A stretch of 64,000 bases of DNA from Aestuariivita sp. (GTDB lineage: Bacteria; Pseudomonadota; Alphaproteobacteria; Rhodobacterales; Rhodobacteraceae), in contig NZ_JAAWWD010000040.1 of NCBI RefSeq assembly GCF_021404545.1, positions 1 through 64,000 on the forward strand, read 5' to 3'. The notes beneath the pieces were generated by a model, which saw nothing but the letters and a program-made list of their open reading frames with translations, was not told the origin of the DNA and did not search any database. This document shows positions 1 through 64,000 of the stretch, one piece after another. Position 1 is the stretch's first letter; the number at the start of each line of letters is the position of its first letter. A program made the position numbers and the translations under genes.

Positions 1-492
1 GTTTTGCCCCCCACAGCCCCTGCCCCCCCCGACCCGGCCCATGATCCCCCCCCGCCCCATCCCCTCGCCCCCGCCGCCCGCTTCCTCTCCGGGTTGAAAG
101 ATCAGCGCCACCCGCCCCGAGAAGTTGCGCGTTTCGGCCAGATATCTCGCCGCCCCCAGCAGCATCGCGGTATGCCCGTCATGCCCGCAGGCATGCATGC
201 GCCCGGGATGGGTCGAGGCATAGGGCACTCCCGTTGCCTCTTCGATAGGCAGCGCGTCCATATCTGCGCGCAGGCCGATCGTAGGCCCCTCCCCCTGGCC
301 CTCGATGATTGCCACTATCCCGGTCTGGGCGATGCCTTCGTGGATCTCGTGCACACCAAAGCCGCGCAGCTGCTCGGCCACGAAGGCCGCCGTCTTGGGG
401 CACTCCAGCCCCAGCTCGGGAATGGTATGCAGATGCTGGCGCCAGGCGGCCATATCCTCGGCAAAGGATGAGATTCGGTTGATCACGGGCAT
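1..492 (-). CDS. M20 family amidohydrolase (hippurate hydrolase-like), 3' end cut by window edge
   Basis: N-terminal ~164 residues of a metal-dependent amidohydrolase/carboxypeptidase of the M20D type, which removes acyl groups from amino-acid amides. The start ATG is at 492, reading leftward. Visible family motifs are HTIPELGLEC near residue 21, GLRADMDALPIEEATG near residue 70, and the metal-binding HACGHDGHTAMLLGAA near residue 95, followed by LIFQPGEEAGGGGEGM. The family usually runs to about 385 residues, so more than half the gene lies outside the window. The last ~25 codons (positions 1-80) keep the frame but carry a run of G-rich substitutions at otherwise conserved sites, which looks like sequencing error rather than biology. 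Divergent from mazG. The family call is secure; the substrate is not known. Confidence 0.85.
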   Translation of the reverse strand, partial: MPVINRISSFAEDMAAWRQHLHTIPELGLECPKTAAFVAEQLRGFGVHEIHEGIAQTGIVAIIEGQGEGPTIGLRADMDALPIEEATGVPYASTHPGRMHACGHDGHTAMLLGAARYLAETRNFSGRVALIFQPGEEAGGGGEGMGRGGIMGRVGGGRGCGGQN

Positions 493-555
493 GGGCTGGA
501 CTCGGGGCTGTTGTTTCCGTCACATGCATCTGACACCAGACCGAGGCCGCCCGCA

Positions 556-1377
556 ATGCCTGACACCCCTCTGATCCACGACCAAACCGCCGGGATTGAA
601 CGGCTTTTGGAGATCATGCGCCGCCTGCGCGATCCCGAAACGGGCTGTCCGTGGGATATCGAACAGGATTTTGGCACCATCGCCCCCTACACCATCGAAG
701 AGGCCTATGAGGTCGCCGACGCCATCGAGCGCGCCGATTGGGCCGAGCTGGAAGGGGAGCTGGGTGATCTGCTGCTCCAGACCGTCTATCATACCCAGAT
801 GGGCACAGAGGCCGGGCATTTCACGTTTCAATCGGTGGTGCGGGCGATCTCGGACAAGATGGTTGCACGTCACCCGCATGTTTTCGGCGAGGAAAGCCGC
901 GACAAATCCGCGGACCAGCAAACCCGCGACTGGGAGGCGATCAAGGCCGCCGAACGCGCCGGAAAGGCGCAAAAAGGCGCGCTGGACGGTGTGGCCGTGG
1001 GCCTGCCTGCGCTGTTGCGCGCCTACAAGCTGCAAAAACGGGCCGCGCGCGTGGGCTTCGACTGGCCCCAGACCGCGCAGGTGCTGGACAAGATCGTCGA
1101 GGAGGCAGGCGAGCTGGCGCAGGCGCGCGACCATCTGAGCCCCGACAAGATCGAGGAGGAGTTTGGCGATCTTCTCTTTGTCGTTACCAATCTGGGCCGC
1201 CATCTGGGGGTGGAACCCGAAGCCGCGTTGCGCCGCACCAACGCGAAATTCACCCGGCGCTTTGCCTTTGTCGAAGCGGCGCTGGCCGCGCGCGGCAAAC
1301 GCCCCGAGGACAGCGATCTGGCGGAAATGGACGCGCTTTGGGATGCGGCCAAGGCCGCCGAACGCGACACGGCCTGA
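556..1377 (+). CDS. mazG: nucleoside triphosphate pyrophosphohydrolase MazG
   Basis: All-alpha NTP pyrophosphohydrolase that cleaves (d)NTPs to NMP and PPi as a housekeeping step. It is 273 residues, the normal length for the two-domain enterobacterial-type MazG. The first MazG domain has CPWDIEQ near residue 31 and the metal-binding EExxE (E48, E49, E52) followed by ELGD (E68, D71). The second domain has EEAGELAQA and EEEFGDLLFVVTNL near residues 180-215. I chose the ATG at 556 rather than an in-frame ATG at 511 because homologues begin just before the LIHDxxAGIERLLEIM segment. It stands alone, 63 bp from the divergent amidohydrolase. Family assignment is firm. Confidence 0.95.
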   Translation: MPDTPLIHDQTAGIERLLEIMRRLRDPETGCPWDIEQDFGTIAPYTIEEAYEVADAIERADWAELEGELGDLLLQTVYHTQMGTEAGHFTFQSVVRAISDKMVARHPHVFGEESRDKSADQQTRDWEAIKAAERAGKAQKGALDGVAVGLPALLRAYKLQKRAARVGFDWPQTAQVLDKIVEEAGELAQARDHLSPDKIEEEFGDLLFVVTNLGRHLGVEPEAALRRTNAKFTRRFAFVEAALAARGKRPEDSDLAEMDALWDAAKAAERDTA

Positions 1378-1606
1378 CACGGTGCGGAGACTTGTGGCGC
1401 TCCGCCTTGCCGTTTTGCCCGGTCGGCACCGCCGACCAGCCCCCACCCAGGCTCGGGGGCGGGTCTCGGTTCTTGAGCCCAGACGATGCAACAAGCCCAA
1501 AGCGTTTCGAGGAAAACCTGACCCCCTTTGTCGCCGCCTCTCCCTTCGGTCGAACGCAGAAAGTGATGATAAATGTCAGGTTGAACTCGAAAAGCTATTG
1601 GACGCG

Positions 1607-2473
1607 TCAAACGCCCCGCTCAAAAAGGCTGTTGCCGTCGAACTCCTGAACAAGGGCATACCCCGCCTCGCCCAGTGTCTTCATCAGCGGCAGCGACCAG
1701 ACCCGATCATGCACGGTTTCGAAGTAAAGCAGCCCCGGATGCAGCGCCGCATCGCCGGTGAGAACGGGCATCAGCACACGGTCTTCCAGCCCCTCCACAT
1801 CGACCTTGAGAAAATCGATGCGGCCCACCCCGGCTTCGGCCAGACAATCGCGCAAGGGGCGCAGCGCCACCTCGGCCCCTTCGGCGCCTTTCTTGTGCGG
1901 ATAGGCCTTGGTCACGCGCCCCTGGCCGAGATTGCCGTTGCGCGGGAAATAGAGCGCAGACCGCCCCTCCTCATCGCTCACGGCACACTCGAACACTGTC
2001 ACACCCTGGCCGGTGTTGAGCGCGATGTTGCGCTCCAGCCGGGCGCGCATCACCGGGTTGGGCTCAAACACGACCGAGCGCGTCCCCGGCCCGCCCGCCA
2101 CATGCAGCGGCAAAAAGAACGCGCCTGCATTCGCCCCCACATCGACGATCACGGGGGCGGTGCCGCGCAGCCGGTCGGCGATATGGGCGGTCGCCTCATG
2201 CTCGGGCGGCAGGCCGGTCTCCCACATCGTGAACTCGGTAAAATTGTCGCGCGGATGCACGATGAAGTCGCAGCCCATCGACCGCACCTGGGTGGGCGGC
2301 AGATAGGCGCGCAACAACCGCTTGGCCCAGGGTTTTTCAAACAGCGACCAGATCTGGCGCATCTTGGCATCCATGGCCGCATCGGCCACCGGTTCGTCTT
2401 CGGGATCTGGGGAAATCGGTCTGCTCCGTCTTCGTCGTGAGGGGGCACCGCCCGGATCGCGGCCCCTGTGCAT
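1607..2473 (-). CDS. FkbM family SAM-dependent methyltransferase
   Basis: Class I methyltransferase of the FkbM type, a family that O-methylates sugars or small molecules. The SAM-binding motif VIVDVGANAGAFFLPLH lies near residue 110, VVFEPNPVMRARLERNI (acidic ribose-binding loop) near residue 140, and the FkbM signature DFLKVDVEGLEDRVL near residue 220. The start is uncertain: the first ~30 codons are arginine/proline-rich and unlike the family, so an internal start at 2389 (GTG) or 2374 (ATG, MDAKMRQIW) may be the true one. Convergent with mazG and divergent from the nucleoside hydrolase. No glycan cluster is nearby, so the substrate cannot be inferred. The 229 bp between it and mazG hold nothing I can recognise. 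Confidence 0.85.
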   Translation of the reverse strand: MHRGRDPGGAPSRRRRSRPISPDPEDEPVADAAMDAKMRQIWSLFEKPWAKRLLRAYLPPTQVRSMGCDFIVHPRDNFTEFTMWETGLPPEHEATAHIADRLRGTAPVIVDVGANAGAFFLPLHVAGGPGTRSVVFEPNPVMRARLERNIALNTGQGVTVFECAVSDEEGRSALYFPRNGNLGQGRVTKAYPHKKGAEGAEVALRPLRDCLAEAGVGRIDFLKVDVEGLEDRVLMPVLTGDAALHPGLLYFETVHDRVWSLPLMKTLGEAGYALVQEFDGNSLFERGV

Positions 2474-2538
2474 TGCATGATGGTCTCATACAGGATTTAA
2501 CATGTCCGTCCTATCCCCGATAGCCAGCGAGAGGTTTC

Positions 2539-3480
2539 ATGGCACCGCGCAAGATCATCATCGACACCGATCCCGGGCAGGACGACGCCGTGGCCATCCT
2601 GTTGGCGCTGGCCAGCCCGGAACATATCGAGGTTCTTGGCATCACAGCGGTCGCAGGCAATGTGCCCCTGACCCTGACCGAGCGCAACGCCCGCATCGTG
2701 TGTGAACTGGCCGGGCGGCCCGATATGCAGGTCTTCGCAGGCTGTGACACGCCGCTGTCGCGTGCGCTGATCACGGCCGAACATGTGCATGGCAAGACCG
2801 GTCTCGATGGCCCGCAACTGCCCGACCCGGTGATGCCCTTGCAGAAGGGGCACGCGGTGGATTTCATTATCGATACGCTGCGGAACGCTCCAGCGGGCAC
2901 CGTCACACTCTGCCCGCTGGGCCCGCTCACCAATATCGCGACCGCGTTGGAACGCGCCCCCGATATCGCGGCGAAAGTGCAGGAAATCGCGCTGATGGGG
3001 GGCGCCTATTTCGAGGTGGGCAACATTACCCCTGCGGCTGAATTCAACATCTATGTCGATCCGGAAGCGGCTGATATCGTGTTTAAATCTGGCATTCCGA
3101 TCACGGTGATGCCGCTTGACGTGACCCATGGGGCGCTGATCACAGCGCCACGTGTCGCGGCATTTCGTGCAATGGGCACGCAGGTTGGCCGAATGGTGGC
3201 CGAATGGACCGATTTCTTTGAGCGGTTCGATAAGCAGAAATACGGCTCCGCCGGTGCGCCGCTGCACGACCCTTGCGTGATTGCCTATCTCATTCAGCCT
3301 GATCTCTTTTCCGGGCGCCATGTGAATGTGGAGGTCGAGACCACTTCCCCCCTGACATTGGGCATGACGGTCGCGGATTGGTGGGGTGTCACGGATCGTG
3401 CGCCCAACGCGATGTTCATGGGCGATGTGCAGGCGGATGCGTTCTTTGACCTGCTGACAGACAGATTGGCCCGGTTGTGA
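2539..3480 (+). CDS. inosine-uridine preferring nucleoside hydrolase
   Basis: Calcium-dependent ribonucleoside hydrolase that splits the N-glycosidic bond of nucleosides for base salvage. At 313 residues it has the family length. The N-terminal metal motif DTDPGQDDA (residues 9-17) matches the DxDxGxDD signature, VAGNVPL follows near residue 40, and ALMGGAYFEVGNITPAAEFN near residue 153 is the conserved metal/ribose region. A purine-rich Shine-Dalgarno (GAGAGG) precedes the ATG. Its stop overlaps the GTG start of the downstream acetyltransferase by 4 bp, so the two are translationally coupled. Purine or pyrimidine preference cannot be read from sequence. Confidence 0.93.
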   Translation: MAPRKIIIDTDPGQDDAVAILLALASPEHIEVLGITAVAGNVPLTLTERNARIVCELAGRPDMQVFAGCDTPLSRALITAEHVHGKTGLDGPQLPDPVMPLQKGHAVDFIIDTLRNAPAGTVTLCPLGPLTNIATALERAPDIAAKVQEIALMGGAYFEVGNITPAAEFNIYVDPEAADIVFKSGIPITVMPLDVTHGALITAPRVAAFRAMGTQVGRMVAEWTDFFERFDKQKYGSAGAPLHDPCVIAYLIQPDLFSGRHVNVEVETTSPLTLGMTVADWWGVTDRAPNAMFMGDVQADAFFDLLTDRLARL

Positions 3481-3929
3481 GCGCCTCTCTCCATCTGGCG
3501 GGGCCAGCGGACCTGGACCGGCTGATCCCGCTTGTCGCCGCCTTTCATTCCGAGATGGACATTGTCCAGGACGACACGACGCGCCGCGCCGCCTTGCACC
3601 CCTTGCTGGAGGGCAGCCCACATGGCGCGGCCTATCTGATCGGGCCGGGCCGGGCGCCCATCGGATATGTGGTGATCACCTTTGGCTGGTCGGTTGAGTT
3701 TGGCGGGCTCGATGGCTTTGTCGACGAGATCTTCATTCGTCCCACGGTGCGCGGGCGCGGCATTGCGAGCGAAGTGCTGCTGGCCCTGCCGCGCGCATTG
3801 GCCGGTGCAGGGTTACGGGCGCTGCATCTGGAAGTGGATCGCGACGACACGGCGGCACAGCGCCTTTATGCCAAAACCGGGTTTGCCGCGCGGCCCCGCT
3901 ATATGCTGATGACACGCCCTTTTCCTTGA
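3477..3929 (+). CDS. GNAT family N-acetyltransferase
   Basis: 150-residue acetyl-CoA-dependent acetyltransferase. It starts at GTG 3477 inside the GTGA overlap with the nucleoside hydrolase stop. The C-terminal half has the GNAT core: [17 protein letters not shown] (motif A, with the RxxGxG/A pyrophosphate loop) near residues 82-98 and [20 protein letters not shown] (motif B) near residues 127-146. Coupling to a nucleoside hydrolase suggests a shared salvage or modification role, but that is inference; the acceptor is unknown. Confidence 0.85.
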
Positions 3930-3954
3930 GGCGAAATGCGTCTATCTCAGCCCC

Positions 3955-5370
3955 ATGACCTTGCGCTTTGACAACAGCTATGCCGCCCTTCCGCCTGCGT
4001 TTTTCTCGCGGCTCGACCCGACACCAGTGCGTGCGCCGCGGCTTTTGGCGTTCAACGACGATCTGGCCGCGGTGATGGGGATCTCGCGCGCCGATCTGCC
4101 GGATCTCGCCGCGATCTTTGGCGGCAATGCGGTGCCAGAAGGCGCGGCCCCGCTGGCCCAGCTTTATGCCGGACATCAGTTCGGCAACTGGAACCCGCAG
4201 CTGGGCGACGGGCGCGCGATCCTTCTGGGCGAAGTGCTGGGCGCCGATGGGATCCGCCGCGATGTTCAGCTCAAAGGCTCCGGCCCGACGCCTTATTCGC
4301 GCATGGGCGACGGGCGCGCCTGGTTGGGGCCGGTGCTGCGCGAATATGTGGTGAGCGAGGCCATGCATGCGCTGGGCATCCCCACCACGCGCGCGCTGGC
4401 AGCCGTGGAAACCGGAGAACCCGTCTATCGCGAGGATGGCGCCCTGCCCGGCGCGGTCCTGACGCGCGTGGCGGCCAGCCATGTGCGCGTGGGCACATTC
4501 CAGATCTTCGCCGCGCGCGGAGAGGTTCACAACCTGCGCACGCTGACCGATTACGCCATCGCCCGCCATTACCCGGATGCCGAGGGTCCGATGGGCCTGT
4601 TGAGCGCGGTTCGGGATGCGCAGGCGCGGCTGATCGCGGCCTGGATGAGCGTGGGCTTCATCCACGGGGTGATGAACACAGACAATTGCGCGATATCCGG
4701 TGAGACGATTGATTATGGGCCCTGCGCGTTTCTGGATATCTATCACCCCGAAACGGTGTTCTCCTCGATAGATCGGTTTGGACGTTATGCCTATTCCAAC
4801 CAGCCCGATATCGTGGTCTGGAATCTGGCGCAGCTGGCCACCGCGCTGATCCAGCAGATGGTCGATAAAGAAGCTGCCGTCGAAGAGGCCACCGCGATCG
4901 TCCACGCCATGCCCGGACTGATCCAAACGCATTGGTCCGAGATTTTCTTGCGAAAGATCGGTATCGCACATGCCCAGGACGGCGATCTTGACCTGGTGAC
5001 GGGGCTTTTGGAGCGGATGGCGAAACACCAGGCCGACTTTACCAACACGTTCCGCAGCCTCCCCGGCGCGGCCGCGCGCGATCAATTCAGCGATCCGGGC
5101 GCGTTTGATCAGTGGGCGGAGACATGGCATGCGCGGCTGACCCGCGAGGCCGATCCGGCCCGTGTGATGGAGGCCGCCAACCCCGCGTTCATCCCGCGCA
5201 ATCACCGGATCGAACAGATGATCGAAGCGGCGGTAGGCGGGGATTATACGCTGTTCGACCGGCTCACTGCGGTGCTCGCGCGACCCTTCGAAGATCAACC
5301 GGAACATGCGGATCTGCAACGCCCTCCGACCCCGGAGGAGGTCGTCGCCGCCACGTTCTGCGGAACCTGA
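3955..5370 (+). CDS. selO: protein adenylyltransferase SelO (YdiU/UPF0061)
   Basis: SelO pseudokinase, which transfers AMP from ATP to Ser/Thr/Tyr of target proteins and is linked to redox homeostasis. At 471 residues it has the bacterial length. Seen: [20 protein letters not shown] near residue 67, [17 protein letters not shown] near residue 106 (nucleotide loop), HGVMNTDN near residue 236 with the metal-binding Asn, and DYGPCAFLD near residue 255 with the metal-binding Asp. The C-terminus ends in the family-typical TFCGT, whose cysteine in E. coli SelO forms a regulatory disulfide. It sits 25 bp after the GNAT gene and is followed by a hairpin terminator at 5395. Confidence 0.95.
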
Positions 5371-5394
5371 GCGATCGGATAAGGGATGGGTATT

Positions 5395-5438
5395 GCGAGG
5401 CTCTGCCTCGCGCTCCGGGAATATTTATGGCCAGAAAA
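5395..5438 (+). terminator. selO terminator: hairpin plus conserved TATTT-TGGC tail (dispersed repeat, copy A)
   Basis: A 7-bp perfect stem (GCGAGGC 5395-5401, loop TCT, GCCTCGC 5405-5411) begins 25 nt after the selO stop. It is followed by a tail, GGGAATATTTATGGCCAGAA, running to about 5438. The same hairpin-plus-tail layout occurs on the other strand behind ccmE (38341-38390), so this looks like a repeated terminator-type element. Confidence 0.55.
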
Positions 5439-5777
5439 AGCCCTATTGGGACGTCCCGGAGGGCCCGGTTCGCGCGCCAGAAAAAAGGGGGGCCAGAGCC
5501 CCCCTTGTGAGTTTCGCCACTCAGGCTCAGTAGTTTACCGCCCGGTGTTTTTTGCCTGCGGCCTGAGCGTCGTCCGGGGTGAGCGCACCCACCCCTTGTC
5601 CCGTGAGAAATCCGGGATTTCTCGCGGAGTGAGACAGAGCCGGTTTTCGACAGAAAACCTGCGGAGCCTCACCCCGCCGGGTGTCTGGGAGGGCCGATCC
5701 GGCCCGTCCCCTTGTGTCGTCGGGGCCGGACCAAAGGCCCTTTGCCCCTTCACATCCCAAAAAGGGGTGCGATCCGT
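5439..5777. other. intergenic region between selO and nrdJ, no gene supported
   Basis: About 340 bp separate the two convergent genes. I see no credible coding sequence: the short open frames here lack ribosome-binding sites and family features. It contains a terminator-like hairpin (5481-5504, minus strand) and a near-perfect palindrome at 5605-5623 (8-bp arms GAGAAATC/GATTTCTC around CGG). The rest looks like unstructured GC-rich sequence. Confidence 0.6.
5481..5504 (-). terminator. Rho-independent terminator, minus strand, downstream of nrdJ
   Basis: Stem GGGGGGC (5487-5493) / GCCCCCC (5498-5504) with loop CAGA. On the minus strand it is followed by six T (complement of A 5481-5486). It is about 270 nt beyond the nrdJ stop and is the first good terminator in that direction. 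Confidence 0.6.
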
Positions 5778-8700
5778 CTAGCTACACCCCGATGTCGCAC
5801 CGCAGGTGTTGCATTTCATGCAGGTGCCGTTGCGCACCAGCGTATAGTTGCCGCACTCACCGCAGGCTTCGCCCTCATAGCCTTGCATCTTGGCTTTGGT
5901 GCGCGGGTCGATTTCCACCGTGCCGATGGCCATCGCGGTTGTCGTCGTGGTCAGCTCTGCCGTCACCGTTTCAGGCACCAGGCTTTGCAGCGCCTCGACC
6001 GGGTTGCCAGAGGTGTCGAGCGCGGTCGCCCCGACCGTCTGGCCGCCCCGCAGCACCACCAGTTCCTGTGGCAGGCGCTTGCGCAGATAGCCCGTTGAGC
6101 TGATTTGTTTCAGCACCTCCAATGACTTGGACGCTGCCGTATCGCTGAGCTCGGAAATGTTGGCCACCCCTTCCTCGGCGCCGCGGCCCAGATCGTCAAA
6201 GCTCGCCCCTTCGGGTTTGACATGTGCCAGATCGGTCCGGTCGAGATAGGACACGGCCAATTCGCGAAACACGTAGTCCAGGATCGAGGTCGCGTTCTTG
6301 ATCGAATCGTTGCCCTGGACCATGCCGGCCGGTTCGAACTTGGTGAAGGTGAAGGCATCCACGAACTCCTCCAGCGGCACGCCGTATTGCAGGCCAACCG
6401 AGACGGCGATGGCGAAATTGTTCATCATCGCCCGGAAGCCCGCACCTTCCTTGTGCATGTCGATGAAGATCTCGCCCAGGTTGCCATCCTCATACTCGCC
6501 CGTGCGCAGATAGACCTTGTGCCCGCCGACGATGGCTTTCTGGGTATAGCCCTTGCGCCGTTGCGGCATCTTTTCGCGGTGGCTGCGCACGATCTCCTTG
6601 ACGATGACTTTTTCGATCACCTTCTCGGCCAGCACCGCGGCCTTTTCGGCGGGGCTGCCGCTTTCCAGGATCTCGGCTGCGTCCTCGTCATCCTCGACCA
6701 GGGCCGCCGCCAGGGGTTGCGACAGCTTCGAGCCGTCGCGGTAGAGCGCGTTGGCTTTCACACCCAGGGACCAGCTCAGCTCATAGGCCTTTTGACAATC
6801 CTCGATCGTGGCATCGTTGGGCATGTTGATGGTCTTGGAGATCGCGCCCGAGATGAAGCTCTGCGCGGCGGCCATCATGGTGATGTGGCTGTTGACCGAC
6901 AAGAAGCGCTTGCCCTTCTTGCCGCAAGGGTTGGCGCAATCGAAGATGCGATAGTGCTGCTCTTTCAGATGCGGCGCCCCTTCAAGGGTCATGGTGCCAC
7001 AGACGTGATCGTTGGCCGCCTCGATATCTGCCCGGGAAAAGCCCAGATGCCGCAAAAGATCAAAGGTCGGATCGTTCAGCTTGGCCGCCGGGATGCCCAG
7101 GACCTGAGTGCAGAACTCCTCACCCAGCGTCCACTGATTGAACACGAACCGGATGTCGAAGGCCTGCGCCAGCGCCGCGTCCACCTTGGCCAGTTCGTTT
7201 GACCCAAACCCGTGACCCGCCAGCGAGGTGTGGTTGATCCCCGGCGCGTTCCCGATGGTGCCGTGACCCACCGCATAGGAGACGATTTCTTCGATCTGGG
7301 CCGAGCCATAGCCCAGCTTTTCCAAAGCGGCTGGAACGGATTGGTTGATGATCTTAAAGTAACCGCCGCCCGCGAGCTTCTTGAATTTCACCAGTGCGAA
7401 ATCCGGCTCGATCCCGGTGGTGTCGCAATCCATCACCAGGCCGATCGTGCCGGTGGGCGCGATGACGGTCGCTTGCGCGTTTCTAAACCCATGCGCCTCA
7501 CCCAGTTTCAGCGCCTCGTCCCAGGTCGACATCGCGATATCGACCAGGCGGCCATCGGGGCAATTGGCGTGATCCAGCGGCACCGGCGTGACGTTCACCT
7601 CCTCATAGCCGGAGGTCGCGCCATAGGCCGCATTGCGGTGATTGCGGATCACGCGCAGCATGTTGTCGGCATTCTTGGCATAGCCGGGGAACGGCCCCAG
7701 CTCTCCGGCCATCTCAGCGCTGGTGGCATAGGACACGCCGGTCATGATCGCCGTCAGCGCCCCGCACAGCGCACGACCCTCGTCGCTGTCATAGCCATAT
7801 CCCATATTCATCAGAAGACCGCCGATATTGGCGTATCCCAGACCCAGCGTGCGGAAATCATAGGACCGCTGCGCGATCTCGCGGCTGGGAAACTGCGCCA
7901 TCAGCACCGAGATTTCCAGCGTCACGGTCCAGAGCCGCGTGGCATGCATGTAATCCTCGACCTCGAACGCATCGTCCTTGAGGAAGGTTAGCAGGTTCAT
8001 CGACGCCAGGTTGCAGGCCGTGTCATCAAGAAACATGTATTCCGAGCATGGGTTCGACCCACGGATCGGCCCGTCAGCGGGGCAGGTGTGCCAGGCATTC
8101 ACGGTGTCGTGGTACTGGATGCCCGGATCGGCGCAGGCCCAGGCCGCGTGCCCGACCTTCTCCCACAGATCGCGCGCTTTGACGGTCTTGATCACCTCGC
8201 CATTGACGCGGCTGATCAGCTCCCAATCGGCATCCTTTTCCACCGCATAGAGGAAGGCATCGGTCACGCGGATGGAGTTGTTGGAGTTTTGCCCCGAGAC
8301 CGAGCTGTAGGCCTCGGAATCCCAATCGGTGTCATAGGTCGGAAATTCGATGCTGGTATGGCCCTGCTTGGCGTAATCCAGCACGCGCTTGACGTAGGTC
8401 TCGGGGATCGCGACCTTCTTGGCCTCGCGGATGGCCTGTTTCAAAGCCTCGTTCTTTTTGGGATCATAGGCATCCTCGACCGCACCGTCCCAGGCCTTGA
8501 TCGCGGCAAAGAGGCTGTTGAGACGCTGCTCATGCATCTTGGAGCCTGCGACGATCGAGGCGACCTTCTGCTCCTCCACGACCTTCCAGTTGATGAATTC
8601 CTCGATATCGGGATGGTCCGCATCGACGATCACCATCTTGGCCGCGCGCCGCGTGGTGCCACCCGATTTGATGGCCCCCGCCGCACGGTCGCCGATTTTC

Positions 8701-9452
8701 AGAAAGCCCATCAGACCGGAGGATTTCCCGCCGCCCGACAGCTTTTCGCCCTCGCCGCGCAACAGCGAGAAATTGGTGCCCGTTCCTGAGCCGTACTTGA
8801 ACAGCCGCGCCTCACGCACCCACAAGTCCATGATGCCGCCTTCATTCACCAGATCGTCCTGCACGCCCTGAATAAAGCAGGCATGCGGCTGGGGATGCTC
8901 ATAGGAGGATTTCGACTTGGTCAGCTTGCCGGTCTTGTAATCGACATAATGGTGGCCTTGTGCGGGCCCGTCGATGCCATAGGCCCAATGCAGACCGGTG
9001 TTGAACCACTGGGGCGAGTTCGGGGCCGCCTTTTGCGTGGCCAGCATGAAGCGCATCTCGTCGAAATAGGCGCGCGCGTCCTCCTCGGTCGAGAAATAGC
9101 CGCCTTTCCAGCCCCAATAGGCCCAGGCGCCTGCGAGACGGTCAAACACCTGCTTGGAGGACGTTTCTCCGCCGAACGCCACATCATCGCCATCCGGGAC
9201 AGAGCGCCACAGGAATTCGGGAACGCCCTTCTCCTTGACCTTTTTCAGACGGCTGGGAACGCCCGCCTTGCGGAAGTATTTCTGCGCGATCACATCGCTT
9301 GCGACTTGCGACCAGCTGGACGGAATTTCGATATTCTCCAACCGGAACACGATGGATCCATCGGGGTTGCGAATCTCCGACGTGGCCTGAATGAAATCCA
9401 GATCCGCATAGGCATCCTGACCGGCTGTGGTGAATTTTCTCTCAATTTGCAT
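5778..9452 (-). CDS. nrdJ: vitamin B12-dependent (class II) ribonucleoside-diphosphate reductase NrdJ
   Basis: Adenosylcobalamin-dependent ribonucleotide reductase that makes deoxynucleotides without an oxygen-sensitive activase or a separate radical subunit. 1224 residues, typical of the long alphaproteobacterial form. The finger-loop region [20 protein letters not shown] lies near residue 465, followed by the barrel segment [20 protein letters not shown] near residue 665. A C-terminal TSCPD-type domain ([20 protein letters not shown]) starts near residue 990, and the protein ends in a zinc-ribbon-like [13 protein letters not shown] with the redox cysteines. It is monocistronic, with a ~500-bp upstream region holding palindromes that could be NrdR sites. 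No cobalamin riboswitch is recognisable upstream. Confidence 0.97.
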
Positions 9453-9640
9453 CTGCGCTGCCTCTGTTCAGCTCGTCCCAGTTTTTGTCCGCGCAGTTCT
9501 TGCGCGTGTCCCGTCGCCTCGGATCGGTCCGGCCATGCCTGTCCCGGCATTCCACAACGCTCAGAGCGCGCGGAGCATCCATCTTCTCAGACTGTCTCGG
9601 CGTGTTACCGTCCCAACCGTCGTCGCCTCCCTGGCTTCTG

Positions 9641-9684
9641 ACTACCAGATGTAGTGGCGATGCGACCGGCCAACACAACTTGGC
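9641..9684 (-). promoter_or_regulatory. putative NrdR-type operator palindromes upstream of nrdJ
   Basis: ACTAC-CAGAT-GTAGT (9641-9655) is a perfect 5-bp inverted repeat; read on the minus strand as CACTACATCTGGTAGT it resembles an NrdR box (consensus roughly ACACWATATATWGTGT). A second palindrome, GCCAACACAACTTGGC (9669-9684), is centred about 28 bp away, close to but not exactly the usual 31-32 bp spacing of paired NrdR boxes. The position, ~190-230 bp before the nrdJ ATG, fits a promoter with a long leader. Confidence 0.4.
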
Positions 9685-9868
9685 GTATTCTGCCCCATAC
9701 CGTCAACGAGAATTTTTCGTAAATCGGGATTCTTTTCTGTTGACCAAAGCCCCCGCTGATCCGGGTTACGCGGGGCAGTGATTCATCCCCAAACTTGCCC
9801 CCAGGGTGCACCCGGAGAGCAATCGGGTTTTGTCCTTTGTCACAAATCGTTTAGAGACGGCAGTTAGG

Positions 9869-9893
9869 GGGCCGCGATAAGCGCGGCCCTTTT
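9869..9893 (+). terminator. intrinsic terminator with no upstream coding gene on this strand
   Basis: Stem GGGCCGCG (9869-9876) / CGCGGCCC (9882-9889) with a 5-nt loop, followed by TTTT. No plus-strand gene lies between selO and this point, so it either ends an unannotated transcript or is incidental. Confidence 0.5.
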
Positions 9894-9972
9894 CGGGGGA
9901 CTTGAACCCGGCCCGTCGCAGCCCAGATCAAAACCAAAGCGGCCCGCCTCGGATGTGGCCAGGAGACACCAT

Positions 9973-10407
9973 ATGAAAGCCCTGATTGGCCCCCTTATCC
10001 TGTTGCTGGGTGCCTGCACGCCACAAGATGTAGGGCCCGCATCCGGTAAAGCGCGATTCTCTGTGTTCCCGGAGGCGCTCTTTGAGGCCGTGCGCGCATC
10101 CTGCGCCGGACCCGGTCAGGACTTCAGGCTGCCCAGCCCGAACACCGCGGAATGCCGCGAACTGATGTCCCCGCCCGTAACGGCGGCCTTCATCTTGGAT
10201 TATGGCGGAACAACCGAGGCCTTGCCGCGCATGGTGATCCGCTTCAGCGCCGAGCGGAACGCCCCGGGCTATCTGGTGCGCAACGATATCTACATAGATA
10301 TTCCGCAAAAGGCCGGAGCACCGCGGCAGGTTCCCTTCGTGGATGCGGAATTGCGCCGCAGGCTCGATGCGTTCTACCTCAGCGCTGGTGGCGTGCCGGA
10401 ACCCTAG
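9973..10407 (+). CDS. putative lipoprotein, unknown function
   Basis: 144-residue predicted lipoprotein. The ATG at 9973 follows an AGGAG Shine-Dalgarno (9961-9965); an earlier in-frame start at 9955 would put charged residues before the signal. The N-terminus MKALIGPLILLLGAC is a short lipoprotein signal with lipobox LLGAC, so the acylated cysteine would be residue 15. The mature part has two further cysteines (SCAGPG, AECREL) that could form a disulfide, and an alternating hydrophobic pattern (IDIPQKAG) suggesting beta structure. I do not recognise the family. Probably a periplasmic, membrane-anchored protein. Confidence 0.75.
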   Translation: MKALIGPLILLLGACTPQDVGPASGKARFSVFPEALFEAVRASCAGPGQDFRLPSPNTAECRELMSPPVTAAFILDYGGTTEALPRMVIRFSAERNAPGYLVRNDIYIDIPQKAGAPRQVPFVDAELRRRLDAFYLSAGGVPEP

Positions 10408-10494
10408 GCGCCTCGCCCGCCAAAGCCTGTTCGTATCTTGAAAACCCGCCCGGGACCACCGGCGCGTGCCCGCTCGGATCGATGCGCCGATCAC

Positions 10495-10520
10495 AAAAAA
10501 GAATGCGCCCGGCAGGGCGC
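10495..10520 (-). terminator. tRNA-Pro terminator (part of dispersed hairpin repeat, copy 1)
   Basis: On the minus strand GCGCCC-TGCC-GGGCGC (10520-10505) is followed by ATTC and six T (complement of A 10495-10500), 35 nt past the tRNA 3' end. It is preceded by the shared sequence GTGATCCAATTG. Confidence 0.8.
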
Positions 10521-10533
10521 GCAATTGGATCAC
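10505..10533 (-). repeat. dispersed hairpin repeat GTGATCCAATTG + GC hairpin, copy 1
   Basis: CAATTGGATCAC (10522-10533) directly abuts a GC-rich hairpin (10505-10520). The same arrangement recurs at 14064-14093 and 50857-50884. In this copy the hairpin has a clear T-run on the minus strand and serves tRNA-Pro. Confidence 0.65.
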
Positions 10534-10554
10534 ATCCGCAGGAAAGTGTCGAAA

Positions 10555-10631
10555 TGGTCGGGGCGGCGAGATTCGAACTCACGACCCCCTGTACCCAAAA
10601 CAGGTGCGCTACCAGACTGCGCCACGCCCCG
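10555..10631 (-). tRNA. tRNA-Pro (anticodon TGG)
   Basis: A 77-nt cloverleaf read on the minus strand. The acceptor stem CGGGGCG/CGCCCCG has the C1-G72 pair usual for tRNA-Pro, discriminator A, and an encoded CCA. The D-arm has GGCGCAGTCTGGTAGCGC, the anticodon stem-loop CCTGT-TTTGGGT-ACAGG exposes TGG, and the T-arm has GTTCGAATC. It lies 43 bp downstream of the DUF192 gene in the same orientation, with its own strong terminator after it, so it could be read from the cold-shock/DUF192 transcript as well as from its own promoter. Confidence 0.97.
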
Positions 10632-10674
10632 AACCATGCGCGTTCCTAGCGACCCCGCCGCGCTTTGAAAAGCC

Positions 10675-11139
10675 CTAACAGGGCCAAAGAGCGCCGCGAT
10701 CCTGAAAAACCTCATGTTGCATCTGGCTGCCCGGCCCGATCCCCAGGCGCCGCGCCAATCCGCCGTTGATCTCAAGCACGACCAAGATCTCATCGCCCCC
10801 GGGGATCGGCGTCAGATCGCCGGGTTGAGCCTCGTGTTTGACCGCGCGCACCAGTCCGGTCTCATCCACAAAGATCATGTCCAGCGGAATCAACGTGTTC
10901 TTCATCCAGAAGGACACAGGCTGAGGATAGTCGTAGATAAAGAGCATGCCCGAGGAAAGCGGCAGGGTCTCGCGAAACATCAGACCCTGGGCGCGTTCTG
11001 CAGGCTCGTCCACCACCTCCACGCCGAACTGGGCCTGCCCCCATGCCCCGCGCAGCGCCACACGGTCCGGCGCGCACGCCGCCCACGCCGCACCTGCCGC
11101 AAGCATCCAGGCCAGCACAAGCGGCGCAAAGCGCGCCAT
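10675..11139 (-). CDS. DUF192 family secreted protein
   Basis: 154-residue DUF192 protein. The start is set at 11139, 8 nt after the stop of the cold-shock gene, because it gives a clean Sec signal peptide (MARFAPLVLAWMLAAGAAWA, cleavage before ACAPD). The DUF192 core is evident: EPAERAQGLMFRETLP, SGMLFIYDYPQPVSFWMKNT, IPLDMIFVDETG and a C-terminal ILEVxxG-like LVVLEINGGLARRLG. Function is unknown. Probably cotranscribed with the cold-shock gene and perhaps tRNA-Pro. Confidence 0.9.
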   Translation of the reverse strand: MARFAPLVLAWMLAAGAAWAACAPDRVALRGAWGQAQFGVEVVDEPAERAQGLMFRETLPLSSGMLFIYDYPQPVSFWMKNTLIPLDMIFVDETGLVRAVKHEAQPGDLTPIPGGDEILVVLEINGGLARRLGIGPGSQMQHEVFQDRGALWPC

Positions 11140-11147
11140 CCCGCCGA

Positions 11148-11690
11148 TCACCCGCCGGGCTCCTCTGCCGGCAGGCCCATCTCCCACGGAAAAACCTGAG
11201 CCGCCATCCGCCCCCGCTTGCCATCAATCACGCGCATCGCCAATGCTTCTCCCGGCTGCACATCCGCCAGGCCCGACAGGCGCAGGACCTCGATATGCAA
11301 GAACACATCTTCCGGTTTACCAAAGACATTTGCAAATCCAAATCCCTTGACCTTGTCGAACCATTTGACCCGGCCCGGCTCCAGCGGGATATCCTCGACC
11401 ACATCGGCGGGCAGTTCGGCCAGATCGCGCAGACCCGCGCTGTCATCGCGTTCGGGCGGCGCGATGGAGACAATCTCGACCGCCTGCACGCCCCGTTCGG
11501 TGTGATGGGTCACAAGCTCGATCCGGGCCTCGTCGGCAATCGAGTTCTGCCCGAAATTCCGAAGCACATTGACATGCAGCAGGATGTCCGGCCCGCCGCT
11601 ATCGGCGACCACAAACCCAAACCCCTTGGAAGGGTCGAACCATTTCACATGGCCTTTAACGTGCTTGAGGTTATCTTGATCGTCTGCCAA
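11148..11690 (-). CDS. double cold-shock domain protein
   Basis: 180-residue cytoplasmic nucleic-acid-binding protein with two cold-shock domains. The first (residues ~10-70) has GHVKWFDPSKGFGFVVAD (RNP1) and DILLHVNVLR (RNP2). The second (~105-170) has GRVKWFDKVKGFGFANV and DVFLHIEVLR. The linker (ERDDSAGLRDLAELPADV) is acidic. Two-domain forms are common in alphaproteobacteria. The region upstream (11691-11811) is AT-rich and holds the likely promoter, shared with the end of pdxH transcription. Confidence 0.93.
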   Translation of the reverse strand: MADDQDNLKHVKGHVKWFDPSKGFGFVVADSGGPDILLHVNVLRNFGQNSIADEARIELVTHHTERGVQAVEIVSIAPPERDDSAGLRDLAELPADVVEDIPLEPGRVKWFDKVKGFGFANVFGKPEDVFLHIEVLRLSGLADVQPGEALAMRVIDGKRGRMAAQVFPWEMGLPAEEPGG

Positions 11691-11811
11691 CGCATTGGTT
11701 CCATAGTATTGATTGGCCCGCCCATTCCTAGTCTTGCGCGAAATCGACCATGGATTTCAAGCGCTAAAAACACTTAATAATCAATGTATTGCATTTCGCG
11801 TCACGCGAAAT

Positions 11812-12417
11812 TCAGGGGCTCAGACGCTCAACGCCCCATTCTTGCGTGGGCTCGGCGCGGCGCCAAACGAACCGATCATGCAGCCGAAACGGCCCATCTG
11901 CCCAGAACTCGATCTCGACCGGGGTGATCCGGTAGCCGCCCCAAAAAGGCGGACGGGCTGGATTTGGGCCGTGCCGAGCGGTGACCTTCGCCACCTCGGC
12001 CATCAGCGCACCACGCCCCGACAGCGGTTGCGACTGGCGCGAAGCCCAGGCCCCCAGGCGGCTCTTGAGCGAGCGCGAGGCAAAATAGGCATCTGCCTGC
12101 GGACCGTCCTCCTTGGTCACCAGGCCCCGCACGCGGATCTGTCGGCGCAGCGACTTCCAATGCATCACGAACGCCGCCCTGCCGGCCTGGTCAATCTCGG
12201 CGGCCTTGCGGCTTTCGTAATTGGTGTAGAAAACAAAGGCCGCCGCCTCGATCTCTTTCAGCAGCACCATCCGCGCATTGGGCAGGCCATCGGCATCCAC
12301 TGTCGACAGGGCAATGGCATTGGCGTCATTTGTCTCGCTTGTCTCTGCCTCGGCCAGCCAGGCGCGGGCGATCTCAAACGGGTCATCGCCCGCAAAAATT
12401 CCGGCTCGATCGCTCAT
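11812..12417 (-). CDS. pdxH: pyridoxamine 5'-phosphate oxidase
   Basis: FMN-dependent oxidase that makes pyridoxal 5'-phosphate from PNP or PMP, the last step of vitamin B6 synthesis and salvage. 201 residues. It has the family flavin- and substrate-binding segments: [14 protein letters not shown] near residue 45, [13 protein letters not shown] near residue 64, [10 protein letters not shown] near residue 88, [14 protein letters not shown] near residue 119, [17 protein letters not shown] near residue 157, and the C-terminal [10 protein letters not shown] and VERLSP. Divergent from fabI. Confidence 0.96.
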
Positions 12418-12528
12418 TCTCGTTCCCTTTCATCGACTCCGTGCCCTGCGCACCGCACGCACTTGAAGCGGATCGGTCAATCGCCTAAAGGTCTGGATCA
12501 GTCAAGAAGAGCAGGTGAGGACCGGGCA

Positions 12529-13335
12529 ATGTCAAATCAACTTATGGCAGGCAAACGCGGCCTTATCATGGGGCTGGCGAATGACAAGTCAATCGCCTGG
12601 GGGATCGCGCGGGCCGCCGCCGATGCGGGCGCGAAGCTGGCCTTCTCCTATCAGGGCGATGCGTTGAAAAAACGCGTCGATCCATTGGCCGCGCAGCTGG
12701 GCAGCGACATCGTTTTGCCCTGCGATGTGGGCGACGAGACCTCGATCGACGCGCTTTTCTCGGCGCTCAAGGAACGTTGGGACGGGCTGGATTTCATCGT
12801 TCATGCCATCGGCTTTTCCGACAAGTCCGAGCTGCGCGGGCGCTATGTCGACACCAGCCGTGCCAATTTCCAGATGTCGATGGATATCTCGGTCTATTCC
12901 TTCACCGCCGTCGTGCAGCGTGCAGAAAAGATGATGGCCCCCGGCGGAACGGCTCTGACACTGACCTATTACGGCGCCGAAAAGGTGATGCCGCATTACA
13001 ACGTGATGGGCGTGGCCAAGGCCGCCCTTGAGGCCTCGGTGCGCTATCTGGCCGAGGATCTGGGCAAGGACGGCATCCGTGTCAATGCAATCAGTGCCGG
13101 CCCGATCAAGACGCTGGCCGCCTCCGGCATCGGCGATTTCCGCTATATCATGAAGTGGAACGAGTATAACTCGCCGCTGCGCCGCAATGTAACTATTGAT
13201 GACGTGGGCAAGACGGCGCTTTATCTGCTGTCGGATCTGGGATCGGGCGTCACCGGCGAGGTGCTGCATGTGGATGCGGGCTATCACGCGGTCGGCATGA
13301 AGGCGGTTGACGCCCCCGACATCACCAAAGCCTGA
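12529..13335 (+). CDS. fabI: enoyl-[acyl-carrier-protein] reductase (NADH) FabI
   Basis: Reduces trans-2-enoyl-ACP in the last step of each type II fatty-acid elongation cycle; the target of triclosan-type inhibitors. 268 residues from the ATG at 12529. The coenzyme loop [13 protein letters not shown] is at residues 15-27. Catalytic residues by alignment to E. coli numbering are Tyr147, Tyr157 and Lys164 (TYYGAEKV...YNVMGVAK). [11 protein letters not shown] near residue 190 is the substrate-binding loop. Followed after 11 bp by the phosphoribosyltransferase gene, so probably cotranscribed. Confidence 0.96.
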
Positions 13336-13346
13336 GGAGAAATCCG

Positions 13347-13850
13347 ATGTCCGACCGCCTGCCCCATGAAAAAGGCTTTCATGTCAGTTGGGACCAGATC
13401 CACCGCGACGCCCGCGCCCTGGCCTGGCGGCTGGACGGCAAAGGCCCCGATGACGGGCGGTGGCGCGCGATCGTCGCCATCACCCGCGGCGGTATGGCGC
13501 CCGCGATGATCGTCGCGCGCGAGCTCGATATCCGCACCGTCGATACGATCAGCGTCAAAAGCTATGACCACCAGTCCCAGGCCGAGGCCATGGTGCTGAA
13601 ATCCCCCGACGCGGGGATGATGGCCGATGGCACCGGCATTCTGGTGATCGACGATCTGGTGGATTCGGGCAAAACCCTAGAGCTGGTTCGCGCGCTCTAC
13701 CCCAAGGCGCATTTCGCCACCGTCTATGCCAAACCCAAAGGCGAGCCGCAGGTCGATACTTTCATCACCGGCGTCAGCCAGGACACCTGGATCTTCTTCC
13801 CCTGGGACATGGCGCTGCAATATGTCGAACCCTATCGCGGAACGGACTGA
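13347..13850 (+). CDS. gpt: xanthine-guanine phosphoribosyltransferase
   Basis: 167-residue purine-salvage enzyme that converts xanthine or guanine plus PRPP to the nucleotide. The PRPP-binding motif [13 protein letters not shown] lies at residues ~98-110, [18 protein letters not shown] near residue 50 is the pyrophosphate loop, and [11 protein letters not shown] near the C-terminus is the purine-binding WxxFPW segment of this subfamily. It follows fabI by 11 bp. Confidence 0.92.
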
Positions 13851-14063
13851 CCTCAACCGCTGCTTCGGAGCCGCCCCCGCGTGAGGCCGGTCGGTCGGAG
13901 CGGCGGCACGCGGGCAAGAGACATCGCCGAGGGGCCCCGGAACGGGGAGACGGCTATTTCTCTTGAGCGGGGGCTGACGCTCTGGCAGACAAGGTCCGAA
14001 TGCGTGGGCGGCTCGGATGCTGCTGCTTTGGTGAGCCCGAAGCGCCTTTTCAAAATATCGTAT

Positions 14064-14093
14064 GCGCGCGGCACGCGCGCTCAATTGGATCAC
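14064..14093. repeat. dispersed hairpin repeat, copy 2
   Basis: GCGCGC (14064-14069), loop GGCAC, GCGCGC (14075-14080), then TCAATTGGATCAC (14081-14093). It lies directly ahead of the aminotransferase ATG at 14098. Similarity to copy 3 (50857-50884) extends to GCCGATGC versus ACCGACGC, giving 19 of 21 matches from TCAATTGG onward. Confidence 0.65.
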
Positions 14094-14097
14094 GCCG

Positions 14098-15273
14098 ATG
14101 CCCCTTGCCCGCACCGCAACCACGTTTGCCCCTCCGGTGATGGAGGCACGGCGCTGGCTCGACGGAGTCACCTTCCCCACCGATGCGCCGCTGATCAATG
14201 TCAGCCAGGCCGCCCCGGTCGATCCCCCGCCACGGGCTCTGCGCCAGGCGATGGCGGATGCGGCGCTGACCAACGACGCCGCGCATCTTTACGGTCCCGT
14301 TCTGGGCCTGCCCGAACTGCGCGCGGAACTGGCTGCGCAATGGGCGGTGGCCTATTGCGGTGACATCGCGCCGGATCAGGTCTGCATCACCTCGGGCTGC
14401 AATCAGGCCTTTGCCGCCGCGATCAGCACCCTGACCGCCGAAGGGGATGAGGTGATCCTGCCAACCCCCTGGTACTTCAATCATAAGATGTGGCTCGACA
14501 TGTCCGGCGTGCGGGCTGTGCCGCTGCCCACCGGTCCCGATCTGCTGCCCGATCCCGATCGGGCCGCGGCGCTGATCACCGACCGGACCCGGGCGATATC
14601 GCTGGTCTCACCCAACAACCCTGGCGGCGTCGAATACCCCGCCGCGGTGATGCGCGCCTTTCTCGACCTGTGCCGCGCACGCGGCATCGCGCTGATCGTC
14701 GACGAGACCTATCGCGATTTTGACAGCCGGTCTGGCGCGCCGCATGATCTCTTCCAGGATCCCGACTGGTCCGATACGCTGATCCACCTCTATTCCTTCT
14801 CCAAGGCCTACCGGCTGACCGGGCACCGTGTCGGCGCCATGGTCGCCGCCCAGAGCCGCTTGGCGGAGGTCGAGAAATTCCTCGACACGGTGGCGATCTG
14901 CCCCAACCAGATCGGCCAGATCGCCGCCCTTTGGGGCATGCGCAATCTGGGCCAATGGCTGGCGGGCGAACGGGCCGAAATCCTCGACCGGCGCGCGGCC
15001 ATCGAAGAAGGGTTCGGCCCCCTTGCCGCGCAGGGTTGGCGGCTGATGGGCGTGGGCGCTTATTTCGCCTATACCGAGCACCCGTTTGACATGACCTCGG
15101 CTGAGCTCGCGCCGCTGCTGGTCAAAAGGGCCGGGATCCTCCTGTTGCCCGGCACCATGTTCACGCCCGCAGACGATCCCGTCGGCGCGCGCCAGCTCCG
15201 CATCGCCTTTGCCAATCTCGACCGGGCCGGGATCGGCCAGCTCTTCACACGTTTGACAAGCCTGAGCATCTGA
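14098..15273 (+). CDS. class I/II PLP-dependent aminotransferase
   Basis: 391-residue fold-type I aminotransferase. The ATG at 14098 is preferred over an in-frame ATG at 14062, because the latter would translate the repeat. Seen: NVSQAAPVDPPP near residue 38, YGPVLGLPELR near residue 66, CITSGCNQAF near residue 100, SPNNPGGVEYP near residue 170 (conserved Asn), IVDETYRDF near residue 200 (Asp binding the pyridine N), and SFSKAYRLTGHRVG near residue 231 with the Schiff-base lysine. The substrate is not predictable. Its 5' end abuts a dispersed repeat, so its promoter is either within the repeat or further upstream. Confidence 0.88.
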   Translation: MPLARTATTFAPPVMEARRWLDGVTFPTDAPLINVSQAAPVDPPPRALRQAMADAALTNDAAHLYGPVLGLPELRAELAAQWAVAYCGDIAPDQVCITSGCNQAFAAAISTLTAEGDEVILPTPWYFNHKMWLDMSGVRAVPLPTGPDLLPDPDRAAALITDRTRAISLVSPNNPGGVEYPAAVMRAFLDLCRARGIALIVDETYRDFDSRSGAPHDLFQDPDWSDTLIHLYSFSKAYRLTGHRVGAMVAAQSRLAEVEKFLDTVAICPNQIGQIAALWGMRNLGQWLAGERAEILDRRAAIEEGFGPLAAQGWRLMGVGAYFAYTEHPFDMTSAELAPLLVKRAGILLLPGTMFTPADDPVGARQLRIAFANLDRAGIGQLFTRLTSLSI

Positions 15274-15333
15274 TCTTGCCCCCCTTCGCCCTGCATCGTA
15301 TTGACGGGGCGAATTGCACAAATCGGGGGCATC

Positions 15334-17175
15334 ATGGCCGCACGTACCAGCCTGTCGAAAACTTTTGTCTGGATCCTGTTGGGCCTGCTCTTTGTGGGTC
15401 TCGCGGGCTTCGGCGCGACAAACCTGTCGGGCACCGTACGCACCGTGGGCAAGGCCGGGGAGCAATCCATCGGCGTCGATCAGTTCGCCCGCGAATTGCA
15501 GCGCGAGATCAATGCCGTGATCTCCCAGACCGGGCGCGCCCTGCCGATGGACCAGGTCCGCGCGATCGGTCTGGACCAACAGGTGCTGGCGCGGCTTGTG
15601 GCGCTGGCCTCGCTGGACCATGAGACGACGGAGATGGGCATCTCCATCGGCGATCAGAACCTGCAACAGGAGATTGTGCGCATCCCGTCCTTTCAGGGGC
15701 TTGACGGGACCTTTGACCGCGAAGCGTACCGGTTCTCTCTGCAAAGCGCGGGCCTGTCGGAGGCAGAGTTCGAGGCCGATCTGAGGAACGAGGCCGCACG
15801 GACCCTTGTACAGGCCGCTATTCTGGGCGGGGTACGGATGCCCGACACGCTCAATAACGTGATCGTCGAGTATATCGGCGAGCGCCGCAGCTTTACCTGG
15901 GCTCTGCTGGACGAGACGTCCCTGACTGCGCCTGTCCCGACCCCGACCGAAGCAGAGCTGCGCGCCTTTTACGACAGCAATATCGACCGCTACACCCTGC
16001 CCGAGACGCGCCAGATTACCTATGCGCATATGCATCCTGCCGACCTGCTCGATACGGTCGAGGTTGACGAGACCGCCCTGCGCGACGCCTATGCCGCCCG
16101 CGAGAGCGAGTTCAATCAGCCTGAGCGTCGGCTGGTCGAGCGTCTGGTCTTTGCCGACGAGGCCGCCGCGCGCGACGCCATGGCCCAGTTGGAGGTCGGC
16201 GGCACCAGGTTCGAGCTTTTGGTGCAAGATCGCGGGCTTGATCTGGCGGACGTGGATCTGGGCGATGTGACCGCCTCAGATCTCGGTGCGGCCTCGGCCG
16301 AAGTTTTTTCGGCGGACGTGGGCGATGTGGTGGGGCCTCTGCCCAGCTCTCTGGGCCCTGCCCTCTTTCGGGTCAACGCGGTCCTCGCCGCGCAAGCGAT
16401 CAGCTTTGAAGAGGCCGAGCCGATGTTGCGCGACGAACTGGCCCAGGACCGCGCCCGCCGTCAGATCGAAGTGCTGAGCCAGGACTATGAAGATCTGCTG
16501 GCAGGCGGTGCCACACTGGAAGAGCTGGTGGCCGAGACCGATATGCAGCTGGGCCAGATCGCCTGGACCGATGAGACGCTCGACGGGATTGCCGCTTATG
16601 GGGCGTTCCGGGGGGCCGCCGCTGCTCTGACCCAGGACGATTTCCCGGAAATCGCGTTTCTCGACGATGGCGGCCTTTTTGCGATCCGGCTCGACAGTAC
16701 CCTGCCGCAGCGTCCGCAGCCCTTTGAGGACGCGCGCGCCGAGGTTCTGACGGACGCGACCCGCGCGGCGACCGAAGCCGCGCTGGAGGTGCAGGCCGCA
16801 GGAATGGTCGCGTCACTGGCCACTCAGGGCGAGTTTGCCGCTGTCGGTCTTTCGCCCGTCACCGAAACGGATCTGACCCGCACCGCCTTTATCGAAGGGA
16901 TCCCGCCCGGCCTCATCATCGACGTGTTCGAGATGGAGCAGGGTGATCTGCGCATTGTGCCGGCCGAAGGTGCGGTGATCGTGCTGCGTCTGGACGAGGT
17001 GAAACCGGCAGAAACGACCGGCGACATGGCGCGGCTGCGCGAGGCGCTGAGCGAGGAGCTGAACCAGACGCTGGCGCGGGCGCTTTTCGATGCCTATGTG
17101 CGCGATGTCCAGTTCCGCGCCGAACCCCGGATAGATGAGCGCGCGCTCAACGCGGTGCTGACGAGTTTTCAGTAA
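15334..17175 (+). CDS. membrane-anchored peptidylprolyl isomerase, PpiD/SurA-like
   Basis: 613-residue periplasmic folding factor. The start MAARTSLSKTF (15334) gives a short basic N-terminus and one membrane anchor (residues ~10-30, VWILLGLLFVGLAGFGATNL). A SurA-N-like helical segment follows (SIGVDQFARELQREINAVIS; LARLVALASLDHETTEMGIS). The middle (~residues 240-350) is a degraded parvulin domain (PERRLVERLVFADEAAARDA, GDVVGPLPSSLGPALFRVN). The gene ends 1 bp before trpE, so it is likely cotranscribed with it, a linkage also known from related genomes. Confidence 0.85.
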   Translation: MAARTSLSKTFVWILLGLLFVGLAGFGATNLSGTVRTVGKAGEQSIGVDQFARELQREINAVISQTGRALPMDQVRAIGLDQQVLARLVALASLDHETTEMGISIGDQNLQQEIVRIPSFQGLDGTFDREAYRFSLQSAGLSEAEFEADLRNEAARTLVQAAILGGVRMPDTLNNVIVEYIGERRSFTWALLDETSLTAPVPTPTEAELRAFYDSNIDRYTLPETRQITYAHMHPADLLDTVEVDETALRDAYAARESEFNQPERRLVERLVFADEAAARDAMAQLEVGGTRFELLVQDRGLDLADVDLGDVTASDLGAASAEVFSADVGDVVGPLPSSLGPALFRVNAVLAAQAISFEEAEPMLRDELAQDRARRQIEVLSQDYEDLLAGGATLEELVAETDMQLGQIAWTDETLDGIAAYGAFRGAAAALTQDDFPEIAFLDDGGLFAIRLDSTLPQRPQPFEDARAEVLTDATRAATEAALEVQAAGMVASLATQGEFAAVGLSPVTETDLTRTAFIEGIPPGLIIDVFEMEQGDLRIVPAEGAVIVLRLDEVKPAETTGDMARLREALSEELNQTLARALFDAYVRDVQFRAEPRIDERALNAVLTSFQ

Positions 17176-17176
17176 G

Positions 17177-18688
17177 ATGGCGCTTACGCCCGAGTTCGAG
17201 AGCTTTTCGCGCGCCTATGAGGCGGGCGAAAACCAGATCGTCTTTACCCGGCTTGCCGCCGATCTGGACACGCCCGTCTCGCTGATGCTCAAGCTGACGG
17301 GCGCGGCCGAGAACGCCTTTATGCTGGAATCGGTGACCGGCGGAGAGGTGCGTGGGCGCTATTCCATCATCGGGATGAAACCCGACCTGATCTGGCGCAG
17401 CCGGGGCCCGGTGTCCGAGTTGAACCGCAGTGCCCGCTATGATCCCAAAGGGTTTCACAAGCAAGACGGCAACCCGCTGGACAATCTGCGCCGCCTGATC
17501 GCCGAAAGCCGGATGGACCTGCCCGAGGATCTGCCCCAGGCTGCGGCGGGGCTTTTTGGCTATCTCGGTTATGACATGGTGCGTCATGTCGAACATCTGC
17601 CGCATGTGAACCCCGACCCGCTTGGCCTGCCCGACGCGGTGATGATCCGCCCCACGGTCATCGCGGTGCTGGATGGCGTGAAAGGCGAGGTTACCGTCGT
17701 GGCCCCCGCCTGGGCCAGCGACAAACAGACCGCGCGCGCCGCCTATGCGCAGGCCGCCGAACGGGTAATGGACGCGGTGCGCGATCTGGAACGCGCGATG
17801 CCGTCCGAAAGCCGCGATCTGGGCGACGCGATGGAGACGGCAGAACCGGTCTCGAACGTCACGCCCGAGGCCTATCGCGCAGCCGTTGAGACCGCCAAGG
17901 AGTATATCCGCGCGGGCGATATCTTTCAGGTGGTGCCCAGCCAACGCTGGGCGCAGGATTTCACCCTGCCGCCCTTTTCGCTCTATCGCTCGCTGCGCCG
18001 CACCAACCCATCGCCTTTCATGTTCTATTTCAATTTCGGCGGGTTTCAGGTGGTGGGCGCCTCGCCCGAGATCCTGGTGCGGGTCTTTGGCCGCGAGGTC
18101 ACGATCCGCCCCATCGCGGGCACCCGGCGCCGGGGTGCCACCCCCGAGGAGGATCGCGCGCTTGAGGCCGATCTGCTGGCCGATCAGAAGGAGCTGGCCG
18201 AGCATCTGATGCTGCTCGATCTGGGGCGCAACGATGTGGGACGCGTGGCCAAGATCGGCACCGTGCGCCCGACCGAACAGTTCATCATCGAGCGCTATTC
18301 CCATGTGATGCATATCGTGTCGAACGTGGTGGGAGAGCTGGACGAGGGCAAGGACGCGGTCGATGCGTTTTTTGCCGGCATGCCCGCAGGCACCGTCTCG
18401 GGCGCGCCCAAAGTGCGCGCGATGGAGATCATCGACGAGCTGGAGCCGGAAAAGCGCGGCATCTATGGCGGCGGCGTGGGCTATTTCAGCGCGGGGGGTG
18501 ACATGGATATGTGCATCGCGCTGCGCACGGCAGTGGTCAAGGATCAGACGCTGTATATCCAGGCAGGCGGCGGCGTGGTCTATGACAGCGACGCACAGGC
18601 CGAATACGAAGAGACGGTGCATAAATCCAACGCCATCCGCCGCGCGGTCGAAGATGCGGCGCGCTTCACCCGCTCGGGCAACCGCTGA
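17177..18688 (+). CDS. trpE: anthranilate synthase component I
   Basis: Aminase/synthase subunit that makes anthranilate from chorismate with ammonia supplied by TrpG. 503 residues. The N-terminal MLESVTGG (near residue 50) corresponds to the LLES element of the tryptophan feedback site. The chorismate-binding core includes ASPEILVRV near 295, PIAGTRRRGATPEED near 312, DLGRNDVGRV near 348, GTVSGAPKVRAMEIIDELE near 404 and GGGVVYDSDAQAEYEE near 465. It starts 1 bp after the ppiD-like gene. TrpG, TrpD and TrpC are about 3.1 kb further on, so the trp pathway is split here. Confidence 0.97.
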   Translation: MALTPEFESFSRAYEAGENQIVFTRLAADLDTPVSLMLKLTGAAENAFMLESVTGGEVRGRYSIIGMKPDLIWRSRGPVSELNRSARYDPKGFHKQDGNPLDNLRRLIAESRMDLPEDLPQAAAGLFGYLGYDMVRHVEHLPHVNPDPLGLPDAVMIRPTVIAVLDGVKGEVTVVAPAWASDKQTARAAYAQAAERVMDAVRDLERAMPSESRDLGDAMETAEPVSNVTPEAYRAAVETAKEYIRAGDIFQVVPSQRWAQDFTLPPFSLYRSLRRTNPSPFMFYFNFGGFQVVGASPEILVRVFGREVTIRPIAGTRRRGATPEEDRALEADLLADQKELAEHLMLLDLGRNDVGRVAKIGTVRPTEQFIIERYSHVMHIVSNVVGELDEGKDAVDAFFAGMPAGTVSGAPKVRAMEIIDELEPEKRGIYGGGVGYFSAGGDMDMCIALRTAVVKDQTLYIQAGGGVVYDSDAQAEYEETVHKSNAIRRAVEDAARFTRSGNR

Positions 18689-18875
18689 GGTCTCCTGACC
18701 CGGGCCCGCGCAGAGGGGGCGCCGGAACAGACAACCTCAGACGTGCGAGGCCCAGCCCAAGGCAATCCGACGCACCCGATGGGCGCGGCGTGCTGCGATG
18801 ACGCAAGCGTGACTTGTCTCGCCCCTCCCAGATCCGCAGACTGACGGCACATTAGGGATCATCGGGACCCAGGAC

Positions 18876-19349
18876 ATGGCCAAATCCTCCAAACGCAAGA
18901 AAAAGCCAGCCGCTTCGGTAGAGGGGGCGCGCAAGAACGGCCTCTCCCGGCGGTTGATGATGCTGGGGGGCGTGGCCGTGGTCACGGGTGTCGGCGTCTT
19001 TTCGGTCAATGCGGTGCAGGCCACCGCGGCCGAGCATGACCTCAGCCGGATCGGTACCGGCACCCCCGCAATTGTGCAGATCCATGACCCGCAATGCAGC
19101 CTCTGCACCGCCCTTCAGCGCGAAACCCGCAAAGCGCTGCGCGGCATCCCCGACGATCAGCTTACCTATCTGGTGGCCAATATCCGCAATAACGAAGGGG
19201 CGGCCTTTGCCAACCGGCACGGCCAGCCCCATGTGACGCTGCTTTTGCTGGATGGCGCAGGCCAAGTGCAGCAGGTGATCAACGGCGTTCAGGACAGAGG
19301 GCTCCTGCGCGACGCCTTCACCGCCCATCTGGCCCGCAACCCCAGCTGA
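18876..19349 (+). CDS. membrane-anchored thioredoxin-like protein, unknown function
   Basis: 157 residues. A very basic N-terminus (AKSSKRKKKPAASVEGARKN) is followed by one transmembrane segment (~residues 30-50, RRLMMLGGVAVVTGVGVFSV), placing the rest in the periplasm. The soluble part reads as a thioredoxin-fold fragment: AIVQIHDPQCSLCTAL with a CxxC at ~77-80, a middle beta strand, then QPHVTLLLLDGAGQVQ, which resembles the cis-Pro strand. No catalytic context beyond the CSLC pair is clear. It stands alone between trpE and an SRPBCC gene. Confidence 0.65.
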   Translation: MAKSSKRKKKPAASVEGARKNGLSRRLMMLGGVAVVTGVGVFSVNAVQATAAEHDLSRIGTGTPAIVQIHDPQCSLCTALQRETRKALRGIPDDQLTYLVANIRNNEGAAFANRHGQPHVTLLLLDGAGQVQQVINGVQDRGLLRDAFTAHLARNPS

Positions 19350-19561
19350 TCCCGAGTTGGGCGAGGGTGCCCGGCAGGCGTACCCTCCGTTTGATGAGGG
19401 CCATAGCAAAGCCGCCTGTCCGCGTGCCATTCAAACGCGCTCAAGACGTTCCGAAGAACAGACGCTTTAGGATGGCAGCGACCGAACCAGATTGAGAGCG
19501 CTGGACCATACCGGCGATCCTGGCCTTGCCGCGCCCCTGAAAGGCCGCTACGTCTTGGCTT

Positions 19562-20029
19562 ATGGCAGAACACACCATCAGCACCTATCTTGATGCTCCG
19601 CCAGATCGGGTCTGGGACGCGGTCGGGACCCCGCGCCTTTTGCAATATGTCACCCATCCGATGATCCGCTTTACCCCGGTCGCGCCACCACAGTTTCCCG
19701 ATCGCTGGAAGGAGGGCGATTATGTGGTGCGCATGGCACTCTACGGTGTTCTGCCGCTGGGACGTCAGGTCGTGAGCATCTCCTGGCCCGCGCCAGAGGG
19801 CGAAGGTCTCAAGATCCGCGACAACGGACACAGCGCGTTGATCCGGCGCTGGGATCACCTGATCACCATTGCGCCGGACGGGAACGGCACATGCTATACT
19901 GATCGGATCGAGATCGAGGCCGGGCTGATCACACCAATCGTCGCCGCCTTTGCCCGCCGGTTTTATGCCCATCGCCAAAATCGCTGGCGAAACCTGGTGG
20001 CGGCAGGCTTTGACTATGAGTGCGCCTGA
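19562..20029 (+). CDS. SRPBCC (START-like) family protein
   Basis: 155-residue protein of the polyketide-cyclase/START helix-grip fold. HTISTYLDAPPDRVWDAVGTP at the N-terminus is the usual SRPBCC opening, the middle is beta-rich (GDYVVRMALYGVLPLG, VVSISWPAPE), and the C-terminal helix FARRFYAHRQNRWRNLVAAG closes the cavity. The ligand is unknown. The 212 bp upstream contains an inverted repeat (GAGGGT...ACCCTC near 19363-19386) that may end the preceding transcript. Confidence 0.65.
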   Translation: MAEHTISTYLDAPPDRVWDAVGTPRLLQYVTHPMIRFTPVAPPQFPDRWKEGDYVVRMALYGVLPLGRQVVSISWPAPEGEGLKIRDNGHSALIRRWDHLITIAPDGNGTCYTDRIEIEAGLITPIVAAFARRFYAHRQNRWRNLVAAGFDYECA

Positions 20030-20123
20030 GCGCCTGCAACGGCCCCTGCCCTGAACCCACTCAGATCCGCGCGACCCGGCACCGCCAGACGGCCGGGTTT
20101 CGACCGGGAACGCCCGACGACCC

Positions 20124-21605
20124 CTACTCGGCCGTCAGGACAGCCGAGACCGGGGCGAGCGCCACACGGCTGGCACGATCCTGCAACCCCCAGAGCAGCA
20201 GAGCGCTGATCGTATCGGGCTGCACCCGGCCCATCATGATCACCGCCCCGTCCTGACCCGCGCGAAATGCGGCCTGGTCCAGAAACCGGCGCATCACCGT
20301 GGGCGTCTGCCCCGCGCCGTCGAAATCGCGAAACACAAAGGCCGATGGCACGCCGTCACGCGCGGCCAGTTGCTGCACGGTGTTCAGGCCCGCATTCTGG
20401 GTGATCAACCCAAAACCTCCATCCCGCAAGATCGCCGTGACCTGATCCGAAAGCGCGCGATTGCCCTGAATACCGCTGCCCGGCCCTTCCATGACACCGA
20501 TCACCTGGTCCAAGGTGCTCAGCCCGGCCTCAAGCGCGGTTTCGGCGTCTTGCGCCGCCCCGTCGCTGGGCAAATCGACAAGCGCCAGCACCTCAAACCC
20601 GGCCGCACGGTGGCGCGCCATCTTTTCCGCCGCGTCGGGATCTTGCGGATCGACCGCAAAACTCAGCGGATAGGGAAAGCTCGCCAAGGCTTCGGCCCCG
20701 ATCGACCCTTCCACGTCAAGCAGAACAATTCCCATCAGCGGTTTGCCCTCGGGGTTCTCAAAGGACGCGGCAAAACGCTCAAGCGGAGGCAGATCCGGGT
20801 CGGGCGCGGCCTCTGCCGGGGGTGCGGGGTCGACCACGGAGGGAAGCCTGTCCGCGCCTGTGTCCCGGTCGGTCAAAGGCACCACCCGTTGGCCGATTGA
20901 GGGTACGGGCGTTGCAGACGCATCGGGCTGGCTCTGCGCATCGACCGTTGGCAAGGCTGCCACGCGTGGCGGATCTGAGGCGCGGTCTGTGTCGCCGCTG
21001 TCCTGCACCTGCTCGGTCTCGGGTGCATCCTCCTCCTGCGTGCCCGACCCGAAGCCCGACCCTTGATCGGGCACTGGTGGGGGGGCGGGCTGCGCCGGTT
21101 CGGCAGGCACCTCGGCAAAGCCGGGCGGCCCCTCGATCACTTCCGGCGGCGCGGGTTGAGCCGGTTCGGTGGATATCCGCAGATCTCCTTCGCCCTCCGG
21201 CGCCGCGGGCGCTGGAACGACGGGTGTCGGGCTGGATTGGGTTGGGGCACGGGATGCAATGGCGGGCGCATCCGTGTCAGGCGCCGCCGCCCCCGCAAGA
21301 GGCGTGGCACCACCCACCGCTGGCGCCTCGGCCGGGGCGGTATCGGCCGCGTCCAGCGCGGCAAGGCTGTCGGCCTGGGGCGCGCTGGGGCTGCCGGGCT
21401 GCGCCGGTGCGGCAGCCTGCGTACCCGTCGCGGCCGTGCCTTGGACCATATCGGTTCCGTCCGGCTCTGTCGGGGCGTCGACTTCGGGGTCTGCCATGCC
21501 CACCTGAGGCGGTTGCGGCAACGGCGTACTGAGCGATATGGCGACCGCTCCGCCCGCGGCGATCACACTGCCCCAAATCAGTCCACTCAATAATCCTCGT
21601 GCCAC
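20124..21605 (-). CDS. divergent polysaccharide deacetylase family protein (DUF610/YibQ-like)
   Basis: 493 residues. An N-terminal membrane anchor (GLIWGSVIAAGGAVAISLS, ~residues 8-27) is followed by ~235 residues of low-complexity Pro/Ala/Glu-rich linker, repetitive in AQPAPPEV and similar units. The C-terminal ~225 residues form the NodB-like domain: MGIVLLDVEGS, ALASFPYPLSFAVDPQDPDA, GFEVLALVDLPSD, GVMEGPGSGIQGNRALSDQV and FVFRDFDGAG. This divergent family lacks the full metal triad of true deacetylases and is implicated in envelope biology. It is convergent with the SRPBCC gene and divergent from trpG. Confidence 0.85.
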   Translation of the reverse strand: MARGLLSGLIWGSVIAAGGAVAISLSTPLPQPPQVGMADPEVDAPTEPDGTDMVQGTAATGTQAAAPAQPGSPSAPQADSLAALDAADTAPAEAPAVGGATPLAGAAAPDTDAPAIASRAPTQSSPTPVVPAPAAPEGEGDLRISTEPAQPAPPEVIEGPPGFAEVPAEPAQPAPPPVPDQGSGFGSGTQEEDAPETEQVQDSGDTDRASDPPRVAALPTVDAQSQPDASATPVPSIGQRVVPLTDRDTGADRLPSVVDPAPPAEAAPDPDLPPLERFAASFENPEGKPLMGIVLLDVEGSIGAEALASFPYPLSFAVDPQDPDAAEKMARHRAAGFEVLALVDLPSDGAAQDAETALEAGLSTLDQVIGVMEGPGSGIQGNRALSDQVTAILRDGGFGLITQNAGLNTVQQLAARDGVPSAFVFRDFDGAGQTPTVMRRFLDQAAFRAGQDGAVIMMGRVQPDTISALLLWGLQDRASRVALAPVSAVLTAE

Positions 21606-21798
21606 GCCACGCTCCTGCCGGTTTGCCCACCTCGGTCCCGTTCAGCGACGACAGGGCCGTCTTGGCGGCCTTTGCCTCGTCATGTGTTGCGTGCCTGGCC
21701 CCTCTTGACGCTGCCGCGCAACCCTGAACATGTATGCCCTTATACCGCGAGCGGGGTGCAAACCTCTAGCCCTTTCCTAATGGATATCCGTCCGGCCC

Positions 21799-22380
21799 AT
21801 GCTGCTTTTGATCGACAACTACGACAGCTTTACCTGGAACCTGGTCCACTATCTGGGAGAGCTGGGGGCAGACGTTGTCGTGCATCGCAATGATGCGCTG
21901 GATGTTCCGGCGGCCCTTGCCCTGCGCCCGTCGGGCATTTTGTTGTCGCCCGGCCCCTGCGATCCCGATCAGGCGGGGATCTGCCTGTCGCTGACCCAGG
22001 CCGCGGCTGACGCGGGTATCCCCCTTCTGGGCGTGTGTCTGGGACATCAGACCATCGGGCAGGCCTTTGGCGGCAAGGTGGTGCGCTGTCATGAGGTCGT
22101 GCATGGCAAGACCGGCGCGATGCATCACACCGGCCAAGGGATCTTTGCGGGTCTGCCGACGCCGTTCAAGGCGACACGCTATCACTCACTCGTTGTCGAA
22201 CGCGACAGCCTGCCCGCCTCTCTCGCCGTGACCGCCTATCTGGAGGATGGCACGATCATGGGGCTCCAACACCGGGAACTGCCGATCCACGGTGTGCAGT
22301 TTCATCCCGAATCCATCGCCTCGGAACACGGGCATGCGCTGTTGAAGAGTTTTCTGGCCGAGATGAAGGTGCCCGCATGA
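21799..22380 (+). CDS. trpG: anthranilate synthase component II (glutamine amidotransferase)
   Basis: Class I glutamine amidotransferase that feeds ammonia to TrpE. 193 residues. [19 protein letters not shown] is the N-terminal signature; the catalytic triad is Cys80 (GVCLGHQ), His169 and Glu171 (QFHPES). First gene of a tight operon: it overlaps trpD by 4 bp (ATGA). The 193 bp upstream, shared with the divergent deacetylase gene, shows no Trp-rich leader peptide, so no classical attenuator is visible. Confidence 0.97.
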
Positions 22381-23396
22381 GTGACGCATTGAAACCGCTG
22401 ATCGGGGCTGCGGCCAATGGCCCGCTGACCCGCGACGAGGCCGAGGAAGCGTTTGCGATCCTTTTTGAGGGAGAGGCCACGCCAAGTCAGATCGGCGGCT
22501 TTCTGATGACGCTGCGCACCCGCGGCGAAACGGTGGACGAATTCGCCGCCGCCGCTGCCGTGATGCGCGCCAAGTGCAACCCTGTCAGCGCACCCGAGGG
22601 GGCCATGGATATTGTCGGCACCGGTGGCGATGGCAAGGGCACGCTGAATATCTCGACCGCGACGGCCTTTGTGGTGGCCGGTGCGGGCGTTGTCGTGGCC
22701 AAGCATGGCAACCGCAATCTCAGCTCGAAATCCGGGGCGGCGGATGCGCTTACCCAGATGGGTATCAACGTGATGGTCGGCCCTCAAGTGGTTGAGGCAG
22801 CTCTGAAAGAGGCCGGGATCGCGTTTATGATGGCGCCCATGCATCACCCGGCGACCGCCCATGTGATGCCCACCCGGGCCGAGCTGGGCACGCGCACGAT
22901 TTTCAACATCCTGGGCCCGCTGACCAACCCCGCAGGCGTCACCCGCCAGCTTACCGGCGCGTTTTCGCGCGACCTGATCCACCCGATGGCCGAAACGCTG
23001 GCGCAGCTTGGCTCGGACCGGGCGTGGCTGGTGCATGGATCGGATGGTACCGATGAGCTGAGCATTGCCGGGATCAGCTGGGTCGCGGCCCTTGAGGACG
23101 GTGTGATCAAGGAGGTTGAGCTGCATCCCGAAGATGCCGGCCTGCCGGTCCATCGGTTCGAGGATATCCTGGGCGGCACGCCTGAAGACAATGCCGCCGC
23201 TTTCCGGGCGCTTCTTGATGGCGCACCCTCGGCCTACCGCGATGCAGTGCTGCTGAATGCCGCCGCCGCGCTGGTGGTGGCCGAACGCGCCACAGACCTG
23301 CGCGAGGGCGTCCAGATCGCCGCCCAATCCATTGACAGCGGTGCGGCAAAGGGCAAGATCGCGGCCCTCGCACGCATCACTCAAGGTGAGACATGA
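22377..23396 (+). CDS. trpD: anthranilate phosphoribosyltransferase
   Basis: Transfers phosphoribose from PRPP to anthranilate, the second committed step of tryptophan synthesis. 339 residues. The PRPP loop [15 protein letters not shown] starts near residue 81, [17 protein letters not shown] near residue 108 is the anthranilate-channel segment, and GPLTNPAG near residue 180 is conserved. ATGA overlaps with trpG upstream and trpC downstream imply translational coupling. Confidence 0.97.
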
Positions 23397-24205
23397 CCGA
23401 TACCATCCTCGACAAGATCAAAGCCTACAAGCTCGACGAAGTGGAGGCCGACAAGATCGCGAAACCGATGGAGGCCGTGGAGACAGAGGCGCGCGCCGCC
23501 GACCCTGTACGCCCCTTTGCCGACGCGCTGCTCGGTGCAAGCCGCTCCGGTTATGGCTTGATCGCCGAGATCAAGAAAGCCAGCCCTTCCAAGGGGCTGA
23601 TCCGGCCCGATTTCGACCCGACCGCGCTGGCGGAGGCCTATGCGCAAGGCGGGGCCGCGTGCCTGAGCGTGCTGACCGATACACCCAGCTTTCAGGGCGC
23701 CAAGGACTATCTGACCCAGGCCCGCGCGGCCTGCGATCTGCCGGTTTTGCGCAAGGATTTCATGTACGATCCCTATCAGGTGGCCGAGGCGCGCAGCCTG
23801 GGCGCCGATTGCATCCTGATCATCATGGCCACCGTATCGGACGCGCAGGCCGCCGAACTGGAGGCGGCGGCCACCGACTGGGGCATGGACAGCCTGATCG
23901 AAGTCCATGACCGGGCCGAGCTGGACCGGGCCGCACGGCTGAACTCCACCCTGATCGGGATCAACAACCGCAACCTGGCGACGTTCGAGACCAGCCTCGA
24001 TATCACGCGGGGGCTGGCCAAACATGTGCCCGAGGGGCGCATGATCATCTCGGAAAGCGGGCTGACCGCACCCGGCGATCTGGCCGAGATGGCGCGCTAT
24101 GGCGTGCGCAGTTTCCTGATCGGCGAAAGCCTGATGCGTCAGGACGATGTGACGGCGGCCACCATTGCGCTGCTGGCCAATCCGCTGACGCAAGGGGCGA
24201 TGTGA
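23393..24205 (+). CDS. trpC: indole-3-glycerol phosphate synthase
   Basis: Monofunctional TIM-barrel synthase that closes the indole ring. 270 residues, not fused to TrpF. Seen: [14 protein letters not shown] near residue 55 with the catalytic Lys, [13 protein letters not shown] near residue 117, [12 protein letters not shown] near residue 185 and [12 protein letters not shown] near residue 220. Its TGA overlaps the moaC ATG by one base. Confidence 0.97.
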
Positions 24206-24678
24206 TGCCGCTGACGCATTTCGACGCCAAGGGCGACGCCCATATGGTGGATGTCTCCGACAAGCCCGTGACCGACCGGGTGGCCACGGCAGCGGGCTGG
24301 GTGAAGATGGCGCGCGAAACCTTTGATATCGTGGCAGAAGGTCGGGCCAAGAAAGGGGATGTTCTGTCGGTTGCGCGATTGGCTGGCATCATGGGCGCCA
24401 AGAAGACCCCGGATCTGATCCCGCTGTGCCATCCGCTGCCGGTGACTAAGGTTGCGGTCGATCTGACCCTCGATCCCGACTTGCCGGGGGTCCGTCTGAG
24501 GGCCACGGTCAAGACAACGGGCCAGACGGGTGTCGAAATGGAGGCGTTGACGGCTGTTTCCACCGCCGCACTCACCGTGTATGACATGGTCAAGGCGGTG
24601 GATAAGGCGATGGAGATCGGCGGCATCCATGTTACCCTGAAAGACGGTGGAAAATCAGGGCGGTACGAGGCACAATGA
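24205..24678 (+). CDS. moaC: cyclic pyranopterin monophosphate synthase MoaC
   Basis: Converts the MoaA product to cyclic pyranopterin monophosphate in molybdenum cofactor synthesis. 157 residues. LCHPLPVTK near residue 74 and [20 protein letters not shown] near residue 111 are the family signatures, and the C-terminal KDGGKSGRY is typical. The ATG at 24205 sits inside the trpC stop (TGATG); a GTG one codon earlier is also possible. It overlaps moeA by 4 bp. Confidence 0.96.
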
Positions 24679-25847
24679 TCTCGGTTGACGCGGCGCTCAC
24701 GCAGGTACTGGCCCTTGCCCGTCCGCTGCCGCAGGAAACCGTCCCGCTGGCCGACGCCGCGGGCCGCGTCCTGAGCGAGCCGGTGATCGCGCGGCGGGAT
24801 CAGCCGCCGTTCGCGGCGTCATCCATGGATGGCTATGCGATCAAGGCGGCCGAAGCGGAACGTCATGCCCAATTCAAGGTGATCGGAGAGGCCGCCGCAG
24901 GACGCCGGTTCCCAGCCCCCGTAGGGCCAGGCCAGGCGGTGCGCATCTTTACCGGCGCCCCGATGCCCGAAGGCGCGGATTTCGTTGTTATTCAGGAAGA
25001 TGTAACGCGCAACGGGGATCTGATCACGATCACGGACGAGCCCGGCGCCAAACCCAATATCCGCCCGGCCGGTGTCGATTTCACCACCGGCACAACCATC
25101 GACGCACCCCGCAGGCTGAGCGCGCAGGACGTGGCCCTTCTGGCCTCGATGAATGTGCCGCTGGTGCCGGTGACGCGCAAACCGGATGTGGCGCTGATCT
25201 CCACCGGGGATGAGCTGGTCCTGCCAGGGCAGGATCCCGGCCCCGATCAGATCATTGCGTCGAACACATTCGGACTCAAGGCGATGCTGGAGGCGATGGG
25301 CGCCCAGCCACGCGTGCTGCCCATCGCGCGCGATACCGCAGCCTCTTTGCACATGGCGTTCGATCTGGCGCAGGGCGCCGATCTCGTTCTGACCATCGGT
25401 GGGGCGTCGGTGGGCGATCACGACCTGGTGGGCCGGGTCGCGACCGAACTGGGGATGGAGCGGTCGTTTTACAAAGTCGCCATGCGCCCGGGAAAACCGT
25501 TGATGGCCGGGCGATTGGGCGACATGGCGATGATTGGCCTGCCTGGCAATCCGGTTTCGGCCATGGTTTGCGGCCATGTCTTCGTGGCGCCGGTGATCCA
25601 CAAGATGCTGGGATTGGGAGAGGCGCGCCCTGCCCTGCACTCAGCCAGGCTGGCCGAACCGCTGGGGCCAAACGGTCCGCGCATGCATTACATGCGTGCC
25701 GTGGTCGAGAACGCAGAGGTCACGGCCTTTGACAGCCAGGATTCCAGCCTGCTGACAGTGCTGTCGCGCGCCAATGCCCTTTTGATCCGCGCGCCCCATG
25801 ATCCTGCGCAAGCGACCGGAACGATTGTGCACTATATGCCCATTTGA
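24675..25847 (+). CDS. moeA: molybdopterin molybdenumtransferase MoeA
   Basis: Inserts molybdate into adenylylated molybdopterin. 390 residues. Seen: [10 protein letters not shown] near residue 49, [16 protein letters not shown] near residue 92, [13 protein letters not shown] near residue 175, [14 protein letters not shown] near residue 239, and [14 protein letters not shown] plus [13 protein letters not shown] near residues 273-300. Last gene of the trpG-trpD-trpC-moaC-moeA string; lexA follows after 126 bp with its own promoter. Confidence 0.96.
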
Positions 25848-25911
25848 TCGCGGGTGCGGCGCCCTTCCTGGCACGTTGTCGGTTCATCCATACGGATCTC
25901 AACATCCCAAG

Positions 25912-25940
25912 TTGACACAAACCGTGAACATGACTAGAAC
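25912..25940 (+). promoter_or_regulatory. lexA promoter with SOS box
   Basis: TTGACA (25912-25917) and TAGAAC (25935-25940) are spaced 17 bp as -35 and -10. GAAC-ATGACTA-GAAC (25926-25940) is a perfect alphaproteobacterial SOS box (GTTC-N7-GTTC on the other strand) lying over the -10 element, 34 bp before the lexA ATG. LexA should repress its own gene from here. Confidence 0.85.
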
Positions 25941-25973
25941 AAACGGTAACCCACTCAGATGAGGTAACCGAGC

Positions 25974-26669
25974 ATGCTTACCAAGAAACAACTGGATCTG
26001 CTGGAATTCATCCACAAGCGCGTGCAGCGCGACGGTGTGCCGCCCAGCTTTGATGAAATGAAACTGGCGCTGGATCTGCGCTCCAAATCAGGCATCCATC
26101 GCCTGATTACCGCGTTGGAGGAGCGTGGCTTTATCCGGCGTCTCGCGCACCGCGCCCGTGCGATTGAGATTGTGAAATTGCCCGACTCGCTGAGTGGAAA
26201 CGCCCGCGCAGGCTTTACCCCGCGTGTGATCGAGGGGGATCGGCCCGATACCACGCCCGCCAATGCACAGCCTGTGGACATTCATGCGGTCGAATTGCCT
26301 GTCATGGGACGGATCGCCGCCGGTGTGCCGATTGCCGCCATCAGTGAGGTCTTGCATCAGGTCGCGGTGCCCGCACAGATGCTGTCGGGCTCGGACAATC
26401 ACTATGCGCTTGAAGTCAAAGGCGATTCGATGATCGACGCCGGGATCAACGATGGCGATGTGGTGGTGATCCGCGAGACCTCGACCGCCGATAATGGCGA
26501 TATCGTCGTGGCCCTGGTCGAGGATCAGGAGGCAACGCTGAAACGCTTTTTCCGCAAAGGCAACGCCATAGCACTGGAGGCAGCCAACCCGGCCTATGAA
26601 CCGCGCTTGCTGCCCGATGATAAGGTCAAGGTGCAAGGTCGGCTCGTGGGTCTGATCCGCACCTATTGA
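25974..26669 (+). CDS. lexA: SOS repressor LexA
   Basis: Winged-helix repressor of the DNA-damage response that self-cleaves on RecA filaments. 231 residues. The N-terminal HTH spans ~1-65 ([34 protein letters not shown]). The cleavage bond is Ala116-Gly117 ([10 protein letters not shown]), with the catalytic pair Ser152 ([10 protein letters not shown]) and Lys190 (EATLKRFF). Preceded by its own SOS box. Its end overlaps the convergent comEC by 7 bp. Confidence 0.97.
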
Positions 26670-28741
26670 TCGCCGCCTGAGCCCGATGACGCAGTCCGCA
26701 AGGCCCCTGCAGGGGCGCGTGTGCCACTCCAGAGGCGGGTTCCCGTCACCTCCCGCGCCGTGATCAGCATACCATTGTGCAGCGCCATGCTGCCCAGTGA
26801 TTTCAGACGCGCGGGGCCATAAAGATCGCAGGCGCCCGAAACGGTGACCTCGGCGGCGCTCACGATCAGCTGACCCGGCCTGCATTCGTTGAACCCGCGT
26901 GCGGCGCGCTTGCCGGTCAGGTGGATCACTTCCCATCCGCCGACCCGTGCACGCGCGACGCCACCACTGTCGGCCCAACGCGCGGCGGCCGTCGGTTGCG
27001 GCACCGGATCACCATCGTTTTCCAGCCAGGTCCGCGCCACGAATCCTGCCCCGCGCGGTTTTGAGACAGCCCGCCCCGCCTCGGTCATGATGCCGATCAA
27101 CTGCCCGCCTTCGGCGATCAGGACCTGGGGCCGCTCCGACGCCGCCCACAACAGGACCGCCAGACCCATCGGCACAACCCCCAGGGCCCGCGCCCGCCCC
27201 TGCCAGAGCACCACAAAGAGCGCACCCAGAGCCAGGAGCGGCAGCACCGGGCCATCGGGGCTGGCCACAAACGACCGCGCACCCTCCAGACCGGCAACAC
27301 GTTCCGCCACCCAGAGGATCCACCGGATCCCCCACCCCATGACCCACAGGCCCACTGCCTCGAGCCCGAACGGGGCAAGGCACACCGCAAGCACCGCCGC
27401 CGGCACCACCACGGTCCCCATCAGCGGCACTGAGAGGAAATTGGCCAAGAGACCATAATGCGCGATGGCGTTGAAATGCGCCGCCCCCACCGGTGCCGTC
27501 GCCGCCCCCGCAATGAACGACGACAGGAGCACGCCCAGAGCGGCCTGCAGCCAACCGGGGCCCGGCAGGCTCCAGTTCTGGTCGCGCATCACCCCGTAGG
27601 TCGCAACCAATGCGGTCGTCGCGGCAAAGGACATCTGGAACCCTGGCCCCATCAGCGCCTCGGGGCGCAAAGCCAGCACGATCAGCGCCGCCAACGCCAC
27701 CGACCGCAAGGAAAAGGCCCGGCGGTCGACCATCACGGCCACCAGCATGACGGCGGCCATGACAAAGGCCCGCTCGGTCGCGACATTTCCGCCCGAAAGC
27801 GTCAGGTACCCCGCAGCGGCGGCCAATGCACCGCCTGCGGCCAGTTTGCGCGTCGGCCAGCGCAGTGCGAGATAGGGGATCAGCGCCAGCCCATAGCGCA
27901 GGATGGCATAGACGAACCCGGCCAACAGCCCCATATGCAACCCCGAGATTGCCAGCAGATGCGCAGTGTTGGACGCCCGCAGCCAATCCAGCGCCTCCTG
28001 ACTGACCCCGCTGCGATCACCGGTCGTGACTGCCGCGCCAAACCCGCCGATATCGCCGCCCTGCACCTCGATGATGCGGGCCGATGCCGCCATTCGCAGC
28101 GCCAGCACCCGCACGCCCGCGCGTCCCTCTTGCGCCGGGGCGGCCAGCAGAACCGGGTTACGCGTATATCCGACGGCCCCAAGTCCCTGAAACCAGGCAT
28201 GGCGGCGAAAGTCGAACCCTCCCGGCTCCACCGGCCCGCCGGGGGGCGAAAGGTGACCTGTGGTCATGATCCGCTGACCGGGCCGGATCGCAAATCCGGG
28301 CGCGTCCCCATGCAGGGCAATGCGTACCTGATCCGGGGCCTTGGCCCGCGAGACACGCTCCAGCACGACCTGGTCCAGGCGCACGCGCACTGCGTCCGAG
28401 GATGAGCGGTCCAGACCCACGACCCGCCCTTCGATCGGGCCATAATAGCGCCAGTCGAGCACCGGACCGGCGACGGCATGGGTGCGCAGACCGGCCGCCG
28501 AAAACCCCAATACCGCAAGGCAGACGGCCCATCCCAGCGCCGCAAGGCCACCAGGCCAGCGCAGCGCCAGCAGCGCCGCGGCCACCCCCACACACAGGGC
28601 CACAGCATAGTGGATCGGCCCCGGCTCGAACCGCAGCGCGAAGAAGACCCCGATGCCGCAGGCCAAACAGATCGGCGCCCACGGAAAGAGATGCCCGCGC
28701 TGGGTCAGCAGGATCAGATCCAACCGCGCAACAAGACGCAT
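26663..28741 (-). CDS. comEC: ComEC/Rec2 family competence membrane protein
   Basis: ~692-residue polytopic protein predicted to form the inner-membrane channel for single-stranded DNA uptake. The N-terminal DUF4131 region (~1-180) has two or more membrane helices and the OB-like segment [20 protein letters not shown]. The central competence domain (~210-480) has [54 protein letters not shown] and [18 protein letters not shown]. The C-terminal ~170 residues retain the outline of the metallo-beta-lactamase domain ([13 protein letters not shown]) but no HxHxDH metal motif. I prefer the ATG at 28741 over a TTG at 28753. Divergent from gltX. Confidence 0.9.
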
Positions 28742-28820
28742 ACTTGCCCCCAAAGGCCGGGATCGCTAGACAGTTCCGGACCCTACTCCCCACATGGTTA
28801 TCAAAAGGTAAACTCGCCTC

Positions 28821-30230
28821 ATGTCCGCGCCTGTCGTCACCCGTTTTGCTCCCTCGCCCACCGGATTTCTGCATATCGGCGGCGCGCGCACGGCGCTTTT
28901 CAACTGGCTTTACGCACGGGGGCGGGGCGGCAAATTCCTGCTCAGGATCGAGGATACGGACCGCGCCCGTTCGACGCCCGAAGCGACGGATGCCATCCTT
29001 CAGGGGTTGAGCTGGCTGGGACTTGACTGGGATGGGGACCCGATCAGCCAGTTCGCACGCGCCGACCGGCATGCGGAGGTGGCGCGGGATCTGCTGGCCA
29101 AGGGCCATGCCTATAAATGCTTTGCCACCCAGGAGGACATTACATCCTTTCGCGAGGCTGCCCGGGCCAAGGGAACCTCGACCCTCTATCGCTCGCCCTG
29201 GCGTGACGCCGATCCCGCGACCCATCCCGATGCGCCCTTCGTCCTTCGCATCAAGGCCCCGCAAGAGGGCAGGACAGTGATCGCCGATCAGGTGCAGGGA
29301 GATGTGACGATCCGCAACGATCAGCTGGACGATATGGTATTGCTGCGGTCGGACGGAACGCCCGTCTATATGCTGGCGGTTGTGGTGGATGACCACGATA
29401 TGGGCGTGACCCATGTGATCCGGGGCGACGATCACCTCAACAACGCGGCGCGGCAGATGATGATCTATCGGGCGATGGGCTGGGAGATCCCCGTTTGGGC
29501 GCACATTCCCTTGATCCACGGACCCGACGGCAAAAAACTGAGCAAACGCCACGGCGCCCTGGGCGCGCAGGAGTATCAGGCCATGGGATACCCGGCGGCA
29601 GGCATGCGCAACTATCTTGCGCGGCTGGGCTGGAGCCACGGAGATGACGAGTTCTTCACCGATGCCCAGGCCCGCGACTGGTTCGATCTGGATGGCATCG
29701 GCAAAAGCCCCGCACGTTTCGATATCAAGAAGCTGGAAAACCTGTCGGGCCAGCATATCGCAATCACGGATGATGCTGCATTGCAGCGTGACATCGTCGC
29801 CTATTTGCATGCGGCTGGGCAAAACGCCCTGACCGAGGCTCAGGTAACCGATTTGGGCCGTGCGATGTATTGCCTCAAGGATCGCGCGCGCACTTTTTCA
29901 GAACTCCTTGAAAAGGCACACTTTGTTCTGGCGTCACGTCCGATTGAACCGGATGAGAAGGCCGCCAAGGCCCTTGATTCAGTATCCCGTGGTATACTGT
30001 CAGAATTGACGCCGCATCTGCAAAGTGCTAGCTGGACGCGGAACGACCTGGAGGAGGTTCTGAATGCCTTTGCCGAGGCGCAGGGAACCAAGTTCGGCAA
30101 ATTGGCAGGTCCGCTGAGGGCTGCGCTGGCCGGACGATCAGTGACCCCTTCGGTTTTCGACATGATGCTGGTTCTGGGACAAGAGGAAAGCCTCGCCCGT
30201 CTGGCACAGGCGGCACAGGGCGGTGCGTAA
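28821..30230 (+). CDS. gltX: glutamyl-tRNA synthetase
   Basis: Class I aminoacyl-tRNA synthetase charging tRNA-Glu. 469 residues. The HIGH-type motif is HIGG near residue 19 ([20 protein letters not shown]) and the KMSKS-type motif is KLSKR at 239-243. The anticodon-binding domain fills the C-terminal ~150 residues. Many alphaproteobacteria carry two gltX genes, one charging tRNA-Gln for amidation; whether this one is discriminating cannot be told from the sequence alone. gltA follows after 121 bp. Confidence 0.96.
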
Positions 30231-30351
30231 CAAACCGTTCACACTGCCACAGTAACACCGGCCATGCGTCTGAGTTTTTTGGCGCGATATTGGCCCAAGC
30301 GTGGGACCGGCAGGGGCCGGGCCGCGCCGCTGGACAAAGAAAGGGACAGCC

Positions 30352-31647
30352 ATGACTGATGCCAAGAAATCCGCCACTTTGACAATTGGCGATCAAAGCT
30401 ATGCCTTGCCGATATTCTCGCCCACCGCAGGGCCGGACGTGATCGATATCCGCAAGCTTTATGGCGAGGCGGGCGTGTTCACCTATGATCCGGGGTTCAC
30501 ATCGACCGCATCGTGCGATTCGACCATCACCTTCATTGATGGCGGCAAGGGAGAGCTGTTGCACCGCGGCTATCCGATTGATCAGCTTGCCAGCAAATCA
30601 CATTACCTCGAAATCTGCTATCTGTTGCTTTACGGCGAATTGCCGACTGCCGCCGCGCTCGAAGATTTCGAGCTGACGATCACCCGGCACACCATGCTGC
30701 ACGAACAGATGGTGAATTTCTTCCGCGGCTTCCGGCGTGACGCGCATCCGATGGCGATCATGGTGGGTGTCGTGGGCGCGATGTCCGCGTTCTACCATGA
30801 CAGCACCGATATCGCCGATCCCCAGCAGCGCGAGATTGCCTCGCACCGGCTGATCGCCAAGATGCCCACAATTGCCGCCTGGGCGTATAAATACTCCATC
30901 GGCCAGCCTTTCGTCTATCCGCGCAACGATCTCGATTATGCGGCCAACTTCCTGCATATGTGCTTTGCCGTCCCGGCCGAGGAATATCATGTCGATCCGA
31001 TCCTCAGCCGCGCGATGGACCGCATCTTTATCCTGCATGCCGATCACGAGCAGAACGCCTCGACCTCGACCGTGCGGCTTGCGTCCAGTTCCGGGGCCAA
31101 CCCGTTTGCCTGTATCGCGGCAGGCATCGCCTGCCTTTGGGGCCCGGCCCATGGCGGTGCCAATCAGGCCTGTCTGGAAATGCTCAAGGAAATCGGGACG
31201 GTTGACCGGATCCCCGAATTCATAGCGCGGGCCAAGGACAAGGACGACCCGTTCCGCCTGATGGGATTTGGCCACCGGGTCTATAAGAACTTCGATCCGC
31301 GCGCGACAGTGATGAAGCAATCCGCCGATGAGGTTCTGGATCTGCTGGGGATCGAGAACAACCCCCTTTTGCAGGTCGCAAAGGAACTGGAGCGGATCGC
31401 GCTGGAGGATGAGTATTTCGCCGAAAAGAAGCTCTTCCCCAATGTCGACTTCTATTCCGGCATCATTCTTGAGGCGATGGGCTTTACCACGTCGATGTTC
31501 ACGCCGATCTTCGCGCTGAGCCGCACGGTGGGCTGGATCAGCCAGTGGAAAGAGATGATCGCCGATCCGCAAAACAAGATCGGCCGTCCGCGCCAGCTCT
31601 ATCTGGGCGAGACCGCGCGGGATTATGTGGATATCGAGAACCGCTGA
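30352..31647 (+). CDS. gltA: citrate synthase
   Basis: Type II (hexameric, NADH-sensitive type) citrate synthase, the entry step of the TCA cycle. 431 residues from the ATG at 30352, preceded by AAAGAAAGGGA. Catalytic segments: [15 protein letters not shown] near residue 227 (His), [14 protein letters not shown] near residue 305 (His) and [14 protein letters not shown] near residue 364 (Asp). The N-terminal beta-rich extension is that of the E. coli-like enzyme. It ends at a strong intrinsic terminator. Confidence 0.97.
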
Positions 31648-31666
31648 TCGACCTCTCAAAGCGCTG

Positions 31667-31696
31667 AAAGCCGTCCCGGATTGGGGCGGCTTTTTT
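31667..31696 (+). terminator. gltA intrinsic terminator
   Basis: AAAGCCGTCCC (31667-31677) pairs with GGGGCGGCTTT (31683-31693) with one G-U, loop of 5 nt, T-run to 31696. It begins 20 nt past the gltA stop. Confidence 0.9.
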
Positions 31697-31739
31697 CCTT
31701 GTCCGGAAGGGCCCGCCGCGCCGGACCTCTACCCCCCCC

Positions 31740-32806
31740 TGGATCCCCGGCCCCGGCAATCGCGCGAAAGACCTCGACCGTTTCGTGATCGCGGATGTCG
31801 AAATCGTAATCCACGCTGGTTTTTACGATCACCAATGCGCGGGTGCGGTCCACATAGAGGTATTGGCCCCAGATACCGATAGCGAGGACCTCGTCACGCG
31901 GGTTTTCGGGCACCCACCAGTGATACCCCTACCCAAAGGTCCAGGACGAGGCCGGGTTGTCGCCCGGCTCCAGATGCGGCGCAAAGGGCCGGGTCGACCG
32001 CGCGACCCAATCGCGTTGCACGATTTGCGTGCCGTCCCGCCCACCGTCCTCCAGAAACTGGCGCGCGAACCGACCGTAATCGCGCAACGCGGCATTCAGA
32101 CAGCAAAACAGCAGAACAACCCCGGCCCGCCCGGTGCCCCAGAACGCGTCCGCATCGGCCCCCAGAGACGGGTTTCGAGATAGCTCTGCGCAGGCATGCC
32201 TGTCGCGGCCTCCAGCACCAGGCCCAAGGCAATACTGTCTGAGCTGATATGGTCGTTATAGGCGCCAGGCACACGCACGCGCTCCAACCCGGCCAGCGTC
32301 TCTGTCATCGGTATGCCGACCGCCAACGTGAAAAAGAGCCGGTTCACATCCGAAATCGGACTGTCATAGGCCTTGTCGAAGGCCACGCCAGAGGACATGG
32401 TCAGCGCATCGCGGATCGTCACGCCCATCCGGTACTCCTCATGCGTGATGGCGCCTTGCCGGATGACCAAGAGACCGGTTGTGACCGTCTCGTCCAGAAA
32501 CCCGGAGATCTGGTGAGGTTCGCCATGATAGACATATGTCTCTGGCACGGGGTGCGTGGCCTTCTCACCCCCCCAAGACAGACGGCCTTGCCTGAACGTC
32601 GCGATACGGCAAGGCCCTGTCCATAGCGCGGAAAGCCTCCACCCTGTTCGCCTCGAAGAACTGCGTATTGCCCGCCCAATAGAGCGAATCTCGCAGCCAG
32701 ATCCCGCCGCCGATCGCGAGAATGAGGAGAAGGCCAAGAACGCCGAGGCCGATGCGCAGGGCCAGGCGTTTCGCGATATTTGTATGCCTTTCGTGCTTTT
32801 GGTCAT
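31740..32806 (-). pseudogene. decayed serine hydrolase / beta-lactamase-like gene
   Basis: Remnant of a class C beta-lactamase-like serine hydrolase, readable only across several frames. An N-terminal membrane segment and the stretch NTQFFEANRVEAFRAMDRAL are in one frame. VTTGLLVIRQGAITHEEYRM and VTIRDALTMSSGVAFDKAYD are in another. After GPM (near 32170) the frame shifts again to LRDYGRFARQFLEDGGRDGT, then an in-frame stop precedes GYHWWVPENP and GIWGQYLYVDRTRALVIV. EEYRMG joins directly to VTIRDALTM: about 50 residues that normally lie between them, including the SxxK catalytic serine, are missing. At least two frameshifts, a stop and this deletion make it non-functional. Convergent with gltA. 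Confidence 0.85.
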
Positions 32807-32876
32807 GTCCGGCCTTTGGGTATGATCGCGCAATCCCTTTTCAAAGCGGCGAGTCGTCAATGACATATAGAATCTC

Positions 32877-33659
32877 GTGAACGATACGCCGATCCGCTTT
32901 GCCCTGAGCGAGGCGCGAACGCTGGGCCAAAGCGCGCGCTTCTGGCTGATCCTTTTTACGGTGACGGCCCTCATCGCGCTGACCGGGCCCTTTGGCACCT
33001 ATCTGTCGATGTCCCTGCCCGAGCGCGTGCTCTATTGGACCTGCGCTGCCTTGGGCGGGTTCTGGCTGGGCCTGCTCACGTCGATGACCCTGTCCACGTG
33101 GCTTGAGGATCTGGGGCTTGGGCCGTACCTTTCCATCGGTCTTGGCGGGCTCGGTGGGGGTGGCGCGATCGCGGTCCTGCTGGGTGGGCTGGAGGTCGTG
33201 TTCTCCGGCGACCCATTCCTGGGCGCCACCTGGCGGATGCTGCCCAATGCCTGCATCATCGCCGTGATGATCGCGGGGCTATACGAGGTGATCGCGACAA
33301 GGCAGGCAGATCCTCCCCCGCACCCCGAAACCCTCGGGACTGGCCCCGATTGGCGTGCACGGCTTCCAGCGCAGATCGGGCAGGACCTGATCCTGCTGCA
33401 TGCGCAGGATCACTATGTCCGAGCGCAAACCACCCTTGGAGAGGCGCTTGTCCGAAGCTCGATGACCCAGGCCGCAGACGCGTTGGGCCCGCTTGGAATG
33501 CGCGTACATAAATCCTGGTGGGTTGCCTTTGCCCAAATGGACCGGGTGGTCTACCGCGACGGCGCGCCGAAACTGATGCTCAGATCAGGTGAAGCGATTC
33601 CCGTCGGGCGCAGCTATCGGCGCGATGTGCGCACTGCCATGCGCGCCCGGTCTGACTGA
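32877..33659 (+). CDS. membrane-bound LytTR-type transcriptional regulator
   Basis: 260-residue regulator starting at GTG 32877. Four predicted membrane segments fill the first half (WLILFTVTALIALTGPFGTY; VLYWTCAALGGFWLGLLTSM; a Gly-rich YLSIGLGGLGGGGAIAVLLG; NACIIAVMIAGLYEVIA). The C-terminal ~100 residues form a LytTR DNA-binding domain: LILLHAQDHYVRAQTT, ALVRSSMTQAADAL, MRVHKSWWVAFAQMDRVVYR and AIPVGRSYRRDVRTAM. It would bind DNA from the membrane in response to an unknown signal. No partner kinase is adjacent; the neighbouring beta-lactamase-like pseudogene is divergent from it. Confidence 0.88.
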   Translation: MNDTPIRFALSEARTLGQSARFWLILFTVTALIALTGPFGTYLSMSLPERVLYWTCAALGGFWLGLLTSMTLSTWLEDLGLGPYLSIGLGGLGGGGAIAVLLGGLEVVFSGDPFLGATWRMLPNACIIAVMIAGLYEVIATRQADPPPHPETLGTGPDWRARLPAQIGQDLILLHAQDHYVRAQTTLGEALVRSSMTQAADALGPLGMRVHKSWWVAFAQMDRVVYRDGAPKLMLRSGEAIPVGRSYRRDVRTAMRARSD

Positions 33660-33699
33660 CCCGGGCGCAACGGCAGATCATCCCACGATGAGCGAGACC

Positions 33700-34476
33700 T
33701 CAGCGCCCCTCGAACCGGGCGGGGCGTTTTTCGGTAAAGGCCAGGACCCCTTCCTTGAAGTCGCGCGACTTGCCGCAGGCACCTTGCAATTTCGCCTCTT
33801 GGGTCAGCTGTGCATCGAGCGTGTTGTCCCAGCTGCCGCGAATGGCCTCCTTGACCGCCCTGTAGGCTTCGGTCGGACCCGATGCGAGATGGGCGGCCCG
33901 GGCCTTCCAACTGGCCTCAAATGACGACGCAGGCACCGCTTCCCAGATCATGCCCCAGTCATCGGCCTGACGCGCGGTGATCTTGTCGGCGAACAGGGCC
34001 GCGCCCATCGCCTTGGCCGATCCCATCTGGCGCGGCATGAAATAGGTTCCGCCCGCATCGGGGATCAGACCGATCCGGGTAAAGGCCTGGAGGAAATAGG
34101 CCTCTTCGGACGCGATGACCACATCGGCGGCCAACGCCATATTGGCCCCGGCCCCGGCAGCCGCACCGTTCACCGCCGCGATCGTCGGCACCGGGCAATC
34201 ATAGATCGCGCGCAGCATCGGACCGTATTCATCGCGCAGCGTCCGTTCCAGATCGAGGTTTGCGGCGCTTGCCCGGTCGCCCAGATCCTGGCCCGAACAA
34301 AAGGCCTTGCCTGCGCCGGTAATCACCAGCACCCGCGCCGCCTGCCCCGCCGCCCTGGCGGCATGGGCGACCTCGGCCCGCATCTGCGTGGTCAGCGCGT
34401 TGTACTTTTCCGGCCGGTTCAGCGTCAGAACGGCCACGCCGTCGGTGGTTTCAAGCGTGATGGTCTGGTAGTCCAT
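33700..34476 (-). CDS. enoyl-CoA hydratase/isomerase family protein, PaaG-like
   Basis: 258-residue crotonase-fold enzyme from the ATG at 34476 (MDYQTITLE); a longer frame from 34515 adds an uncharacteristic 13 residues. Seen: VLTLNRPEKYNALTTQMRAE, the oxyanion loop GKAFCSGQDLGDRA near residue 68, AVNGAAAGAGANMALAADVV near residue 106, and RIGLIPDAGGTYFMPRQMG near residue 135, whose Asp matches the catalytic Asp of PaaG (ring 1,2-epoxyphenylacetyl-CoA isomerase). No other phenylacetate genes are nearby, so the pathway role is inferred. It lies downstream of ccmH on the same strand. Confidence 0.85.
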   Translation of the reverse strand: MDYQTITLETTDGVAVLTLNRPEKYNALTTQMRAEVAHAARAAGQAARVLVITGAGKAFCSGQDLGDRASAANLDLERTLRDEYGPMLRAIYDCPVPTIAAVNGAAAGAGANMALAADVVIASEEAYFLQAFTRIGLIPDAGGTYFMPRQMGSAKAMGAALFADKITARQADDWGMIWEAVPASSFEASWKARAAHLASGPTEAYRAVKEAIRGSWDNTLDAQLTQEAKLQGACGKSRDFKEGVLAFTEKRPARFEGR

Positions 34477-34554
34477 GACCGGTCTCCCCTGCGATCCTTG
34501 TCGTTCGGGGGACACTCTACGGATCGCGCGCCGGAGCGCCAGCCCAACCGCGCG

Positions 34555-35031
34555 TCATTCCTCTAGAATACGTTTGAGCCGCGCGCTCTCTTCCGGGCTC
34601 AGCCCGGCCTCCTGCAAGGGTTCGGCCTTTTCGCGGCCACGCAGATAGGTGAACGCGACCGCCGCCGCCAGCAGCAGCATGAAGGGCCCCGCCGCCCATA
34701 AAAGCCAGTTCGAGCCGGTGAATTTGGGCTGAAGCAGCACATATTCGCCATACCGGTCGACCACGAAGGTGATCACCTCGTCATCATCGTCTCCGGCCAC
34801 CAGCCGTTCACGCACCAAAAGGCGCAGGTCACGGGCCAGATCGGCATTGCTTTCATCGATGCTTTCGTTCCGGCAAACCAGACATCTGAGCCCCTTGGAA
34901 AGCTCGCGCGCTCGCTCCTCAAGGGCCGGATCGGCAAGGATCTCGTCGGGTTGAACGGCCTGCACGGGTACTGCAAGAACCGGCAACGCCAGAACAAGGC
35001 CCAGCACCGTCGCTTGGATCCAGCCCCTCAT
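34555..35031 (-). CDS. ccmH: cytochrome c-type biogenesis protein CcmH
   Basis: Thioredox component of the system I cytochrome c maturation machinery, which keeps apocytochrome haem-binding cysteines reduced. 158 residues from ATG 35031, overlapping the ccmF stop by 4 bp. Signal peptide MRGWIQATVLGLVLALPVLA, then the LRCLVCRNESIDESNADLA motif with the redox CxxC near residue 48, and a C-terminal membrane anchor (LLWAAGPFMLLLAAAVAFTY). Confidence 0.95.
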   Translation of the reverse strand: MRGWIQATVLGLVLALPVLAVPVQAVQPDEILADPALEERARELSKGLRCLVCRNESIDESNADLARDLRLLVRERLVAGDDDDEVITFVVDRYGEYVLLQPKFTGSNWLLWAAGPFMLLLAAAVAFTYLRGREKAEPLQEAGLSPEESARLKRILEE

Positions 35032-36989
35032 TCCGCGGGCACCCCGTCCGGCACCTTGCGCGCCCCTGCCGCCACCCGGAACCGCCGATCGGTCAGACTG
35101 AGAAGCCCGCCCAGTGACATCAGAAGCGTGCCTGCCCACATCCAGTTCGCGAACGGTTTGACGTAAGTCCGGATCACCCAGCCGCCATTGGCCTGCGGAT
35201 CGCCGATCACCACATAAACGTCGCGGAACACGCGGTAATCAATCGCCGCTTCGGTTGTGGGCATCTGGGCTACTGGATATTCCCGCTTTTCCGGGCGCAG
35301 CTGACCCAGCGCGCGCCCGTTCTTTTCGAGCGTGATAAAGCCCATCGTGGAGTAGTAATTGGGTCCCTGAACATCGCGCACATCGTCAAGCGTCATGGTG
35401 AACCCGGCCACCTCGAAGGTTTCGCCGATCTGGACCACGCGGATGTCGTCCTGTTTCCATGCGACCAGCCCACAGATGGCGAAAAAGGTCACACCCATGC
35501 CGAAATGCGCGGTAGCCTTGCCCCAATCGGCGCGCGGCAGACGGGTCAACCGGCTCAGATCGCGGGTTTTTCCTGTGCGCGACCACAGATCGATCACCGC
35601 ACCCATGGTGATCCATGCGCCCATAAAGACGCCCAGCGGACCCAGCGCACTGCGATCTGTCTGGATTGCCCAGACCAGCGCACCGAGGGCCAGCGCAAAC
35701 ACAAAGGGAATGCGCAACGGACGCCAGGCCTTGCCCAGCGATCCGCGTTTCCAGGGGATCATCGCCCCAACCGGCAGGATCAGACCCAACACCACCATGA
35801 ACGGCGTGAACGCCATGTCGAAGAACGGCGGCCCGACGGTCAGCTTGCGGTCAAAGAACATCTCGGCAATCACCGGCCACATGGTGCCGACAAAGACCAC
35901 GAAACAGCTCACCGCCAACAGGACGTTATTGGCCAGAAGAGCGCTCTCGCGGCTGACGACGCCAAAGACGCCCTTGGCCTCCATCGCGCGGGCGCGCAGG
36001 GCATACAAGGTCAGCGCGCCACCGGTGAAGAACACCATGATCATCAGGATAAAGACGCCCCGCTCAGGGTCATTTGCAAAGGCATGCACCGAGGTGAGCA
36101 GCCCCGAGCGGACGATGAACGTCCCCACAAGGCTGAACCCGAATGCCAGGATCGCCAACAGGATGGTCCAGCTTTTCAGCGCCTCGCGTTTTTCCACCAC
36201 GATCGCCGAATGAAGCAGCGCCGCCGCCAGCAGCCAGGGCATGAACGAAGCATTCTCGACCGGATCCCAGAACCAGAAACCGCCCCAGCCCAGCTCGTAA
36301 TAGGCCCACCAGGACCCCATGCCGATGCCGATGGTCAAAAACACCCAGGCCGCCAGTGTCCAGGGGCGCACCCAACGTCCCCAGGCGGCGTCCACGCGCC
36401 CCTCTATCAGGGCAGCCACCGCAAAGGAGAACGCCATCGAAAGGCCGACATATCCCAGATAGAGGAACGGCGGGTGAAACGCCAAACCCGGATCCTGCAA
36501 AAGCGGGTTCAGATCCTGCCCGTCCAGCGGCGGCACGGCCAGTCGCAAAAACGGGTTCGAGGTAAAGATGATAAAGGCGAAAAACGCAACGCCGATCGAC
36601 GCCTGCACCGCCAGCACCCGCGCCTTGAGCGTGGGCGGCAGATTCCCCCCGAACCATGCAGCCATCGCCCCAAAGAGGGCAACGATCAGCACCCAAAGCA
36701 GCATCGACCCTTCGTGGTTCCCCCATGTGCCGGTGATCTTGTAGATCATCGGTTTGGCGGAATGGCTGTTCAGCGTCACCAGTCTGAGCGAGAAATCCGA
36801 AGTCACAAAAGCCCAGGTCAGCGCCGCAAAGGCAAAGGCGGTCAACAAGAACTGGATCATCGCGGCCGGTTCGGCCACCGCCATCCACCCTGTCCAGCGT
36901 TTATGCGCCCCGACCAGGGGAACGACGGTCTGCACAATCGCCACCATAAAGGCGAGGATGAGCGCGAAATGTCCAAGCTCTGTAATCAT
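35028..36989 (-). CDS. ccmF: haem lyase CcmF
   Basis: Large membrane subunit of the system I haem lyase that takes haem from CcmE and joins it to apocytochrome c. 653 residues and many membrane helices. The WWD haem-handling domain is clear (YYELGWGGFWFWDPVENASF, ~residues 226-245), and KITGTWGNHEGSMLLWVLIV near residue 84 is family-typical. The C-terminal periplasmic segment (TFEVAGFTMTLDDVRDVQGP) precedes the last helix. Followed by ccmH with an ATGA overlap. Its expected upstream neighbour ccmE is separated from it by the endolysin/holin pair. Confidence 0.97.
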   Translation of the reverse strand: MITELGHFALILAFMVAIVQTVVPLVGAHKRWTGWMAVAEPAAMIQFLLTAFAFAALTWAFVTSDFSLRLVTLNSHSAKPMIYKITGTWGNHEGSMLLWVLIVALFGAMAAWFGGNLPPTLKARVLAVQASIGVAFFAFIIFTSNPFLRLAVPPLDGQDLNPLLQDPGLAFHPPFLYLGYVGLSMAFSFAVAALIEGRVDAAWGRWVRPWTLAAWVFLTIGIGMGSWWAYYELGWGGFWFWDPVENASFMPWLLAAALLHSAIVVEKREALKSWTILLAILAFGFSLVGTFIVRSGLLTSVHAFANDPERGVFILMIMVFFTGGALTLYALRARAMEAKGVFGVVSRESALLANNVLLAVSCFVVFVGTMWPVIAEMFFDRKLTVGPPFFDMAFTPFMVVLGLILPVGAMIPWKRGSLGKAWRPLRIPFVFALALGALVWAIQTDRSALGPLGVFMGAWITMGAVIDLWSRTGKTRDLSRLTRLPRADWGKATAHFGMGVTFFAICGLVAWKQDDIRVVQIGETFEVAGFTMTLDDVRDVQGPNYYSTMGFITLEKNGRALGQLRPEKREYPVAQMPTTEAAIDYRVFRDVYVVIGDPQANGGWVIRTYVKPFANWMWAGTLLMSLGGLLSLTDRRFRVAAGARKVPDGVPAE

Positions 36990-37064
36990 ATGGCGAATAT
37001 AGAGACCGCCGCAGGCCGCGCCAAACGCTTTCGGTGCGAATAGATCACATTGTCGCGGGCAGGC

Positions 37065-37643
37065 TCAGCGCAGGCGCGCGTTCTTCCAGGCATCCAAGGC
37101 GGGATTGGCATCCGCGCGCATCGCCGCAACGCCCAGATCGGCATCGACGCCGGTACCGGCAACGCCGGGTGTGTCTGCCCGCATTTCGCGCAATGTGCCG
37201 ATATTGGCCATGACCTCTGGCACCCGCGCGATGGTTGTTGCCAGTTCGCGTTGAAAATCCTGGGACTTGGTCTGGTGGCGGGCCCCAAAGTAAAACGACA
37301 CGATCACCCCCAGCAACCACCAAAGCGGCTCGGGCACCAGGGCAATGCCCTGCATCCGCTCGGCAAACCACAGCGGGTCGATCATCGCGGCCAGAAACAA
37401 TCCCAAGGTCCCCAGTGCCAGCGCAGGGCGCGGCACCCGGTTGACCGCATCCATGATCCGGTCGAACCCGCCGCGGCGGGCGCCCGCGAATTCCGCCCCG
37501 AATTGCTGCATCGCCTGGGATTGCGCCGCCACCGCGCGCGCGGCTCCGGCCTCGGCATTTTCGCGAAAGACCTCCGCCGTCTCAACCACCACATTGCGCC
37601 CATCTCCAAACAGCGCGCTTAACAGACGCCCGATCAGACCCAT
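37065..37643 (-). CDS. GTA-type holin (3TM holin family)
   Basis: 192-residue protein of the gene-transfer-agent holin family (GTA_holin_3TM type), which permeabilises the inner membrane to let the endolysin reach peptidoglycan. ATG 37643 (MGLIGRLLSALFGDGRNVV) lies inside the last 10 bp of the endolysin gene. Membrane segments: ALALGTLGLFLAAMIDPLWF near residue 74 and EPLWWLLGVIVSFYFGARHQ near residue 103. The front third is amphipathic and Ala-rich; the C-terminal tail is charged and probably cytoplasmic. Pairing with a GH108 lysozyme is diagnostic. Confidence 0.85.
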   Translation of the reverse strand: MGLIGRLLSALFGDGRNVVVETAEVFRENAEAGAARAVAAQSQAMQQFGAEFAGARRGGFDRIMDAVNRVPRPALALGTLGLFLAAMIDPLWFAERMQGIALVPEPLWWLLGVIVSFYFGARHQTKSQDFQRELATTIARVPEVMANIGTLREMRADTPGVAGTGVDADLGVAAMRADANPALDAWKNARLR

Positions 37644-38254
37644 GACGCCACCCGCGCGCGGAACGCGTCCCCACTCAGATGATAACGTGGGCTCAGGAAC
37701 TCTTCGGCGCGCGTGATCCATCCGCCCTTGCCGCCCGCCCGGGTGCGCGCGTATTTGCGGCTGGCCGGACGGCGATCCGCGATGCGGAAGTAATAGTTGC
37801 GCCGCGCCACCCCATAGGCATCGCGCAGCGCAATCGGATCGGGCGCTGCCGCATCCTGCGCCGCCCCGGCCGTCTGGGGGCCAAGCGCGCCATCGACCGC
37901 TACCGCGTAACCCATGTCGCGCAAAAGCCGTTGCAGGATCTTGACCGCGTTGCCGCCCGCATTGACATACATGTCAAACACGCTGGGCCGCAAAATCTCC
38001 GGCAGAAGGCCGATCCGCGGTTTGTCAAAGTAATGCGTGATGAAGATCTCGACCGCCTGCGACCGGCTCAGCGCACGTATATCCGCCACGTCGATCTCAC
38101 CATCGCCGGTCAGATCCAAACCCAACCGCCGCATGGTGTGGATCGTGACACCGAACTTGGTCGCCCCGCCGGGATCGTCGGGATCGTCGGGATCGTTCAC
38201 AAACCCGCCCTCCCGGTCAACAATCTCTTCGGCAATCTGCCGTACTGTCATCAT
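37634..38254 (-). CDS. GTA-type endolysin, glycosyl hydrolase 108 family N-acetylmuramidase
   Basis: 206-residue lysozyme-like protein. The GH108 signature REGGFVNDPDDPDDPGGATK lies at residues ~14-33, with the catalytic Glu at ~15, followed by FGVTIHTM. The middle has HYFDKPRIGLLPEILRPSVF and DMYVNAGGNAVKILQRLL; the C-terminal half has a putative peptidoglycan-binding region (AVDGALGPQT, RNYYFRIADRR). The DDP unit is duplicated relative to the usual NDPDDPGG, from a 9-bp tandem repeat near 38170-38197. No signal peptide, as expected for a holin-dependent enzyme. Two adjacent ATGs (38254, 38251) are possible starts. Confidence 0.9.
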   Translation of the reverse strand: MMTVRQIAEEIVDREGGFVNDPDDPDDPGGATKFGVTIHTMRRLGLDLTGDGEIDVADIRALSRSQAVEIFITHYFDKPRIGLLPEILRPSVFDMYVNAGGNAVKILQRLLRDMGYAVAVDGALGPQTAGAAQDAAAPDPIALRDAYGVARRNYYFRIADRRPASRKYARTRAGGKGGWITRAEEFLSPRYHLSGDAFRARVASWV

Positions 38255-38299
38255 CGCGCAGCTCCCGTGTTTTCACGGCCCGACGCTGCCCAAAAATGA

Positions 38300-38326
38300 T
38301 TAACGCGCGGCTAGAGCACCGCGCGC
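38300..38326 (-). terminator. second hairpin between ccmE and the endolysin gene
   Basis: CGCGCGG (38304-38310) pairs with CCGCGCG (38319-38325) around an 8-nt loop; on the minus strand it is followed by TTAATCATTTTTGG. Lying ~50 bp before the endolysin start, it could act as a terminator for ccmE read-through or as part of the endolysin promoter region. TTAA-N7-CTAG (38300-38314) is a poor match to the CtrA pattern. Confidence 0.4.
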
Positions 38327-38340
38327 TTCAAACAGTCCCC

Positions 38341-38390
38341 TGCTTCTTCTTGCCAAAAATACGCGCCGAAGGCATGGCCCCGCAGGGGCC
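38341..38390 (-). terminator. ccmE terminator: hairpin plus conserved TATTTTTGGC tail (dispersed repeat, copy B)
   Basis: GGCCCC-TGC-GGGGCC (38390-38376 on the minus strand) starts 2 nt after the ccmE stop, followed by a 12-nt spacer and GTATTTTTGGCAAGAAGAAG. The tail resembles the one behind selO at 5412-5438. Confidence 0.65.
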
Positions 38391-38392
38391 AT

Positions 38393-38884
38393 TCAGCTGT
38401 CGCTGGCCGCCCCATACCCGGTCTCGCCGTAACCCGCGCCCTCCGAGCCCCGCTCTTTGTAGATACCTTGCTCCTTGAGCGCGTCGATCACCTCGGCGGG
38501 CATGTAGGTTTCGTCATGTTTGGCAAGGATTTCCGTGGCTTCAAAGACACCGTTGATATAGCTTCCTGTGCCCACCATGCCTTCATTCTCGGTAAACAGA
38601 TCCGGCAGGACCCCCGTGAACGTCACCGGCACCGAGGCCCCGCCATCGGTCACCGAAAACCGAATGGTCTTGCCCTCACCGCGTATGATCGAGCCTTCCT
38701 CGACCAACCCGCCGATGCGAAATACCTCATCGGGCCCCGGCGGTTCGGCCATGATCTGACTGGGTGCGCGGAAAAAGTTGATGCCGTCGCGCATCGCATA
38801 GCCGATCATTGCCGTCGACAGGATCAGCGCCACGGTCGCCACCGCGATCACCTGGATCCGCCGCTGTTTCTTCAAGCTCTTCAT
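38393..38884 (-). CDS. ccmE: cytochrome c maturation haem chaperone CcmE
   Basis: Periplasmic haem chaperone that covalently binds haem and delivers it to CcmF. 163 residues. N-terminal membrane anchor (RRIQVIAVATVALILSTAMI, ~residues 8-27) and an OB-fold domain (FRIGGLVEEGSI, VTFTGVLPDLFTENEGMV). The haem-binding His is in EILAKHDETYMP near residue 122, with the conserved Tyr four residues on. The C-terminal tail is Gly/Ser-rich and disordered. 7 bp after argC, so probably cotranscribed with it. Confidence 0.96.
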   Translation of the reverse strand: MKSLKKQRRIQVIAVATVALILSTAMIGYAMRDGINFFRAPSQIMAEPPGPDEVFRIGGLVEEGSIIRGEGKTIRFSVTDGGASVPVTFTGVLPDLFTENEGMVGTGSYINGVFEATEILAKHDETYMPAEVIDALKEQGIYKERGSEGAGYGETGYGAASDS

Positions 38885-38891
38885 GTCACCC

Positions 38892-39920
38892 TCATGGGAA
38901 CAGGGGGGCCATCAACAGCCCTTCCGTCTCCGACTCACCTAAGATCAGGTTAGCATTTTGCAACGCCTGCCCACTGCTACCTTTTGTCAGGTTATCCAGC
39001 ACCGTGACCACGATGGTCCGGCCCGTAATCCGGTCGGGCACCACGCCGATATGGCAAAAGTTCGAGCCGCGCACATGATGGGTCGAAGGTGTCTCGCCCA
39101 GAGGCAGCACGGCAAGAAACGGCTCATCGGCATAGGCCTCGGCAAAGGCCCGGTGGATCGCCTGCGCCTCGCCCCTCAGATAGGCCGTAGCCAGAATGCC
39201 CCGGTTGGCGGGGATCAGATGCGGGGTGAACTGAACCTGCACGGGCCGCCCCGCGAGGCGCGAGAACTCCTGATCGAACTCCCCCAGATGCCGGTGCGTG
39301 CCGCCCACCGCATAGGCGTGATAGCCCTCGGACAGTTCCGCATGCAGCAGGTTTTCCTTCAGCGACCGCCCTGCCCCCGACACTGCGCATTTCAGGTCCA
39401 GAATGATCTCATCGAGATCGATCACACCGGCGGCGATCAGCGGCCGCAGGGCGAACTGCCCCGCGGCCGCGTTACACCCCGTGCCCGCCACCAGCCGGGC
39501 CTGCGCGATCTGTTCGCGGTAGAACTCCGTCAGCCCGTAAACCGCCTCCCGCTGCATCTCCACCGCGCTATGGGCGTTGCCGTACCATGTGGCATAGGCC
39601 TCCGGGTCGCGCAGCCGGAAATCCGCCGAAAGGTCGATGATCTTTAGATCCGCAGGCAGGGCAGAAATCACCTGCTGGCTGGTTTTGTGGGGCAGCGCGC
39701 AAAAACACAGGTCAATCGCCGCAAAGTCGATCTCGTCGATCTTACAGAGCTTTGGCAGCTCCATATGGCGCAGATGCGGAAAAACCTGCGCCATGTGCAT
39801 GCCTGCCTTACGGTCCGCAGCCAGGGCCGCGATCTCGATCGTGGGATGTCCGGCGATCAGCCGGATGAGTTCGGCGCCGGTATAGCCGGAGGCGCCCAGA
39901 ATAGCGACGTTATGGGTCAT
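38892..39920 (-). CDS. argC: N-acetyl-gamma-glutamyl-phosphate reductase (atypical active-site context)
   Basis: 342-residue aspartate-semialdehyde-dehydrogenase-fold reductase of the ArgC family, third step of arginine synthesis. NAD(P)-binding loop [13 protein letters not shown] (residues 9-21), CALPHKTSQ near 74, [17 protein letters not shown] near 98, [19 protein letters not shown] near 177, GGTHRH (207-211) with the catalytic His, and NRGILATAY near 240. The active-site Cys149 sits in [11 protein letters not shown], not the usual NPGCYPTA, which recalls LysY-type or paralogous ArgC enzymes. First gene of argC-ccmE. Confidence 0.85.
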
Positions 39921-39993
39921 GTTCGTGTCCGTTCTCGGATGCGCTGAATGAGGTCCAGCGTCAGGTCAACTGTCAAAAAGCAGGAAGAGGCCA

Positions 39994-40803
39994 TCAGGCC
40001 GGGTCAAAAGCGATCCGTCGTCGCAAGAACTGCGTCGCGCGATCCGACACCTTGCGCGCATTGCCCGTGGTCAGGAACCCGGCATCGCCACTGCCCAGCA
40101 TGTCAGGATGCCGGGTCAGATAATCGGCAAGGCTGTCGGCCACCAGATCGGCCTGAGAGAATACCCTGACATGCGCGCCCAATGCATCCTGAAACACGTC
40201 CGCCATCAGCGGATAATGCGTGCAGCCCAGAACGGCGGCCTGCGGATCGGGCATCTTGCGTTTGAGCGCATCCACATGGGAACGTACCAGCGCCTCGGCC
40301 AGGATCATGTCGCCTTCTTCAATGGCGTCGACCACGCCGCCACAGGCCTGCGCCTCTACATCCACGCCAATGGCGCGGAAGGCCAGTTCACGCTGAAACG
40401 CCCGGCTCGCCACCGTGGCGGGGGTCGCAAAAAGCGCCACATGCTGCACTGCGACCTCGCGCGGGGGGGAGTTGTCGCCCCATTGCCGTTCGGTCAGCGC
40501 CTCGATCAACGGCACGAACACGCCCAGCACGCGCTTGCCCGGGGGCAGACCGCCCTCCTGCATGCGCCGCAGCGCGGCGGCGGAGGCCGTGTTACAGGCC
40601 AGGATCACCAGATCGACGCCCCGGTCCCACAACGCGCGTACCGCCGTCTGGGTCAGATCATGGATATCGTCGGCATCGCGCACACCATAGGGGGCATGGG
40701 CGCTGTCGGCGAAATAGAGGAACTCCATCTCGGGCAGGCGCTTTTGCGCGGCGTCCAGAACGGTCAGACCGCCCAGACCGGAATCAAAAATACCAACAGC
40801 CAT
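39994..40803 (-). CDS. murI: glutamate racemase
   Basis: Cofactor-independent racemase supplying D-glutamate for peptidoglycan. 269 residues. [12 protein letters not shown] opens the protein. The two catalytic cysteines are Cys70 (ILACNTASA) and the one in LGCTHYPLM near residue 193. [10 protein letters not shown] near residue 31 is the substrate loop. Starts 6 bp after the stop of the upstream acyltransferase gene, so likely cotranscribed with it. Confidence 0.96.
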
Positions 40804-40808
40804 GGTGT

Positions 40809-41687
40809 TCAGGCGCGATGCCGTTCCTCGAATTCATAGCCGTAGTCATAAGACCTCAGCGGCTCTGGCGACAGCTCATACGTCGCTTTTCGCAGGAAAT
40901 CCATCAGCGATTTGGTGTCTTTCGACATCGGATCCAGAATATCGCGACCGATGGGCTCTCCCACCACCACCCGCACCGGAGTGTCGACACGTTTCTTGAA
41001 CTCCTTGATCAACAGACCCATCCGCAGCGTGTTGTGCATGTGGCTGGCGATCTGGAACAGCCGCGAGGTATGCCCCTCGAAGAACACCGGCACCACGGTG
41101 GCGCGGCTCTTGGCGATCATCCGCGCGGTAAACCCGCGCCAGCCCGGATCCATCGGCTGCGAGAACGGCTTGGCCGCCGTGCTGACCGTACCGCCGGGAA
41201 AGATCCCGATGGCCCCCCCCTCCGAAAGGTAATTCAACGCGCTCTTGCGCGTCTTCAGGTTCTGTTTGACGGCCTCCTTGGTCTCGTCAAACGAGATCGG
41301 CAGAATGATCCGGTTCAGATCCTCGGCCTTGCGGAACACCCGGTGCGCCAGAATACGGAAATCGCCGCGCGTCTCGCTCAGGATATGGCCCATCATCAGG
41401 CCATCCAGAATGCCGTAAGGGTGGTTCGCGATCAAAACCAGCGGCCCGTCCTGGGGAATGTTCGACAGCGCGCCGCCCGCGACATCAAGCGTCAGACCAT
41501 AGCGGTCGGTCATCACCTCCCAGAAATCACGGCCCTTGGCCACTTCACGCTCGTACCCATCCGCGCGCTTGATCAGCCGCAGCCGCCCTGTGGTGTTTTC
41601 CATAAGGCGGATCATAACCCGACCACCCCGCGTTTCGGCGGAATGGGCATAGCTGATGTCGCGGGCGATGTGCCGACGTGCGGGCAT
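40809..41687 (-). CDS. lysophospholipid acyltransferase family protein (PlsC-like)
   Basis: 292-residue membrane-associated acyltransferase of the PlsC/hemolysin-type group. The catalytic motif is NHPYGILDG near residue 88, with one residue more between His and Asp (H-x5-D) than the classical HX4D. The second acyltransferase block is [14 protein letters not shown] near residue 158, and [13 protein letters not shown] near residue 195 is the third. No membrane helix is obvious, as in related OlsA/OlsB-linked enzymes. It could acylate lysophosphatidate or lyso-ornithine lipid. Confidence 0.83.
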
Positions 41688-41768
41688 GAGCCGCCCTCCG
41701 TTATCTCAACCGCTTCTTACGATTGAAATCACGTTCTGCCCAGCCCCTGTGACATCCGTGTGACGGTA

Positions 41769-44700
41769 TTACTCGGCAGCCTTTGCCATCTGCGGCCCGC
41801 CCTGCCGGATCACGCTCAACAGTTCTTCGCGGCGTTTGGCGGCTTTGGCTTCGTTGGCCTCCTTGACAGGGCCAAAGCCCCGGATCTGTAGCGGCAGCTC
41901 GGCCAGCGCGATGATCGCCTCGCGGGTCTGATCGGTCAGTTTGGGCAGAACTTCTTTCATATCCGCCTCATATTGCTTGATCAGCGCGCGTTCCATCCTG
42001 CGTTCCGCCGTGCGCCCAAACGGATCGAGCGGCGTGCCCCGCAGACCCTTGAGCTTGGCCAGGATGCGGAAATTGCGCATCATGCCCGGCCCGTATTCCT
42101 TTTTCAGCGGACGTCCCTCGGGCCCCATCTTGGACAAGATCGGCGGGGCAAGATGGAATTTCATCTGGAAATCCCCGTCAAATTCGGCGCGCGCCTTTTC
42201 ATAGGTCGACAGATGCAGCCGCGCGACCTCATATTCATCCTTATAGGCCAGCAGCTTGTGATAGCCCTTGGCCACCGCCTCTTTCAGCGCCGGATCCCCG
42301 ATCTGGCCCAGCATTTTGGCATAGCGCTTGGCCAGCCGCTTGCCCTGATAGGCCACCAGATGATCGGCGCGATAGGCGATCTTTTCCTCCAGCGTCTTGG
42401 GCAGGGAGATGATCGTGGGTTTCAGGATCCTCTCGACCTCGGCTGGATAGAGCACCGCCCAGCGTCCGATATCGAAGGCGCGCAGGTTTTTCTCGACCGC
42501 AGCCCCGTTGAGATCAATCGCCGCCTGGATCGCATCGAGGCTGAGCGGGATCAGGCCGCGCTGCCAGGCCGCGCCAAAGACCATCATGTTGGAAAAGATC
42601 GAATCACCCATCGTCACCTTGGCCAGATCCGACGCATCGAAAAGATCGACACGATCCTGCAACCGGGCCTGCAAGGCCACCTGCAACCGATCCGAAGGCA
42701 GGGCAAATTCTGTGTCGCGGGTGAAATCGCCCGTGATAATCTCATGGCTGTTGACCACCGCTCCGGTCTGGCCGGTGCGCGTCAGCCCCAGCGTCTTGGA
42801 TCCTGCGCTGACCACCAGATCGCCGCCGATCAGGGCATGCGCCTCGCCGGTCGCCACGCGGATGGCGCTGATATCGTCGGGGTTTTCGGCAATGCGGCAA
42901 TGGATATGCACAGCGCCCCCTTTCTGGGCGAGGCCTGCCATCTCCATCATGCCCGCCCCCTTGCCGTCGATCTGTGCCGCTTGCGCCAGCACCGCGCCGA
43001 TGGTGACAACGCCGGTGCCCCCCACCCCGGTGATCACCACGTTATGGGTGCCATCGATCACGGGCAGTTCGGCCAGCGGCAGTTCGGGCAGTTCCAGCGC
43101 CGTGGTCGCCTCTTTCTTCACCTTGGCCCCTTCCAGCGTGACAAAGGAGGGGCAGAACCCCTTGAGGCAGGAAAAATCCTTGTTGCATGAGGATTGGTCG
43201 ATTGCGCGCTTGCGCCCCAGTTCGGTTTCCTTCGGCACGATAGAGACGCAGTTCGACTGCACCCCGCAATCGCCGCAGCCTTCGCAGACATCGGTGTTTA
43301 TGAAGACGCGCCGATCGGGGTCGGGGAAGGTGCCGCGCTTGCGGCGGCGGCGCTTTTCGGCGGCGCAGGTCTGGACATAGACGATGGCGCTGACGCCGTC
43401 CTTGGTCTCCATCTCCTGCTGGACCTTCATCATCTCGATGCGCTCATGCAGCGGCACACCGGCGGGAAAGGCCTTGGGATCGACATCCTCTTTCTCGTCA
43501 TAAACGACGGCGAGATGCTCGACCCCCATCGCCTTGAGCTCGGCCACGATCTGGGGGGCGGAAAGATCGCCCTCGTTGCTCTGCCCTCCGGTCATGGCGA
43601 CCGCATCGTTGTAAAGGATCTTGTAGGTGATCTTGGTGCCCGCGGCCAAAGCGGCACGGATCGCCTGCACGCCGGAATGATTATAGGTGCCGTCGCCCAG
43701 GTTCTGAAACACATGATCGCGCTTGGAAAACGGCGCCTCGCCGATCCAGTTGGCGCCCTCGCCCCCCATATGGGTAAAGCCCAATGTCTCGCGATCCATC
43801 CACTGGACCATGAAATGGCAGCCGATCCCGGCATAGGCGCGGCTGCCTTCTGGTACCTTGGTTGAGGTGTTGTGCGGACAGCCCGAGCAGAAATAGGGCA
43901 GCCGCGAGGTGATCTCCTCGGCATTGTCAGAGCGGCGCGCCGCATCCAGTTCGGCCAGACCCGCGCGGATGCCAGCGGTCTCGCGCCCCTCCTCCAGCAG
44001 GATATCGCCCAGTTGCTGGGCGATCAGATGCGGGTTGAGATCGCCATGGGTCGGGAACAGCTCCTCGCGGTGCAGCGATCCCGCCCCGCCCTTGTACCAG
44101 CCATAGACGCGCCGCCCGCGCCGGTCGTCAAAGATCGCTTCCTTGATCTGCACCTCGATCAGCTTGCGCTTTTCCTCGACCACCACAATCAGGTCGAGCC
44201 CTTCGGCCCAGTCGTTGAACCCTTTCATATCCAGCGGGAAGGTCTGACCCACCTTGTAAAGCGTGATGCCCAGACGCTCCGCCTCGTTGGCGTCGATATT
44301 GAGCAGCGACATCGCATGGATCAGATCGAGCCAGTTCTTGCCCGCCGCGACAAAGCCGATCTTGGCACCGGGCTTGCCCCAGATCCGCTTGTCCATCTGG
44401 TTGGCATGCGAGAACGCTTCGGCCGCAAAGCGTTTGTGGCGCACCAGACGCTCTTCCTGTTGATGCCGGTCGTCGACGAGGCGGATGTTGAGCCCCCCCT
44501 CGGGCATATCGAAGGCGGGCGCCAGAAGGCGCATCCGATCCGGGCGGCCATCGACCACGGCGGTCGCCTCCACCGTGTCCTTCATCGTTTTCAGGCCGAC
44601 CCAGAGCCCCGAAAACCGGCTCAGCGCATAGCCGTAGATCCCGTAATCCAGGATCTCCTGCACGCCTGCGGGGCTGACGATCGGCAGATAGGCATCCATA

Positions 44701-45188
44701 AGCGCCCATTCCGATTGATGCAGCACGGTGGAGCTTTCGCCGGTATGGTCATCGCCCATCGCCACCAGCACACCGCCCAGAGCGCTGGTCCCTGCCATAT
44801 TGGCATGCCGGAACACATCGCCGGTGCGGTCCACCCCGGGCCCCTTGCCGTACCACAGGCCAAAGACCCCGTCATACTTGCCCTCGCCGCGCAGTTCGGC
44901 CTGTTGGCTGCCCCAGATCGCGGTCGCGGCCAGATCCTCGTTCAGGCCGGCCTGAAACGTCACATCCTGTGCCGCCAGATGTTTCGCGGCGCGCATCATC
45001 TGCATGTCGACCGCCCCCAGCGGAGAGCCGCGATACCCGGTCACCAGACCGGCGGTATTGTGCCCGGCGGCACGATCCCGCTCTCTCTGGATCAGCATCA
45101 GCCGCACAAGGGCTTGCGTTCCGTTCAACAGAACCTGATCTTTCTCAAGATCGAACCGGTCATTTAGCGAGATTTTTTGAGTGCTCAT
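41769..45188 (-). CDS. indolepyruvate ferredoxin oxidoreductase family protein (fused alpha/beta)
   Basis: 1139-residue thiamine-diphosphate and Fe-S enzyme that oxidatively decarboxylates aryl or branched-chain 2-oxoacids to acyl-CoA. An N-terminal pyruvate-ferredoxin-oxidoreductase-like domain (GLVTGYRGSPLGAVDMQMMR, near residue 45) is followed by the ThDP domain (YFCSGCPHNTSTKVPEG near 425; GGEGANWIGEAPF near 470; NDAVAMTGGQSNEGDLSAPQ near 525), a ferredoxin-like cysteine cluster (DVCEGCGDCGVQSNC near 645; SCNKDFSCLKGFCPSF near 680), and a C-terminal gamma-type domain (GVGGTGVVTIGAVLAQAA near 732). In archaea these parts are separate subunits. Divergent from a LysR gene that may control it. 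Confidence 0.93.
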   Translation of the reverse strand: MSTQKISLNDRFDLEKDQVLLNGTQALVRLMLIQRERDRAAGHNTAGLVTGYRGSPLGAVDMQMMRAAKHLAAQDVTFQAGLNEDLAATAIWGSQQAELRGEGKYDGVFGLWYGKGPGVDRTGDVFRHANMAGTSALGGVLVAMGDDHTGESSTVLHQSEWALMDAYLPIVSPAGVQEILDYGIYGYALSRFSGLWVGLKTMKDTVEATAVVDGRPDRMRLLAPAFDMPEGGLNIRLVDDRHQQEERLVRHKRFAAEAFSHANQMDKRIWGKPGAKIGFVAAGKNWLDLIHAMSLLNIDANEAERLGITLYKVGQTFPLDMKGFNDWAEGLDLIVVVEEKRKLIEVQIKEAIFDDRRGRRVYGWYKGGAGSLHREELFPTHGDLNPHLIAQQLGDILLEEGRETAGIRAGLAELDAARRSDNAEEITSRLPYFCSGCPHNTSTKVPEGSRAYAGIGCHFMVQWMDRETLGFTHMGGEGANWIGEAPFSKRDHVFQNLGDGTYNHSGVQAIRAALAAGTKITYKILYNDAVAMTGGQSNEGDLSAPQIVAELKAMGVEHLAVVYDEKEDVDPKAFPAGVPLHERIEMMKVQQEMETKDGVSAIVYVQTCAAEKRRRRKRGTFPDPDRRVFINTDVCEGCGDCGVQSNCVSIVPKETELGRKRAIDQSSCNKDFSCLKGFCPSFVTLEGAKVKKEATTALELPELPLAELPVIDGTHNVVITGVGGTGVVTIGAVLAQAAQIDGKGAGMMEMAGLAQKGGAVHIHCRIAENPDDISAIRVATGEAHALIGGDLVVSAGSKTLGLTRTGQTGAVVNSHEIITGDFTRDTEFALPSDRLQVALQARLQDRVDLFDASDLAKVTMGDSIFSNMMVFGAAWQRGLIPLSLDAIQAAIDLNGAAVEKNLRAFDIGRWAVLYPAEVERILKPTIISLPKTLEEKIAYRADHLVAYQGKRLAKRYAKMLGQIGDPALKEAVAKGYHKLLAYKDEYEVARLHLSTYEKARAEFDGDFQMKFHLAPPILSKMGPEGRPLKKEYGPGMMRNFRILAKLKGLRGTPLDPFGRTAERRMERALIKQYEADMKEVLPKLTDQTREAIIALAELPLQIRGFGPVKEANEAKAAKRREELLSVIRQGGPQMAKAAE

Positions 45189-45357
45189 CTTGCGCCTCCC
45201 AACGCGGATGGACTTGCATATTCTACTATGGATAATAGGTCACAAATACTGACCCGACCACAAAAACCTGCAAAAAAACCGCAGCTTTGCCCCTGGCGGG
45301 GCTGACCTTGGCAAAGCGTTCCTATAAATCGGGACGAAGTATAAGAAAGTTTCAAAC

Positions 45358-46263
45358 ATGGACTGGGACAAACTCAGAATATTTCACGCGGTGGCGGATG
45401 CGGGCAGCCTGACCCATGCGGGTGACAAGCTGAATCTGTCACAATCGGCGGTCAGCCGCCAGATCCGCGCACTTGAAGAGGCGCTGAATGCCACCCTGTT
45501 TCACCGCCATGCGCGGGGCCTGATTCTCACCGAACAGGGGGAACTGTTGTTCGACGCCACCGCCGCGATGGCCAAACGGCTCGACGCCGCCGCCGCGCGC
45601 ATCCGCGACAGCGAGGAGGAGGTGTTTGGCGAATTGCGGGTCACCACCACATTCGGCTTTGGCGCGCTGTGGCTCGCCCCGCGCCTGCCCAAGCTTTACG
45701 AGAAATACCCCGACCTCAAGGTCGATCTGATGTTGGAGGAGCGGGTCCTGGACCTGCCGATGCGCGAAGCCGATGTGGCCATCCGCATGAAAGAGCCCAG
45801 CCAGGCCGACCTGATCCGCAAGAAACTGATGTCGATCCGCATGGGGCTGTTTGCATCACGCGACTACCTTGACCGTGAAGGCACCCCGCAAGAGATCGAC
45901 GATATTGCTGATCATCGACTGATCTGCCAAAGCCCCAGCTCGGCCCAGGTGGGCGCCGGGGCGTCATTGGTCCAGCACCTGATGACATTTGACATCCGGT
46001 CACTGTTGACCGTGAACAACTATTTCGGTGTGCTTCAGGGTGTGATCCATCATCTGGGCATCGGCGTGCTGCCCGATTACGTGACCGAGGATTTCCCCGA
46101 TCTGGTACGCGTGCTGCCCGATCTGGCCAGCGCCGAGGTGCCGGTGTTTCTGGCCTACCCCGAAGAGCTGCGCCAATCCAAGCGGATCGCTGCCTTTCGG
46201 GACTTCGTACAGGATGAGATCATCCAGCATCGCAAGCAGCTCAGGCAGCTTGGCAAGCTCTGA
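45358..46263 (+). CDS. LysR family transcriptional regulator
   Basis: 301-residue LysR regulator. The winged HTH is at residues 1-60 (MDWDKLRIFHAVADAGSLTH, LNLSQSAVSRQIRALEEALN); the periplasmic-binding-fold effector domain starts near residue 90 (LRVTTTFGFGALWLAPRLPK). The effector domain is typical in length, with LLTVNNYFGVLQGVIHHLGI near 220. Divergent from the indolepyruvate oxidoreductase gene across 169 AT-rich bases, the classic layout for regulation of the neighbour. A candidate sRNA follows 87 bp after its stop. Confidence 0.92.
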   Translation: MDWDKLRIFHAVADAGSLTHAGDKLNLSQSAVSRQIRALEEALNATLFHRHARGLILTEQGELLFDATAAMAKRLDAAAARIRDSEEEVFGELRVTTTFGFGALWLAPRLPKLYEKYPDLKVDLMLEERVLDLPMREADVAIRMKEPSQADLIRKKLMSIRMGLFASRDYLDREGTPQEIDDIADHRLICQSPSSAQVGAGASLVQHLMTFDIRSLLTVNNYFGVLQGVIHHLGIGVLPDYVTEDFPDLVRVLPDLASAEVPVFLAYPEELRQSKRIAAFRDFVQDEIIQHRKQLRQLGKL

Positions 46264-46314
46264 GCCATGCATCCAGCGCATGGCGGACATGATGCAACTG
46301 CGGCAGAAAATCTC

Positions 46315-46343
46315 TTGATCGGACACAGACTGCACCCTAAATC
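46315..46343 (+). promoter_or_regulatory. putative promoter of the sRNA at 46350
   Basis: TTGATC (46315-46320) and TAAATC (46338-46343) are separated by 17 bp, a plausible sigma-70-type pair, which would put the start site near 46350 where the structured RNA begins. Confidence 0.45.
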
Positions 46344-46349
46344 ATCAAT

Positions 46350-46432
46350 TGAAGGTGATGGCGCCCAACGGCACATCATCTTCATACCTCCCTGTTGGAC
46401 TTCGGCCGAGCTTAGTGCTCGGCCTTTTTTTT
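46350..46432 (+). ncRNA. candidate small regulatory RNA, ~82 nt
   Basis: GAAGGTGATG (46351-46360) pairs with CATCATCTTC (46374-46383) with one G-U, forming a 10-bp stem over a 13-nt loop (GCGCCCAACGGCA). An unpaired ATACCTCCCTGTTGGAC follows, with an anti-Shine-Dalgarno-like CCTCCC (46387-46392); its GTTGG (46394-46398) can pair with CCAAC in the first loop. A strong terminator closes it: GGCCGAGC (46404-46411), TTAGT, GCTCGGCC, then eight T. A promoter-like pair sits just ahead. This hairpin/CU-rich linker/terminator layout is that of trans-acting sRNAs such as the alphaproteobacterial AbcR type. It could also be a processed 3' end of the LysR mRNA. Confidence 0.6.
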
Positions 46433-46441
46433 GGCGGTCGC

Positions 46442-47287
46442 TCAAGGCGCCCCAGAACACTCCAGCAAAACCGCAAGAAGATCGGCTTCGGGATCAGCGC
46501 GCAGAACCGTGCCATTGCGCCAGGCTATGGACAAAGCGCATTTTGCCGCCGCCCAACCCAACAGCCGTTCGCGCGGCACGTCGAACCCGCCTGCCCATTG
46601 CTCGGCCAGGCTGAGGATGCGGCGCGGATCGCGCACCAGATCCGGTTGATCCGCCGGGTGGCGGAACGCGTTGGCCAGCTCATAGGCCCTGTCACCGAAC
46701 AGACCCTTGGCATCAAAGGCCACATAGCCCCGCGCCGAGGCCCGGATATTGTCATGGTGCAGATCGCCATGCAGCGGGTGCATATCGACGGCCTTGGCCA
46801 TCAGCTCCGTGGCGACCCTCATGGCGCGTTGCATATCGTGGCGCAATTGAGGCGCGCAGTCGGCGGAAAAGGACAATCCCAAAAGCCCCTCGAACCAGGC
46901 ATGCAGCCGGGGCAATGGCTGTGATGTGGTCACCGGCGACCGGTGCAAATGGCACGCAACGCTCAGCAACTCTGTTGCGGCGCACGCATCCCGGCCCTGT
47001 CTGGACAGATCGCCCAGCGACGGCCCCTCTAGCCACTCCATCAAAAGCGCCGCCTGATCATGGTCGAAAACCCGCACGACCCCGTGACCGTCCCAGGCCT
47101 CCAGAACGGCGCGCCCGGCGGTCTCATTGCCCATATGGCCCCGCCAGTAGTGCTTGAGCGCGGCGACGCCACCCTGTCTGCGCCGCACTTTGAAGATCCG
47201 TGCAATCGCGGTCTCGGCGATCAGTGTCGGATCGCTGATCCGGAACCGGGTCAGCATCGCGTCCGGGATCAAATCTGGCAGCGGCAT
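46442..47287 (-). CDS. aminoglycoside/hydroxyurea phosphotransferase family kinase (APH(6)-like)
   Basis: 281-residue protein-kinase-like phosphotransferase. The nucleotide region (RIFKVRRRQGGVAALKHY) lies near residue 29, the catalytic Brenner motif LHGDLHHDNI near residue 171, and the metal-binding VAFDAKGLFGDRAYELANAF near residue 188, which matches the DxKG of streptomycin 6-kinases. Such genes are common chromosomal members whose natural substrate is often unknown; a resistance role is not implied. Convergent with the LysR/sRNA segment and divergent from purL. Confidence 0.85.
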   Translation of the reverse strand: MPLPDLIPDAMLTRFRISDPTLIAETAIARIFKVRRRQGGVAALKHYWRGHMGNETAGRAVLEAWDGHGVVRVFDHDQAALLMEWLEGPSLGDLSRQGRDACAATELLSVACHLHRSPVTTSQPLPRLHAWFEGLLGLSFSADCAPQLRHDMQRAMRVATELMAKAVDMHPLHGDLHHDNIRASARGYVAFDAKGLFGDRAYELANAFRHPADQPDLVRDPRRILSLAEQWAGGFDVPRERLLGWAAAKCALSIAWRNGTVLRADPEADLLAVLLECSGAP

Positions 47288-47413
47288 GCGCCTGCTTAAC
47301 AGGCCATCCCGCCTGGGAAAAGCGGCAAGGTTGCTGCCGCGCGATCCCCCTCTTTCCCCCGTCCGCGTAAGCCGCTAAAGACAGCGGCAACTGCCAAGGG
47401 GGACGACTGAGAC

Positions 47414-49573
<2,160 letters not shown>

Positions 49574-49641
49574 CCCCGTCTTGCCTTAAACCTACGGGCA
49601 GATTACATCATTAATCCAAGCCAAGGACCGGAGCACAGATC

Positions 49642-49878
49642 ATGCCTATGCACGCCCGACAAATCGAAGACCTGCTTCGCGAAAGCTTTCCCAACGCCCG
49701 GATCGTGGTCGAGGGCGAGGACGGTGTGCATATGTCCGCCATGGTCGTCGATGAGAGCTTTCGTGGCAAGAATCGGGTGCAGCAACAGCGCGCCGTTTAC
49801 GCCGCGCTCAAAGGCAAGATGGACGGCCCCAGCGGGGAGTTGCACGCGCTGGCTCTGACCACCCGGGTTCCGGACTAG
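49642..49878 (+). CDS. BolA family protein
   Basis: 78-residue BolA/IbaG-type protein, which binds CGFS glutaredoxins through a shared [2Fe-2S] cluster and acts in Fe-S and iron regulation. MPMHARQIEDLLRESFPNAR, DGVHMSAMVVDESFRGKN and the C-terminal ELHALALTTR are the BolA fold elements; the conserved invariant His is in GELHALAL. Next to a monothiol glutaredoxin (50125) with which it likely forms a complex. Confidence 0.93.
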   Translation: MPMHARQIEDLLRESFPNARIVVEGEDGVHMSAMVVDESFRGKNRVQQQRAVYAALKGKMDGPSGELHALALTTRVPD

Positions 49879-49882
49879 ATCC

Positions 49883-50128
49883 GTGGATATCGTCGCCATC
49901 ACGCTGCTGTCACTCGCGATCGCCCTGGTCGCGGTGATCACTGGCGCAGTGGCGTTGAAACGCACAAAAGGCACCGAGCGCGGCAGCCTTCCGGGCGAGG
50001 GCGATCACGTGATCGAGGCCGATTACAGCTCGGGCGCGGGCGGGGGCGGGCATGCCACCACCTACACCATCCCACGCGATCCACAGGAATACGCAAAAAG
50101 ATTCGTCCCAAGGGAGAAACGGAAATGA
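49883..50128 (+). CDS. small membrane protein between bolA and grxD, unknown function
   Basis: 81 residues, starting at GTG 49883, 4 bp after the bolA stop and overlapping grxD by 4 bp, so it is translated as part of this operon. One N-terminal membrane helix ([20 protein letters not shown], residues 3-22) precedes a cytoplasmic tail with a Gly-rich stretch ([14 protein letters not shown]) and a basic end ([10 protein letters not shown]). I recognise no domain. Its tight placement between two interacting proteins suggests a linked role. Confidence 0.75.
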
Positions 50129-50487
50129 CTGACGCATCCACCCAGATCAAAGAAACCATTACCGCCAATGATGTGGTGCTGTTCATGAAAGGCACCAAAT
50201 CCATGCCGCAATGCGGCTTTTCCAGCCGGGTCGCGGGCGTTCTGAACTACATGGGCGTCGAATTTGCCGATGTGAACGTGCTCAGCGACGATGGCATCCG
50301 CCAGGGGATCAAGGATTTCTCCGACTGGCCGACCATCCCGCAGCTCTATGTCAAGGGCGAGTTTGTCGGCGGCTGCGATATCATCACCGAGATGACGCTG
50401 TCGGGCGAGCTCGACACGCTCTTTGAAGAAAACGGCGTGACCTATGACAAGGACGCCGCCGACAAGATCCGCGAAGCCAACGGCTGA
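50125..50487 (+). CDS. grxD: monothiol glutaredoxin (Grx4/GrxD type)
   Basis: 120-residue CGFS glutaredoxin that carries [2Fe-2S] clusters. The active-site CGFS is at residues 30-33 ([14 protein letters not shown]). The glutathione- and cluster-binding segments are [20 protein letters not shown] near residue 68. Overlaps the small upstream membrane-protein gene by 4 bp. It is followed by a GC-rich hairpin (50499-50521) with no T-run. Confidence 0.96.
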
Positions 50488-50880
50488 TCGGACCGATCCC
50501 GCGCCGCGCTCAGCGGCGCGGCCACAGATCGGCAGCCAGCAAGAGGGCCCTCTGCGCAGGCCAAGGCGCGCTTCAGGCAGGCAAGCTTGCCAAAATGGCG
50601 GACCTCTCCTTCACATCCCGGCCGGCGATCGTTCGACGGGTCGGCGAAGATAGACCGTAGGGCGGTGGATACCCTCACCTGAACTTCGGACGCGGATCTG
50701 CCACAAACAACGCCCGGCCCGCCATCGGATCTGCGCGAACCTGACCGCCCTGCCCCCCTGCGGGCCAAGAAGGGACAACACCAGCACGACGCAAACCTTA
50801 CCGGGTGCTGTCTGACAGGCCGGGCCGCGCGCATCTGCGCGCCAAATCAATCCTGTGCGCGCAAAGCGCGCTCAATTGGA
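50488..50880. other. intergenic region, no gene supported
   Basis: About 390 bp after grxD. It holds a GC-rich hairpin just after the grxD stop (CCGCGCCGC/GCGGCGCGG, 50499-50521), a tandem pair of GCGCGC hairpins (50827-50842, 50857-50871) and, at its end, copy 3 of the dispersed repeat. Short open frames here show no coding features. Confidence 0.6.
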
Positions 50881-50884
50881 TCAC
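50857..50884. repeat. dispersed hairpin repeat, copy 3
   Basis: GCGCGC (50857-50862), AAA, GCGCGC (50866-50871), then T and CAATTGGATCAC (50873-50884). On the minus strand its TGA is the stop codon of the decayed SDR gene, so the hairpin follows directly behind that gene. Confidence 0.65.
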
Positions 50885-51540
50885 ACCGACGCGGTCACCC
50901 CGCCGTCGATCCGCCAGGTCTGCCCTGTTACATAAATCCCTTCTGCGACCAGCCAGCCGACAAGCGGGCTCCCCTCATCGGTGTGCCCTTATCGGCCCAT
51001 TGCGATCCGCGCCCGGCGATCCTCCGTCTCCGGCAAGGGTGTCGATGAAACCGGGCAGCACAGTGTTCATCCGCATATTCTCGGCGGCATATCTCTCGGG
51101 ATAGAGCCTGGAAAAGGCTGCAAGACCCGCCCGAAACACGCCCGCTGTCGGGAACGGCGGGTCTGGCTCGAACGCCGCGGAGGCCGAGACGTTACTGATC
51201 GCTCCGCAGCTCTGGGCAATCAGGATCGGGGGGACGATCCGCGATGGGCGCACCACGTTCATCAAATAGACCTCCACCCCGTCATGCCAGTCCTCATCGG
51301 AGATATTCAGGATCGGGCCCTTTGGCCCGTGACCCGCGGTATTGACCAGAACGTCGATTCGCACCCAGGCCTCCATCGCGCCATCCAAAAGAGCCCACGG
51401 ATCCAGGTTCGAGCCGGTCACCCCGATCCCGCCCAGATCCCTGGCCAGGGCCTCTCCCTTGCCTGACGAGGACGGAACGGCCCGCTCATGGCCATCTGCC
51501 GCCAGCCGCCGCCCCCATGCCCCTGCGGACGGCGCGCGCG
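50881..51540 (-). pseudogene. decayed short-chain dehydrogenase/reductase gene
   Basis: SDR remnant. The middle reads well: IDVLVNTAGHGPKGPILNIS, SGAISNVSASAAFEPDPPFP, then LYPERYAAENMRMNTVLPGF. Near residue PGFIDTL (about 51045) one extra G shifts the frame: the continuation PETEDRRARIAMGR then hits TAA where homologues have Tyr, followed by VGWLVAEGIYVTGQTWRIDG and the stop at 50881. The N-terminal GxxxGxG Rossmann region upstream of 51420 is scrambled or deleted. The catalytic Tyr-Lys pair is not intact either (ASAAFEPDPPFPTAGVF). Divergent from a LysR pseudogene. Confidence 0.85.
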
Positions 51541-51579
51541 GCAGTCTTGCTATGAAGTGACTGTAGAAAAACCGTTGTC

Positions 51580-52459
51580 ATGACACAGGCTCCGTTGCCC
51601 CCGCTCAACGCCCTGCATGCGTTCGAGGCAGTGCCGCGTCTTTTGAATGTCCGGGCCGCAGCGGAAGAGCTGGGTGTCAGCCAAAGCGCGATTGCTCAGC
51701 AAACCCGGCTGTTGGAAGGACATTTGGGACTGCGCCTTTTTCACCGTCATCCGCGCGGGGTCACGCTCACCGACGCCGCGCGCGCCTGTCATCTGGCGGT
51801 GGGCGAAAGCCTGGGCGCATTGCGTCGCGGCACCGCGTCCGGCGCCGACCGGTGTAACCATCAGCGTCACGCCCAGCTCTGCCGCCAAATGGCTGATCCC
51901 GCGCCTGCCTGAAATGACCGCCGCTCTGCCCGGGATCGACCTGCACGTGGAGGCAACCGATCGCGTGACCGGATGTCACGGCGATGGCATCGATCTGGCG
52001 GTCCGGCAGGGTCAGGGACCGTTCCCGGCCTCACTTACCGCTACGCGGCTCTTTCGCACGGAGGTAATCGCGCTCTGCGCTCCGATCCTGATGCCGCCCG
52101 GAGCGGACCGGATGCCGCGCGATCTGTTTCTAAACCACACCCGCCTGCATGACAGCCATGAGTTGCAGGATCGTTATCTGGAGCTGGCGTTCGGTGCCGA
52201 CACCGCCGAAAACCGCGCCGCATCGCTGCATTTCAGCTGGACGGCGCTGTGTCTGGATGCGGCGCAGGCAGGTCACCGGATCGCACTTGCCGCTCGGTTC
52301 CTGGTTGCGCGCGATCTCAGGGACGGCCGCCTGGTCCAGGCGCGACCGGATCGGCTGGAGATATCGGACGGGTTCCACCTTCTTGCGCCACGCCGTCTTG
52401 GCGCGTCCGCCCGCGCCTTGGCCCAATGGCTCAACGGTCAGGCAGAGTCCGGTGTTTGA
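51580..52459 (+). pseudogene. frameshifted LysR family regulator
   Basis: The N-terminal HTH is in one frame (LNALHAFEAVPRLLNVRAAA, LGVSQSAIAQQTRLLEGHLG) to about 51835; the effector domain continues in another (RPAPTGVTISVTPSSAAKWL, IPRLPEMTAALPGIDLHVEA, ...FHLLAPRRLGASARALAQWL). The shift falls near the GTASGAD / APRPAPT boundary, around 51820-51845. Otherwise the full ~290-residue gene is present, so this is a single-frameshift pseudogene, unless it is a sequencing error. Its 3' end overlaps convergent zapA by 22 bp. Confidence 0.8.
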
Positions 52460-52854
52460 TCATCCCCTGCCTTTTCCTCCAATGACGCGGCCAGCGCCTC
52501 GGCGCGCGCGGCCAGCTCGGCCAGCGTGTCGGTGACGCTGTCGGGCACCACCGGCACTTCGATCCGCTCGGGCTCCGGCGCGGGCATGGCCTTGAGGTTG
52601 TCGATCTCGGCCTCCCGCTCGGCCAGTTTGGCTTCCACGACCTTGATCTTGTCCTCGACCGCTGCGGTCTTGTCGGCCAGCATCAGACCTGCCATCAGCA
52701 GCATCCGCGCCTCGGGCATGCGGCCGATCTGATCGGAGAGCACCTGCGCCTCGTCATCCAGCATCTTGGCGGCTGAGTGCAGGTATTGCTCTTCACCCTC
52801 CTGGCAGGCGACCTCGAAGCCGCGGCCGCCGATATGAATGGTCACTTCGGGCAT
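52438..52854 (-). CDS. zapA: cell division protein ZapA
   Basis: 138-residue FtsZ-ring stabiliser. The N-terminal ZapA domain is clear: MPEVTIHIGGRGFEVACQEG, EEQYLHSAAKMLDDEAQVLS and RMLLMAGLMLADK (~residues 1-65), followed by a coiled coil (TAAVEDKIKVVEAKLAEREA) and a Pro/Glu-rich tail. It starts one base within the stop (TGATG) of the upstream coiled-coil gene, so the pair is coupled. Confidence 0.93.
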   Translation of the reverse strand: MPEVTIHIGGRGFEVACQEGEEQYLHSAAKMLDDEAQVLSDQIGRMPEARMLLMAGLMLADKTAAVEDKIKVVEAKLAEREAEIDNLKAMPAPEPERIEVPVVPDSVTDTLAELAARAEALAASLEEKAGDDQTPDSA

Positions 52855-53357
52855 CAGACCTCCTCCCCGTCTGGCAGATCGCGCACATTCTCCAAAAGCG
52901 GCACCAGTTGATCCATGATGGCACTTGCCTCGGCCACATCGGCGGCGCGTTCGGCGCGCAGCCCTTCCAGCTCGGCCAGCATCGCGCTATTGATCAGATG
53001 CGGCTCGCCCACCCCGGCCTCATTGGCCTCGCGCAGAGCCGCGTTGCTGTCGCGCAATTGTTGATTGGCCTTGCGCAGCCGCTGCAATTCGCGGTCCAGA
53101 TCGGCCAGTTTCTCGGGATCGGGCCCGGCCGCCTGGGCCGTGGCCTCGGCCAGTTCCGCCGCATGGGCGGCTTTCAGCTTTTTGATGCGCTCTTCGAGCT
53201 GGGCTGTGACCAGCTTCTCTTCATCGAGTGCCTGGCGCAGCGCCTCTATCGCATCCGTATCGACGACCGGAGGGGCGCTTTGCAACGCCTCCGCCCCCTG
53301 GCCGATCCGCTCCATCGCGGCCATGATCCGGCGTTGCAGCTCGTCTATCTCGCTCAT
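52854..53357 (-). CDS. coiled-coil protein encoded with zapA, unknown function
   Basis: 167 residues from ATG 53357, preceded by AAAGGACAGGGC; a longer frame from 53408 adds an unlikely tail. Almost entirely helical: IDELQRRIMAAMERIGQGAE, EEKLVTAQLEERIKKLKAAH, LADLDRELQRLRKANQQLRD and ELEGLRAERAADVAEASAIM, with heptad spacing suggesting one long coiled coil. No known domain. The one-base overlap with zapA points to a division role, perhaps a ZapA partner, but that is inference. Confidence 0.75.
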   Translation of the reverse strand: MSEIDELQRRIMAAMERIGQGAEALQSAPPVVDTDAIEALRQALDEEKLVTAQLEERIKKLKAAHAAELAEATAQAAGPDPEKLADLDRELQRLRKANQQLRDSNAALREANEAGVGEPHLINSAMLAELEGLRAERAADVAEASAIMDQLVPLLENVRDLPDGEEV

Positions 53358-53605
53358 GCCCTGTCCTTTGTGCCCCTGGATGGTCCTGTTCATCGGATTT
53401 CCGCGCACCGTCGGGTCGAATCATACCCCACGCCACGCTGGTCGCAGTTTACTCAATGCATACAGGAAATGCGCCCCCTTTGCTTTCAAGGGTTTGAATG
53501 GCGCGGCTCATCCAGTCCATGAGCCGGGCGCCGCGAGGGCGCTTGATCTTTGGCCTGCGGCTGATATGCAGCGCCAAGCTTGCCCTCTGCCAAAGGAAGA
53601 CCCCC

Positions 53606-55627
53606 GTGGACCTGACCGCCCTGCGCACTGAAAACCCCGATCACTGGTTCAAAGCCACCGCCATCCGCGCGCTGACGCTCGATGCGGTGGCCGCCGCCAA
53701 GTCCGGTCATTCCGGGATGCCGATGGGCATGGCCGATGTGGCCACCGTTCTTTATGGCAAACACCTGAAATTCGACGCTTCAGCGCCCGACTGGCCGGAC
53801 CGGGACCGGTTCATCCTGTCGGCCGGGCACGGATCCATGCTGCTCTATTCCCTGCTGCACCTGACCGGGTATGCGGATATGACGCTCCAGCAGCTCAAGG
53901 ATTTCCGGCAATGGGGTGCCTGTACCGCCGGCCACCCCGAATTTGGCCATGCCAAGGGGATCGAGACAACAACCGGACCCTTGGGTCAGGGCATCGCCAA
54001 TGCCGTAGGTTTTGCAATGGCCGAAGAGATCCAGCGTGCCCAGTACGGGCGCAAGATCGTCGATCACCACACCTATGTGATCGCGGGCGACGGCTGTTTG
54101 ATGGAAGGTGTCAGCCAGGAGGCGATCGCGCTGGCCGGACGGCAGGAGTTGTCAAAGCTCATCGTTTTTTGGGACAATAACAACATCACCATCGACGGTA
54201 CCGTCGATATCGCGGATCGCACCGATCAGGTGGCGCGGTTCCGGGCCTCGGGCTGGCATGTGCAGGAAATCGACGGTCATGATCCGGCAGCGATTGATGC
54301 CGCCATAACGGCGGCCAAGACGACCCCGCAGCCCAGCATGATTGCCTGCAAGACCCATATCGCGCTGGGTCACGCGGCCCAGGACACCGCAAAAGGCCAT
54401 GGGGCGCTGACCGATCCGGCTCAGCTCCTGGAGGCCAAGGCGGCCTATGGCTGGACCTGGGGACCGTTTGAGGTGCCCGACGACGTCAAAGCCGACTGGG
54501 AAGAGATCGGCCGCCGGGGCGCTGCCGCCCGCAGCGACTGGGAGGCGCGCTTTGCCACGCTTTCGGCCAGTCGCCAGGCGCAGTTTACCCGCGTTTACGC
54601 GCGCGAGGTGCCCAAGCGCCTCTCGGCCACGATCCGCGCGCTGAAAAAGCAGATGAGCGAGAGCGCCCCGAAACTGGCCACCCGCGCCAGTTCGGAAAAG
54701 GTGCTGGAGGTCGTCAACCCGATCCTGCCCGAAACCGTGGGCGGCTCGGCCGATCTGACCGGCTCGAACAACACCAAGACCGGCGATTTAGGCATCTTCA
54801 CGCCCGAGACGCGCAAGGGCCGCTATGTGCATTACGGCGTGCGAGAGCATGGCATGGCGGCGGCGATGAACGGCATGGCGCTGCATGGCGGGGTGCGCCC
54901 CTATGGCGGCACGTTCATGTGTTTCACCGATTATGCGCGCCCGTCGATGCGTCTGGCCGCGCTGATGAAGATCCCGACGGTCTTTGTGATGACCCATGAC
55001 AGCATCGGCCTGGGCGAGGATGGCCCGACCCACCAACCGGTGGAGCATCTGGCGATGCTGCGCGCCACGCCGAATATGCACGTGTTCCGCCCCGCCGACA
55101 GCATTGAGACGGCAGAAGCGTGGGAGCTGGCGCTGACCTCCAAGCAAACGCCGTCGGTTCTGTCGTTGACGCGCCAGGGCGTGCCCACGGTGCGCACCGA
55201 GCACAAGACCAAGAACCTGACCGCGCAAGGCGGCTATGTCCTCAAGGACGCCGAGGCCAAGCGTCAGGCGATCCTGATGGCGACGGGGTCCGAAGTGTCG
55301 ATTGCCATGGCTGCGCGCGCGCTGCTGGAGGCCGAGGGGATCGGGACCCGCGTCGTCTCCATGCCCTGCTGGGAACTGTTTGAGGAGCAGGGCGAGGCGT
55401 ATCGCAGACGCGTGTTGCCCGCAGGCCCCGTGCGGGTCGCCATCGAGGCCGGCGTGCGCTTTGGCTGGGATCGTTGGCTTTATGGCGAGCGGGGACGGCG
55501 CGAAAAGGGCAGCTTTGTCGGCATGCATGATTTCGGCGCCTCGGCGCCGGCGGACGTGCTTTACAACGAGTTCGGCATCACACCGGAGGCCACTGTCGCG
55601 GCGGTGAAAGAGCTGCTCGGGCTCTGA
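53606..55627 (+). CDS. tkt: transketolase
   Basis: Thiamine-diphosphate enzyme linking the pentose phosphate pathway or Calvin cycle to glycolysis. 673 residues from GTG 53606, chosen because a Shine-Dalgarno (AAAGGAAG) precedes it and because homologues begin with the [13 protein letters not shown]-type sequence; an upstream ATG at 53498 would add 36 unrelated residues. ThDP motif [13 protein letters not shown] ... DNNN near residues 158-190; the substrate segment [19 protein letters not shown] is near 33, and [18 protein letters not shown] near 413. Downstream, gap is ~2.1 kb away. Confidence 0.95.
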
Positions 55628-55630
55628 GTT

Positions 55631-56329
55631 TCAGCCCGAAAGAGCCGCGCTTGGATCGCTCCAGCCGTTCTGCTCCAGCCAGAGTGCCCTCAACGTGGCG
55701 CTTTGGCCCTGAAACCGCGCCTCCAGTACCTCGCAGCCCAGTATGCGGTCCGTGCGAAAATGGCGCAGCCCGTCGCGCAGCTCGCACCAGGCGCCCAGCA
55801 TCACACATTCCAGATGATAGATCAGCGCGACAGGCCGTATGTCGCGCGTGGTCTCGTGCCCCTTGTCGTCGCGGTAAGTGAGGCGCAGCTTGCGCTCTTC
55901 GCGGACGGCCTGGCGCAGCAGCGACATCGGCACGCAGCCCTTGTCGGGATCGTCCAGCGGCGCCCCCCAGGGTGCGACCTGCAACCAATCCGCCGGGTCG
56001 TGCAGCGCCTCGATCTTGGCGCAGATGCGGCGCGCGGCGCGTTGCAACGCGATATCGCCCGTCCGGGTCAGCATCGACAGGCCGACCCACAGCGCTTCTA
56101 CCTCTTCGCGGTCGAAATTCAGCGGCGGCAGGTCATAGCCCCGGCGCATCATGTATCCGACACCCGACTCACCTTCGATCGGGGTCCGCATCGCCTGCAA
56201 CGCGGCGATATCGCGATAGATCGTGCGGGTCGAAACCTCCAGCTTGGCGCCCAGATCCTCTGCCCGCAGCGGCTGGTCCGCGGCGCGCAACAACTGGATG
56301 ATTTCAAACAGACGATTTGAGCGGTGCAT
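55631..56329 (-). CDS. YafY-type HTH regulator with WYL domain
   Basis: 232-residue regulator from ATG 56329 (MHRSNRLFEIIQLLR). The N-terminal HTH_11 domain is clear: RAEDLGAKLEVSTRTIYRDI near residue 23. After the linker the WYL domain follows: KLRLTYRDDKGHETTRDIRP, VALIYHLECVMLGAWCELRD and LRHFRTDRILGCEVLEARF. The usual W-Y-L residues are degenerate. Divergent from the 56-residue gene across ~100 bp. WYL regulators bind small ligands or nucleic acids. Confidence 0.88.
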   Translation of the reverse strand: MHRSNRLFEIIQLLRAADQPLRAEDLGAKLEVSTRTIYRDIAALQAMRTPIEGESGVGYMMRRGYDLPPLNFDREEVEALWVGLSMLTRTGDIALQRAARRICAKIEALHDPADWLQVAPWGAPLDDPDKGCVPMSLLRQAVREERKLRLTYRDDKGHETTRDIRPVALIYHLECVMLGAWCELRDGLRHFRTDRILGCEVLEARFQGQSATLRALWLEQNGWSDPSAALSG

Positions 56330-56431
56330 TACAAAACTCCCTGACGCTGCTGACACGTTAACACACGCCCCTGACACCTGTCTGTCAGGGGGGATGTGGT
56401 CTTCTCAGCCCACGACACAGAGGAGAGCACA

Positions 56432-56602
56432 ATGTCTTACTATGATAACGCCGTCTTGATGAAACTGCGGCTTGGCCTGTGGGAACCTCAGCACACGCCG
56501 AAACCCTACGAGATCGAGGCCGAGTTGCTGGCGCAGGTCAGCGACACGGGCCCCAAACCGCGACAAAGGCGCCTCGGGGGTCTGTGGCGGTGGGCGCGCT
56601 GA
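56432..56602 (+). CDS. 56-residue protein, unknown function
   Basis: MSYYDNAVLMKLRLGLWEPQ at the start, preceded by AGAGGAGAG (a good Shine-Dalgarno, 56421-56429) and starting at ATG 56432. The C-terminus is basic (KPRQRRLGGLWRWAR). No signal peptide or domain. The gene is divergent from the WYL regulator, which may control it, and meets the convergent DUF808 gene at its stop. Support comes mainly from the RBS and context. Confidence 0.55.
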   Translation: MSYYDNAVLMKLRLGLWEPQHTPKPYEIEAELLAQVSDTGPKPRQRRLGGLWRWAR

Positions 56603-57580
56603 TCAATGGGGCGCGCGGGAGGTTTTGCCCGTCACGGCCTCATAGGCCGGGACCAGCAGGTTATGTGCAACCGGGATCAGCGCAAGGCCAAGGGCCAGCC
56701 CCAGAATGCCGTCCATCAGCGCGGTCGCCCCCCATTCCACAACGCCTTGGGCCCCTTGAGAGACGACATGGGCCAGGGTTTCGGCGATATGATGGATTGT
56801 GTCATAGAGCCAGGTCCAGCCCAGCACCTCAAGGCCGTGGATCAAGATCGACCCGCCGACCCAGAGCATCGCGGCCGTCCCGACCACCGTGAGCAACGTC
56901 AGGAGCTTTGGCATACCTCGCACCAGGGCGCGACCGGCGCCCCGACCCGCGCGGGTGAGCGCGTTCTGCGCCATCCAGAGCCCGACATCATCCATCTTCA
57001 CGATCAGCGCAACCGCGCCATAGACAAAGGCAGTGACCGCAACCCCGGCAAGCGCCAGTGCGGCCGCCTCGAACCACAGGCTGGAGGCGTCGATATTGCT
57101 GAGAATGATGGTCATGATTTCCGCCGAGAGGATGAAATCGGTCTTGATCGCCCCTTTGACCCGCGTCTCCTCCAGATGAACCGGATCGCCCACATCCAGG
57201 TCTTCCTCGACATGTTTACTGCGGTGAGGAAAGAGCCAATGAAACACTTTCTCCGCCCCTTCAAAGCACAGATATGCGCCACCCAGCATCAAGAGCGGCG
57301 TAATCACCCACGGCGCAAACGCGTTCAGCGCCAAAAGTGCCGGCAGCAGGATCACGAGCTTGTTGAAAAGCGATCCGCGCGTGATTTTCCAGATGATCGG
57401 CAGTTCGCGCTTGGCCTCGAACCCGGTGACGTATTTGGGGGTCACGGCGGCGTCATCAATCACAACACCGGCGACCTTGGTCCCCGCCTTGGCCGCCTGA
57501 GCGGCCACATCGTCGATGGAGGTCGCCGCCACCTTGGCGATCGCGGCCACATCATCCAACAATGCCAATAGTCCGCTCAT
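56603..57580 (-). CDS. DUF808 family membrane protein (YedI-like)
   Basis: 325-residue inner-membrane protein from ATG 57580 (MSGLLALLDDVAAIAKVAAT). It has six or more predicted helices: KLVILLPALLALNAFAPWVI, TPLLMLGGAYLCFEGAEKVF, MTIILSNIDASSLWFEAAAL, ALAGVAVTAFVYGAVALIVK, LLTLLTVVGTAAMLWVGGSI and ALMDGILGLALGLALIPVAH. The cytoplasmic loop (DVGDPVHLEETRVKGAIKTD) is conserved in DUF808. Function is unknown. Divergent from gap. Confidence 0.9.
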   Translation of the reverse strand: MSGLLALLDDVAAIAKVAATSIDDVAAQAAKAGTKVAGVVIDDAAVTPKYVTGFEAKRELPIIWKITRGSLFNKLVILLPALLALNAFAPWVITPLLMLGGAYLCFEGAEKVFHWLFPHRSKHVEEDLDVGDPVHLEETRVKGAIKTDFILSAEIMTIILSNIDASSLWFEAAALALAGVAVTAFVYGAVALIVKMDDVGLWMAQNALTRAGRGAGRALVRGMPKLLTLLTVVGTAAMLWVGGSILIHGLEVLGWTWLYDTIHHIAETLAHVVSQGAQGVVEWGATALMDGILGLALGLALIPVAHNLLVPAYEAVTGKTSRAPH

Positions 57581-57640
57581 CGCCTGCCCTTTCGCCTGAT
57601 TGACGCAGCTTAACGCATATCGGCCTCGATGCGATCCCAT

Positions 57641-57673
57641 TCGTTAGCGCAATCGGAAAGAGTTTGCGCTACC
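57641..57673 (+). promoter_or_regulatory. paired TAGCGCAA half-sites upstream of gap
   Basis: TCGTTAGCGCAATC (57641-57654) and TTTGCGCTACC (57663-57673) form an inverted pair, arms TAGCGCAA / TTTGCGCTA around a ~10-bp spacer, 100-130 bp before the gap ATG. Each arm resembles half of the TGTTAGCGCTAACA-type operator reported for the LacI-family central-carbon regulator (CceR/AkgR) of Rhodobacterales. Confidence 0.4.
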
Positions 57674-57773
57674 ACCTTCAAATTATGGCTCTTTTGCCCT
57701 TTTGAGGCAGGTCAGGCTTGTCTATACGCCGCCACAACACTCTGCCAAAACGCACGCGAAAGGAACCTCTGGG

Positions 57774-58772
57774 ATGACCATCACTGTCGGGATCAACGGG
57801 TTTGGCCGTATTGGCCGGTGCACTCTGTCTCACATCGCCGCAAGCGGGCGTGACGATATCCGTGTGGCCAAGATCAATGCAACCGGACCGCTGGAGACAG
57901 CCGCACATCTGATCAAATACGACAGCGTGCATGGCCGCTTTCCGGGCGCGGCCACCGTGGGCGACGGCACGCTCGATCTGGGACGTGGGCCGATGCAGGT
58001 GATGTCGACCTACGATCCGTCCGAGCTGGACTGGTCGGGCTGCGATGTGGTGCTGGAATGCACCGGCAAGTTCAATGATGGCGACAAGGCGCGCGTGCAT
58101 CTGGATCAAGGCGCGGGCAAGGTTCTGATCTCGGCCCCGGCCAAGAATGTCGAAAAGACCATCGTCTATGGTGTGAATGATGCGTTGCTGACAGCACAGG
58201 ACCGGATGATCTCGAACGGGTCCTGCACCACCAACTGCCTGGCGCCCGTGGCAAAGGTGCTCAATGACGCCTTTGGCATCGAAAGCGGGATCATGACCAC
58301 GATCCACGCCTATACGGGCGATCAGCCGACACTGGACCGGCGTCACAAGGATCTCTACCGCGCGCGCGCGGCGGCAATGGCGATGATCCCCACATCCACC
58401 GGCGCGGCCAAGGCTCTGGGCGAGGTGCTGCCCGAACTCAAGGGCAAGCTTGACGGGTCGGCCATTCGCGTGCCCACGCCGAATGTCAGTGCCGTGGACC
58501 TGACCTTTACCGCTGGGCGGGACGTGACCGCCGAAGAGGTCAATGCCGCTGTCAAATCCGCCGCCGAAGGGCGGATGAAAGGCGTGGTGGGGTACGAGCC
58601 CGCACCGTTGGTATCGATCGATTTCAACCATACCGAGGAAAGCTCGATCTTCGCGCCCGATCAGACCAGGGTCGTTGGGGGACGTCTGGTCCGGGTTCTG
58701 GCGTGGTATGACAATGAATGGGGCTTTTCGGTGCGCATGGCCGACGTCGCCGTGGCAATGGCCCGTGCCTGA
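57774..58772 (+). CDS. gap: type I glyceraldehyde-3-phosphate dehydrogenase
   Basis: 332-residue GAPDH, glycolysis/gluconeogenesis. Coenzyme loop VGINGFGRIGR (residues 5-15); catalytic Cys151 in SNGSCTTNCLAPV and His178 in TTIHAYTGDQ; AIRVPTPNVSAVDLTF near residue 228 and WYDNEWGFSVRM near the C-terminus. At the residue after the second strand (KINATGPLE), the usual Asp that binds the NAD ribose is Ala36, hinting at relaxed or NADP use. Start at 57774; an upstream extension is untypical. Followed by a GC-rich palindrome. Confidence 0.95.
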   Translation: MTITVGINGFGRIGRCTLSHIAASGRDDIRVAKINATGPLETAAHLIKYDSVHGRFPGAATVGDGTLDLGRGPMQVMSTYDPSELDWSGCDVVLECTGKFNDGDKARVHLDQGAGKVLISAPAKNVEKTIVYGVNDALLTAQDRMISNGSCTTNCLAPVAKVLNDAFGIESGIMTTIHAYTGDQPTLDRRHKDLYRARAAAMAMIPTSTGAAKALGEVLPELKGKLDGSAIRVPTPNVSAVDLTFTAGRDVTAEEVNAAVKSAAEGRMKGVVGYEPAPLVSIDFNHTEESSIFAPDQTRVVGGRLVRVLAWYDNEWGFSVRMADVAVAMARA

Positions 58773-58789
58773 CCAAATGCGCTGATGTC

Positions 58790-58847
58790 GTAGGGCGGGA
58801 TTTATCCCGCCCCCCCCGGACGGGCGGCGGGGTGAACCCCGCCCTAC
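58790..58847. repeat. REP-like GC-rich nested palindrome behind gap
   Basis: Outer arms GTAGGGCGGG (58790-58799) and CCCGCCCTAC (58838-58847) are perfect complements. Inside are two further palindromes, GGCGGGAT-TT-ATCCCGCC and GGCGGGGT-GA-ACCCCGCC, each able to form its own hairpin. The single copy here sits 18 bp after the gap stop and may double as its terminator. Confidence 0.65.
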
Positions 58848-58919
58848 GGGCCGTTGCGCTTGAAGAGACCGGCCCGCTCAGGCATACCCGCTCAGAGCTA
58901 TTCAACAGGCGCGCCGCCC

Positions 58920-59063
58920 ATGACAAACCCCATCGCAGCCGTATTGGGCGCCCTGATCCTGATTGCGCTGGCCATAGATGTGGCCTTTTACGAGACCGAA
59001 CATCTGTTGTTTCTGGCCCGCAAATTCGCCGATCTTCTGGAGTGGTTGGCCTTCTGGCGCTAG
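58920..59063 (+). CDS. small membrane protein, 47 residues, unknown function
   Basis: MTNPIAAVLGALILIALAID followed by VAFYETEHLLFLARKFADLL and a short aromatic end (EWLAFWR). One transmembrane helix (residues 4-24) and a second amphipathic segment. Located 150 bp after gap and convergent with coaD. No recognised domain. The clean hydrophobic helix and start context support a real gene. Confidence 0.55.
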   Translation: MTNPIAAVLGALILIALAIDVAFYETEHLLFLARKFADLLEWLAFWR

Positions 59064-59166
59064 GATCTGCCCGGAGAACCGTGCAGAGCCAACGCCTCCC
59101 CCCCACAAATGTCAAACGCATGAGGGCCGAAAGCCCGCCTGCACCGCATCCGGCATCCGCATCCGC

Positions 59167-59661
59167 TTACCTGCCGAGGCGGTCTTTCAGCGCGGTATTG
59201 ACCGGCGGGGTCACGAATTTCGATACATCCCCGCCCAGCCGTGCGATCTCCTTGACCAGCTTGGACGCAATCGCCTGGTGGCGCGCTTCGGCCATCAAAA
59301 AGACCGTCTCGATGCTGTTGTCCAGTGCGCGGTTCATGCCGACCATCTGAAACTCATACTCGAAATCCGCCACCGCGCGCAGACCCCGGATAATCACCTG
59401 CGCGCCCACATCGCGCGCGCAGTCAATCAGCAGGTTCTCGAACGGATGGGCAACGATTTCAGTATCGGTATGCTCGGACAACGCCGCGCATTCGCTTTCG
59501 ATCATGGCCACACGCTCTTCCAGCGAAAAAAGCGGCCCCTTGTCGCGATTGATCGCAACCCCGATCACCAGGCGGTCCACCAATGGCGTGGCGCGGCGAA
59601 TAATGTCCATATGTCCCAGCGTGATCGGGTCAAAGGTACCCGGATAAAGGCCGATGCGCAT
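59167..59661 (-). CDS. coaD: phosphopantetheine adenylyltransferase
   Basis: Penultimate step of coenzyme A synthesis. 164 residues from ATG 59661 (MRIGLYPGTFDPITLGHMDI), which carries the nucleotide-binding T/HxGH motif (TLGH). IIRGLRAVADFEYEFQM near residue 86 is the phosphopantetheine loop. The C-terminal SKLVKEIARLGGDVSKFV is typical. A longer start at 59697 would add 12 residues without support. Convergent with the small membrane protein gene. Confidence 0.96.
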   Translation of the reverse strand: MRIGLYPGTFDPITLGHMDIIRRATPLVDRLVIGVAINRDKGPLFSLEERVAMIESECAALSEHTDTEIVAHPFENLLIDCARDVGAQVIIRGLRAVADFEYEFQMVGMNRALDNSIETVFLMAEARHQAIASKLVKEIARLGGDVSKFVTPPVNTALKDRLGR

Positions 59662-59790
59662 GGGGTCTTCCTTCATGTCCCTGATTTTGCCGCGCACGCA
59701 AACATGAACGGCAGATCAGTGCAAGGGCAGATTGGCAGGCCGTGGCCGGGTGGCTGCCTCACGGGCACATGGCCAAAGACGCTCTCGGGC

Positions 59791-60225
59791 TCAATGGCCC
59801 ATGATCATCCCTTCCAGAGCGTTTTTTTCCATCGCCAGTTCCGACAGCCGGGCCTTGACCACATCGCCCAATGTGATCAATCCGATCATCCGTCCGTCCT
59901 CGACCACGGGCATATGCCGAAAACGGCCATCGGTCATGAGGCCCAGCACCTCATCGGCCCGCATCTCGACCGTGGCGGTGACCAGGTCCCGGGTCATGAA
60001 ATCCGACACCTGCCGGGCCAGACAGCCCGCACCGGTCCGGGCCAGTTCGCGCACGATATCGCGTTCTGACAAGATGCCTTGGGCGGTCACGCCATCGGCC
60101 GACACCACCACGCCGCCGATACGGTTTTCGGCCAGAACGGCGGCCGCCTCCGACACCAGGGCACCGGGCTTGACCGTGAACACATCGGCGCTGGCCTTTG
60201 ACTTGAGGATCTGTTGAACGCGCAT
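59791..60225 (-). CDS. CBS domain protein
   Basis: 144 residues from ATG 60225 (MRVQQILKSKASADVFTVKP). Two CBS motifs form a Bateman module: GALVSEAAAVLAENRIGGVV (~20-40) with GVTAQGILSERDIVRELART, and TVEMRADEVLGLMTDGRFRH (~85-105) with MPVVEDGRMIGLITLGDVVK. Such stand-alone modules bind adenine nucleotides and sense energy state; no fused effector domain is present. Its target is unknown. Confidence 0.9.
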   Translation of the reverse strand: MRVQQILKSKASADVFTVKPGALVSEAAAVLAENRIGGVVVSADGVTAQGILSERDIVRELARTGAGCLARQVSDFMTRDLVTATVEMRADEVLGLMTDGRFRHMPVVEDGRMIGLITLGDVVKARLSELAMEKNALEGMIMGH

Positions 60226-60294
60226 ATGGCCTCTCTCCGAAATAACCGTCCCTATCTCAAAGGGTTGCCATAATGGCACGACCTGTCAAGGATT

Positions 60295-61191
60295 TCACGC
60301 CTCGGCCTCGAGCCGGGCCACCTCATCGCGCAGTTCTGAGCGGATAATCTCCGACATCCGGGTGAGCCGGTCACTGCGCAGGTCGCTCTTGTGGCGCACC
60401 AGATAAAAGCTGCGCGTGAGGCTGATCTGATCGGGCAGCACCTTGCACAGATCGGGATGCGCAGACAGCGCGAAATCATGGGCGACGCACAGACCGTCGC
60501 CCTGAGCCGCCAGCCTGAGCTGCACCAGCACCGAATTCGACGCCAGCGCCAAGCGGTCGAGCTCCAGATCACGCAGATAGTCCAGCTCAGCATCGTAAAT
60601 CATATCCGGGATGTAGCCGATGAATCGGTGGGCTCTGAGGTCCGCAATCGTCTCAATCGCCGGGCGGGCGCGCAGATATGGCCGCGCGCCAACGATGTGC
60701 AGCTTATAATCAGTGATCTTTTCGACGTGGAACTGCCCCGCGGTCGGCGGGCTGACGGTAATGGCCATATCCGCCTCGCGCCGGTTGAGATTGACCACGC
60801 GCGGCAGGGCGACGATCTGGATGTCGAGATCGACATTGGCCCGCGCCACGCGTGAGCAGACCCGCGAGAGCACGTAATTGGCACAGCCATCCGGCGCGCC
60901 GATCCGGATCTGTCCGGCCAGCGAATCGTCCGGACCGCTCAGCGCCTCGACACCCGCGCGCATCGCGCGCTCGGCCTCTTCGGCATGGCCGAGAAGGCGC
61001 TCTCCAGCGGCCGTCAGCAGATAGCCCTGGGGCGATTTCAGAAACAGCGCCGCCTCTATTGCCGCTTCCAGCCGCGCGATGCGGCGCCCCACCGTGGCCG
61101 GATCCATCATCAGCCGCTTGCCCGCACCCGACAGGCTTTCTTCGCGCGCAACACACAGAAATACACGCAGATCGTCCCAATGCGGATCCAT
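60295..61191 (-). CDS. LysR family transcriptional regulator (divergent from mmsA)
   Basis: 298-residue LysR regulator. HTH residues 1-60 (WDDLRVFLCVAREESLSGAG, MMDPATVGRRIARLEAAIEA); the effector domain begins near residue 90 (GQIRIGAPDGCANYVLSRVC). Divergent from mmsA over 111 bp, which is the usual layout for a valine or methylmalonate-semialdehyde pathway regulator. Confidence 0.92.
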   Translation of the reverse strand: MDPHWDDLRVFLCVAREESLSGAGKRLMMDPATVGRRIARLEAAIEAALFLKSPQGYLLTAAGERLLGHAEEAERAMRAGVEALSGPDDSLAGQIRIGAPDGCANYVLSRVCSRVARANVDLDIQIVALPRVVNLNRREADMAITVSPPTAGQFHVEKITDYKLHIVGARPYLRARPAIETIADLRAHRFIGYIPDMIYDAELDYLRDLELDRLALASNSVLVQLRLAAQGDGLCVAHDFALSAHPDLCKVLPDQISLTRSFYLVRHKSDLRSDRLTRMSEIIRSELRDEVARLEAEA

Positions 61192-61302
61192 GTCCCTCCC
61201 CCTATCCCGTCATTTCTGCAAAGTGTTTTTGAAATCTTGCCTCTGTTCATTGGATTATTGCAAGCCTATCGTTTCGCCACTCATTTCTCGGGAGGAAGAC
61301 CG

Positions 61303-62802
61303 ATGCAGGAACTGACCCATTATCTGGACGGCGCCCATGTCAAAGGGACGTCTGGCCGCTTTGCCGATGTGATGAACCCCGCCACCGGTGAGGTGCAGGC
61401 CCAAACGCCGCTCGCCTCGGCCGCCGAGGTTGACGCGGCCGTGCAACTGGCCGCCGCCGCCCAGCCCGGCTGGGCTGCCACCAACCCGCAGCGTCGGGCA
61501 CGGGTGCTGATGAAATTCGTGGATCTGCTGAATCGCGACATGGACAAACTGGCCGAAGCACTCAGCCGCGAACATGGCAAGACCCTGCCGGATGCGGCAG
61601 GCGACGTGCAGCGCGGGCTTGAGGTCGTGGAATACTGCATCGGCGCGCCGCAGATGCTGAAAGGCGAGTTCACCGATTCAGCGGGCCCCGGCATCGACAT
61701 GTATTCGATGCGCCAGCCCCTGGGTGTGACGGCGGGCATCACGCCCTTCAACTTCCCCGCGATGATCCCGATGTGGATGTTCGCGCCCGCGATTGCCTGC
61801 GGCAACGCGTTCATCCTCAAACCAAGCGAACGTGACCCTTCGGTCCCGCTGATGCTGGCCGAACTGATGGAGGAGGCGGGCCTGCCCAAGGGTATCTTGC
61901 AAGTCGTCAATGGCGACAAGGAGGCGGTGGACGCCATCCTGCACCATCCGGTCATCCAGTCCATCGGCTTTGTCGGCTCGACCCCGATTGCCGAATACAT
62001 CTATGCCACCGGATGCGCGAACGGCAAACGGGTGCAGTGTTTTGGCGGTGCCAAGAACCACATGATCATCATGCCCGATGCGGATTTGGACCAGGCCGCC
62101 GATGCACTGGTGGGCGCGGGCTACGGAGCAGCCGGCGAGCGCTGCATGGCGATCTCGGTGGCGGTGCCCGTGGGCGACGAGACCGCCGACCGGCTGATCG
62201 AAAAGCTGGTTCCGCGCATCGAAAAGCTCAAGGTCGGACCTTACACCGCGGGCAAGGACGTCGATTACGGCCCTGTGGTCACTGCCGCGGCCAAAGCCAA
62301 TATCGAACGTCTGGTTCAAACCGGGATCGACCAGGGCGCCAAGCTGGTTGTCGATGGGCGGGGTTTCAAATTGCAGGGCTATGAGGACGGATTCTTCATC
62401 GGCCCGCATCTGTTCGACCACGCGACCAAGGATATGGATATCTACAAACAAGAGATCTTTGGCCCGGTCCTGACCACCGTGCGTGCGCAAACCTATGAAG
62501 AGGCGATCGGCCTCGCCATGGACCACGAATACGGCAATGGCACCGCGATCTTTACCCGCGACGGCGATGCGGCGCGCGATTTCGCCAATCGCATCAACGT
62601 GGGCATGGTCGGGGTGAATGTACCGATCCCCGTGCCACTGGCCTATCACACCTTTGGCGGCTGGAAGAAATCGGTCTTTGGCGATCTCAACCAGCATGGG
62701 CCGGATGCGTTCAAGTTCTACACCCGGACCAAGATGGTCACCGCGCGCTGGCCATCGGGGATCAAAGAGGGCGGCGAGTTTTCCATTCCGGTCATGGAGT
62801 GA
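61303..62802 (+). CDS. mmsA: CoA-acylating methylmalonate-semialdehyde dehydrogenase
   Basis: Oxidises methylmalonate semialdehyde to propionyl-CoA with NAD and CoA, in valine and inositol catabolism. 499 residues from ATG 61303, preceded by a strong GGAGGA (61291-61296). GITPFNFPAMIPMWMFAPAI near residue 147 and the catalytic Cys281 (GAAGERCMAISVAVP) are family signatures; FVGSTPIAEYIY near 225 binds the coenzyme and EIFGPVLTTVRAQTYEEAIG near 385 completes the domain. Ends at an intrinsic terminator. Confidence 0.96.
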   Translation: MQELTHYLDGAHVKGTSGRFADVMNPATGEVQAQTPLASAAEVDAAVQLAAAAQPGWAATNPQRRARVLMKFVDLLNRDMDKLAEALSREHGKTLPDAAGDVQRGLEVVEYCIGAPQMLKGEFTDSAGPGIDMYSMRQPLGVTAGITPFNFPAMIPMWMFAPAIACGNAFILKPSERDPSVPLMLAELMEEAGLPKGILQVVNGDKEAVDAILHHPVIQSIGFVGSTPIAEYIYATGCANGKRVQCFGGAKNHMIIMPDADLDQAADALVGAGYGAAGERCMAISVAVPVGDETADRLIEKLVPRIEKLKVGPYTAGKDVDYGPVVTAAAKANIERLVQTGIDQGAKLVVDGRGFKLQGYEDGFFIGPHLFDHATKDMDIYKQEIFGPVLTTVRAQTYEEAIGLAMDHEYGNGTAIFTRDGDAARDFANRINVGMVGVNVPIPVPLAYHTFGGWKKSVFGDLNQHGPDAFKFYTRTKMVTARWPSGIKEGGEFSIPVME

Positions 62803-62848
62803 AACGGATCCGGCTGTAGGATCGGATCACTTGAGACCCTGCAAGGAC

Positions 62849-62882
62849 AAGGGGGTGCGCCATCAGGCTGCACCCCCTTTTT
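62849..62882 (+). terminator. mmsA intrinsic terminator
   Basis: GGGGGTGC (62851-62858) pairs with GCACCCCC (62870-62877), with an inner GCC/GGC and a T bulge, then a five-T run (62878-62882). It begins ~50 nt past the mmsA stop. Confidence 0.9.
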
Positions 62883-63013
62883 GCGGTGCCTCACGGGTGA
62901 GGATGGTGGGGACCGCCCACAGAATTGTGACTCAGAAGGAACTTTTCGCCGCCCTCCGTTGATTGTACATATGCGCAAGAGAAAAGCCAAACAGGCCATC
63001 ACAGGAGCGTCTC

Positions 63014-63622
63014 ATGTCGAAAATCCGTATGTCGCGGAGGTCGATGCTGATCGGTACGGGAGCTGTCCTGGCCACGCCCGCACTGGTGCGTGCACAGACC
63101 CCCGAATTGTGGAACGAAGCCTTTCCCCAGACCGAACCTGCGATCCGCGACCGCCCGCCCGCGCGGCGCAACACCTCGTCCTTCCGCAGCCAACGCTGGC
63201 AGGATTACTTTGACAGGATCGGCACCGGCGCGATCCTGTGCGACATCACAAGCCGTGCCGTGCATTACTGGGGCCCGGACGGTACCTATCGCCTCTACCC
63301 CTCGTCGGTGCCGATGACCGATGAGCTGACCCGTCGGGGCCGCAGTTCGATCGTGCGCAAGCGCCCCGATCCGACCTGGACACCCACCGCCAATATGCGC
63401 AAACGCGACCCGTCCCTGCCCGCCTTCATGCCCGCGGGTCCCGGCAACCCGCTGGGCACCCACGCGATGTATCTGAGCTGGCCTGCCTATCTGATCCACG
63501 GCACCCATGACACGCGCAAGATCGGGCGGCAAAGCTCGTCGGGCTGTATCGGTCTCTATAACCCGCATATCGAAGAGCTGTACGGCCTGACCGCCATCGG
63601 CACCCAGGTCCTGCTGCTCTGA
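63014..63622 (+). CDS. L,D-transpeptidase (YkuD family), Tat-like signal
   Basis: 202-residue peptidoglycan cross-linking or anchoring enzyme. N-terminus MSRRSMLIGTGAVLATPALV suggests a Tat-type signal with a twin-Arg-like SRRSM. The YkuD domain (~80-200) ends in the catalytic Cys178: LIHGTHDTRKIGRQSSSGCI, followed by GLYNPHIEELYGL. The active-site motif reads SSSGCIGLYN, with Gly at the position where most members have Arg (SxGCxR). Starts at ATG 63014, preceded by CACAGGAGCG. Confidence 0.92.
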   Translation: MSKIRMSRRSMLIGTGAVLATPALVRAQTPELWNEAFPQTEPAIRDRPPARRNTSSFRSQRWQDYFDRIGTGAILCDITSRAVHYWGPDGTYRLYPSSVPMTDELTRRGRSSIVRKRPDPTWTPTANMRKRDPSLPAFMPAGPGNPLGTHAMYLSWPAYLIHGTHDTRKIGRQSSSGCIGLYNPHIEELYGLTAIGTQVLLL

Positions 63623-63829
63623 GGGCAGCCAACCGCTGATCCCTGCATAGACCTGCCCCAGCCCGCCGCTGCGGGCGCGTTTGATGTCCGGTCAGACCGG
63701 CCATGCGATCATCCGAAGATCTTGCAAGGCCGTCTTCCCGATCCCCGGGTCCCTTTGCGCAGTCCCGATCACGTGCTAGGCAGGTGTTTACCATTTGCAG
63801 AGCGGCATCTGGAACAGGGAGGTCCATCA

Positions 63830-64000
63830 GTGCAAGACAGCTACACACTCGGGATCGAGGAAGAATACCTTCTGGTGGATCGCGACAGTCTCGACCTGGT
63901 CGAGGCGCCCGACGCCCTGATGGCGGCCTGCAAGAGCGAACTTGACGAGCAGGTCAGCCCCGAATTTCTGCAATGCCAGATCGAGATCGGCACCAAGGTC
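63830..64000 (+). CDS. carboxylate-amine ligase (GCS2/YbdK-type), cut by window end
   Basis: First 57 residues of a glutamate-cysteine-ligase-2-type enzyme. GTG at 63830, preceded by an AGGGAGG ribosome-binding site. [13 protein letters not shown] near residue 4 is the family N-terminal motif, in which the acidic EEE binds metal, and [10 protein letters not shown] follows at the edge. The family is ~370 residues and makes a weak gamma-glutamyl ligase activity; the physiological substrate is unclear. The 207 bp upstream show no gene. Confidence 0.85.

Follow-up and report, generated by a model that had tools for sequence, protein, structure and literature searches.

The window, as the whole 64,000-nt stretch of DNA analysed in this study is called, carries downstream of a LysR-family gene an element that is a member of a named sRNA family, SorY (RF02651)/SorX (RF02784). 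Judged by sequence and gene position, it is an orthologue of SorY, the singlet-oxygen-resistance sRNA of R. sphaeroides (excerpts of PMC6238624 and PMC8307010), the host being, to judge by its relatives, a roseobacter. We consider it very probable that the element encodes an RNA of about 83 nt, which would be transcribed from an RpoH-type promoter and would cover, with its linker, the Shine-Dalgarno sites of solute-binding-protein mRNAs. An RNA of this kind is already known; what is new is the family-wide spread of SorY, together with possible additional targets. The range of a stress sRNA known from work on a single phototroph is hereby extended to most of the sampled family, marine roseobacters included, and the conserved promoter and seed make target tests straightforward. 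The features of the locus are collected in Table 1.

Table 1. Features of the SorY-type locus in the window
Feature	Position	Strand	Basis or remark
LysR-family regulator gene, 301 aa	45358-46263	+	Pfam HTH_1 and LysR_substrate; conserved SorY neighbour, directly upstream
-35 element CTTG of RpoH-type promoter	46314-46317	+	Exact promoter form conserved in LysR-linked loci
-10 element CTAAAT	46337-46342	+	Conserved; agrees with RpoHI/RpoHII bases reported in excerpt of PMC3441632
SorY-orthologous sRNA, ~83 nt	46349-46432	+	Start by equivalence to mapped R. sphaeroides SorY start, +/- ~2 nt
5' hairpin	46350-46384	+	Predicted fold; covariation
5' stem, 10 bp	46351-46360 with 46374-46383	+	Sequence; possible 11th pair T46350-A46384
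CCAAC; GTTGG	46365-46369; 46394-46398	+	Sequence; proposed loop-linker partners
Stretch CTTCATACCTCCCTGTTGGACTT, 23 nt, identical to SorY	46380-46402	+	CM alignment
Free linker, likely pairing seed	From 46385, within 46380-46402	+	Holds anti-Shine-Dalgarno CCTCCC (46387-46392)
Intrinsic terminator	46404-46432	+	8-bp stem (46404-46411 with 46417-46424) and eight T (46425-46432)
APH(6)/hydroxyurea-kinase-like gene	46442-47287	-	Pfam APH_6_hur

Gene organization and conservation of the SorY locus

In R. sphaeroides, the SorY gene is preceded by a LysR gene and followed by purL. The LysR protein of the window is 77% identical to the LysR encoded upstream of R. sphaeroides SorY (locus L034), and the sRNA is separated from purL by the APH-type kinase gene on the opposite strand. 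A scan of named genomes with a 29-nt sequence, composed of the linker and a terminator arm, yielded at least 118 loci, and the taxa of 80 of these are Rhodobacterales genera or unnamed Rhodobacteraceae, Paracoccaceae and alphaproteobacterial bins. Among the matches listed, LysR was located upstream in 103 of the 107 loci with at least 700 nt of upstream sequence and purL downstream in 78 of the 101 loci with at least 1,200 nt of downstream sequence. No match to the kinase gene was detected within 600 nt of the linker in any of the 118.

The reverse search, using the LysR protein as query, found 95 of 100 family genomes to contain a match at E <= 1e-100. For the best 30 of these 95 matches, a set that includes the window (LysR identity 79-100%) and was selected independently of the linker, the 14-nt linker CCTCCCTGTTGGAC was found at most 203 nt downstream of the LysR match in all 30 loci, followed by a T run, and its 19-nt form CATACCTCCCTGTTGGACT in 24. 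Conservation of stem and linker beyond the terminator, on which the earlier note had made its proposal depend, is evident from this count and from the covariation of the hairpin described below. For the conservation counts that follow, a collection of 144 LysR-linked loci was used, consisting of the SorX-model, SorY-model or linker matches listed after four duplicate places were dropped; L031, with a LysR of 55% identity and an altered linker, is probably non-orthologous and was counted anyway. A description of the LysR-purL position, of the family-wide spread or of the naming problem in Rfam was not met in the literature searched, a weak negative as the primary SorY and SorX papers lie outside that literature.

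Family assignment by Rfam covariance models

The Rfam/Infernal search that the earlier note had proposed was run with the segment and matched both the SorX and SorY families. At default cut-offs, positions 46344-46430 were named SorX with 50.1 bits (SorX cut-off, 46.6 bits; E = 3.5e-9 for the sRNA segment, computed over the whole window), whereas the SorY model, at a permissive threshold, gave the higher score of 60.9 bits at 46352-46432. These two matches and the SorY synteny overturn the previous statement that no named family was known which the element clearly matches. In the CM alignment, the stretch CUUCAUACCUCCCUGUUGGACUU is identical to the SorY consensus at 23 of 23 positions. SorY is not reported by default for the window element because its gathering cut-off stands at 111 bits, far above the score of the window. 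In 100 family genomes, the SorY model found a match at E <= 0.001 in 91, part of these being SorX-type copies, and the cut-off was reached in 1; since the 111-bit value is missed by 99 of the 100 genomes, we consider the threshold, rather than the membership, to be at fault. For the single match above the cut-off, at G076:C4:1632645, the distance to the published SorY start (1,632,642; PMC6238624, excerpt) is 3 nt, and this G076 copy, L034, was therefore taken as SorY of R. sphaeroides 2.4.1. After Rfam naming of 18 loci, hand-picked from the 144 LysR-linked loci, R. sphaeroides was named SorY, but among the other 17, 14 were named SorX and 3 remained unnamed. Rfam at default settings thus names SorY orthologues SorX, which would mislead anyone transferring known targets. 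The RF02784 (SorX) model picks up SorY orthologues, and RF02651 and RF02784 have a common linker, yet no clan is given in the Rfam output.

Is the window element then SorX, as Rfam names it? It passes the SorX cut-off and shares with R. sphaeroides SorX (formerly RSs2461) the linker core ACCUCCCUGUUGGA and the general architecture, but this identification is improbable in view of the higher score with the SorY model and of the gene context. SorX is located behind the OmpR-like gene RSP_0847, from the 3' UTR of which it is derived by RNase E processing (PMC6238624, excerpt), whereas the window element follows a LysR gene, as SorY does, and has a conserved promoter of its own, which speaks against the SorX identification and against an origin by RNase E cleavage. 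Moreover, contig C65 of the same genome carries a tandem pair of better SorX copies, with 67.2 bits each, the first of which lies directly behind a gene encoding Response_reg and Trans_reg_C domains; the OmpR-type neighbour is thus found at the C65 copies, while the gene upstream of the window element is LysR. Since these stronger copies sit behind a response regulator gene, as SorX does behind RSP_0847 (PMC6238624, excerpt), the window copy is the paralogue in the SorY position. In the flanks, up to 1.5 kb, of the fetched high-scoring SorX matches (L001, L002 and L005-L023), this LysR gene was not found, the OmpR-type neighbour having been examined at L001 only. With R. sphaeroides SorY (formerly RSs1543), the window element shares the LysR-purL place, a promoter of the same form, the hairpin-linker-terminator plan and the 23 identical nucleotides; unlike R. 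sphaeroides SorY, it differs in sequence and loop of the 5' hairpin, scores below the Rfam cut-off and belongs to a genome without a clear takP orthologue.

Other relatives were noted in the course of these searches. The SorX tandem (G000:C65:39035-39109 and 39219-39294; L001 and L002) has its starts 184 nt apart behind the OmpR-type response regulator gene, and four other genomes (G001, G002, G022 and G023) likewise carry two SorX-model matches close together on one contig. A weaker relative with the linker CCTCCCTGTCAGAC and a terminator (G000:C54:89311-89382; L004, L336), which gives 29.5 bits with the SorX model, is possibly a third member of the SorY/SorX family. A further SorY-model match at C65:34859 was discarded, as the stretch examined contains no CCTCCC linker.

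Promoter of the SorY-type RNA

The pair TTGATC (46315-46320) and TAAATC (46338-46343) with a spacer of 17 bases, previously proposed as the promoter, is present in the sequence, but it is better read as an RpoH-type promoter, CTTG-N19-CTAAAT, than as one of sigma-70 type. This form is found in both the window and the R. sphaeroides SorY copy L034. The exact form occurs in 50 of the 144 LysR-linked loci, against 0 in 30 dinucleotide-shuffle sets, and a loose form in 122, where the shuffled sets gave 14.5 on average and 27 at most, both forms having been defined after inspection of the sequences. The loose form was also found in 26 of the 30 LysR-fetched loci, a count given without shuffle comparison. 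The bases reported are C at -37 and T at -9 for RpoHI, C at -14 and T at -13 for RpoHII, and TTG from -36 to -34 for both (PMC3441632, excerpt), and the bases and element spacing of the window promoter agree with that report. By the same numbering, +1 would fall on 46351, 2 nt from position 46349, to which the mapped SorY start approximately corresponds.

SorY of R. sphaeroides is established as an sRNA and has a transcription start of its own (PMC6238624, excerpt); its transcription is reported to depend on RpoHI/RpoHII, and the RNA is reported to be unprocessed and bound by Hfq (excerpts of PMC8307010 and PMC5036791). A search of the window genome with TIGR02392 gave four matches, one of 365.6 bits above the cut-off and three below it (274.2, 167.8 and 143.5 bits); from these scores, the best two are likely RpoHI and RpoHII, and the other two are likely further sigma factors. 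One Hfq is carried by this genome. In this organism, the RpoH-type promoter, responding to heat and singlet-oxygen stress, would drive transcription of an independent RNA about 83 nt long, whose terminator U tail would bind Hfq, and dependence on Hfq is probable.

The earlier note had raised the alternative that the element is only the hairpin and terminator of the LysR 3' UTR, with no function in trans. The sRNA start follows the LysR stop codon by 85 nt on the same strand, and read-through is possible, but this alternative is now disfavoured because a conserved promoter lies between LysR and the hairpin; with the conservation of the linker, which is superfluous for termination, and the standing of the orthologue SorY as a trans-acting sRNA (excerpts of PMC6238624 and PMC8307010), we consider it very unlikely.

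Structure and covariation

The stem, linker, terminator and promoter pair were all confirmed in the window sequence at the coordinates originally given, and the SorY orthology, together with the conservation of promoter and linker, lends good support to reading the element as an independent sRNA of about 83 nt that acts in trans, has its own promoter and exposes an anti-Shine-Dalgarno linker. The 83-nt strand folds with -38.7 kcal/mol, compared with -20.4 kcal/mol (sd 3.0) for 200 dinucleotide shuffles, none of which was as stable (z = -6.0). In the minimum-free-energy fold, the 5' hairpin and the terminator are separated by a linker that is largely unpaired. The pairing between CCAAC of the loop and GTTGG of the linker, proposed from the sequence, is absent from this fold and unconserved, CCAAC being present within the 33 nt examined before the linker in 2 of the 144 LysR-linked loci, including the window copy, and was rejected; CAAC or CCAA is present there in 13 loci.

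For the test of pairing, 50 of the 144 loci, representing 44 distinct sequences, were chosen solely by three bases at a fixed register. The structure of the window element allowed pairing in 70.5% of cells; sliding it lowered this to 37-47%, and 500 shuffles gave 64.0% on average and 67.0% at most. In a 32-sequence alignment, which was picked by eye and is biased towards structure, the covariation score was 0.191 against 0.110, with none of 500 shuffles as high. Ten pairs change on both sides, all of them in the 5' hairpin (7 of 11 in the outer helix and 3 of 3 in the inner helix). The covariation that the earlier note proposed to look for in both stems is seen, at the level of sequence comparison, in the 5' hairpin. 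The terminator stem is invariant in the 32 rows; the invariance provides no evidence, because the 5' arm of this stem was part of the search pattern for 14 of the rows, and the SorY model supplied the others. The predicted RNA would begin with a 5' hairpin whose sequence varies and whose shape is conserved, continue with the unpaired linker AUACCUCCCUGUUGGACUU, which is strongly conserved, and end in a Rho-independent terminator.

An exposed anti-Shine-Dalgarno motif is also a property of the CcsR or cuckoo RNAs, which are stress sRNAs of alphaproteobacteria. CcsR1 is, like SorY, RpoHI/RpoHII-dependent and co-precipitated with Hfq (PMC5036791, excerpt), but membership of the window element in this group is highly improbable, as its linker has CCTCCC instead of the motif CUCCUCCC, it follows a LysR gene, unlike CcsR1-4, which are cotranscribed with ccaF1 (PMC8307010, excerpt), and the Rfam matches include no CcsR or cuckoo family.

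Predicted targets of the SorY-type RNA

As a SorY orthologue, the window RNA would act through the CCUCCC of its linker, which mirrors the Shine-Dalgarno sequence and would pair over the Shine-Dalgarno sites of mRNAs for periplasmic solute-binding proteins. Such pairing would block ribosomes and destabilise the mRNA, and less substrate would be imported into central metabolism under oxidative stress. The known target of SorX is a spermidine transporter. SorY, a stress-induced RNA that represses a nutrient-uptake protein, is reported to act on takP, a malate transporter gene (excerpts of PMC8307010, PMC6238624 and PMC5036791). We identified R. sphaeroides takP through PDB 2hzk (full length, 365 residues, E = 7e-255); it carries GTCCACAAGGGAGG 6 nt before the ATG, which is complementary to the linker CCUCCCUGUUGGAC at 12 of 14 positions, the site being derived here by complementarity.

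When the 14-nt anti-linker was searched in the R. sphaeroides genome with at most 2 mismatches, 26 places were found, against 18 for the reversed pattern. Two of the 26 are the SorY and SorX genes themselves, and five, including takP, precede a frame of at least 60 aa. The same search in the window genome gave 35 places against 19 for the reversed pattern, of which 30 were covered by the start-codon check. For the two genomes together, the excess over the reversed pattern is weak. A clear takP orthologue was not found in the window genome, the nearest TakP relatives being 36% and 33% identical. For the former, the 3' half of the linker adds nothing (57 of 100 permuted tails were as good), and for the latter it adds little (29 of 100). 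In an exact target scan of 12 genomes (CAACAGGGAGG plus ATG), the window genome matched only at the sRNA gene itself; the looser form ACAGGGAGG gave six other places, five of them before reading frames of at least 80 aa.

We also compared the complementarity of the linker to the genes for TRAP binding proteins of the window genome, of which 24 loci were found, 21 fetched and 19 retained after the filter for start and Shine-Dalgarno sequence. As background, 83 genes from the window plus 400 kb of the genome were used, a first background of 321 reading frames having been set aside because it holds miscalled genes. The mean gain by the 3' half of the linker over permuted tails was -2.0 kcal/mol for TRAP genes and -0.6 kcal/mol for the background (one-sided p = 0.004, exploratory and uncorrected, with script-chosen starts). 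After separation by Shine-Dalgarno strength, the uncorrected p values were 0.048 for strong sites (14 versus 38 genes) and 0.0008 for weaker sites (5 versus 45 genes), and comparison with 14 background genes having a crude signal peptide gave p = 0.010, also uncorrected. For 4 of the 19 TRAP genes, the linker showed no advantage in pairing over permuted tails, and three of the best background genes encode solute-binding proteins (NMT1-like, SBP_bac_8 and SBP_bac_5). For R. sphaeroides, the same script assigned start codons at 6 of the 9 TRAP loci, some of them doubtful, with the best gain for takP and L235, and with no gain from the linker 3' half at L222, which has a strong Shine-Dalgarno site. 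The TRAP result suggests, by predicted pairing, a broader set of uptake targets. A wider proposal, which we put forward only tentatively and hold to be rather less probable than its opposite, is that SorY and SorX belong, as two branches, to a single Rhodobacterales family with a common, strongly conserved seed, matched to the Shine-Dalgarno and upstream CAAC-type sequences of many solute-binding-protein mRNAs, and would serve as a general stress brake. If this is true, these RNAs would, in a roseobacter that encodes some two dozen TRAP binding proteins, brake nutrient uptake in general rather than one transporter.

Some other ribosome-binding sites showed complementarity to the linker. At the site of the divergent gene of 1139 aa beside LysR (start at 45188, - strand), the pairing of the linker was equalled or bettered by 3 of 100 permuted tails, and at that of a gene judged by eye to be glutaredoxin-like (about 50125, + strand) by 4 of 100. 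Putative transposase copies of the IS4/5 family (assigned by Pfam on L267), located near contig ends (L267:1520, L273:1520, L274 and L275:1520), carry TTCCAAAAGGGAGG before the start codon, a sequence complementary to the SorY linker at 12 of 14 positions, and SorY RNA might damp translation of the transposase.
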